This document shows, in pieces, positions 1-64,000 of a DNA stretch of 64,000 nucleotides (positions within the stretch are counted from its first letter, which is position 1; each line of letters opens with the position of its first letter). The translations under genes and the position numbers were made by a program. The DNA is from Salminus brasiliensis. Taxonomy: Eukaryota > Chordata > Actinopteri > Characiformes > Bryconidae. The notes under the pieces were generated by a model. That model worked only from the letters and a program-made list of their open reading frames with translations. It was not told where the DNA came from and did not search any database. Location: positions 29,576,782-29,640,781 of the forward strand of contig NC_132893.1 in assembly GCF_030463535.1 (NCBI RefSeq), read 5' to 3'.

Positions 1-390
1 TGCAGTATGTGACTCTTCTAATCACTGAATCCATGGCTCACTTACATCCCCCTGAGAGCGCAGCAGGGCTACCCAGAGAGCGGGCAAATCTGCCAGGATT
101 TAGTTCAAATCTGGACATTTTCTGTTTTTCAGTCCACACAACTTTAAACAACACACTCCGGCGTTTTTTTGTTTTTTGTTTTTTGTTATTTTTCAATTTG
201 AAGAAAGATGTAGAAATTGCAGACGTGAGCAAAAGCATAAATGCATTTATCTAATACCTACAACAATTAAAAACTATGAGCAAAACTATAAACCACACTA
301 AACTACCTATATTTGGATCTCAGAAATTAAAACAGATAAAAGCAGATAAAAAAGCAGCATTATTAAAGTAGGATTTTCACCTTAAAATAG

Positions 391-720
391 CAACTTCAAA
401 ATCATGATGATGCGAAACTGACCTGTAATGGGGCGAACAGTGCTGCTATTATTGCTACTCTGGGTTCCTCACAACGAAACTGCACTATGTAGCTCTGGTG
501 AAGCGGGCAGGACTGTTTTAACGCAGCGTAACCCGAGTCATATTAGTGTAAAATCCTGTAGTATTACTCTACCTCCTCAGTCCACATGCTTCTCTCCCTT
601 TCAGTGAAAGTTCTGTATCTCTTAGCCTATAGAAAATGCATGTGACAAGCATAGCCTTGAGGAGTAGTTCAAAACGCAAATCCTATGCCCCAACTGCAGG
701 GGGAGCCCAGGAGCAAAAAA
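391..720 (+). repeat. Unclassified interspersed repeat, copy 1 of 3
   Basis: Starts near CTTCAAAATCATGATGATGC and ends with the block CTGCAGGGGGAGCCCAGGAG. The same start and end, in the same order, recur at 53671-53762 (internally shortened) and 55687-55980. The shared interior includes GTGTAAAATCCT followed by CCTCAGTCC. No transposase or tRNA-like part is visible, so the class is unknown. A 73-residue ORF that crosses it shows no coding character. Confidence 0.6.
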
Positions 721-977
721 CAGCAATTTCTAGATTTCTTTACATTCAATTCTGGAATATTTCTATTGCTCGACTACATGAATACATTTTTAAAGAACGT
801 AAAACAGTGGGTTTAAATGATGGGAAAAATAAGTTTAATTCAAAATGCATTGAATGATGCTTTCCAAAATAAAGATGCTGCTACAAAGCGAATGATGACA
901 TAGACCATAAATGACCATATTCGTAAAGGAGATGCTTTAAGTTGGTACAGACCCTTCATATCAAGTGAAGGTATAAA

Positions 978-1146
978 AGTGGTTCCAACCCCAGTCCTGG
1001 AGAACCACCTGCTCTGGACATTTTAGTGTTTACCCTGATCTATCAAACTACATTCACTGATACGCTGGATCAGGTGTATTGGGAGCAGGGTAAACACTAA
1101 AATGTGCAGGGCAGAGAGTCATCCAGTACCAGGGTTGGGAACCACT
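978..1146. mobile_element. MITE with ~55-bp terminal inverted repeats
   Basis: The left arm begins AGTGGTTCCAACCCCAGTCC and the right arm ends GGGTTGGGAACCACT, its reverse complement. The pairing continues inward to ACATTTTAGTGTTTACC and GGTAAACACTAAAATGT, so the element is almost a full hairpin of about 170 bp. It has no coding capacity. The superfamily cannot be settled here because the flanking target-site duplication is unclear. Confidence 0.7.
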
Positions 1147-1714
1147 GTTCTATGGCATCGTTCAAAAAAACCTTTTTTAGGTTTCGGAGTTGGCTAAATA
1201 TGGAATAATCTGATGAATATGTTATATATTCTAATATTATATATGATTAATTTTATAATAAGTAACTAATGTAATTGTAACTGGTTAGTGAGGAGAAGCT
1301 AACGTTGCTTCCTATTTCCATTTTTTCTATTTTCATCTATTTTCATTTTTTTTACTATTTAAAAATATATTTTTTGAGCAGCAGCAGGAGCAATACTTTC
1401 ATCTGATATGGGTCAAACAAAAAAATGAAAGACAGAAAATGATTGCTTGTGTTGAAAATGTGTTTTCTTCTCTAGTTAAAGAGAACAGAAGAAAAATTAA
1501 AATGCACTTCTGCAGATTTAAAATCAAAGAACAGAGAACCGAGGGTGAAAAGGTGCTGAAGAGTGTCCTCACATGAAAGAACAAAGATGAAAAAAAGAAA
1601 GAGCTGAATGTTAAAACTAATTGAATGTTACACAGAATGTATTCATGGACTCCAATCTCACACCTGAGGCTGTATCTGCTTTAATAAGAACAGAATAAAG
1701 ACTGCAGTGCAATA
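1147..1714. other. Intergenic, AT-rich, nothing recognised
   Basis: AT-rich unique-looking sequence. The short ORFs here lack codon bias, homology or splice context. Confidence 0.5.
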
Positions 1715-1905
1715 TATAACAATAATAATTTATTCAATTTATATAGCGCCTTTCTCAAACCCAAGGACACTTCACATCAGCAAAAACCTAAATAATCAAC
1801 AACAAAAAAAACAAAAAAACAAAAACACACACACACACACACACACGTTCTCCAGCAGACAGGAGAAAAACTCTACCGACCAAAGCAAGGAAGTCACTTA
1901 GCTGG
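1715..1905 (+). repeat. Interspersed repeat (ATATAGCGC type) with a CA microsatellite
   Basis: Contains TTTATATAGCGCCTTTCTCA, followed by CCCAAGGACACTTCACA and then GGAGAAAAACTCTACCGACC. This pattern is common in fish interspersed repeats. A related, longer copy lies at 17600-17830. A short CA run near 1828-1846 sits inside it. Confidence 0.5.
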
Positions 1906-1939
1906 ACCTGACAGAATCCTTATAAGCATACGGAAAGAC

Positions 1940-2655
1940 ATGGTTCATCGGAGCCGTGATGTGCAGTCACTCTGTTGGCCGGCACAGCTGTCAGTGTAGA
2001 GCTACAGTAGGCAACTCCAGCCCTGGAGGGCCAGATTCCTACACAGTTTTGTGCTTTTTCTGCTCAAGCACACCTTGTTCAACTCACCTGTTAATTGCCA
2101 GGTTAGCTTGTCGGTTAAAGCTTGAAAATCAGCAAACTGTGCTGACTCTGGCCCACATTTCCCACCCCTGTCACTCCAGTCACAGGCTGTGGAACCATCC
2201 AAGCCAAGGTGCAGAGTCACTGCAGTGGCAAGCCATGGAAACAACCAAGCCAAAGTGTAGAGTCACTCCAATCATGGGTTGTGCAACCATCCATGTCATA
2301 GCACTGCTATCATGAGCTGAGGTGTAGTGTCACTCCAACAGAAGGCCTGGGAAAACATCCAGGCTGGGGTGTAGAGTCACTCTGTCGGCGAGCTGTGGAA
2401 ACAACCAAGCCGAGGTTTAGATTCATTCCAAGTCGCAAGCTGTGGAACCATCCAAGACAAAGTGTAGATTCACTCCAGTGGCTGGCTGTGGAAATATCCA
2501 TGTCGCAATGTAAAGTAACTCTGACGGTAGGTCTGGGAAAACATCCAGGCTGTGGTGTACAGTCACTCTGATGGCAAACTGTGGAAACAACCAAGCCGAG
2601 GTGTAGAGTCACTCCAACAGTATGCTGGAAAAACATCCAATGCACATTATAGTGT
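1940..2655 (+). repeat. Minisatellite, ~46-bp unit, four-unit higher-order period
   Basis: Each unit reads roughly GTGTAGAGTCACTCC, a variable core, then CTGTGGAAACAACCAAGCC. Units alternate between CTGGGAAAACATCCAGGCTG and CTGTGGAAACAACCAAGCCG endings. The pair at about 2347 and 2393 recurs at about 2530 and 2576, a spacing of 183 bp or four units. The array is interrupted near 2003-2172 by another repeat. It produces minus-strand ORFs of up to 131 residues that are only a shadow of the repeats. Confidence 0.85.
2003..2172. mobile_element. Short repeat inserted in the minisatellite
   Basis: Begins TAGGCAACTCCAGCCCTGGA and ends with TGGCCCACATTTCCCACCCC. Minisatellite units lie on both sides, so this piece interrupted an existing array. 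The termini are only loosely inverted (CTCCAGCCCTGGAGGGCCAG against CTGACTCTGGCCCACA). It resembles fish DNA-element MITEs and has no ORF of its own. Confidence 0.5.
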
Positions 2656-3555
2656 AGTTTTGAGTTTCTAGCCTGTGAAGCCTCATAGTTACGATATTGA
2701 AACACTAAATTTCAAAGCCCCTTTCAACCAACGAGGAACATCATTGCAGCAGCCAATTTGCAATATTGTTCTTTTACCAGAGACATGCCAACTCACACAC
2801 TTTCATTGTACTGAATATCATTATTTCTCCTATATATGGGATGTACCCCCCACCCCCCAAAAATATTACATTTTATATTGTTATGAATGAACAAGGCAAA
2901 CAATGACAATGAATCAAAGCAGCACTGTCTGCCCCAATTTAACTTTTTATTTATATGTTAAAATGAGCTTGCTAGGACGCTTTCGAAAAACTCCATAATA
3001 GGATTGGATATCCATATATTCAAATAAGTCCTTCAAGGTTTGTTTCAGAGCTGTGGGAAACCGTGCATATTGTTCCAAAATATTTGAGAACAATTACATA
3101 CAATACACATAAAAACATTGAGATTTTTATTGCTGTAGTGTTCTGTTTTTATTTCGAAAACTGTATTTCTAACAGAGGTACATTAATTCCGCTCTAAATC
3201 CCTGTCTGAATGCTCTCCAGTATATTAACCAGCTTTTCAACACTGGAAAAGACTACAGTTATAACCAGAAATCAAATTAATGTGCCATTTTGCCTCAGCG
3301 TCTCATTGATTCCTGACAAAAATAAAATAGCGGCAAACGTTTTTGCTCCATAAAAGTAGGATTGAGTTTTGTGCCGACAAGACGCAGAGGATACCTCGGC
3401 TAATGTAATTCATCGTAACCTCCCTGTTGCCACATCTATGAAGCCATAAAGCTCTGATCCGGCTGGGAAGGGGGGGGGGGGACTTAGCAGAGTGGGATAG
3501 GGTGGGCACCCAAACCCAGCAGTATTGACAAAGACATGCATTTGCTAAAATGATA
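2656..3555. other. Intergenic, nothing recognised
   Basis: No gene, repeat family or strong motif cluster seen. A run of about 11 G lies near 3471-3481. Confidence 0.5.
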
Positions 3556-3559
3556 ATGA

Positions 3560-3960
3560 ATATTTCATGTGGACAAGGGTTTCAGAGCTCCTTGGGCGGA
3601 TGTAAATAAGTGAAGAGCATATGATATTTACCCCAGTATAAAACATTGATGAGCGCCAGGCCTATTTAAGAGGGCTAAACATGACATGGTGTTTACACTA
3701 GGGTCAGACAGAGGGGTCAGCCAGAGGCACAGGCTCCAGCTCTAAAGAGCCGGATAACGTTACAAGACAAAAAGGCAAATATTGCCCCTGCAGCAGTGAC
3801 AGCCATCAGACTAATACACCTCTTTAGCTGTCCTCTGGACTCTCCGCCTGAGAGAGTGCTCGGTGTGCGCTCAGTGGATGCGCCAGTTCGAATACTGGAG
3901 TGTTTAGAGGTGATTAGAGGTGTTAAAATGCATTGTTAATCAGTGATTTAAAGGTATCAA
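3560..3960. promoter_or_regulatory. Weak candidate non-coding regulatory island
   Basis: A unique, less AT-biased stretch between AT-rich desert and satellite. It contains GATGTAAATAAG (forkhead-like) and paired GGGTCAG half-sites near 3702-3722. No ORF of note. The call is inference from composition and motifs only; another fish genome would be needed to show conservation. Confidence 0.25.
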
Positions 3961-4099
3961 TCCAACTGCATCAGAATTGGAAATAAAACAAGTTTTGTGG
4001 TAAAAAAGAAAATATTGGGTTGTCTGCTTTTGTCTATATTCCACTAAAATAATTGTGGTGGTCAGTGTATTTCCTAAAATAACACTGTTAATCAAGCAA

Positions 4100-5070
4100 T
4101 ATACTTTAATTTTTGCCAAATTTGGGATTTCATGAGCAACTAGATTATTTTCTAAAGAATTATAATATAATTATGGAATAAAATTTTAGTTTAATATTTC
4201 ATGATGCACTAAATAATTTCCTAAATAGTTTTAATTGAGTCATCAAATCTAATTAAATCAAAAGGTGGCCTGAAGGTGCACTAGAACATTTGCTAAAGAA
4301 TCGCAACTGAATCAAATGGAATTAAATCAAACTGTGGAGAAATTTCAGATTTCATAAATCAATTAATAATTTCACAATTATTCATTATTAAATCAAGTAG
4401 AATCACATCAAATTGTGGTGAAAGTTGAGAAATTTTATTGTGGACAGAATAATCAATTATCATAATCAAATTATGGTAAAATCTGAGATTCCATGATGTA
4501 CTGAATAGAGTTGAATAGAGTTACAACTGATTCAAATTCACTCAAATACACAAATTATGCTGTAATTTGATGCTTCGTCATGCACTGAATCCTTTTCCAA
4601 AGAGTCATTTTTAAACTGAATTTGCTCAAATCAACCAAGATCACATCAAACTGTGATTTAATGATACACAAATCACTTATTAAAGAATTGTTTTTGAAAA
4701 TGAATCTAATCAGGTTAAATCTAACATTTAATGATGCATTGAATAATTTCTTAGAGTCATAACTGAATCAAATCTAATCAAATTAAATCGTGAGAAAGTC
4801 TGAGATTTCATGACTCACTGAATCATTTCATAATGAATCATAATAAAATGAAACTTATCAAATTAAACTAAATCACAGGAATATCTGAGATTTCATGATT
4901 CACTGAATCATTTCATAATTAAATATAAAATGAAATTTAACTAAATTAAACTGAATCACAGAAATATCTGAGATTTCATTATTCACTGAATCATTTATTA
5001 TCATAGTCAAACTACTTAAAACTGATCACATCATGATCAAATTAGAGACTTCATGATCATCAACTGATCC
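4100..5070 (+). repeat. Degenerate AT-rich satellite, ~70-90 bp period
   Basis: About 13 diverged units, each with a core like GAGATTTCATGATTCACTGA, then ATCATTTC and AATCAAATTAAAT blocks. Cores start near 4128, 4196, 4271, 4348, 4428, 4489, 4570, 4656, 4724, 4802, 4888, 4969 and 5044. Units at 4800-5000 are the most alike, which suggests recent growth at that end. No transposon termini flank the array. Confidence 0.7.
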
Positions 5071-5109
5071 TATACGGTAGATAGTAAGATATTGTAGATG
5101 CCCTGGTCT

Positions 5110-5400
5110 CTAATCTAATCCCACAGGCCTTCACTATCTTCACTTGCACTGCTGTCAGCTGCTGTGATGGCAGTAGGCACCACAATCATAGAAGGGTTCA
5201 TGCATCAGTGCCACTGTTATAATGACGATCATCAGCTTGTCAGACGTTCTACGCATTTCTCCTTCTCTTGTCACCCGGGAGCGGAGCTGTCTCTCGTTAG
5301 CTAATCGAGACGCGTCTGCATTAGCAGGCTGAGGCTGCTTAAGGCTCAGGGCCTTTTTAAGTGTGGTCAGTGGACGAGCGTAAATACTTAGGCAGTGGTC
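5110..5400. promoter_or_regulatory. Candidate conserved non-coding element
   Basis: Unique, balanced composition with GTTAGCTAATCGAGACGCG, GCATTAGCAGGCTGAGG and several GTCAG/CAGCTG motifs, next to the satellite. It has no coding signature. This is inference only; the core looks like a fish-wide conserved element but cannot be aligned here. Confidence 0.3.
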
Positions 5401-6890
5401 AGAGCTGCTGCATTATGTATTTTGCGGGGAACTAAACACAGGCAGTGTGGTCAGGCCACAGAGCTGTTCAAGCCCCTCACTCTGAGCAAATGCATTTCTC
5501 ACCACATGAATGCTGGCTGTTTGGGTGCATTACATCTTCGGCAGCCACAGTTATATGATCCTAGGCTGAGTGGTAGGGAAGGGAAGGTTGAGAAACACAT
5601 GTACAGGAGCATCACAGCTGGAGGAAAAGTGGAACTGACTAGGGCCTGATTGTGATACGTTGGTTGGCCAATAACAGTCTTGCATCGTAGTCTAGGCCAC
5701 AACATAATGGTCAAGTTCATATAAGGAAATGAATATAAGCTAGTTTTCTCAATGGGGAAAATTTAACTTGATGAAAGTGATGCTACATTGCAAATCTGTG
5801 TAGCGTCCACTCTAAAACAAGCTTTGTGGAAGGGTTTGGGGTTGTTGTGCACCACATCTGACCCCGTGCATAGGTGCAGAAACACTGTGTTGGATTTTGC
5901 TATGCAGTCCAATAGAAAATGTTTCTTTACCATATCTGACTCTACTTTAAAGCCAAAGCTACGGTAATATGTGTAAAACTAACTAGCCTTGTGGGAAAGC
6001 AGAGTAAAGGCACCACTAACTAGATACACACTGAGACTACACCTCTCAGCCCAGTATATCAGAACACAGAGAGCTAGCACTAACACCACTAACAGCACAA
6101 AATGTAATTGGTCTATATATTTATATGAGAATGGTGATACATCGAGCATTAACTTATTTTTATTTTTTGCTGATCTGGAAAATAATCCAAACAGTTCTGA
6201 GTTATGTGATCCAAGGAGAGCCCATTAATGTAAACGAGCAGGTATGTTGAAATATAAATACATATATAAATATGAATATGTTTTTTTTATTTAGGATACT
6301 TTAAAAAATGTCCAATTCCAATACCAATTTCTGAATATTCTCAATCATGAAACGTTAACTGCACTATGGAGATATTATATTGTCATTACATCAGTAGAAT
6401 AAAATGCTTGTACAATGTCAATAATCTCATTTATTGCTTTTATTTCTGGAACAATATATCATCCAAAATAGATCTTTATAGTAATGTTATTCAACAATAA
6501 GTTTTCACTGATCTGAACTGTGCTGTGACCGATACAAATCATAGTGCATCCAACAATAAAGGATGCATTGAGTTTATGTCTATAACAGTGACAGAAAACA
6601 CTAGTATGAAATGAGTAAGGGGACTGAACTAAACATCTTCAGTATAATTTTAAAAGTCTATGTAATTAACAGTGCAAAAAGTGGTAGAAAACGGGAGGGA
6701 GGCACAGATGCTGCATTTGTGCAGGCCCAAAAGTTTATGAAACATCTCTGCACATATAAGGATGCATTCAGGAGGGCTTGGCACATGCTGAAGAAGTAAG
6801 CCCAGAGATCCTTCCCTCACACACCACTGCTCCAAACACAACAAAGAGAAGTCAAAGCAAAGGCACAAAAAGACAAAGGGACGAGCGCAT
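5401..6890. other. Intergenic, nothing recognised
   Basis: Scattered short ORFs without homology. A stretch near 6611-6870 is open on both strands, but its predicted proteins have no domain. Confidence 0.45.
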
Positions 6891-6904
6891 GCTTAAAAAC
6901 TCCA

Positions 6905-7335
6905 GCAGGAGAGAGAGAGAGAGAGAGAGAGAAAGAGCGAGACGAAACAGAGCCACATTACATCTTGATCAACAGATGACTGATCATATTGAGCGCTGGC
7001 CATCTTTCACAAGCCCATTGTTTGATGACAGAACGGCGAGTCGCCTGTGCGCATCCATTTCCCACAATCCCCCCCTCCTCTCCTCCTCTAGCCCTCCTCC
7101 CCCCCAACTCCCCTCCCCCTGGGGCGGATGCATCAATAACGCAGGCGGCCGGCCGGTCGGAGGACAGGACAGGGCCTGTGCTGCCCCGGGGGCTCCCGCC
7201 GCGCGCCCCCACCATTACAGCCTGCCCATCCGTCATCACCCCGACCCCGCCTGGGGTCACCGCCACCCTCCGACCAGCCACGGGACGGGAGCGTCCAGTG
7301 CCTGCCTCTTTTCTCATATCACTCATATATCACAC
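6905..7335. promoter_or_regulatory. GC-rich candidate regulatory island
   Basis: A GA-run (about 6908-6935) precedes a unique segment with TTGATCAACAG, a SOX-like CCCATTGTTTGATGACAG (also holding a MEIS/TGIF-like TGACAG), and then a C-rich, CpG-containing block at 7065-7270. ORFs in three frames cross it because stops are rare in C-rich DNA, not because it codes. Enhancer or CpG-island function is inferred. Confidence 0.35.
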
Positions 7336-7903
7336 ATCTCACAGCATGGTGCGTGCGTTCACAACGCACTGTACAGACCATGTCATACACGTCAGGCAGA
7401 ATGCAGATGACACACTGCTGAAAGTGTTGAAGCCGCAGCAGAACCGGGAGACAATTTACCCCGTTGTTTTAAACACTCCTAGGTTTAACACGCCATGTAC
7501 ACTGCTGTGGAATCAACTCTATGTGGTTCTGAAATGGTGATTCATGTTAGTATTTATTTATTTGTATAATAGGAAAACAGAAAAGAATGATAGAAATATA
7601 AAAACTGAGAATTATTAGTGTATAGAAGTATGAGCAGAGCTGTGGATGGTCCCAAAATTACTACCTTAATAAATTAAGTATCCATCATGTATTGACAAGA
7701 TGTTTCTATAGACAGATATTTATAATGTATTACTTATCCTTGAATAACGTCTTGTCTTGCCAAAATACTAAATATTAAATACACTCAAAGTACATTGGGC
7801 GCTATATTATTATACTGCATATACCATAACAAACCTATTCATATACAAAAAGCAAGGAGGTCCAGGCTTGAAACATTTCCTTGCACCTTATATCTACATA
7901 TAT
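7336..7903. other. Intergenic, AT-rich, nothing recognised
   Basis: No gene or repeat family identified. Confidence 0.45.
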
Positions 7904-8426
7904 ACAGATCTGTCAAAACATTAATACTGCCTGCCTAATATTACGTAGGCCCCACTAGTGCTGCCACAACAGATCTGAGCAATTGAGGCATGGACTCCAT
8001 ACAACCTCTAAAGATGCCCTGTGGTATCTGGCACCAATATGTTAGCAGTAGACCCTTTAAGTCCTGTAAGTTGTGCGGCAGGGACTCCATAAGAATCTGT
8101 GAGCTTTAGGTGCCCATGATCATGTCACCGGTTCACAGGTGGTTCTTGTCTTGAACCACTTCTGGTAGGTACTGACCACTGCATACTGAGAACACCCCAC
8201 AAGACCTGCCTGATGTTTTGGAGATGTTCTGACCCAATTGTCTAGACATCACAGCTCTTGTTAAAGTGGCTCAGATTCTTACACTTGTCCATTTTCCCTA
8301 ATTCTGACACATCACCTTCAAGAACTGACTGTTCACTTGCTGCCTGATATAGCCAACCCTTGACAGATGAAAAAAAGTGTTTGTTTCCCTCTTCATCTGT
8401 CTTGGGTATTAACATTATGGCTGATT
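7904..8426 (-). mobile_element. Non-autonomous element, TGATCAGCCATAACATT-type ends, copy 1
   Basis: One end reads TGTCAAAACATTAATACTGC and CTGCCTAATATTACGTAGGC; the other ends TAACATTATGGCTGATTA, an imperfect inverted terminus. The interior contains GGACTCCA, GGTATCTGGCACCAA, GACCCTTTAAGTCCTGTAAG and GTACTGACCACTGCATAC. Copies with the same inner blocks lie at 43031-43440 and 49655-49923. No open transposase. I recognise it as a widespread fish repeat but cannot name its superfamily. Confidence 0.65.
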
Positions 8427-10740
8427 AATGTAAATAGCATTATATAGCATTCAGGCCTTTTTCCAATTTGCTTAATTATTTTTTTATTCATGGTTTATCA
8501 AAACTAACGTACACTGAAACTGCCAATAAAAAGCTTTCAATCCATATGTGTTTGTAAACTGGATTTGACAACAACGACTGTTTGGATAGAACAAGCCAAT
8601 GTAAATATAATTAATTACCTAAATACATAAATACATAGGTGGTTACATAATTACATGTAAGTAGTAATGTAATTGTCTTAAACATTATCCAGTTTAAAGG
8701 TGTCTTTCACAACCATAAAAAAAACAATCACCACTAGCAACATCAACCTTTTCAGGTCCAACAACACACAAGCATCTCAACGTTGTGTCTCTTTTTTGCC
8801 CTTCTTGACCTTTTTACCTAATTCAACTGGCAGTTGTTCTTTACATTGTGTCCAAACTGAATGAAAAGACTGCTCCAAAATGCTCCAAAATGACGGAGAT
8901 AAACCGTCACTGCAACAGATACAATATCAAAACAACCTAATCAGATGTGCAGAAGCTGATACAGAATGTCAAATAACACATTACTTTAATAACTACTAAT
9001 GACTTATGTGGTTATGCGATTACCATTAATGTACTAATTACATATACAGTAATTAAAAAACAATATCTAAGGGTACATATATACATTTCATTTTATTTCA
9101 ATCTTCAAACTTGGATTACATGCCCTACTTCTGTATTGTATCTTGATACAGGGCTACTGTTGCTAATGCTATGCCCTCATACAGCTACACTCAAGTTGAT
9201 GCCTGTTGGATTCAGTTCAGTAGGCACTGCATTGCTAATTGAATCTAATGGCCTGTAACTGTTGTCCAAAGGCTGGCACTTCCTGGAGCCAGCACGAGTC
9301 TTCACCTCCTACAGGCCAAGAGCTGGACCAAACAGACTGAGACCAAGCCAACATCCCTGCAGTGATGAGCTGTGTTAGAAGCTCCCTGCTGAACAGACAT
9401 GGCTATCCAGAGGTTTACTTGAACATGATCTCTTATGGGACAAAAGGGTATTTTAAAGCAAAGGATCCATTCACTATCCAGGCCCAGGGAATCATATACA
9501 AGGCCTAGAATAAAAGTCTTAGCGTTAAAATGGTATCTTATTTTGGAAATCCAGTACAATTTCACACAAATTGTCGTTGCACAGTGCTCAGTTTGTAGTG
9601 CAGCAGTAAATGGAGTCCCTCCAGGTCATATGTTTTCAACTTTAGCGCGATGTGCATCTGCTGAGTCTCAGCGTGGCCAACAGGAGAGCAGTGAGTGTAT
9701 CTGTATTTCCCTCCAACATGGAAGAAAGGCTAGTTTTGTCTGTTTCTGAACATGAAGAGCTGTAAAATACCAGTCTGAAAACCTATCATGACCTAACAAG
9801 AAACGGTTTAGCATGGAAGCAGGTGTCAGCCAAGTAGTAGTCTTCCAGGTTTGTAGTTACCAACTCCTCAAGTCGTTAACTGTAGGATTTCATGCACACT
9901 CTTCTGAAATTCTGGGAAAGCAGCTTTAGTCAACACACATTCTTCTTCTTCTTTTATATGTTAATCAATCATAACTGCTCTAATTCAAGAAACACTTTAA
10001 AGTCAATAGGATTAGTTCCTGTTTAGAGGGGCAAAATGTGGCAGATTTTTAGACAGAAGTGTAAATGACAAGAAATAATGTACTAGTTAATTAAACTGCT
10101 ATAATTTATTAACATGAAACCAGTTAGAATGTGAAATAGCTTGAAATAGCTGTTGTTTTTATAGCTTGTTGATATTTTAGGTTAGCTCAGTCTATGTTTC
10201 TAAATTTATGATGCAACTTTGAAAATGAAAAAATGTAACATTTTATAATGAACTGGAGCACTGCTTTGAAACTGTAAAGTATTTGCTTGATTTTGTGTGA
10301 CATACTTAGCGAGTTAGCACCAACTAACCCAAACAAAAGTCTATTTGACGGAGTCTGAGGTGAGTGTCTGGTGCTTTTCGCACAATACTAACCTGTGGGG
10401 TATAAATATTCATTACTTGCACAGGCTCTCCACAATCGAAGAAGCAAACTTCAAATGCATGGGCTAATCAAGTGCATATGGGGTAAGAAAATAAATGCTT
10501 GGATCCTTGTATTGCAAGGGTTTGTGATAAATGCTTGAGTGCTCGCTGCAAAATCGAAGCTTTGAAGGAGTAAGTGAATGGAAGGCATTTCTATAGAAGG
10601 TTCATTAGCTTTATGATACTTATATTAGTCGCCTAAATTTACACAACCAATTACACTCCTTTTTCTGCACTAAAAAAAGAGAGAATGAATCAGATTAATT
10701 AGCAAAACATGAGCCGAGGTACGTCCGACACATGAAAACC
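8427..10740. other. Intergenic, AT-rich, nothing recognised
   Basis: About 2.3 kb of mainly AT-rich sequence with short unsupported ORFs. Nothing coding, repetitive or structured stood out. Confidence 0.45.
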
Positions 10741-10745
10741 AGTTA

Positions 10746-11345
10746 ATGCCATGCTCAAACAGAGCCTTTCTCACCGAGGGTGAGAGAGGATGGGGGACGG
10801 CTGAGGTCCGGCTGACAGCAAAGCGTGCCCCTAACTGCTCGCCGAGTAATGGGAGGGTCCTTCAACACCTGAGACCACCTCACTTTCTCAGGGCCTGCTG
10901 TTCCTGCCACCACCTTCTTTCTCATTCTCTCTTTCTCCACCCCTCCTTCCTGCACCAGCCTTTCTTTCATCTCTTGTCCAATTCTCTGACGGTTCCTCTT
11001 CCCCATTTGCTGAGGGGATGGCTCTCCTCCAGCCGAGAGAAAGAGGACAAAGAATTAAACAAACAAATACAAAGCTTCCTGAAGCAATGCTTAGAGGCAC
11101 ACATGGCTCCCTTTTTCATCTTCTCAATAGCTTCGGCCGTGCGCAGGCTAGATCAACACTCCAGCCCCGGCCTCTTCTGTTCTCCATCTCTCTATAGAGC
11201 CACGGATCAGCACTATCAGCTCGCGCTTCAGATCACCACTTCACGTGGAGCTTTCTCCCTCCTGCTGACTAACTTTTTAATTAGTTTGGCTGCTGCTTCT
11301 TCAGTACTCGGGTTTAAACACTGGGGCATTCAGCACAGGGTAGCC
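10746..11345. promoter_or_regulatory. Candidate conserved non-coding element (not a gene)
   Basis: A 204-codon plus-strand ORF spans it, but its protein is compositionally odd (runs rich in H, L, S and P from CT-rich DNA), has no domain, and minus-strand ORFs overlap it. The 3' half contains TTCACGTGGAG (E-box) and ACTTTTTAATTAGTTTGGC (homeodomain site) in otherwise unique, mixed-composition DNA. I favour an enhancer over a gene. Confidence 0.3.
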
Positions 11346-13335
11346 CATGTTGTTCACTAATCGTTACTGCAATGTACTAATATCATGACAGGCTGCAAAA
11401 AGCAAATAAGCCTTAAAATAAATCACAAAGGAATTCATTATTTAACTTCAGGTATCTGTGGTTGTCTGGTGAGCCACTGGATTCACATATTCTCCCAATA
11501 AAAAATGACTTTGGCCAATCTTTAGGCTTGCTATGTCAACACTGCAGGTCGATCCAGCGCTGGGCACTACGTAACACAGTAATTGCAGTACGATACTGTG
11601 TCCACAACATTCAGTCCTAGCAGAGAGCATATGAGAAAATGACAAAGACATCATTCTGTCTATAGTGTAAGTGGAGCATCAACATCATTTTAAAGCTGCT
11701 ATTCTTAGGTACAACTGTTACATAATGTTGCTTTAATGGTGTCCTGGCTAACAGGTGGAGCTAAATCAGAAGCAAAATGAGGCCATTTAGGTTATTTAAT
11801 AAGGTTACATAATAAATAAAGTTCCCAAACCTTGTGTCTAGCTGACAATGATTAAGTTATTAGTGAATTAAGTACAAGCAATCGGTTATATGACTCCAAA
11901 CACTGTGTAAAGTATTACTTACACAATGGGAAATATTTTGCTGTCAGTCAATCCATTAAACATTAGAGTCAGTCTATTAATCTTATTAGGATACAACAGA
12001 TTTTATTTTATTTTTTAATTAGTATTTGAGCAAGATTATTTTTAATGTAAGCATCCTTCAAATCTCTGCTACCTATATTGTTCATATATACCATATCCCT
12101 ACTGTGAAATACCCCATATTCGTATGTTACCATATGGACAAAACCCATTGGGACACACCTCTTAATTTCATTCAGTCCGATTGCTACAGGTGTATTAATT
12201 CAAGCCCTTGACTTGTACTTTATGTAGTCTTGTGTAGTGTAGTGTTGCTCTATGTTGCACCATGGTCCTGAAAGAACGTCATTTCCCTTTACTGTGAACT
12301 TCTATGTAACAATGTAGCTTGAACTTGAACTAAAAAATGTAAACTTGGTTCCTAGTGCCTACCGTTTATGACCTAAAACGGACCTGTTAGACAGGGTTAC
12401 CGCTGTTTAGACTATGGGGCTAGTTGTAACATCCATACAAGGTCTGGTAAATTGATGCAAAATACAATTCTATGTGGTTTGAACCCGACAAACTTCACTG
12501 TCGAAATACATAAAAAATAAAAAAAAAACTATTGATTAATGAAAAGAGGATGCATCAAATCTTAGAGTTTTATCTAAATGACATCCACACTTTGGACTTC
12601 AGTATGTGGAGGAATATGGACTGCTCTCATTGTTCCCAATGGGAGGATTGATTGTTACACTGTGTTAAAACTAACCCTGTCATGTGGACGACGAGTTGTT
12701 TATATGCTTCAAAACAGTGTTAAATGACAGCCACCAAAACATATATTTAAAAATATAAATTAGTGAGAAATTTCTGTCTGATTGCTGTTCAAATAAAAAA
12801 AAAAAAAAGATAATATGGCTATGGTGAAGATGGTGAGCAAAAGCACTTTGTACTTTAACCTGATTTACTACACAATTATCTGATGTTCCTTAGAAAAGGA
12901 CAGAAAATGTGCCATAAAAAACTCTTTTATAACAGAAGCCAATGGGCTCTTAATTAACCAACTACCTACTGGTTTCTTTTATAAATATGTTCTGACTGGG
13001 TTTCTGGCATTGCAGGACTAAGTGCAGTAAAATGAATTTATGCAGTTGTCAGAATCATGGTAATCAAGCATGATGGACTGTTCTGGGCATTGTCTGTATT
13101 CTGCTTCTGTGCTGTTTTCTTTGTCCATTGCCAGGCGATTCTCAATAATTCAAACAGTATGGATGTTTATGTGGGGATATAGCTCACAGCTACAAAACGG
13201 AGATCAGTCAACTGTAGAATAACAAACTTCATCACCATATTGCATATTTTTTGTCTCTGCACCAGGCAATAAACCACCACTCACTTTCACAGAGAGAACT
13301 ATCTCCACAAGCACAGGCCTCGCAAGCCTTAACCA
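11346..13335. other. Intergenic, AT-rich, nothing recognised
   Basis: Short ORFs only. An A-run lies near 12797-12810. No repeats with identifiable ends. Confidence 0.45.
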
Positions 13336-13339
13336 AGCC

Positions 13340-14060
13340 TGGTGTCGTGAAGTATCGACAGAAAATCAATCTGAAATCGAAAGCGCAGTAAACAGCAGCC
13401 CCGCCGACTCCTCGACTGACTCTTTGACTGATTCCTTGTCTGACTCAGGCATAGATTTTGGAGGGAGGAGGTGTATCTGTATATTTAAGGATCTGATGAC
13501 TCCCCACCCCCCCTCCTTTAATTGAGCTCCTCCGTTATTAATTTTACTGTTAAATACTCAAAGAAAATGCTTCTAAGCTGCTCTCATTAATAAGCCTCTC
13601 TCCTCCAAGTAGCCTGACTAGGTGAGAACCATCGGCGTGGCTAATTATTACCTTGGTATGCAAATGCCGTTAGTCATGCTTAAAGTGTACTTTTTCCCTT
13701 ATTTAATTAATTAAAACAATCATCTATGAACTTTAAATTAGTCTGGTGTAAAATAATCTCTTTTTGTCATTTAATAATTAGCAGCCGGTAAAGCGGCTAT
13801 ATTAATTGCATTTAGGCTGCCGCCCCGGGAGACGGACACGGAGGACGGGTCACTCTGCCATCTCTGCTTCCAGAAATAGCAAATTCCCATGAATTGAGGA
13901 AGGGAAGAGAGAGAGAGGGAGAGGGGAGGGAGGGAAAGAGAGTAAAGAGAATCAACTCTTTTCTGCGTGCCGTCTTTAAATTACCCTCGGGAATCAGAGG
14001 CAACCCTTAATTAGCCTAGCGCCGTGGTAAAATTGATTGAAATGCAGCACATCAATTATT
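13340..14060. promoter_or_regulatory. Strong candidate developmental enhancer (CNE)
   Basis: Unusually dense in transcription-factor-like motifs: GTTATTAATTTT, GGCTAATTATTACC, an octamer-like TATGCAAATG (POU), ATTTAATTAATTAA, AAATTAGTCTGG, TTTAATAATTAGCAGCC, GCGGCTATATTAATTGC, and TTAAATTACC followed by CCTTAATTAGCC. Several TAAT cores are spaced within 400 bp and embedded in GC-balanced unique sequence, unlike the AT-rich desert around it. No ORF with coding character. Typical of vertebrate non-coding elements near developmental regulators; the target gene cannot be told from the window. Confidence 0.5.
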
Positions 14061-14444
14061 AAGCGAAACTGTTTTTTTATAACTCCCCCACTCCCCCCAT
14101 CCTGTAATTCTTTAGGTGGGAGAGGGGTGCGTTGAATGGTGAGGGTGTTACTCCTGAAAAGAGCCTGCAAATGAGGGCTGTGTTTTGAGGAAGGGTGGGC
14201 CTTCACCAGCAATCAGGCCCAAAGTCTGTCGGTCCCCTCTCAACATACATTACTGACAGACAGCATATCAGCACCACATCACATCACATCAGTGCTGCAC
14301 GGAGAGCCGAATGTTCTTCTCTTCAGCTTCTGGAGTGATGAACTGAGGTGAATCTGATGGAAGTTGTCATTCTATCAGGAACAGCTGGCTATAAGACGGG
14401 ATGATAAAAGACCCTCTGAGTTCTCTTTCTGCTATTTAAGGTGC

Positions 14445-14545
14445 ACTCTTAAAAATAAAGGAGCTACAGATGGCTCTTTGAGCGATGCCATAGAAGACTT
14501 TTCAAAAATGGTTCTACTAGGGCGTCACTCAAAGAATTTGGTACT
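14445..14545 (+). mobile_element. MITE fragment (ACTCTTAAAAATAAAGG type)
   Basis: Begins GTGCACTCTTAAAAATAAAG and continues CTCTTTGAGCGATGCCATAG; the far side has GGGCGTCACTCAAAGAAT, which is inverted relative to the inner block. The same family occurs at 53993-54230 in an lrp13-like intron. Such elements are common in fish. Confidence 0.6.
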
Positions 14546-14584
14546 GGTACTGCCAATTAACCCACCCATTCGTAGCTCCTGCAC

Positions 14585-14860
14585 TCGCAATGAGGGTAAG
14601 GACTTAACACATCTCCTCTGATATATGCTAAACCAGCCACCCCCTCTTTTCAAAGCACCAGGGACCCAGACTCTGGTGCACCAGCTAGACGCCTGTGCCG
14701 GCCAACATCACATTAGAGTGATAAAGGGAGAGAGTGTCATCTACCCACGCAAGGAGAGCACGGCTAGTTGTGCTCTCTCAGACTCCGACTGCATATGGCA
14801 AAGCGGCATGGCTTGGGATTCATAGTGATAGCGCATTAGACTACATTAGATTTTTTCGTG
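14585..14860 (+). repeat. Interspersed repeat, copy 1 of 2 (SINE-like tail)
   Basis: Contains CCAGCTAGACGCCTGTGCCG, GGGAGAGAGTGTCATCTACC, GTTGTGCTCTCTCAGACTCC and GGCTTGGGATTCATAGTGAT. A related copy spans about 60565-60985. The last block resembles a decayed GGGATTCGAA-type tRNA B-box, which hints at a SINE-related origin, but no full tRNA head is visible. Confidence 0.5.
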
Positions 14861-15540
14861 GTTGATGCCGATACTGGTACATAAAGAGAAGTTTGGCTAA
14901 TGTTTATGTTAAACTGTTCTCAAATACAAACCAATTTAAGACCAAACACTTCAGGTGGTAATTTAGTTAAAACAAGAGAGGCCACAACAAATATTTACTG
15001 GTCAATTACTGAATTAATTGTTCTTAGAAATATTTTTCCAAACATTATGTTTAAATATACAAATGAGGTTGCACCTAATTCAATATAAATATTTTTACAT
15101 ATTTTTAATGTAAGTAAAAATCTATCTAGCCTTCGGATGTTTAAAATGTCTATTTCACTGTGAAGACACACGGACAAGAGGATTTTAGTGAACTGTTTGG
15201 AATCTCATTGTACTATTGCTGAAAACATTCAGGCTCATGACAGGATAAATCTAATCTAATAAAACACTTTTATTTACCTTTACATTAAATTAGACTGTAC
15301 AGGAAAGCTTTTGAGTGGTATGTGACACAGTGTAGTTGTACCAAGTGAGACCTTTAAGAAAATGCAGATAGATGCAAATTATTGTCAACCGATGAAACAC
15401 AGAAATTACCATATTTTTTATCATTACACTTCAGAAGAAGATGTGTTATAGATGCAATCTGGAAATGTCTTGCATTAAAAACTAATTTTAAACATAACAT
15501 TTACAAAGAGCAAACGCTTTAAGTGATGTTTTGAAATAAC
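14861..15540. other. Intergenic, AT-rich, nothing recognised
   Basis: Two short antiparallel ORFs overlap here and neither has a domain. Confidence 0.45.
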
Positions 15541-15544
15541 AAAA

Positions 15545-15850
15545 ATGTGGGGAGGAGGAACATGCCTGAAGCCCCTCCTCCCAATCTCACATCCTATATT
15601 ACCATCTCTAATTTGCTCATGACAAGTCTTTGCAATCCTTCCTGTCTCCACTTATCAGAGAGGGGGGTACTTGCTTCCTACCACAAGAAGAAGCCACCTG
15701 AACTCCACCCTAATTAAGTTCTGTCCTCTCTCTGCAGTCTCCTCTCAAATCATCATATGCTGATGGTAAGGTCCGAGCAAGCAAAACACATAATTTAATT
15801 GAAAAGCAATACTGTTTGACGAGCTCACTCAATCAGAATGATGGGATGTG
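15545..15850. promoter_or_regulatory. Weak candidate non-coding element
   Basis: Unique sequence with CCCCTCCTCCCAATCTCACA, CTCTAATTTGCTCATGAC, CTTATCAGAGAGG (GATA-like) and ATAATTTAATTG. Less AT-biased than its surroundings. Inference only. Confidence 0.25.
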
Positions 15851-16485
15851 CCTTTGTGGTGACCCTTAAGCACACAATCCTCTGGTTAAAATGTTGAGTT
15901 CGCTAGGGTGTGTAGTGTTTTTGTGATGTATCAGCCGGCCACTACTGTTAACATTAAATTAGGAACAGTCAAGGATAGTGGAGAAATGAAAATGGCCTAT
16001 ATACATCACAGTGATATTGTAAACATATGGCATGTTATGAGTATGCAGAGGCCATCTGCACATTACCTTACTAACTCACAAGCAAACTTTACTACCCTGC
16101 CAATAATCGCTGTGACCTCACTTCAGATCATCTCCAACTTTTTTAAAAGGAGGGGATTTGTTGTTACAAAATTTTCAAAAGCCCTAGATCTCACCATCCC
16201 ACACTCCACCACTTGACCTCAGAGGTCAAACCAACAACAGCAGTTAAATGACCACTTACCTCTTTTTCAGTGGCGCCACGTCCAGGTCAAGATGAGGTCA
16301 CAGCAACCACAAGCACTTCCTATCACTCATGCTGACTGCTGTTGTGCAGGTGGCTCTGGATCTCTCAGCAGAACACACCGCTGACCGTCACTGTGGCCAC
16401 CTAGATCTCCATGAGTCCATGTCTGATGTCTTGCCTCAAAAGTAATGAGTAAATAAATCTGCAGCTCAGTTAAAATGCTAATAGT
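15851..16485. other. Intergenic, nothing recognised
   Basis: Holds a 102-codon plus-strand ORF (15908-16216) without recognisable motifs. Probably non-coding. Confidence 0.4.
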
Positions 16486-16489
16486 GGAA

Positions 16490-17215
16490 ATGGTGTCACT
16501 GTAGTACTGTTTGTAATGAAAGCCAGTCTGACTGCCAAGGAAAAGCTTTCATTAGGAAAATGGTAATAATCGGTTTAATTGCTTTAATTACCATGCCAAT
16601 GAAGAGCACTGCAGAATCACAGCTCACCGCCCCAGCTGTTGCCCCGAGTGGCCTATTTCGCCTCACGTGCTGCCAGCTAGTGGCAATGAAAAGCACTGCA
16701 GTCTGGACAGATTCTTGCCTGTTCCTTCCCCTATTTTTGAGTCTGCTCCAGCAGTTGTGATGACCTTTAAAAAGAAGCAACATAAAAAATTACAAGGATT
16801 TGATGATTTGTCCTCTTTAAAATGTCTTATTACAAAGCTGCAGCCTGTCATCTACTGCTTAATCTATTAACGCCGGGTGTAGGGTTATATTAAGAGTTTT
16901 ACCTTCTGAAACAAAGCCACCTTGTGTAAAATTTGGGCTTTCTCCGGGGTCACTGCTTGGGTAAGTACCTGACCCTCTGATGTCCTGCGTATCCTGGTCA
17001 TTGTCAGTGCTTACCGTGAGTGGAAAACTCATTTGGGCCTAATTAATTTTTCGCAGAGCCCCAGTGCTCCAGTTACCGCTCCAGACCTATGCCAAATAAG
17101 CAGGAAAAGGCCTCCAGAAGACATCCAACACTTCACACTGGACAAGTCAGAGGGCATCGCACAAAGGAATCTGGGGAAGCCATTGTGGAACACGTGGGGT
17201 CAAGTATAGGTTAGG
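16490..17215. promoter_or_regulatory. Candidate developmental enhancer (CNE)
   Basis: Two motif-rich blocks. The first has GGTTTAATTGCTTTAATTAC and GAAGAGCACTGCAG, repeated as GAAAAGCACTGCAG about 80 bp on. The second has GGGTCACTGCTTGGGTAAG, TTGTCAGTGC and GGGCCTAATTAATTTTTCGC. Sequence is unique and moderately GC-rich. Short ORFs overlap on both strands and none is convincing. The role is inferred from motif density. Confidence 0.4.
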
Positions 17216-17599
17216 GCGCTGTTTTAATTAGGGGTCATAACTTATACATGATTGCTCTTCCTTATGGCCAAAAACACGACAATAGGTTTCTCTCGAGTGC
17301 TTCGGCCAGGACACCAACAAAGGTGAGGCCATTGTCCACGCTCAAGAGGGGTAAAATGTAAAGAAATAGTCCAGGTACATTCGCTTCATGTGGTGAGTTC
17401 AACATAGAGGGCAACCTTGTAGTTGGGCCCACCTCACCATGCAGTCCTGCCCAGACACAATACAAGTGCAGGAGTTGGTTACTTACCCCGTCCTGCTGGA
17501 GTAAGGACTGCTGTAAAAGGCTCAAAACTCTCACTGTACAACAATCGTGTTTCTAGTATCACAGATATTAGAACAAAATGAGACGGTGGGTGAGAAGTG

Positions 17600-17830
17600 G
17601 CGGATTGGCAAACCCATATGTTCAAGTTCAAGTTCATACAGTGCTTTAAACAACGGCCATCATCACAAAGCAGCTTTATTGAGATCCAGGTCCGAGCCCC
17701 AATTTAGCAAGCCAATAGTCTCAGCAGAAAAAAAAAACTCCCTCAGAGCAAGACGAAGAAACCTTGAGAGGATCCGAGACTCTAAAGGAGAACCCACCCT
17801 GCTCTGTTCAACACCGGATAGCTCAAGAAA
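17600..17830 (+). repeat. Interspersed repeat (CAAAGCAGCTTTATTGAGATCC type)
   Basis: Contains ACAGTGCTTTAAACAACGGC, CACAAAGCAGCTTTATTGAG, AAACTCCCTCAGAGCAAGAC and GAAACCTTGAGAGGATCC. I recognise this as a frequent otophysan-fish repeat related to the copy at 1715-1905. It explains the 96-codon ORF that crosses it. Confidence 0.6.
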
Positions 17831-18599
17831 TACATGATTTTTCATAATTTTGGTATATAGGTTTCGAAAATGCTACTCATCTATTCCCATCAAGTCAGGT
17901 TTATCTCCCAATCGATGAAAGGAAAAGGCCCACATATCAGTGTACATACTAGTAGAGACTTAGTTCCAGATATGAACTTACGATAGATGCTGTAAAAATG
18001 TAAAAGTTTAAAATAGAGGATAAAATTACAATGCATTTTACACATTCAACACAGAATTTTTTGTACATTTCTCTTGGATATCCAATTTTCTCATACACAT
18101 ATCAGCTAATGATGATACATCAACATTTACCAAATGGAGAAATTGAGGCCACCTGCATGAGCTATATAGACAACTGTAATTTGTATTTGCAGGGTTTATC
18201 TGCAGGGTTTCAGACGCAGATGCAAATATTGTGTCGTCTAAAAATTCTGCTCTTTTGCAGTATCATCAAATATCAGTGTGAAATACTGATCGAATCTAAA
18301 CCGAATCTTGTCAGATGCTGAAATTATCACTTGTCTGCAGATAATAATACAATGCTGCTCTCTTAATTCATCCCTGACCATAACTTACCTTCCTTCCTAG
18401 CTACCAGGAGTTTCCATCCATCATTTTTCTTTGTCACTTAAAAAATAACTGTGGAAAAAAAATAATATTCAATATTCAGTACAAAGCTTTACATAAAACT
18501 GTAGCTGATACATAAAAATAGGCCTATTTATGTCTTTAACATCAGTAGCTACAGCATACAGAGAGACCTATAACATACAGACACCAGAAATCATATAGG
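17831..18599. other. Intergenic, AT-rich, nothing recognised
   Basis: No features supported. Confidence 0.45.
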
Positions 18600-18603
18600 A
18601 ACA

Positions 18604-18613
18604 TATTATTATT

Positions 18614-18689
<76 letters not shown>

Positions 18690-18690
18690 A
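18604..18690. repeat. Palindromic ATT/AAT microsatellite
   Basis: A short (ATT)n tract, then (AAT)n, then a long (ATT)n tract. The middle and right parts can pair as a hairpin. It generates a false poly-isoleucine ORF on the minus strand. Confidence 0.85.
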
Positions 18691-19684
18691 ATATTACTAG
18701 TATCATAATATGAGACACAATCACTTTCTCTTTACCATAAAATTAGGCATAGCAAATAAATGCACTGTAAACAGATTAGCACCATGCTAAGGGCTACTAA
18801 GCTATATTAGCTAGCTAGCTTAGCTTGTGGCTAATTTATTAATGTTAGCTCGTTATTACGAAAATACGTTCATAATATTAAACACTATGTTCACAAAGTG
18901 CTCTTAATGAGATAAAAATGAAATATTAACATATTTTAATTAACATATGGCACATTTTGTAGGCATTTTTACTTATTATTGCTAAATGAACTGAAACGAG
19001 ACACCACCAAAACGTTAGCTAGCCAGCTAGCTACAGCCATTAGCTACACCCCTATAATACTACTGAAGTTTTACCCCAATTAGCCTCAATTTACTAGTTT
19101 ACTGCTAAATATATTATAGACTAGGATCAGGCAGTACTTGATTAATATTATGCAGAACTGAATTGTAGAGTTAGCTACATTATTTGTCCATTATCTGTAA
19201 GGGGCACCGTAGCTACAGCTAAGTTGGGCCTGTGTTCATCACTCACACTAGCTAGCTATATCTCCTTTTCCAAGAAACCCCCATTAATATGCACTGCTTG
19301 ATTACACTTCCAGTAAGTCTGTAGCTAGTAAATGTTCATTTATTTGGAAAAAGTTCTCTGGTTCGCGTTATCCGGCCATCAGGGATCAGCCCTCGATGTG
19401 AAATGCTGTCTAACCAAGCTAAGACCGAATGTGTCCCATAAATTATGTAGGTTTAGGTGCCTATAAAACGTTGATATGGAGAAACCACCGAGTAGGAGAA
19501 GCCCGACCTCAGAGGGAAAAAGGCTTTAATGTGTTAATGTTTAACGACACCGCGGTTAGTGAGCTTTTAGCAAACTAGCTCCCACTTAATGGGCAATAAC
19601 ATTAACAAATAGCTGTACGCGCCGACCAGGAAAACACTAAGACGTAGCGCCACCTGATGGCCATGAGCATGTAAAGCCCTCAGG
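18691..19684. other. Intergenic, TAGC-rich, nothing recognised
   Basis: AT-rich with many TTAGCTAGCTAGC-like tetranucleotide runs (near 18809-18826, 19015-19036, 19250-19258). No gene found. Confidence 0.45.
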
Positions 19685-20163
19685 CTGCAGAACAACCCCT
19701 GCAGAAAAGCAGCAGCCAGGCCAGCTCGAGGTGGTCAAACTGGGGTTGATGAAGTTGATGGTTTAGCTGCATGGCCAAGCTGGTGGACTGGCATGGCCAA
19801 GCATGGTCAAGCTGGTCGACCGGTGTGACCAGTACAGCCTGCATGCCCAAACTAGCCGACCAGCTTGGTCAAGCTGGGCATGGTGATAGGCCAGCTTGTC
19901 TGTCAAACTTAAAAATGATCCAAACTTCCAAATGATCCAGCTTGCTAACCAGCAGCAGGTATATTTTTGTCTGAATGACCACCTTTTAACCACCCTGACC
20001 ATTAAGGGCCAGCTTAGACCATAGAAAATCAGCTACCAGCAAAATCTGGTCTTGAACTGGATTTGTTTTTTCATGGATGACGTCTGTTCATATTTTTTTT
20101 TTCTGACAGACATTAACATTTAACTGAGCCTGCTCAGTAACTTTACAATATATTAATTAACAA

Positions 20164-20203
<40 letters not shown>

Positions 20204-20495
20204 TAAAATGCAGTGCAAGCTTAAAGGAAAACTGGCCTTGCAAATGATCCAGCTTGGTAACCAGCAGCAGGTATATTTTTGTCTGAATGACCACCTTTTA
20301 ACCACCCTGACCATTAAGGGCCAGCTTAGACCATAGAAAATCGGCTACCAGCAAAATCTGGTCTTGAACTGGATTTGTTTTTTCATGATAGACATTAACA
20401 TTTAACTGAGCCTGCTCAATAACTTTTAAAAATACATCATAATTAACAATAATAATAGTATTATTATTATTAATAATTAATTAAAATGCATTGCA
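19685..20495. repeat. Decayed CCAGCTTGG minisatellite plus tandem duplication
   Basis: 19685-19900 is a degenerate minisatellite of AAGCTGGTCGACC and CCAGCTTGGTCAAG type. Next to it, 19932-20215 and 20246-20490 are near-identical direct copies. Both contain AACCAGCAGCAGGTATATTT, GACCACCTTTTAACCACCCT, ATCTGGTCTTGAACTGGATT and an (ATT)n tract. The second copy lacks a short stretch (about 20084-20110). Confidence 0.8.
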
Positions 20496-21130
20496 CTGGC
20501 ATAATAATAATGCTGAATGAGAAAAGAGCAGATTGTGGCAAAACTAATTTCTATAACAGGATTGCTTGGTTCAATTATTGAATGTCATAATAATAACTGC
20601 AGAATGATAGCATGGGCAGTTGTGCACGATTTTATATTGAAGGGAAACAAATATGTAAAAATATTTATTCCAAATAATTTTGGAGCATTTCTATTGAACT
20701 TTGTGGGATTTAAATGATGCCAAAAAGTATTTTAGAAATGATGAATCTGTTCCCTTTGTATGATTGGTCATATCTTAACTGTAGTGTTTATGAAAATGTG
20801 TATCTTGGGTCATTATTACTGGGTTGTGAAGAGCTAGGCACCCAATATTTACACTCCTCCCATCACCAGTGTTAAGTATGCTGTGACAATGAAACTGATT
20901 TGATTGGGTTAATCCAAGGATTTGTTCAAATCCATACACCACCAACCTGGATTTTACACACAAGCACACAGGCTAGTCCAGGCCTTATGCTGCAGTTCAG
21001 ACCAAATCAGGGGAAGCTGAGAGAAATGAAGCCCAAGACTGAGCTTTTGTCGCCCCCTTCTGGAGCAGGTAAGTCAGAACACCCACATTCTCACTGAAAT
21101 CCAACACCATCAATAAAAATATCAGAGCTT
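20496..21130. other. Intergenic, nothing recognised
   Basis: Short unsupported ORFs only. Confidence 0.45.
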
Positions 21131-21134
21131 TATT

Positions 21135-21450
21135 AAATGCTCTTCACATTTATCAACAAAGAGATCGGTCTGACCAGGGCAGAGAACAGCAGGGTGCACA
21201 ACATTTTGCACACCGTGGCATGCAAAGGTTTGTCTGAGTTGCTGAGGTTCCTAAACACTTCCACTTCATTAACACCACTCCCCGTTGATGGTGGAATATC
21301 TAGGAGGGAAGAAATGTCACCAACATACCCCACTGTAATTCAGCTCTTTAAAACCACCCAAAGGTGCTTGATGTACACTTATGGCAATGGGCCTGAATGA
21401 AATACCAGAATTCAACGAGGTGTCCCAATACTTTTGTCAACAGTGTAGTT
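21135..21450 (+). mobile_element. Tc1-like MITE remnant
   Basis: The right end reads GAGGTGTCCCAATACTTTTG and TCAACAGTGTAG, the standard terminus of small Tc1/mariner-derived fish elements. The interior has GGCAATGGGCCTGAATGAAA. The left end is eroded. It lies just downstream of the smad2 polyadenylation site. Confidence 0.6.
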
Positions 21451-21629
21451 GCCTTTTTGTTCCCTCAGGTTTCCTTGTATGCAGAGTTAGGTGTTGGCTA
21501 AGATGTAATGTCATGACAGAAAGCAAACACTCATCACATTACTGTAGATCATCCATTTCAGCAGTGGATAAAGGTGGTGGTAGAGGAGATTATATCTGCC
21601 AAAAAAAGGAAAAAGTCCAACAGCATGTT

Positions 21630-23595
21630 CATGAGAATTAAAACTTTTTATTAGTGTATTTATGAAGTCTGCATATGCAACACGCCTGAAAAGCTTATCG
21701 TCTGATAACGTTCACGTCCTACCAATACATCTCTCTAATGGTAAAATAAGCTCACCAACTGTAAAATGCTTTGCCAAAAAAAAAAAGTAAATAAAAAGTG
21801 AAATAAAATTATATATACACATACTGTATATGCATATATGTCTGGGCCACTTAACAGTTCTATTTGGTATCCTTTCCACACCCAGTCAAAAATGGCAAGC
21901 AGAATGTTCCCAGTGTCTTTATGGCCTCCGCTTTTAGATTTCAAACAGGCCATGACCGCTTTCTTTTTTTTTTGTTTTTTGTTTTTTTAAGTCTTCTCCA
22001 TACTAGTTGCACTTAAAGTACAATCGCAAGTGGATTAAGAGCAACGAAACTAAAGAGAGACGAAGGTGGGAGAAGGGGAATGGATATTTCAAACATCTTG
22101 CCACTGTCACAACAAGTAAAGAAAGGCAGACAGCTAGATCACAGTCATTAGTAAGTTGTACAACAAGCACACACTAACGTTGCACAATTCTCCTTTGTAA
22201 GAAGCAAATTGTCTTTTTTTGTTTGTTTTTTTACCCCCAATTGCAAGCAAATGGAACACTGCCATGTTTCTGCAACGTCCGAGATTAGGTAGCCGTTTTC
22301 CCTATTGAAGAACAGGAGGTTGTGGAAAAAGCATCCAGGGCAGGCAAGGTGTCATTTGTCCAGAAGCCAAAAAAAAAAAACTGAAAAGAAAAGGGAAATT
22401 AAACTGAAGTTAAAAAAAAAAAAAAAAAAAAGGGGGGGGGGGGTGCGTGTGTGTAATGTAATTATATATATAACATTACACACACATTGTAAGGGTGTTT
22501 CCATTGACTTTAACAGGGAAAAAATAAACATTTCAAATAAAAAAAACAAACAACAATAGGCAGGTAAATATTAGGGGCAAGATGTTCGGACAACAGCTCA
22601 AGTTGGAAACAGAGAAGAATATAAAGATACTGTTTGTGAAAGATTTCTAACTTTTTTGTATGATGTAGGACATTTTCATTATGAAGCCATGTTCCGTTAA
22701 AAAGAGGGCATGATCTAAAAAAATATTCAATTCTAATAAAAAGGAAGAGAGCATTAAAGATTTTAAATATATTTATATATAAAAATACATGAAAATACAA
22801 AAAGTAGCTAAAAGAAAGATAAAGGAAAAAAAATCTTGTGATTGTGAAGAATAACCTACTTTATTAACACTTAAAGCTTAAAAGGTTGGATTTTTTTTAG
22901 TTTTTTGAAAGATTTGGATTGTGTGGTCATTTTTATTTGTATTTTTTTTTTTTTTAGCTCATACTTAAAGAAACTGTTTTCTAAGAAAAAGGAAACCAGA
23001 CTCCAAACGCACTCCACGGCGATCTACTGAGCATTTCACCTAGTGAACAAAACGGCAGCAGGAAGGGGCGAATACAGGCTTCTACAGAGACTGGGGAAAG
23101 ACATTGGTCCATTTCTTTTTTCTAAGTTTGCTTGGTTTCCTTTTTGTTAAACATTCCTATCTGTTCATGATAGATTTCAGAGGAAGCATGCCATACAACA
23201 GCACACTCCAAATCAAAGGCAACATTCTTTAATAGTGGTTGGGGCGAAGCGATTGTGACTTATGAATAAGGTGTCTTTTGGCTTTACTTTCAAGAATTGA
23301 AGGTTGGGGGGGGGGGGGGGGGGGGTGTCTGGGAGGGAGGGGAAAAAGCAGTAAAACTTTGATCTTGTTGATTAGTCTCAGCAATGATATTAAGCTTAAG
23401 GAATACGACTTTTTGCCAGCAAAAGTAAGGTAAGCTATTTAAGCAAACAATTGGAAAACAAAATAATAATAATTACGGCAAAAAGTTATCGTGGTCACTT
23501 CATCGAGGGGAGGGAATGCTTTGAAACATTTGTGCCAAGTCAACAACTGCCTTCTGGTACTTCCCTATTACAGACACCTTCCCTGGTCTTCATTT

Positions 23596-23634
<39 letters not shown>

Positions 23635-23941
23635 ATATACATTTCAAATTCTACCACTAATACATTTAATATTGAGGATTTAGGAGGAAAAAATAAAGAT
23701 AGAATTAAAGGTGCATGAAGCTGATGTGACAGCAAGTGCCATGTTCAGTTCCGAACAGTGAGAACATCAGAGAGAGCGAGGGGGGGGCGAGAGAGGAAGA
23801 GGAAGATGAGAGAGAGAGAGGGGAAGATGGAGAGAGAAAGACAGAGGGGGATTATAGCAAGTCTGTTGTTCTTCTAGTTGTCATTTGTTGTGATTGTAAA
23901 ATTTGTCATCTTCGGGGAAGGGAGGGCCGTCGTTATGGTGA
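21630..23941 (-). other. smad2: smad2 3' untranslated region
   Basis: Follows the smad2 stop codon (23942-23944, minus strand) with no further gene. The best distal polyadenylation signal is AATAAA on the minus strand at 21647-21652; another AATAAA lies at 23592-23597. The region has long homopolymer runs: T/A runs near 22371-22381, 22411-22430 and 23599-23631, and G runs (C in the mRNA) near 22431-22442 and 23307-23326. The roughly 2.3-kb length fits the long 3' UTRs known for vertebrate smad2. The mRNA end is predicted, not observed. Confidence 0.55.
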
Positions 23942-36369
<12,428 letters not shown>

Positions 36370-36832
36370 TTAGGAAGAGGGCCACTGGGCTAGGGTTCTG
36401 AGGGAGCGTTAGTTGGAGGGGGAGGGGTAGAGGGGGCGGGAAGAGGCGCTTAGGAGATGGAACAGGGAAGGGAGGGGGGCGAGGGGTTACCTGAGTGAAG
36501 AAAAACAGAAATCAAAAAGTCTGATGACAGACCGTGCAAAACACAGGCTCAAAAGGGATTAGAGAAGAACCTCCAGACTGTTCCCACACCCCGCGGTACA
36601 CCCCTCCGAGAGAGATGCCATGGAGAAAGCTAGTACAGCTTCATGCATTGTGAATAGCATTCAGGCAAATAAAGAGGGTTAGTAGTGTAATCCAAGGCAA
36701 CTTTCACATACTATTACATCCTGGTAAACAAAATGAACTAGGATATCGATATTCCTCAGACAAGAGCAAATGACAAGGTTTTGCTTTAAGCAGGGCTTCT
36801 GTAGAAGAGCCATATACAGCCTTATGACAAAC

Positions 36833-37085
36833 AGGCCTTATTCACCAACCGTTTTTAAGAAGAAATTTGCCCTTGAAGATTTCATAAAGCTTCTGACATT
36901 CACCAATGCTTTCTTATTTTGGTTTGGTCAATTTACGAGGACAATGGAATCCATCATTATAAGAGAACAGCTGCCAACAATCCTGCGGCTTGAACTCATC
37001 ATAAATCTGACGTATACTTGTTGTTAGGCCTTTTCTCACTTTCAAATTTAAGAAAAGTCTTAGGAAGCTATTGGTGAATGAGGCC
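36833..37085. mobile_element. MITE with GGCCTTATTCACCAA termini
   Basis: The left end GGCCTTATTCACCAACCGTT and the right end AGCTATTGGTGAATGAGGCC are inverted repeats; the pairing extends inward (TTTTTAAGAAGAA against GTCTTAGGAAGC). About 250 bp. It lies in the intron between the smad2 5' non-coding exon and the first coding exon. Confidence 0.7.
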
Positions 37086-39525
37086 CAGTGTATTTAAATA
37101 AAAACGTTGGCTAAAAGTTCAGCCTTAGAAACTAATGAAACTGCACAGCAGCAAAGAATGAGAGGCACAGTTTCTCGGGGGCACAAACCTGACCACAGAG
37201 CAGATTACTGATAATGCAAGCCAAAAGCTCAATATTTGATTCAAGCGAAGGGGAACACATGCATGCAAGCCTTTTCATTTCACTGCGTTCCCGGTTTCAT
37301 TTAGAAATTGGTTCCACTCAAGGAGGAGAGGAGCGCCATGGCATTAGTAGAGACTTTCTTCACTCTCTTGTTGCAAGGCTGCTGTGACACTGACGTCCTC
37401 CGAGCTCACAGCCCGGTAAAGGGCGATTGTGAACATGAGGAAGTGGAAGTAAACATTAGGAATCCAGGGCTATTGCGTTAGCTTTACAAAATGGCCAATT
37501 CCCAAAGAGGGCCTTGCTGCCATAAGCTTATTTATCATAGAGGAAACGAGCCACAATGAAGAAAGAATGCCTTCCAAATGACCAGCAAAAACATTGCTGG
37601 AGACAAAATAAATGGAAAAATTAGTGGATATAAGCAAAAATAACAAAGCACTAGCATTCAAACTCGCCGGTTCCCTAACAAAGCCACGTTCAAAACTGAG
37701 GAGTCTAATTGAGGAGAAGGTTTCAAGTGGGAACCGGAGGCCATTTTTTAAGAAGCTTGATATTAAGGCTGGGAAATACAATATTTTAGCATTGTGACAA
37801 TTGTGGGATTGCACAATAGAGGGGAGAAATATTAATAATAGTGTCATAGTGATAAATTTTACATTTTATAAATGTTATCGTGATACACAGCCTGCTTTTT
37901 CTGGCCATTTTGGCCCACCCCGTCACAATATACTTTTCTGATTATTAGAAATTTTCTCAGTACTTAAAGAGCAGTGAGACAATAGCATATATAATTAATC
38001 CTTATACTAGCTGTCACGACTAGCTCATGTACAGTGGTTGATATTTTTAAAGAATTACTGTACTCTCAGTTTTTTAAGATGGGGCATACCTCCTTCTTTA
38101 CTTTCCACATTTAACATACATCATTGTCATATCGCCCACACCTTCTACCTGAATGGACCTGATTTACTTCATGAGAGAAAATCAGGAGAGCCAGAGCCAT
38201 ATTGCAGTATTAAAAACCTTTCAAGACTAAAGTCCATGGAGCTGATGAGTTTTTGGGAGAGCCTATCGGCTAATTAATCTCTTTCTGCAGCTGATGTGGT
38301 GAGTAGAGTGTGTAGGAAGTCTGGTTAAATGACTAACTTTTCAATTACAACAGTTTATCTCTCTTACTGTACGGTTTTTGTAGATACCTACACCACAACT
38401 GTGCCGAATTGAGGCATGTTGGAGACTGGACTAATACAGTTATATGAGTGACAGCACAATTAGAGAGCAGTTAGGTGCTTACAGCGAGACACGGCAGGCA
38501 AAACCACAGTTATAACCTCCACTGGACAATAGAGGTTCTGGTCTGACATATCTTCTTGCAGACTACGGTCAGAAAAGGTCCAAAATACATATTTATATTA
38601 ATATTATATTAATATTGTTTATATTATTGTTTCTTTGCGTCTGAAGATATCTCAAATTCACAAAACATTAGTATTAGTACTGAGACCATGTCTGCATCTT
38701 CTCGTGACAGGTATCATTGTAGCTCTGTCTTTTGCACAACGTTATTAAATATGATTATTCCCGTTATATTAACCAATAGTTTAAACAAAAATATTAGAAA
38801 TTACGTATCTTTAAAGGCAGTTTTCTCAAACTACCCCCTTCACACTGAGCCAGAAATCGCCTCTTCAGTAGCACTTACATACATCAAAGTCTCCTGCTTA
38901 ATTAATGTGTGTAATCTGAAGGTTTTCGAGAGTTGATTAGTCAAATCAATATATAATAATAATAATATAATAATAATAATAATAATAATAATTTTATGCC
39001 TACATTTTTTGGGGTTCTTTGACAGTACTCTCATTTATGGAGCGATACAAAAAGATGCAAAATTCCCTTTATATATATATATAAAAAAAAATAAAAAAAA
39101 ACATTGATTATAATGTCAACTAAATAAAAAAAGAATGGTATTGAACCTGACTTCATCCACTCTTCAGATTTCTGTTCTTCAAGTATATGCAGAGATCACA
39201 CATTTAATTAGACACTTTTTCACGTGGTTAAACAAACTTTCAGAAAACTTGTAATACGAAGTTTTGCAGTGATCAGTAGCAGTTAAACAGAGATAACTTC
39301 ACCCTTTTCAGCTGTAATATCTTACCTTAAAGCACAGAAACGATCAAATAAACATCCTACTCTAAACAGAACCGATAAACCGGTCCACACGTTGCCGGCA
39401 AGAAAAAAAGGTACCCATCCACTGAGAAAATAGGCCAGGGCCTAGCAGAAGCTAGCTCTTTGCAATAAGGAGTTATACACACATGTTTAAAATATATATA
39501 AAAGATTCCTATGTCCAACACTTAC
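37086..39525 (-). other. smad2: smad2 intron 1, nothing coding
   Basis: Contains a possible hAT-derived fragment (37765-37905), an (AAT)n tract at 38945-38992 and AT-rich runs near 38585-38625 and 39069-39085. No exon detected. Confidence 0.6.
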
Positions 39526-40360
39526 CTCTAGCAGATGGACTGGTGAAAAAGGAGGTGTTTTATGGCTGCATGAAAGCCCCGTCCGACCGAGCGAGTCCCG
39601 GAGCGAGAGGCTGATGCTAGCGGCTACAAACGAGAACAAACCCGGACGGTGAATGCAGCTGGAACCGGCCACGATTAAAAACACAACAACGTTTAAGGGT
39701 CTGATAGCTGTAATTAAAGATAACTAATGGAGCTGCGGTGGTTTGAGCAAGGAGGAGGTGTGTGCGTGTGTTTTCGTGGCGATGCCGGAGCTCAGAAAAC
39801 CGCTAAGTTAAGCTCGGAGGCTTCGCCACTTTGTTTGACAGAAAAATAAACAGGTTAGAGACGTGTTCGCGGAGCAGCTCATATTTTCGGCTATTTTTAA
39901 AGGGGGAAAACTCACCTTCACAATGAGCCGCCGGCTTTATGCACACGCCAAAAATGTGTTTATACCCTCCTCAGCAAAACCTGGTGGTTATCTCGCTTCT
40001 CGAGAGTCGGAAAATCGATTTTAAACTGTATTTTCTTTCCCTCTGTAGCCAAATTACAGCAGCAGACGACGGTGGCCTCTCTCATAAGGACAACCGAACA
40101 TTAACGCAAGCAACGCGATACGGTCCCGCCCTTAGTCCCGCCCTCGTCTCGCTATTGGCGAAAAGAGCAGCCTACGCGCCTCTGCTTCGAACGCATTGGT
40201 TCGCGTTTGACGTCAATCGTTGCGAATATTAATTAGGCAAAAGGACCCGCAATTCCTATTGGTTGTTCAGGCTCGTCTGTCGCTCGTTGACGTTTGGATT
40301 CCAGGCCGCAGGCTGTGGTTTGTCGACGCGGCCGTCCGTCTGTTCCCTTCATAACAGAGA
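39526..40360 (-). promoter_or_regulatory. smad2: smad2 promoter region with two candidate first exons
   Basis: Two minus-strand donor-like sites leave non-coding exons: one ends at 39526 (CTGCTAGAG then GTAAGTG) and one at 39916 (TTGTGAAG then GTGAGTT). Both could splice to the acceptor just upstream of the first coding exon (about 36295). Further out are a perfect CRE, TGACGTCA at 40208-40215, and several CCAAT boxes (ATTGG near 40155, 40196 and 40258) in CpG-containing DNA. Alternative first exons are known for human SMAD2. Transcription starts are inferred. The region may also serve the divergent ccdc17. Confidence 0.5.
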
Positions 40361-40956
40361 TGAACGGAGACCAAAATCGCAAACTGGGTTACAGCTCCAT
40401 CAAAACAACCAGCGTATTCCTCCGCCATTCAACAAAGGAGAAATAAATAGGACTTAGTTTTCCTCAATCAGGCGACTTGATTTGAATTGGCCTCTATGCT
40501 GCTCCCAATCTACTACATGTGACCGCTTATGATAATCAATATCTCCAAATGATTAATGATTAATGCTATTCGTATCAATGTACACTGCTGGTTTATTAGA
40601 AATGATATAGTGCACGCTGCTGTTAGGCTACACAGAGGACTGTAATGAGTCCCAGTGATGCCCGGACCTGTACAGGAATGTGATCCAATGCAGGTCACGT
40701 GGTAAATCAACACATATTAAAAATGTGGTAAAATGTACAAAAAAGTGGTGATACAGATGGGATTTTAGTTATGGATTTAAAAAAAAAAAAGGTGAAATAG
40801 TGAGTGAAATGGATTGAACTGTAAAGCAACAGCTAATTCCAAGCCTGTCCCCCAGATGGCGCTGCTGTGCGTTTGGTCTGTAGAGTGGTTGTCAGGAGCA
40901 GCTCAACACAGGAGGTGGCTGGACTGCTCAGAGCCTTCACAGAGTTTCTTCAAGCA

Positions 40957-41085
40957 ATGGATTCTTTCCTTTGTCCTACATGTAATATGACTTTCAGATC
41001 ATCACGTTTTCTGGCGAAGCACAAGGAGAAGTTCTGTATTGGAGATGTTGGTCAGACTGAGGAGTCTAATGTCCATCAAAATCTG
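40957..41085 (+). CDS. ccdc17: ccdc17 exon 1, zinc-finger exon
   Basis: Encodes CPTCNMTFRSSRFLAKHKEK then FC, with C-x2-C, H and C spacing. The start chosen is the ATG directly before this motif; an in-frame ATG at 40867 would add about 30 unrelated residues and is less likely. Three phase-0 donors are possible (after GGAGAT, after TCTAAT, or after AATCTG at 41085). Intron 1 starts with three copies of a 15-mer, CTGGTGATCTGCACT, near 41120-41165. Confidence 0.65.
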
Positions 41086-44000
41086 GTACTGCTCTCTCTC
41101 TGAAATGTCCTACAGGTTGGGTGTGGTGATCTGCACTGGTGATCTGCACTGGTGATCTGCACTGCATTTTGTGAGAGTAGATATTCTGATTATGAACTAT
41201 TGTTGATAAAAGTAGTTTTTGTATTAAAGACAGAAAGGACATACATGCCTTGGCCTTTCGGCTCCATACGTTCAACAGGTTAAAGGTTTATACCAAATTA
41301 AACCAGGTTTATGTCTTTTCTTTGAAAGAATTGGTTGCAAATATAATACAATGCAATACATTATAAAATGTGTTGTTCCAAACCGCATTAAACACCACTT
41401 TTCATTTTTAATTCATTAATATTTCAAGAAATATCAATTCTGTATTATGATTAATACCAAAAAATAAAATGCATTTATTTTCTGGTGTTCGTCATGTTGT
41501 CATGGCTTAATATATCCATTTTTCTTATTAAAAAGAAAACCTTTAAATATAGGATGTGCAAAAATCATCACTGCTGTATGACCATCTACTTTAATTTGCA
41601 CACAGCCATTTAGAGAAGCATTATCCAATACTTTGGGAGGAGTTGGGGTACTTTTGAGGGGATGTGGTGGGAATGCTCTTGTTGCTGAATGCAATCAAAT
41701 CCTCACAGCAATGCTCCAAAATGCTGTAGAAGCCTTCTTCCCTGGACAGTAGAGACAGTTACTCCAACAAAAGCAGGAGACACCCTTTTAAAGCCCTTGA
41801 TTTCAGAAGAATCAAGAAATGATCAGGTGTCTCAATACTTTTGTCCATATAGTGTATGTTATAGTGAGGTCTTAAAACATTTGTGGGACTGTTTATGTGT
41901 GATTCTTACTGATTTACTGTTGATATTTTGTGTATATATATCTTGTTATTCTTGTACGTTCTTTAGGGTTATTTAGTAAAGACACCCAAACCATGTATAC
42001 ATACAGAAATATGAAAGATACAGTGGGCATGATAGACAATACACCAATAGTACTGTAAAGTATTCAGCATAATACTGAGAAATATCTAAAGTACCAACTG
42101 TACCATCTTTCCACAGAGCGAGAGGATAAGAGAACTACGCAAGATACGTCAGCGGGAAAGGCCTCATGGAAGAGCCCAACTCAGCCAGCAGAACTTTCAC
42201 ACACCAACTCAGGACCAGCTACAAAAACCCACCAGTGAACCAGTGAGAAACACACATAAACAGTCCCACAAATGTTTTATGGCCTCTACTTTTATTGGGA
42301 TTGCCACCACATTGCTTAAATTGCAGCGATTCCAGTTCATTGGGATAGAGATGTGTGTTTCTATAATTGTGCACAGACTGCAGGAGGGTCACAAGATCAG
42401 CTCCTTCAAGACCTACCTGAGATAGGAAAGCCGAGGGTGGTGACGTCTGCTGACAGCAAACACCTGAACAAGCAAAGGAGAGGTAATGATGAACTCCTGC
42501 TGCGTGTTCTGTCCTGAATTGAGATGTTTTGTCCAACAGTTCAGCCATTTGAAGGACCAGCGTTCATTTTATTGGTTAGTTGCAGAGATGAAGATGCAGG
42601 AGCTGGCTGTTCAGAACAAGAAAGTGGCTCAGCTGGAGGAAATGCTGTTCGAGCTAAAAGAGCAGGAGCAGAGGAACACCAGCCTACTGGAGTCTCTCGT
42701 GGATCATCTACAGCATGATCCAATGGAGGCCAAGTCTGTGGCCTCAAAGGGGTTTGAAAGAAATTCATTTTAAATATATTATTTTAGTTGATTCCCAATG
42801 GAATTACATGTTAATGAACTTTCCCCAGTTGTCCTGGTATTGAATGGGCCTTAGTTCAGTGGAGTGTAGGATCTCCAAGCATCAGGACCATTCTATTTTG
42901 TTCTACTAAAACAATTTGGGCACAAAATGCTATAAGCTTTACGGCCATGTGTTTTAAGACCTTTAGAGAAGATTAGGGGGGCATATTTAATCATATTTGA
43001 TTTTTTTTTTTTTTTATGTATTGATACGTACACTGATCAGCCTTCATTTTACTACCTGACTTAAGAGGTGAGGTGAAAAACTCTTTAACAAGAATCAAAT
43101 TGTGATTGTGTCTAATTGTAATGACTGGCAGGTCTCGTGGGGGGGTTTCTGGTATGCAGTGGTCAGTACCTACCAAAAGTGCTCCAAGAAAGGGCATTCA
43201 GTGAATCAGGGCCAGGGTCATGGGTACCTAAGGCTTAATGACCTGATCCATTGAGGCTCCACCTCACTACTTACAGGACTTAAAGGATCTGCTGCTAACG
43301 TCTCTGTGCCAGATACTACAGGACACCTTCAGAGGTCTTGTGGAGTCCAGGCCCCGAATGGTTAGATCTGTTGTGGTGGCACGAGGGGGAACTCCTTCAA
43401 TATTAGGCAGGTGGTGCTAATGTTATGGCTGATCGGTGTATTATACATTTAGTATGTACAGCACTGTGATTTCCAGTCAGTGATATATAATTAAGTGGAG
43501 GATACAGAGAAAATGGGAGTCTTAACAACCATGCAAGGCCTGGTAGACCACCAACACACCAAATGTGATGGACATGAATGGGTTAAACGAAAACGTCAGT
43601 GACATGCCATAATACATTATCTTGTAGGGAAGACATTCTGCAAAACAGGACTCCACACCTGCACGTTCCTGAGACTAAAGAGCCAGTCACACAAACCTGC
43701 ATACCTGTTTATGGGGGTGGAGTCCTTTCTGCAGAAATCAGGTAATGTGTTCATGTATGTTAAGATCCCTGATAAATTCAGATTTCAGTTTTGCTCCAGT
43801 ATTTTGCTAGATGTTAGAGGCCATCTCCACACAATCTCTAACATCTAACCAAAATAAAACGAAGCTTTATCTAAATGGATCCATGTAATCTTCTGATCTT
43901 CCACAGTACTCTCCGTCTCTCCTACCTCCAGAGTGGTGGGAAAGATCCTCAGATATTGGCTCAGCTGCAGGACTTGTTAAATGAAGCCCTCAGAGTGGAA

Positions 44001-47000
44001 ATGCAGCCAGGGAAAGCTCCTCTGCCCAGGCCCTGCCAGACTGACAGAACACAACATGGGCCAAGTACTCTTAAATCCAACAGCTAAACCTTATCAACAC
44101 TTTAAAAGTCTTTATTTTTATAAACCATTTAAAACCCCCGGAAGCCATTCACACTGACAAATTCATCAAGGTTGTGTAGAGTCAAACCTGAGCACAGAAC
44201 ACGGGCACGTACAGTATATTCATATTTAGGGAATCAGTAGAATCAAATACACATCCTGAGAAATATTAGATATGTAGCTTAGAAAAGATCAATATCAGAA
44301 ATAATATAAGTAAAAAAAGGATAATTATTATTAAAATGATATATGATGATTAATTAAAATTAATGTCTTTCAATGTTAGATATTATATTTTAAATAGTTG
44401 TTATTTTAACCCTGTAAAGTGATTTAAGCTCTAGCCTGAAGGAGGAGCTGTGCACTCACAGCTCAGCCCTGAACTCTGCCTATAAGGGTAGCCATTGGCT
44501 CATGACTGTTAAGCAGAGTGTGCATGTACATGCCTATAAGAGCACATTGGGCGTGGCATCTGCAAATGATATGCTAATGAGGAACTGGGTGAGTGGGAGA
44601 GTTTGTTTCTGAGGTTTGTTTTATTAAGTGTGTTTAAATCTCTGCTCAGTTTAAAGGGAAGGTCATAGGTGTCTCTGTGCGCTCCAGTCTGCCCTTGTTT
44701 TTCCTCAACCTTGATGAATAAGCACCAGTGTATGAATGAAAGTTACCTGTGTAACATGATTCAACCTAAAGTCGCTCTGGATAAGAGATTCATTCAAATG
44801 CTGTAAATTTAAATGTATAATAATTCCAGATACCGAACCAGTCAAAAGTTTGGACACACCTGGTTGAATGTGTCCTGACCATCGTCTAAAAAACATTTGA
44901 TCTGAATGCTTGGGGTGACAATATTTTTTTAAAAAGAGGACACAGGGGAGACACGGGTATTCACCACAGTTAGGATGTCATGGTCATATAGGCTAATAAG
45001 GTTGTTTGTTGGTCTTCTGCTGAATGGGTAAATGTGTATGTATTAATGTACATTAACATACTGTAGCTGCAGGGTTTGAAAGGTATTTCCACCCTCTCAC
45101 ACACACACACACACACACACACATTGCCTCAGTCCTACAACTTAGGCCTACACTGTTAAAAGTATAAATTCCTAGACTAACTTTGAGGGGTTCTTCAGGG
45201 GTTCCTCCACTGTTTTAAATTGAAGAACCTCCAAAAGTTCCTCAAGGAACTTTTACTTTGAACAGTGTACCTGAACCCCCACAGCCACAACATCATAACT
45301 ACTGTGAATACCCGTGTGTCCCCAGTGTCCTCTTAAAAAGTGGACACACTACCATTTGGTACAATATTCTGAAGATGATGATCAGCACACATTCAACCAG
45401 ATGTGTCTAAACTTTTGACTGGTACTGTGCTTCTACAGTATGATTACTGTGCTGCTGTTAAATTGTTTTGTGTGCTTTCTGTAATCCAGAACCGCAGGGA
45501 AATTGGAAGGATTTCAGCAGAGAGCTCATATCTACAGAGTTAGAAAACCAGCACTTGGAGGAGGAACTCATGAGACTGCAGTTAAGAAAGAGAAGACCTG
45601 CGTTCACCAGGACCACAACTCCACACTGTAGTATCTGAGCTCTTTCAATGCTATTCCAGATGCTGCATGACTGTGTTTGTCAGCTCTCTTGTATGAAACT
45701 GGACTGTTTTTTTTAGGTCGACACCGTGAACAGGAGATGAGGAGTATGAAGATGGACATTGATCTGTTAAAACATGAAATTGAGATTAATGGATTGAGGA
45801 GGCAGATTAGGAGCAGAAAGGTGGAACCAACCCTAGCGACTTTCCCCCCTTTGGTACAGAATATGTTTAGTAATCAACTAAAAGCAATGGTTTGGTGGAA
45901 AATCTGATTTACACAATTTTCCCTTTAACCTGAAGAAAAGCAGGTTAACCAAAACATGAGGTTTGTGTCTTTACTTTTGCGCTGGAGCTATGAGGCTAAT
46001 GTAGCCTAATAATAATGGAATAATGGAATAATCTCATACCCTGCTAATTTGCACTGCATTCCGAAATCCATTCACATTTGCCTCGATCTGTGTCAACACT
46101 GACAGAAGTACTGAAGAAATCCAGGTATTTTGAGGTAACTACTGTTGTTAGCTACGCCTCATGCTTAGGGCCAAATTGTGTAAATTAGGATTTGTCTAGT
46201 ATTTGATAGTTTAGGTACACAAGTGATTTGTGTACATGGTTGCAGGCACACAGTGTTATTTTTTATCCAGTATTTTATCATGCTGTAATAACCTTCTTCT
46301 TCTTTATAGGAGGAACCCAGGTCACAAACACCACCCTTCCTCAAATACCCTGTAAAAGAGGGCCTGGGACCTGCTCCCTATGATCCAATGTAAGTTTATT
46401 GTTAATATTTTATATATATTTTTATATATATATATTTTGTTACAATGTTGATCAGCCAAGACATTTTTGGGTGTTTAAAGTTTGCTTTTTTAGTGTTTAG
46501 TATGGAAAAATGTATTTTCCTTGTCATAGCTGAATAATAGTAGAGTTGGGTTTAGTATATAGACGTGATTTACATTTAAAGCATTTAGCAGACGCTCTAA
46601 TCCAGAGCGACTTACAAAAGTGCTTTGCTATTTACTTAAGAATAAACTCAGCTAGTTGGAAAAGGCTAAAATTCAAAGAAACCTCCAAGTTAAGACACTA
46701 CTAAACACAAGTCAATAGGGTGACCACTCTGCTATTCGCCCAAGTATTCTCGGAAGAGGTGGTTCTTCAGTCTGGGTTTGAAGACAGCGAGCGACTCTGC
46801 CGTTCGGACACCCAGGGGAAGTTCGTTCCACCACTTTGGTGCCAGGACAGAAAAAAGCCTGGACGCTTGTCTCGACGCTTGTCCTGGGTCGAGCCGAGCC
46901 GTACTTGAAGCTCGAAGGGCTCAAGTACGTGATGAACGTACCATGAACTTGAACACTGTTAACCTCCCTGTGAAAAGAAAATATGACATGACCAAAAATA

Positions 47001-50000
47001 GGGGTGGTGGGGAAGCTGGTGAAGCGAGTTGGCAGTCATGCAAGGCTAAAAGCTAACCCCAGAAGACATCACCATGATCTTTTTTTTTAGCTAACTAACA
47101 GCACATCATGCTCACTGGGCTGTTTTTACAAAAAAAAATAGTTACAATGTTCTTGTTACAAGTAAAAGAAAAGAAAGCTGTGCTATGCTGTGTTGCACAT
47201 GTGAGCTCTTGCAGTGCAGTAAACCAGCAAAATATATATATATATTTTTTTTTTATTATTTAATGAAAGGAAAAATGCTGTGTTATATTCTGAGGCAAAG
47301 TAACAGGGTGGTAAATAGGCTTGTAAAACTGCATTTCAGCATTTTTCAACTCAACCAAAGTCACATACTCACTATTTATACATCAAATAACTTAACACAT
47401 ACTGAATAAATAGATTATATGGCACATTTGAACCATATCTCATATTATCAGAAACAATTTATACTCAATTAGTTAACACAGTTTGAGGTAAGCGATGTTT
47501 AAAGTGCATAGTTTACTGAATGCTAGTTAATGGGATACAAGCTTTTATTTCTTATTACGTTAGCCTCATAGCTGCAGCGCAAAACTAAAAAAGCAAATTC
47601 AACATCAACTACGTTTGGGGTAGGAGTAAGCTTGTGTCAGTGTCAGTGAGCACTGAATTACTGATTACAATAAAAAGGAAAAGGAAAGCATTCACTTATG
47701 CTGATTATGGAGCAGCAACATGGAGGAATCCACTTTGGCTCTTGTGTTTTGCTGTTGCAGGGCAGGTTTTGTGGTGTTTTATGATTTCCTCCTGGGCTTG
47801 TGTCCATCGTACAGAGTGTGTCGTCTGATGGTGGGGTTGTACGCTGGGGATCAGTGTCTGGGAAGCCCCTTTGTATTGCCCCCTGTCTACTGTGGGTCCT
47901 TCAGCTTATCCACACACCCTCCTTGGTACAGTCAAGGACAAAAGGCAGTCATCGCCACTAAGCAAGCAGTGCCAGAGTAAGGATGAACAGCATCTACACT
48001 ACAATGTTTTTACACTACAAATGATAGTTGATAGTTGATAGTTAGTAGGAAGCTGAAAAACTGAGAAAATGGCCTACTTTCAGAATTAAATTATGATAAA
48101 AATGAATATCCAGAATGCCTCAAATGTGGTGATCAAAATTTCTGGCCAGATGACCTTCCAAAAGTCAATAATAAATGCCCATGAATTTATCAGTCATAAA
48201 ATGAATAAGATTAAGAAGGTAGTGTGCAATGAGACGAGGGCAATCAACTTGACCTATTTTTAAATTATTATTCATAAATGATTACATTTAATGCATATTA
48301 ATTTATTTAGACAGGATGTCTGACTGTGATACTCTATCTCATCCAGGGTTCAGCCTGCACCATCAGTGTGTCTGATGATACAGGTACAGGCCTCAGGAGG
48401 ATACGACATCTACGGCCAGGAAGTGACCAATCTAGCCCCGCGAGGCTGGGTGAAGCTAGACATGTTTGACCATCACAATCGCATCATTAGTGGAAGATGG
48501 AAAATACCCGTCCGCATCCTTCCAGCGAAACCCTCAATGACCGCAGCAGAAGTCAACTCTGTTCCACAGGTTTATTGCAGACGTGACTGGGATCCATTCA
48601 GCACAGATTATTGTTATTGATTCATATTTATCCAGTATCTCAGAGTCTTTTGTGTCTTTTGTGTTTCAGTTATTTCATCCTATATTAGTGTTACAAAGCC
48701 TTACAAATGGACCATAATGTGTTAACTGAGGTGCTCATTTGTCATGTTCTTGGGTTGTGGGGAGTTCAGAGTTGACTGGTAACTCAGAAACACAGTTTTA
48801 CCTTATTATCGACTTATCTGTGGCGCTCCGTTTAAGCACCTAAGCCATATCAATGAGAGATTGGAGGTTTGAGTCCCAGAGAGCATAATTAGCCCTGCTT
48901 TCTGGATGGCTTTTCCCTCCTTGCCAGTGTAAGCTTCTGCTGTCATACCAGAACTGGCAGTTAGCCTTCTCTTCCAAGTACGTACAGCTGTCCAATGATG
49001 TGGTTTTAGGGGCAGCCCTCTCAGCACTGGCATCATCGTGTGATAGGCAGTTATAGCTAGAGGATGAAAATTGAAACTGACTAAAATTGTGTCGAAAAAC
49101 AATATATATATGTACATTTTACTGATCTGTATTCTAGCTGGACAGTGCAGAGCTGTTCCTGAGAATTGTCAACGCAAGGGATGCAGAGCTTCAGAGTGCG
49201 GTTCCGATTAGTATTCACACTGCTGGGATCTACAGATACCCCCCTGTGGTATGAATCTTAAATTACAATCAAATGTTTTAAAAGTTGTTGTTGTTTGAAA
49301 ACATAGCATAACTAATATTTCCTAGTTATACAGGATTTCGTGATAGATATAAATGGACAAAAGTATTGGGACACCTGCACACTCATTGTTTCTTCTGAAA
49401 TCAAGGGTATTAAAAACAGTTTATCCTGCTTTTCTTGGAGTAACTGTCTCTACTCTACTACTGTCCAGGGAAGGCATTCTACTACATTTTGGAGCCTTGC
49501 TGTGAGGATTTGATTGCATTCACAAGAGTGTTAGTGAGGTCTCATCTCCAACTCATCCTAGAAGTGTTCCATCATTCCAGAGAACAGTGCCACTGATCTA
49601 CAGCTCAATGCTGGGGGGGCTATATTCCCCTCTAGCCCATGTCTGCACCTGCCTGATATATTATAGGTCCCTGTTGTGCTGCCAAAACAGCTCTGACCCA
49701 GTATCTGGTAGATACTGACCACTGCATACCAGAAACCCCCCACAAAACCTGTGTGATGTTTAGCCATGCTCTGACCTAGTCGTCTAGCCATCATAATTTG
49801 CCCAGGTGTCCTGGTGGCTCAGACTTTTACGCTTGTACTAATGTTCCTGCTTGTAACCCATCATCTTTGACCCTTGACAGCTGCCACTCTAACCAGATAA
49901 TCAATGTTATGGCTGATCAGTGTTTATTACATGGGAAACTGTTTTTTACACTGAAGTGATCAGCAGTGTCATCCCTTATTTCAGAGTCTCTCAGAATTTC

Positions 50001-50161
50001 CTTTTCTCATTTTTTAGACAACTCCGAGACACCACGTCACCAGGCAGGATGAAGCTGCCAGAACCTCAGCTGTTCAAAGCCCTCAGGTTTATATACCAGC
50101 CTTCACCCAGAGCCTGGACCCACCTGCCCAAGGGAAACACTGTTTAATAAACCCTGAGTGA
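40957..50161 (+). CDS. ccdc17: Coiled-coil domain-containing protein 17 (13 exons)
   Basis: Function poorly known; no enzymatic motif. Exons: 40957-41085 (donor uncertain), 42117-42242, 42377-42482, 42586-42751, 43628-43741, 43907-44064, 45490-45627, 45717-45820, 46310-46389, 47761-47976, 48347-48569, 49138-49248, 50018-50161. Phases agree throughout and give about 604 residues; human CCDC17 is about 620. The protein opens MDSFLCPTCNMTFRSSRFLA, a C2HC-type finger at the same place as in human CCDC17. Four coiled-coil exons follow, then a conserved C-terminal half (FVVFYDFLLGL, GWVKLDMFDHHNRIISGRWK, AELFLRIVNARDAELQS). The C-terminal blocks match my memory of mammalian CCDC17. A polyadenylation signal (AATAAA) lies at 50223-50228. 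The start is divergent from smad2. Confidence 0.88.
41545..41862 (-). mobile_element. Tc1-like MITE, copy A
   Basis: One end reads AGGTGTCTCAATACTTTTGT then CCATATAGTGTA. The interior has CAATCAAATCCTCACAGCAA, TGCTCCAAAATGCTGTAGAA and ACTCCAACAAAAGCAGGAGA. The same blocks occur at 49346-49625 (reverse) and 51764-52197. Located in ccdc17 intron 1. Confidence 0.7.
42117..45820 (+). CDS. ccdc17: ccdc17 coiled-coil exons
   Basis: Seven exons with heptad-rich segments: SERIRELRKIRQRERPHGR, EMKMQELAVQNKKVAQLEEM, AEI-STLRLSYLQSGGKDPQ, ELENQHLEEELMRLQLRKRR and EQEMRSMKMDIDLLKHEIEI. The segment around GGKDPQILAQLQDLLNEALR lines up with the GGRDPGVLGQIWQLQ block of human CCDC17. The donor of exon 42586-42751 (GTTTGA) is weak but is the only one that fits the phase of the next exon. 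Confidence 0.8.
43031..43440 (+). mobile_element. TGATCAGCC..GGCTGATCGG element, copy 2
   Basis: The left end CACTGATCAGCCTTCATTTT and the right end TGTTATGGCTGATCGGTGTA are inverted. The interior repeats the blocks of the 7904-8426 element in opposite orientation (GGTATGCAGTGGTCAGTACC, ACAGGACTTAAAGGATCTGC, ATTAGGCAGGTGGTGCTAAT). About 410 bp, no ORF. Within ccdc17 intron 4. Confidence 0.75.
44770..44820 (-). repeat. Terminal fragment of the GCATTTAGCAGACGCTC repeat
   Basis: AAGTCGCTCTGGATAAGAGA then ATGCTGTAAATTTAAATGTA is the reverse of the start of the repeat at 46563-46925. Confidence 0.55.
44828..45430. mobile_element. Long-TIR MITE carrying a nested MITE
   Basis: The ends are CCAGTCAAAAGTTTGGACAC and GTGTCTAAACTTTTGACTGG. 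Pairing continues through AAAGAGGACACAGGGGAGAC/CACGGGTATTCACCACAG and its complement on the right (CTGTGAATACCCGTGTGTCC and CCAGTGTCCTCTT), giving TIRs over 100 bp. A CA microsatellite (45100-45122) and a second small inverted-repeat element (about 45149-45269, ACACTGTTAAAAGT to TTTGAACAGTGTA) lie inside. The termini are of the Tc1/mariner style common in fish. Located in ccdc17 intron 6. Confidence 0.75.
46563..46925 (+). repeat. Widespread fish interspersed repeat (GCATTTAGCAGACGCTC)
   Basis: Starts TTACATTTAAAGCATTTAGC then CAGAGCGACTTACAAAAGTG, and continues through GGGGAAGTTCGTTCCACCAC and GGTGCCAGGACAGAAAAAAG. I recognise the start as one of the most frequent fish repeats. Overlapping ORFs on both strands are artefacts. 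Located in ccdc17 intron 9. Confidence 0.7.
47761..50161 (+). CDS. ccdc17: ccdc17 conserved C-terminal exons
   Basis: Four exons encode a C2-like or beta-rich conserved half: GFVVFYDFLLGLCPSYRVCR, LMVGLYAGDQCLGSPFVLPP, YDIYGQEVTNLAPRGWVKLD, ISGRWKIPVRILPAKPSMTA and ELFLRIVNARDAELQSAVPI. The final exon is a loosely conserved tail ending HCLINPE. The pattern GWVxLxxFDxxxRxxSGRW is the most diagnostic part of the family. Confidence 0.85.
48815..49065 (+). mobile_element. tRNA-derived SINE remnant
   Basis: The first 70 bp look like a decayed tRNA: TGTGGCGCTCCGTTTAAGCA in the A-box place and GGAGGTTTGAGTCCCAGAGA holding a GGTTTGAGTCC B-box. A tRNA-unrelated body follows (TGCCAGTGTAAGCTTCTGCT and GCACTGGCATCATCGTGTGA). 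Located in ccdc17 intron 11. Confidence 0.5.
49346..49625 (-). mobile_element. Tc1-like MITE, copy B
   Basis: Starts ATGGACAAAAGTATTGGGAC ACC and contains AGGATTTGATTGCATTCACA, the reverse of copy A. The far end merges into the next element at 49655. Confidence 0.7.
49655..49923 (-). mobile_element. TGATCAGCC element, truncated copy 3
   Basis: Contains CTGCCAAAACAGCTCTGACC, GGTAGATACTGACCACTGCA and GTGGCTCAGACTTTTACGCT, ending ATGTTATGGCTGATCAGTGT. Shorter than copies 1 and 2 at its left side, where it meets Tc1-like MITE copy B. Confidence 0.7.
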
Positions 50162-50222
50162 CCAGCATGATCTTTTGGTAGCAAATGAAAGGAAGCACAA
50201 CTGCCTTCCAGACATCATCTGT

Positions 50223-50228
50223 AATAAA
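50223..50228 (+). terminator. ccdc17: Probable ccdc17 polyadenylation signal
   Basis: AATAAA about 60 bp past the stop codon. Another AATAAA (50146-50151) overlaps the end of the coding sequence itself. Confidence 0.5.
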
Positions 50229-50249
50229 AGAGTGCCATTTCTTGTGTGC

Positions 50250-51060
50250 AATCGTTTTAGAAATTGTTTTTTAAAATATTTTCAAGTAATTATTTTTTGA
50301 AAATGTAATTTTTCAAAGCAATAATTATGTGTTTTGATTACTTAAAAAATAAATGCATTTGCATTTAATCAGGTTGTAGAGGTCTGGGAGAATGTAATGT
50401 TAGCAGTCTTGCCAAATAACTCTGTAACTCTACTTGTATAACGTGTTTGCTTTCCTGTGCAAGGAATCGAACCACGGTGTACCATGAAGAGGGCTGTGGG
50501 CTGCCCCCAGCTACACTTAACCCATAACTTGGAAACCCATCTAGAAATTGGAGATTTAAACAGTGCTGTGTTTCTGTGGGTTAGTGGAGATATGAAAGAA
50601 AAGGGTTTGATCAGAGTGCTCTCAGTATAAAATGCTTGATTTCTGGCTGGTTCTTCACACTGACTCTATATTGGACATTGGAGATGCACAGATTACACAT
50701 TTCTTAGACAATTCCTATTTTCTAACACATGACTAGCATTTTAGCTATTGTAGAGTAAGCACTTACATCTTTACACCTATATATTATTTAAATATATATA
50801 ATCTAAATATACTTCATTATATTTTATAAATATATATAATTACTTCAATTGCTAAAAACTTCAAAATGTTAAATATCTGCTTTTACTGGTAAATTACACA
50901 GGGTATTCAGGCATTTTATATATATATAAATAAAAAACACTAACACTAACATTTCCTGTGCTTTGGAGCCACCCTTAAAATGGCTGTATAGTACATACCC
51001 TGTGTACCCTGTGTAGTCTGCTTCTCAAGGGGTCTACTAAGATTATTGGAACACATTTAA
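50250..51060. other. Intergenic, AT-rich, nothing recognised
   Basis: Spacer between ccdc17 and the lrp13-like gene, with AT runs near 50780-50850. No feature supported. Confidence 0.5.
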
Positions 51061-51160
51061 CCACGCCCCCCTTCAATTGGACGTTCCTGGCGCCTGAACC
51101 CATAAATCAGTTTCTGATTGGTCGAGCCGTGTTTGGCCCGTGCGAGTCTTCGTGGTGGCC
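51061..51160 (+). promoter_or_regulatory. Proximal promoter of the lrp13-like gene
   Basis: Within 100 bp before the start codon lie CCACGCCCCCC (GC/KLF box, 51061-51071) and CTGATTGGTC (CCAAT box on the minus strand, about 51114-51123). No TATA box in a suitable place. Assignment is by position and motif only. Confidence 0.35.
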
Positions 51161-53603
51161 ATGGCCTTGCTCCAGCTCTGTACAGTGGCTGCAGTTTTGA
51201 GTATATTATTAGCAGCAGGTAACAGTTTTCCCTCACTATCCCAGTGTAAATGCTCAGTAAAGCTTCCAGAAATCTAGAGAACACTGTAGAAAGATAAAAC
51301 AGGACTCATATTAAGTGCTAGTCTTAATCTGTTTAGTGTTTGTAGTGCTAAGAAAAAAAAAACTGTTTCTTATGACAAGCTGTGTTACGTTTCTCAGCTC
51401 AGGGTTGGTGGGGGTTGTAGTGCTGCATCTGACCAGACAAATGGTGATCTTAAATAACCCAAGAAATGGGCTCATCCTGCTGGTCATTTACTAGCTGCAA
51501 AGGCCTTGATGTAGGGCCAAATGCTTCTGCATGATGATTATGAAGACCTTCTGGTTCTGAATGGAGAGCTGAATGGATCTGAGGGCAAGTTCATTATCTT
51601 CCAGGGTTTTCTGAGAGTTGTGGGACTGGACACTGGCAGTGTGATGATGGTCAGTGCATCCCCAGGAAATGGCGCTGTGATGGAACAGGGGACTGTCTGG
51701 ATGGCTCAGATGAAATGGATTGCTGTATGTATGGTTTTTTTTTTTCATTCTTTCACTGTATATCCAGATGCTTGTGGACACCCCTTCTATTGAAGCATTG
51801 AGCTCAGCTACTTTAAGTTGCACCTCATTGCTGACACAGATGTGCAAATGCACAAACACACACAGCTGGTCTAGTCCCTGTAGAAAAAGATTGCCATTCT
51901 GTATAAAGAGCTGTGGAGCAGTGAAACTGTGCTCTGTCCATTACTTTTGGGATGAGGTGGGGTGGTGATCATCCAACATCCTGACCTTACTAATGCTCTT
52001 ATTACTGAAGGTAATCAGATCCTCACTGCAATGCTCCAGAATCTAGTAGAAAGCCTTACCTGGACATTAGAGACAACAAAAGCAGGATAAGCACATTTTA
52101 TTTGTATTTATTTATTTAAAATACCCTTGACTTTGAAAGAAACAGTGAGTAATTTCTGTAGTAATCTGAGTAGTCTCAATACTTTTGTCAATACAGCCTT
52201 TTTAAAAATCTGAAACATTAGCAGTACCTAGCAGCATTGCAACATTAACATTTGTTTGCTTTTAACATAGTATTTAAATATAAATATAAAAATAATAATA
52301 TTTTTTGGTTTTAAGTAGTATTTTAAATAAAAATCAGTCTTTTTATTTGAATTCTTGTAAAATCAATACTTCATATATGCAAATATATGCACTGACTTTT
52401 TTACTACATTAAAATGCATAATAACTTGGTTCTTATTCTTTACGTTATAAAATTTGACCAGATAAGTTTGATGCAGAAATCTCACAGTTCTGTGTTTTAG
52501 TGTTTGTGTGTTTAAATGTTTGGCAGTCAGTAACCATGCTGAAATTCAAAATATTATTGAACATGTTTAACACCATGTTAATACACCCTCTCTATGGTTT
52601 GAGTGTCTCTTATTTTCTGTATTTTGTGGCAGTAATCAAGAGTTTTTTTTTTTTTAATCTGTGCCATATTCTCATTTAGCAGAGTAACTGTATTCTAATG
52701 TAAATATACAGTAAAGATGACAGGAAACTCCTGAGTGTGTGGCATGTGTAGTACTGCATTTAACCAGACAAATCACTTGATGATAATCTTAAATACCTAA
52801 AGGAATGTGTTTATCCTACTGATAACTGGTCAGTAAGACATTGTACATTTAGTAGCTGAAAAGGCCTTGTGGAGCTAAAATGCTTCCTTATGATTATTAT
52901 GACATGATAAAGATTTAATTAAGGCCCTTTTTCAGTTCAAATGTGGTCATTTCTGCATGGATTAAAAGTTTCTTTTTTTATGAATCATAAAATTATGTCC
53001 TATGATGAAATTTGCCCATGCATAATAAAAAAAAATCAGTTGTATAGAACCTGAAAATGCACACGAGTGTCGGTTCTAGCCGAACAGGTTTCTGTTATCC
53101 CTTATTTTATGTCTTTATATAGGAGTTCGTATCTGTTCCTACAGCTTGCCCACAGGAGGATTTTGAGTGCGCTGATACGACCATGTGCGTCACCAAGGCA
53201 GAAGTGTGTGATGGACGACCTCAGTGCACAGACGGGTCAGATGAACTGAATTGCAACCAAAGTTATGGCTGCCTTCCTGGTGACTGGGCCTGCAGGAACC
53301 GGATTTGCATCCTCCAGGAGCTGCGCTGCAACGGAGTGGACGACTGTGGAGATGGCTCTGATGAAGAGGATTGTGGTGAGCTGTTGTGGAAAATGTGGCC
53401 AATTATATATTTTTATTCATTTATTTATTTGGGTTCTTGCTTCTGAATGCGTAACACAAGAAAATGACAGTTTGCTGAACTGATCTTAGGGCCCTGTGGA
53501 GGTCTGAATGTCCGCTGCCCAAATGGAACGTGTTTGGCCTTGAGCGAGAGATGTGATGGAGTTGCCCAGTGCTCTGATGGGAGGGATGAGCCGGTTACTT
53601 GTG
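51161..53603 (+). CDS. lrp13: lrp13-like signal peptide and first LDLa cluster
   Basis: Exon 1 encodes a hydrophobic signal peptide ending near LLAA. Exons 2-4 encode four LDLa modules: [60 protein letters not shown] and [20 protein letters not shown]. Three have a calcium-box ending with SDE ([24 protein letters not shown]); the fourth is changed to DGRDEPVTC, which may weaken calcium or ligand binding. Exon 2 is recognised by its acceptor CTTCCAG, the only one that puts the cysteines in frame. Confidence 0.85.
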
Positions 53604-54390
53604 GTATGACTGGGTCCTGTGTTGAGTTAAAGCAACAATATTTTTACAGCATTTTTACATTAAAATAAAAGCTTCAAAATCCAGTTGATGCTCCACTGAG
53701 TTGGGGGTTGTGAATTACACCTTCCTTACTGTAGGGGGAGCCCAGGAGCATGAAACACTAATGCTATCATAATGCTGATTAAAAATGTGTTTATTTAAAA
53801 GCATCAACAATCAAAGCAACGTGAATCCAAATTTTTAATGGTTCCTTTCTCAGGTAAAACATGTGCGCTTAAAAATGGTGGTTGCAGTCACACATGCACT
53901 GACCAGCTTTGGGGAGCACTGTGCTCTTGTCCTAGTGGGATGAAGCTCTCTTCAAATGGGGCCAAGTGTATAGGTGGGTTCTTTTGACATGACCTACACT
54001 CCTAAAAATAAAGCTGCTGCAAATGGTTCATTGAGTGATGTTGGGGGAACCTGTGGCCTCTGGCTCCATAAATGACCACAGTTGTAAAAGAGATGAGTGT
54101 GAAGAACCTTTATGTTGGTCCAGTGTAAATTCTTCAGACCTTTTAAGTGGTTCTCCAGTACAAGCATGGTGCAATAAGTGGTTCTTCTAGGCCATTGCTC
54201 AAAGAACCCTTTGTAGAACCCAGTACTCCTCTGTGGACGTTTGTCTTGCTCTGTAGATGTTGACGAGTGTGCCCAACCTTATGGGCCCTGCATGCACACA
54301 TGCATCAACAAGAAAGGGTCTTTTCAGTGCCGATGTCACCCAGGTTTTAAACTTCAGGACAACGCGTGTCAAGCTCAAGGTACTTTATTT

Positions 54391-54424
<34 letters not shown>

Positions 54425-57400
54425 TTTTTTTTTTTACACACACATTCTGTGATTATTCACCAAACTGTCACCAGACTATCTCTGAATGTGTTCTGTGTCA
54501 ACCTTTCCATTGTTCTTTTGTAAGGAAATGTCACCAAGCTTCTCACCACCAAGAAGGGACTTATTGGATTGGTCAGTGTGAAAGCCAGAGCGTTTAAAAC
54601 CCTCTTTGCGGTTGACCGTGACCCTGTAGGCTTGGCATTTGACATGGTGCGGAACCGCTTTTATTGGGCTGATGGGAACGGGAACATCTATAAGGCTGAA
54701 GATCAGAAGAGTAAAGTACTGTATACAGGTTAGTTGGGTACAGTAGATTTTGACAGACATCCTCAAGTATCCTCAACATTTCACCGACTCAGTAACACAA
54801 AGGAAAATTAATAACAATACATACATAAATAAAATAATAATAATAATAATGAATGAATAAATGTGATACATACGGGTTAGGGGAGGAATGTGGTAGTGTG
54901 AGGGGAAAGGGTTAAATGAATAGCAGGAGAACTCTTTAAATTTAATTTAGGGGATAAGTGTCTGGTTCAGTGAGTTGTGAACAGATCAAAGTCAAAATCA
55001 TCACATAGGTGTCTAAAGCCAGGTGCATTTTGTTGTTTATTTGATTCACTCATAATTTCACTTGTCTTTACAGTTTTTTCATGTGGTTGCTTTATTTCTT
55101 TTATTCTTTTTTTGTTTTAGGACATGGTGGTATTGGAAGTCTAGCACTTGACTGGCTCCATGGACAGCTTTACTGGACCAACTTTAAGCTAAAAAGAATT
55201 TACACTGGAGCATCCGACGGTAGTGCTGTAGGCATAATCATGTCTAAAGATACAGACCCAATGGATTTGGTCCTCCTGTCAATTAAAAGGTGTGGATTGT
55301 CAAGACTGCATGCATTTAGGCTCTGCAAGTAAGTGCATCACTGACTCTTATGTTTAAAGCTGTACTAATGTAGCATCTCTTTGTTGTAGTACCATGTTTT
55401 GGATTAACAGGGGTTCAAATGATGAAACGACTATTGAGAGAGCTGGGATGGACGGCTCTATGCGAACAACTCTGGTGATTGTAACTGCTCAGTCACCGAG
55501 AAGTCTTACTTTGGATGTGGCGGTCCAACGGTTGTATTGGATAAGTGATTTTAAAATGGTAAGAGCCCCGTTCTGCCCCAATCTGTACATTTTTCTAGGA
55601 ACTCATTGTGGTACATCTGTACAGATAAGGATTGTGCTATAAGTGCTTTGAAGCAATGTTATGAAGCGATTTTTCCCTAACATGGCAGCTTCAGAATCAT
55701 GTTGACCGTAATGGAGAGCATAGCATCTCTCTGCTACTGCACTATGGGACTTTGGTGGAGCTGCATAAGGTCTCTCTGCATAATGCTGCAGAGTCCTATT
55801 TGTGTAAAATCCTCTAATTACTCCAATTCCTCAGTCCCCATTATTCTTTCTCTTCAGATGTTTGTGTACAGCTCTCCATGAGGGGGTGCTCATAGCATGT
55901 TTTGTATTTTAGGTAGTGCTGTAAAAGTGAATAACCCTCCTCAACTGTAGGGGGGGCCCAGGAGCATAAAATACTGCTTTAGTAGCAGGCTCATGATTCT
56001 CTGAAATCTGAAAAAGTAGGGCTGTAGTATCAGAAGAGCTTTTTAAATCCTTATTGTTAAAAGTCTGAATCTATGAAACACTGATTATGTTTTGAATGTT
56101 GAACATTGTAGTCAGTTGAGACTGTGAAAGTGGATGGCACGGGACGCCACACCTTTCGGGAGTTCTTTAAAGGAAGGATGGCGCAGAACCTGGCTGCATT
56201 CAATGGCTGGTTCTACTGGGCTGATGAGAAACGCCTGTGGCAAGCCCCTCAAAACCAACCTGACCAAAAGAATTTCGTTCTTAAAGCCACACTGCCAATC
56301 CTAACGGCCTATCATGAGCTCCAGCAGCCTCAAGGTAAATCAGTGTGATCAAAACTGCCTTGACTTTCTGTACTTATTTCTGTACTGTATTTATATCACA
56401 GCTTTAACCATCAGTGTGTGTAAATATTTTTCTTCAAAGCATATAAGCCTTTCATTGGACAGTGTTACTTTCTGTTTACTGTTTACAACTCTTGATTCTT
56501 ACTGTACTGTAGGTCCTTGTCCATGTAGAAAGTCAGATTGCCAGCTTTGCTTGCCTTCTCTGACCATGCCCAGTGGCTTCGTCTGCTCCTGCCCCAAGAA
56601 ACAGCTTCCTGTTGACCAAGGCTCATGTGAAAGTATGTGGCTGTTTTTGATTGTTACACTGACTGAGGTAATTTCTTCATTCTGAATTATTCCTTTCTCC
56701 AACTTGGCTAGGTTTTAGGCTTGCCTATGCAAGCTCTACAAACATGTTCACTCTGGAGTACACAGCAGAGGGTCTGGTAAAATCACTGCTCTTTTCTGCG
56801 GATGAGGACATTGAGGCTTTCGACGTAGATTGGAAAAGAGGATGGGTGATTTGGACCAACGGAACAGGCCATGTGAAGGTTGGGCTACTCACTGAAGGTC
56901 GCTCAGAATATATTCCAACTCTGAAGCCTGGTGTGTAGCACAACTACTGTTGATTATTGCTTGAAGCATTATTCTATCTGATCCATATTGATTGATGGAT
57001 GTCAAATGCTCCTTTATTGTGGTTCTTATTCCTAGCTTGCACCATCAGAGTGGACCAGAAGGCTGGAAACTTGTACTGGGTGTCTTGTGATGCACTGTCT
57101 GTTGGAGTCACCCACATTGTCCTCCCTGATCAGAGCATCTCCAAGCAGTTACACCAGGCAAGTGGAGAGATCAGTGACTTATTTGTGGACTGGCAGCGAG
57201 GTCAGATGTATTGGCTGGAGGATGGTCAGATCATCATGATGAAGTTAAGTCTGATGGGTGGGAATGCGAAGGCCATCTACAGCTTTGAGAAGAAGACTGT
57301 CAGCCAAATTGTGCTGGACAGGAAAGCAAACAGCTTCCTTTGGAACTCTGATAATGGTTTGTGTTCTCTTATTTTCTGATAATCTGTCAAATTAACTATT

Positions 57401-60400
57401 TTAGACAGTTCAAAGAAAGACTTCGAAAAGCATAATTTGCAGATTCCTGATCTGTCCCTCACTGTTGTAGAGCTGCAGGTGATGAGTCTTCTGAAGATGA
57501 GAAAATACTCTGCTGGTAAAGAGTGGACCGTTGCGGAAGAGATTATCGCCGCCTATGAGCCATACACAGTGACCATGCTCAATGATGTCATCACACTGTG
57601 GAGACGGCAAGATGGGATGCGCCTTGAATCAGTTGCTGTAGAGAGTGGAGTTGTTGGCGTGACTGTTGCTCTGAGAGAATTAAAGCAAGGTCAGTGAACG
57701 TGTCCATAAATCAAATTAACCTCCAGGGCTCAGCACAGGGTTCATGAGGCCATTACATGCATTGCAAATCCGGTTTAGTTATGAAGCACATTTTTGAGTA
57801 GAATATTCTATTGCCTTTGTTATCTAAGGGTGCTTTTGCACATGCGTAGTTTGGTCCAGACTTTTCAGTTTTGAATTAAAATTGCATATGTAAAAGGTGC
57901 CTAGACCGTGGTTCGGATCAAATTGAACCATGGTTCGATTTGCTTGCAGTATGAGTAGGGCTTGAGGATATGATGAAGTACTATGACATTATATTTAAAG
58001 ACATTTTTATGATAACACAATATTTCATGATACATGTAATCACCGAATAAATGCATCAGTATCGACAGATTCTTAAATTTGACATTTTATTCAACCAGCC
58101 TATAAATTCAGCTTTTTCCTTTCCCCTTAGAAGAATCACTTAGGAATGCATCTGCTGCTCAAGTGACCTGTAGGAGCCCTTCTGTCTTGTGTAAAGACAC
58201 CTCAGTGTGCATCTCTTTGACCCAGCTGTGTGATGGAAAGAGAGATTGTCCGGATGGATCAGATGAGTCATCCTGTGAGAACGTCTGCCCGAAACATGGT
58301 ACCTGAGGTTGCTACACTGTTTCAGATGTTTGCCAGGATGTTAAGTGGTTGCTCTGTTCTCTGGTGATTGCTAGGGTGTTGCACTAGGGTCAATTGCACT
58401 AATAATCAATGTCCGTTATAAATTTGTAACTTTTACTTTTTCCTGATCTAGGTGACTTCCTGTGTAAGGACAAGACACAGTGTATTGGAAGTTATTTGGT
58501 ATGTGATGGGTACCTTGACTGTGTTGATGGCTCTGATGAGGAGAGTTGCCCCACTGTTGCTGCATCAAAGGGCATCAAGGCATCGCCTTTGAGGTGCCGT
58601 TTGGGCTCGAAGCTCTGTAAGGATGGCAGTGAATGCATTATGCTTAGTCATGTGTGTGATGGAGAGGTGGACTGTAAGGACGGATCCGATGAAGAGGAAT
58701 GTGAACGTCAGTGCAAAGCCCGTAAGTAGTACAGCTATGTGGTTTCTAATGAAATCCAGTTCTTCGGATGTGTGACGTTTTTAATGTTTCTTCAGATCAG
58801 TTCCACTGTGCTCATGGGAGGATGTGCATAGACAAGAAGCTGGTCTGTGATGGGACTCCTCAGTGTCAGGATCGCTCTGATGAAATGGGCTGCTTTACTA
58901 CATCTGAAGGCTGTAGCCACCACTGTGATGAGAAGACCCGCTGTATTCCAGAAAGCTTCCTGTGCGATGGAGAGAGAGACTGTGCGGACGGCACTGATGA
59001 AGCAGGCTGCCGTGAGTGTTTCAATGAACATTTTTACATATGCCAGTGTGGGTTTTACTTTTTTAAATCTGGTTGTTGATCTTTATGTTTAGTCAAAATT
59101 TTGACAAATGGACCAATAGAAATTCTCCAAAATGTCTTGGAATAAAATATTTTTTACATTGACTTCCAATAAAAGTTAGCTTAAACTTTGAAATTTTTCA
59201 GCTTCTGCCACTGTAGCTCCATCAGATAAACCATCAACTGAACCAAGCTGTAAAACCCCTTCCTCCCTGTGTGCGGGTTCCTCGGTGTGTGTCAATCAGT
59301 CTCAGCTGTGTGATGGGAAGTTGGACTGTCCTGATGGGTTTGATGAGCTCCATTGTTTACATGCATGCTCAGATCCAGGTAATGTGAGGTATGAGGTCTG
59401 GCAGCTCTCTAAAATGTCCTTTTTAGTCCAGGTATGATTTGTAACTGTTGACTTTGGGTCTTCCTTGTGTAGGCCAGTTTCTGTGTAAGAACAAGAGGAA
59501 GTGTATTAAGCAGGCTTTGGTGTGTGATGGCCACTCAGACTGCCCTGATGGTTCAGATGAGTTCTCCTGCCCTGCTTGTCCTCTGCACTGTGATGATTGG
59601 ACGGTGTGTCTGACCAGTCAACAGTTCTGCGATGGCAAAGTGGACTGTAGGGATGGCTCAGATGAAAGGAACTGCTGTATGGACCTACTGACATATAAAC
59701 TTAAATTGTGCTTTAAGAGATGCTGAACAGGACTGACATTTGTGGGTTTTATATGCCACCCCCTCCCGCAGATGACCGGAAAACAGGATCTTCATCTCTG
59801 AAGTGCGCTCTGGGCTTCAAACCTTGCAAGGATGGAAGTGAGTGTATCCTCTACAGTCATGTGTGCGATGGAGAAAAGGACTGCCGGGATGGGTCAGATG
59901 AGAGTGACTGTGAGCGCAAGTGTAACAAAGGTATGACAACTGGCAGTGAAACCTCACATGGTGTGTTGGCATCTGGTTGAAATTGGGTAAAATGAAAAAA
60001 GGAATGCCTGAAATTGCAACACTGGTAATGTTGACTGTTTTTTCCTGTGTGGGTCCTAGAATGTGAAATCGTGTTTTCCTTGGCATGGTTAAATTATAAG
60101 TTTGGTACATGGACGTGACAATCCATGAACCTCAATCACTGTTATTCCTTTAGTCTGGCATAACCAAAACTGAACTGGGGGAAAAAAAAGATCCAAATCC
60201 TTGCATTTACACCCCCATAATTTACAGAAACCTCTCCAACTACTGCACATCCTAGTAAAGACTGGTGATACATGACTGAGTTCTATGGTGGTTTTGATAT
60301 TGGAGCGCAGCTAAACATGCATTAGAATGGAAAGTAAGACTCGAGAAAGACGCACCTGTGGAAACGAGTGGGGACAAAACTAAAGGCTAACTCTGCTATA

Positions 60401-62149
60401 ATCTCTTTAGCTTGCTAACAGCATATTGCACAGAGCAGACAGCACAAGAGGACGGCAACACCATCCAAAAATATACAGGAAAAGTAAGGGGTGGGTTGTG
60501 ATTGGCATGTGTCCTGTTTTTTGTTTATTTGTTTTTTTATTATTAAATACCTAATTTTACCAGGATCTCTCAACCCACTCATTAGTACTCTCCCAATCAC
60601 CTGTAACTCTCTGGACATTGGGAGGGATAGAACAGACCCATGCGCAACCAGTCACCACCAATGCAATGTCACTGGGCGACTAACGTGCTCTAAAGAAAGC
60701 ACTAGGTACCTAGCTCTGATGCATTGGCTAGCAGGCGCCAATGCAAGCCAGCATCACCCTCAAGTGATTATAGAAGAGAGAGAGCGAGAGGAGTGGGGTG
60801 GGCATCTATCCAGAGAGCAGGGCAAATTGTGCACTCTTTGGTTATGCCCGCTGATAGCGGGCAGCGTGATTACTGTGATTCAAACCAGACAGTTTCTGGT
60901 CATAGTACCAACGTCAAGAGCATTAGAGCTTTGCGTGTTAATAGTACTTTGTGTTCATCACAGTTGGATCCAATATAATGCAAATAAAACCAGGATTAGT
61001 AGTTAACTAGGTATGTACTGTAGTTAGGACTTGTAGTCTTGTGCATTGGTGCTAGACACTTGAAGTCTGAAACCCTCATTTATCTATTACTTTTTCCTTC
61101 TAGACCAGTTTCAGTGTGCCCATGGGAGAATGTGTATAGACAAGAAGCAGATGTGCGATGGCACTCCTCAGTGTCAGGATCGCTCGGATGAAATGGGCTG
61201 CATTACCCGATCGGAACTCTGCCATCACCACTGTGACAATAACACCCACTGCATCCCAGAAAGCTTCCTGTGCGACGGCGAGCGAGACTGTACCGATGGC
61301 ACTGATGAAGCGGACTGCCGTGAGTGTTGTGATGGACTCTGTATGAGTTTGAGTTGTATTGCATCTATTGTGATTTAATGGTTCTAATGTAATTGTAATG
61401 TTTTCCAGCATCTGCCACCACCTCTGTAGTTCCTTCATATAAAACTCCTCTTGAACCAAGCTGTAAAAGTCCCTCTATCATGTGTGAGGGTACCTCGGTG
61501 TGTGTCAGTCAGACTCAGCTCTGTGATGGGAAGTTTGACTGTACCGATGGGTTTGATGAGCTCTTCTGTATACGGGCATGCTTACATCCAGGTAATATAT
61601 AAATAAGGTGGGGGATGAAGCCCCCCCTTTTGAGATGTTTCCACATCTTGGCTGTGATTTGAAACTGAAGGTGGTCTTCCTTGTGTAGGCCACTTCCTGT
61701 GTAAGAACAAGCGGAAGTGTATTGAGCAGGCTTTGGTGTGTGATGGCCACTCAGACTGCCCTGATGGTTCAGATGAGTTCTCCTGTCCAGCTTGTCCTCT
61801 GCACTGTGATGATTGGACGGTGTGTTTGACCAGTCAGCAGTTCTGCAATGATAAAATGGACTGTAGGGACGGCTCCGATGAAAGGAACTGTGGTATGGCT
61901 TTTTTTGCTGTAATGTGAGCGTTATAATCGGTCATGTCGCTCTTATGGAATGCTTTACCACCTTGAATGTTTGTTTCATAGACAACAGCAGCAAACCAGA
62001 TGCAGGAACTCTATCCATGGTGTGTCCTCCGGGCTTCAAACCATGCATGGATGGAAGCGAGTGTATCCTCTATAGGCACGTGTGTGATGGAGAGAAGGAC
62101 TGCGTGGATGGGTCTGACGAGAAGAATTGTGAACGCAGATGTAATAAAG
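51161..62149 (+). CDS. lrp13: LDL-receptor-related protein 13-like, 5' part (24 exons)
   Basis: Endocytic lipoprotein receptor; Lrp13 of fish binds vitellogenin at the oocyte surface. Exons: 51161-51218, 51605-51724, 53145-53375, 53490-53603, 53854-53973, 54257-54379, 54525-54728, 55121-55289 (or -55328), 55390-55558, 56112-56334, 56513-56632, 56712-56930, 57036-57356, 57405-57689, 58131-58298, 58452-58721, 58796-59011, 59202-59378, 59473-59676, 59772-59930, 61104-61319, 61409-61591, 61689-61892, 61982-62149. Nearly all introns are phase 1. About 1480 residues are seen and the gene is open at the 3' end. Order: signal peptide ([19 protein letters not shown]), LDLa x4, EGF, calcium-type EGF ([10 protein letters not shown]), YWTD propeller, EGF, second propeller, LDLa x15 or more. 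VLDLR/LRP8 do not have LDLa repeats after two propellers, which argues for lrp13 over them. The name is from memory of architecture, not a search. Confidence 0.8.
51764..52197 (+). mobile_element. Tc1-like MITE, copy C (fullest)
   Basis: The left end ATATCCAGATGCTTGTGGAC and the right end GTCTCAATACTTTTGTCAAT. The interior shares CAGATCCTCACTGCAATGCT and GAGACAACAAAAGCAGGATA with copies A and B. Located in lrp13-like intron 2. Confidence 0.7.
53671..53762 (+). repeat. Unclassified interspersed repeat, copy 2 (shortened)
   Basis: Starts GCTTCAAAATCCAGTTGATG and ends GTAGGGGGAGCCCAGGAGCA. It lies in an lrp13-like intron and is an internally deleted relative of the copies at 391-720 and 55687-55980. 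Confidence 0.6.
53854..54379 (+). CDS. lrp13: lrp13-like EGF pair
   Basis: Exon 5 encodes [20 protein letters not shown] then [10 protein letters not shown], an EGF module; exon 6 encodes [20 protein letters not shown] then [13 protein letters not shown], a calcium-binding EGF. This pair comes before the first propeller, as in LDL-receptor family proteins. Confidence 0.85.
53993..54230 (+). mobile_element. MITE (ACACTCCTAAAAATAAAG type)
   Basis: Starts TACACTCCTAAAAATAAAGC, then GGTTCATTGAGTGATGTTGG; the far side has GCCATTGCTCAAAGAACCCT, in inverted relation. Same family as 14445-14545. Located in an lrp13-like intron. Confidence 0.6.
54525..56632 (+). CDS. lrp13: lrp13-like first YWTD propeller and EGF
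   Basis: Exons 7-10 encode a six-bladed propeller with blade motifs [76 protein letters not shown] and [14 protein letters not shown]. Exon 11 is an EGF module ([14 protein letters not shown] then [10 protein letters not shown]). In the LDL receptor the propeller drives acid-dependent ligand release. Exon 8 has two in-frame donors 39 nt apart. Confidence 0.85.
55687..55980 (+). repeat. Unclassified interspersed repeat, copy 3
   Basis: Starts AGCTTCAGAATCATGTTGAC and ends GGGGGCCCAGGAGCATAAAA. Shares GTGTAAAATCCTC and CCTCAGTCCCC with copy 1. Fills most of an lrp13-like intron. Confidence 0.6.
56712..57689 (+). CDS. lrp13: lrp13-like second, degenerate propeller
   Basis: Exons 12-14 show blades with eroded YWTD motifs: [60 protein letters not shown] and [16 protein letters not shown], then a last part without a clear motif ([19 protein letters not shown]). 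No EGF separates its end from the following LDLa array. Exon 13 (321 nt) is the longest in the gene. Confidence 0.75.
57830..58060. repeat. Possible hAT-related MITE fragments
   Basis: GGGTGCTTTTGCACATGCGT and GTTTGGTCCAGAC at the left, and GACCGTGGTTCGGATCAAAT then GGTTCGATTTGCTTGC, resemble termini of fish hAT MITEs. A second piece (57955-58060) has TATGACATTATATTT and CAATATTTCATGATAC. Weak. Confidence 0.3.
58131..58721 (+). CDS. lrp13: lrp13-like LDLa array, start (exons 15-16)
   Basis: Three LDLa modules: [40 protein letters not shown] and [20 protein letters not shown]. They match, in order, the modules later carried by exon 18, the first half of exon 19, and exon 20. Here the last two share one exon. 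A module equivalent to [16 protein letters not shown] is absent. This looks like the founding or contracted version of the later cassettes. Confidence 0.85.
58796..59930 (+). CDS. lrp13: lrp13-like LDLa cassette A (exons 17-20)
   Basis: Four exons, six LDLa modules: [100 protein letters not shown] and [20 protein letters not shown]. Sizes are 216, 177, 204 and 159 nt, all phase 1. Each module has SDE-type calcium boxes except variants with RSDE, GTDE and FDE. Confidence 0.9.
59931..61103 (+). other. lrp13: Long intron between the LDLa cassettes
   Basis: About 1.17 kb, much longer than introns inside either cassette. It marks the duplication junction and contains the SINE-like repeat at about 60565-60985. 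A 171-codon ORF (60491-61006) over that repeat is an artefact. Confidence 0.7.
60565..60985 (+). repeat. Interspersed repeat, copy 2 of 2
   Basis: Contains TCTCTGGACATTGGGAGGGA, CAGTCACCACCAATGCAATG, GGGCGACTAACGTGCTCTAA, CATTGGCTAGCAGGCGCCAA and GGTCATAGTACCAACG. Related to 14585-14860 and familiar from ostariophysan fish. Confidence 0.55.
61104..62149 (+). CDS. lrp13: lrp13-like LDLa cassette B (exons 21-24)
   Basis: A near copy of cassette A in the same order: exons of 216, 183, 204 and 168 nt encode [100 protein letters not shown] and [20 protein letters not shown]. Two exon lengths are unchanged and two differ by 6 and 9 nt, which keeps the frame. The 94- and 97-bp introns between exons 18-19 and 22-23 also share a GGTCTTCCTTGTGTAG end. 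Confidence 0.9.
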
Positions 62150-62592
62150 GTAAGATTAGCACAGAATATGCTTAAATCTCATTTGGACAATTTGGAGCTT
62201 GTTGTTGGTGCTAGTAGTACGGGTGTACTACCCCCTAACTTGTGTATATTTTTGAATAGTCAAATTAACACAGTAGGCTAATATGGTGGATTTATATTTG
62301 AAGAGCTTTTCAAAGACAGCGCTGTTGCATAGTAGAAGCCATCTACTTATGGTGTCCATACTTTCCCCTGAAGGTTGTTTTGATTCTTGCATTTGAAAAT
62401 CAGGGTGCTTTGTAAGCAGGTTTATGGGCTCTATTAGAAACTAGACCAATTACAGTGATTTTTACCATCTCAGATCCCACTAAAACCAACTTGATGCCAT
62501 TGCACTACAGATTGAATTGAATCTGTACTTACAGACTGCATTAGGTATACCACATTGTCAATATCCTTTTGTGCTTCTAACAAAAACGTATA
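62150..62592 (+). other. lrp13: Next lrp13-like intron, upstream of the Tc1 element
   Basis: No LDLa-coding cysteine pattern before the transposon. The donor GTAAGA at 62150 opens the intron. Confidence 0.6.
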
Positions 62593-62594
62593 TA

Positions 62595-64000
62595 CAGTGC
62601 CCTCCATAATTATTGGCACCCCTGGTTAAGATGTGTTCTTTAGCTTCTATTATTTAGAGTTTTTTTCTAAATAATATAGGACCACGATGGAAAAAAAGAG
62701 TAAAATCCAACCTTTAACTCAAATGAATTTTAAGGGAAAAAAATATCCCTGACTAAGAAATAATTATTCTTCATAAAATCACCTGTTCTACAATTATTGG
62801 CACCCCTAACATTTCTTAGGAAATAAATGTAATTAAAGTATTTCTGTCAATTCTACAGTAGTTTACGAAGTTGATCAGAGTATGTAGAAACATTTAATTA
62901 ATTCCCTGGGGTATAAATATGACGTGACACAGAGGCCATTTCTCTTCAACATGGGAAAGACAAAGAAACATACCATTCGAGTAAGGCAGATGTGTGTTGA
63001 CCTCCACAAGTCAGGCAATGGTTACAAGAAAATAGCCACTCACCTACACCTGTCCATATCTACTGTCAGAGGAATTATTAAGAAGTTTAAAACAACTGGA
63101 ACAGTGGTAAACAAGTCTGGACGAGGATGCAAGTTTATTTTGCCACCCCACACAGTGAGGAGGATGAATAAAAAGGTCTCCAAAGCTCACTGTTACAGAA
63201 TTACAACAAATGGTAGCTTCTTGGCGCTATCTGCATGCCAACAAGCTGTTTTGGAGGCCTGCACAGAAAAAACCTTTTCTCACTCACAATCATAAACGCA
63301 AACGTTTGGAGTTTGCTAAGCAGTACTGGAACTTCAACTGGGACCGTGTGCTTTGGTCAGACGAAACTAAGATAGAGCTTTTTGGCAACAAATGCTCTAA
63401 GTGGGTCTGGCGTAACGCAAGAGCTGAGTATGCAAAAAAGCACCTCATGCCCACTGTGAAATGTGGGGGAGGATCAGTGATGCTGTGGGCCTGTTTCTCT
63501 TCCAAAGGCCCTGGGAGCCTTGTTAGGGTGCATGGCATCATGAATGCTTTGAAATAACAGGACGTTTTAAAACAAAATCTGGTGGCTTCTGCCCAAAAGC
63601 TGAAGATGGGTCGTCACTAGGTCTTTCAGCAAGATAATGACCCAAAACATATGGCCAAATCTACACAGAAATGGTTCACCACACACAAAATCAAGCTCCT
63701 CCCATGGCCATCTCAGTCCCCAGACCTCAACCCTATTGAAAACCTGTGGGGTGAGCTGAAGAGGAGAGTGCAGAGGAGAGGACACAGGTCGCTGGATGAT
63801 TTAGAGAGATTGTGCAAAGAGGAATGGTCAAAGATTCCTCTATCTGTATTCTCCCATCTTGTGAAACATTATAAGAGAAGATTAGGTGCTGTTTTGTTGG
63901 CAAAAGGAGGTTGTACAAAGTATTAACATCAGGGGTGCCAATAATTGTGGTACACATGATTTGATGTTAAACAATTATTTCTTAATGTGGGATTTTTTCC
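62595..64000 (+). mobile_element. Tc1/mariner element, right end outside the window
   Basis: Begins CAGTGCCCTCCATAATTATT then GGCACCCCT, after a TA. A second AATTATTGGCACCCCT lies about 180 bp inward (62792-62807), which gives the outer and inner direct-repeat sites of an IR/DR Tc1 element. The right arm's inner site, AGGGGTGCCAATAATTGTGG, starts at 63932 and the arm runs off the window. It carries a broken transposase. Confidence 0.85.
62951..63926 (+). pseudogene. Broken Tc1-family transposase
   Basis: Starts MGKTKKHTIRVRQMCVDLHK with a helix-turn-helix (HLHLSISTVRGIIKKFKTT). The catalytic part has [25 protein letters not shown] and [17 protein letters not shown], the DD34E signature. It is dead: a frameshift near 63175-63190, an apparent in-frame loss of about ten codons near 63220, and stops at 63555-63557 and 63618-63620. 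The gene ends TKY at 63926. Confidence 0.85.

Follow-up and report, generated by a model that had tools for sequence, protein, structure and literature searches.

The locus considered here raises the question of how an unusually long array of LDLa modules was built, and of what such an array would do for the receptor that carries it. The window analysed is a stretch of 64,000 nucleotides (C16:29576782-29640781 of G000, a 1.07-Gb genome, presumably of a bony fish), and the 40 kb past it was also examined; coordinates are those of the window, continued past 64000 for the DNA beyond. The answer that we favor, with a probability of roughly 0.7, is that one gene of the LDL receptor family carries an array of seven exon cassettes that has been subject to purifying selection and gene conversion, and that its product would be an endocytic lipoprotein receptor with spaced multivalent binding.

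The predicted gene and its cassettes

In the gene model, exon cores were placed by eye, and GT/AG sites with matching phases were chosen by a dynamic programme. After this automatic pass, seven exons in the array and one EGF exon were set by hand, and some ends of the EGF5 and P4 exons are approximate. The model predicts ~54 exons (53 plus the final exon) and 47 LDLa modules in a protein of ~3,516 aa, of which 3508 aa are encoded up to and including the tail exon; in its automatic version the frame stays open, without a stop, between the ATG at 51161 and the tail (~81.2 kb). From the N-terminal side, the order of modules is a signal-like exon, four LDLa, two EGF, propeller P1, EGF, a degenerate P2, and then the LDLa array. 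This is followed by four LDLa (T1-T4), EGF modules, P3, EGF, P4, EGF, one LDLa (module Z), EGF, a transmembrane (TM) stretch, and the tail (Table 1).

Table 1. Features of the predicted gene, in window coordinates or their continuation past 64000
Feature	Coordinates	Strand	Basis and remarks
Exon 1: predicted start codon; hydrophobic stretch resembling a signal peptide	51161..51218	+	gene model; signal peptide judged by eye
Exons 2-4: N-terminal LDLa modules L1-L4	51605..53603	+	gene model; 4 PF00057 stretches (Pfam)
Exons 5-14: two EGF modules, P1, EGF, degenerate P2	53854..57689	+	gene model; one PF00058 stretch (Pfam)
Cassette c1, short form A B D E F, exons 15-17	58131..59011	+	gene model; exon 15 end hand-set
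Cassette c2, long form A B C D E F, exons 18-21	59202..61319	+	gene model; exons 18, 19 hand-set
Cassette c3, exons 22-24 (A, B, C, D)	61409..62149	+	gene model; exons 23, 24 hand-set
2126-bp intron from c3D to c3EF, first part	62150..64000	+	contains presumed Tc1-like element
c3 E-F exon	64276-64470 (continued), beyond window
c3EF to c7	to 71713, on C16 beyond window
T1-T4, propellers 3-4, C-terminal LDLa, TM, tail	after c7, to ~81.4 kb, on C16
Module Z, C-terminal LDLa	79520-79627 (continued)
429-bp c1/c6 tract	58589..59017 in c1; 68055-68483 (continued) in c6	+	3 mismatches; identical 74-bp intron

By its predicted domain content, this is a large gene of the LDL receptor family. The cysteine pattern identifies 47 LDLa modules, a core pattern 46 (missing L4), and Pfam PF00057 also 46, with 37 stretches in the array and nine elsewhere in the gene (four and five in its two halves, the C-terminal five being T1-T4 and Z). 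The EGF modules and YWTD propellers were matched by PF00058, PF14670, and PF07645. In phmmer searches the P1-P2 region matched LRP2, LRP4, and LRP6, mainly over P1. Support for P2, a degenerate propeller, is weak. LRP2 supplied the top-scoring PDB chains both for P1-P2 and for P3-P4. A hydrophobic stretch at ~80.5 kb, judged by eye, is the candidate single TM segment, and the tail contains the motif FVNELY, which lacks a proline and is not a canonical NPxY. The idea that the first half of the gene is a recent copy of the second was rejected: P1 and P3 are 25% alike over 228 columns, and P2 and P4 give short, weak matches.

The cassette is present seven times in tandem, from 58131 to 71713, providing 38 LDLa modules in 24 exons. 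Four cassettes are short (c1, c4, c5, and c6, with five modules each), lack module C, and carry B and D in one exon; the three long cassettes (c2, c3, and c7, with six modules each) have B and C sharing an exon and D in the next. The length of every array exon (24/24) is divisible by three, and both exon ends are in phase 1 in 18 of the 24 automatically and in the other six once these were hand-set to GT/AG at matching places. Since in the model each array exon thus begins and ends in phase 1, gain or loss of a cassette keeps the frame, as skipping presumably would. Tandem Repeats Finder, which covers periods up to 500, returned nothing relevant. Outside the gene, the cassette matched loci at no more than 50% identity (150 of 205 candidates scored).

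An earlier note on this DNA, which extended to exon 24, had described a cassette duplication. Its lengths for exons 17-20 (216/177/204/159 nt) and 21-24 (216/183/204/168 nt) were reproduced under the same numbering, together with the module order. Exons 17, 20, 21, and 22 were obtained automatically; exons 18, 19, 23, and 24 were hand-moved to phase-1 GT/AG sites, so the length agreement for those four is not independent. The model also agrees that exons 15-16 hold a three-module version (A, B, D) and that 15 LDLa modules lie between P2 and 62149, with four more upstream. The suspicion that the array may continue proved correct, because extension in the 3' direction reveals the rest of c3, c4-c7, and the 3' end of the gene past base 64000. 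The duplication itself is supported by the clustering of modules by position, but it is a series of seven copies in two forms; a simple two-fold duplication is ruled out by that number.

The intron between c3D and c3EF contains a transposon-like relic (window 62570-64000 and beyond), which we take to be a Tc1-like DNA transposon. Pfam gave no match on this intronic stretch, for which the frame may have been wrong.

That one gene spans both halves is a prediction. It is unlikely, though conceivable, that there are two adjacent genes, one upstream that holds P1-P2 and another, lrp13-like, beginning at the array. The C-terminal half alone is 1062 aa (4 LDLa, EGF modules, P3, EGF, P4, EGF, LDLa, EGF, TM, and tail), near the size of a whole Lrp13, which in eel is described as having 1234 aa and 7+1 LDLa (PMC9935665). 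However, the open frame and the phase-1 introns are continuous from P2 into the array, and no TM stretch or stop was seen by eye between them in the model, which argues for a single gene.

Homology and age of the copies

Each of the 38 array modules has as its nearest relative a module of the same type in another cassette (38/38, with the c1/c6 copies counted). When the c1/c6 pairs are left out, mean identity is 69% for the 103 same-type pairs versus 46% for the 575 other pairs, and none of 2000 within-cassette label shuffles reached the observed same-type identity. On a module tree (47 rows, 31 columns) the six types need five changes, which is the minimum; shuffled labels needed a mean of 24.9, and 0/200 were as low. 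In this tree 25 of the 42 inner branches are open, and, with few columns, types A and B form single clades in just 14% and 4% of 200 bootstrap trees. A tree of A, B, and D together splits the long from the short cassettes with a support of 100/100; the E-F exon tree contains no supported split (long clade 32/51).

The forecast that exons 17-20 would pair one by one with exons 21-24 holds in part. Exon 19 pairs with 23 (92%) and 18 with 22 (79%, with c7A at 78%), but exon 17 is closest to the E-F exon of c6 (99%), with 21 at only 82%, and exon 20 is slightly nearer c7D (78%) than 24 (76%). Likewise, the resemblance reported for the adjoining introns is modest: by global alignment the c2/c3 introns are 57% and 43% identical and the c1/c2 EF-to-A introns 36%, although one c1/c6 intron is identical throughout its 74 bp.

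Pooled dS between cassettes, computable for 17 of the 21 pairs (four were not), ranges from 0.38 to 3.2 and exceeds 1 in 12 of the 17; dN/dS for the same 17 pairs is 0.08 to 0.40. The cassette copies are mostly old and have diverged under purifying selection. The lowest pooled dS is that of c1/c6, reflecting a near-identical tract, followed by that of c2/c3 (dS 0.52).

The c1/c6 tract consists of two copies, 9.47 kb apart, with 99.3% identity over 429 bp. Such identity is what would be seen if some cassettes were haplotypes or misassembled copies of each other. Yet the sequence before the tract has ~45 differences in 148 bases (~70% alike), the intron after it is 46% identical, and c1A and c6A are 55.6% identical. 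In addition, nucleotide identity per module among the other copies is 50 to 95% (94 to 100% for D, E, and F of c1/c6), the introns have diverged, and dS is often above 1. Because the copies are mostly old with low dN/dS, the cassettes are not an assembly duplicate, and we regard an assembly artifact as highly improbable. The simplest reading of a near-identical tract with diverged flanks is probably gene conversion. The c2/c3 B-C exon, 92% identical and flanked by introns at 57% and 43%, may represent an older case.

Lrp13 or another member of the family

Identification of the gene as lrp13 is plausible from its C-terminal extra LDLa: module Z lies after the last propeller and before the membrane, matching the '+1' mark of Lrp13. 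Teleost Lrp13, as described in PMC9935665, likewise has an N-side LDLa array, EGF modules, and one additional LDLa close to the membrane, and the predicted propellers and candidate single TM are as in the family. In contrast, published Lrp13 proteins carry 7 to 13 LDLa on the N-terminal side, + 1 (PMC9935665), versus 46 (by cysteine pattern) + 1 here, most of them in the seven-fold cassette, and the present gene adds an N-terminal block with two propellers ahead of the array. Since the range of 7 to 13 covers the species studied so far, this difference lowers the case for Lrp13 membership without closing it.

It is a serious, if lesser, possibility that the gene is not an lrp13 by descent and represents a paralogue, or some other member of the LRP family, that binds another ligand. 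The fishes compared in PMC9935665 retain rchy1 as the upstream neighbor of lrp13, and kcnv2b is named in the same figure. With an RCHY1 protein query, rchy1-like exons were found on unplaced contig C43 alone; the zf-CHY family gave C43 as well, together with a sub-threshold match on C13. These exons (C43:824-9958, L030) neighbor a Kv-type channel gene, a candidate kcnv2b, on a 57-kb contig that also has a minisatellite-like repeat at ~8.2-9.7 kb. Given the kcnv2b in the published figure, C43 looks like the lrp13 neighborhood, yet the LDLa pattern was not found in its 56,971 bases. Moreover, the neighboring genes resemble CCDC17 and claudins, and the two lrp13 copies reported in Takifugu rubripes (PMC11772764) mean that the present gene could be a paralogue. 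On the other side, rchy1 ends 824 bases from the end of C43, so its true neighbor may lie off the contig. A query from P3 to the tail returned the gene's own exons; other loci gave only short stretches, at 28 to 58% identity (55 of 226 candidates scored), and the position of module Z also favors lrp13.

Several other features were observed around the gene. Within the window, ~40800-48620 contains a coiled-coil gene with an N-terminal zinc finger, presumably resembling CCDC17; zf-C2H2 was below the Pfam cut-off and a second piece had no match. About 4 kb downstream of the predicted gene, an open frame with an EGF and a hydrophobic stretch (85241-85600 continued; match C16:29662109-29662333) is 41% identical to the gene's C-terminal EGF-TM region and is possibly the remnant of a tandem paralogue. 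Two claudin-like open frames follow on the minus strand (93664-97485 continued; Pfam was applied to the first). An LDLR/VLDLR/LRP8-type locus with at least eight LDLa and one propeller is present 150 kb downstream on the same chromosome (C16:29791176-29809333).

Among other receptors, LRP2, LRP1, and LRP1B are also very large, with LDLa clusters between EGF-propeller blocks. Megalin (LRP2) has 36 LDLa modules, LRP1 31, and LRP1B 32, distributed over several clusters (four in megalin), and each has eight propellers. Here, in contrast, a single array of 38 has a cassette period, and with four propellers and one main array the model does not have the megalin architecture. VLDLR/Lr8, with its one propeller, is an oocyte vitellogenin receptor that likewise has an LDLa array. 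It differs in having eight LDLa repeats (PMC9935665).

Candidate ligand pockets and proposed function

Pocket positions in the modules were assigned from what we take to be the equivalent positions of LDLR repeat 4. The canonical model has a lysine of the ligand docking into an acidic pocket that calcium stabilises, with an aromatic residue reinforcing the interaction (PMC8164048). At these positions type F modules have Phe with D/E/D in 6/7 and type D modules have His with D/E/D in 7/7; the acidic trio is present in none of the 24 A, B, C, and E modules, and Trp is found at the aromatic position in 0/38 array modules. The full pocket set is also absent from the gene's nine non-array modules (0/9, with Trp in three). 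It is present in 14 of 22 control modules from 11 loci of other genes, a sample that leans canonical because eight of the 11 loci were centred on best Pfam matches. The calcium-ligand acids are complete in 27 of the 38 array modules, and one is missing in all seven E modules.

The proposal that more modules would simply expand yolk-lipoprotein binding is not supported as stated, since the aromatic residue and acidic trio occur together in one module type only. With four module types lacking the pocket residues, binding may rest on other contacts. We suggest instead that successive tandem duplications of an exon cassette of five to six modules enlarged the ligand-binding region, and that the copies then diverged under purifying selection, with the c1/c6 pattern pointing to at least one local gene conversion as its mechanism. 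The product would most likely be an endocytic receptor that depends on calcium and takes up large lipoproteins. In each cassette, F would be the main lysine-docking module, D might be a weaker second, and the rest would serve as spacers or secondary contacts; binding would then be multivalent and spaced, with one main docking module per cassette in place of 38 equivalent sites. Lrp13 is described as the main VtgAa binder in white perch (PMC4651544), and by analogy the best candidate ligand would be a yolk lipoprotein taken up by the oocyte.

A less likely alternative is a mostly structural array, acting as a spacer or stalk, or one whose length drifts through unequal crossing-over; either way it would bind little ligand. 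In its favor, the aromatic residue and acidic trio are missing from most array modules, and Trp is never found at the aromatic position. Nevertheless, dN/dS is well below 1, and the D and F pocket residues are kept across old copies. More speculatively, the array could act as a molecular ruler: up to seven lysine-docking stations (F, six of the seven intact, with D helping), ~233 residues apart on average and kept partly alike by D-E-F gene conversion, would allow one receptor to grip one large yolk particle at many points. If so, the number of cassettes could vary between species or individuals, tuning yolk uptake.

From its sequence, the array is a real, well-formed exon-cassette expansion in a known receptor family, larger than first described, to which a function can be assigned conditionally. 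A literature search, from which many subscription papers fell outside, gave no vertebrate LDLa cassette expansion among the matches listed. By the counts given above, the gene would have more LDLa modules than LRP1, LRP1B, or LRP2, arranged as a regular super-repeat versus the irregular clusters of those receptors. It thereby offers a natural test of whether binding comes from the number of modules or from a few that bear pockets. It also suggests that the variation in module number among Lrp13 proteins (7 to 13) could stem from in-frame exon cassettes together with gene conversion.
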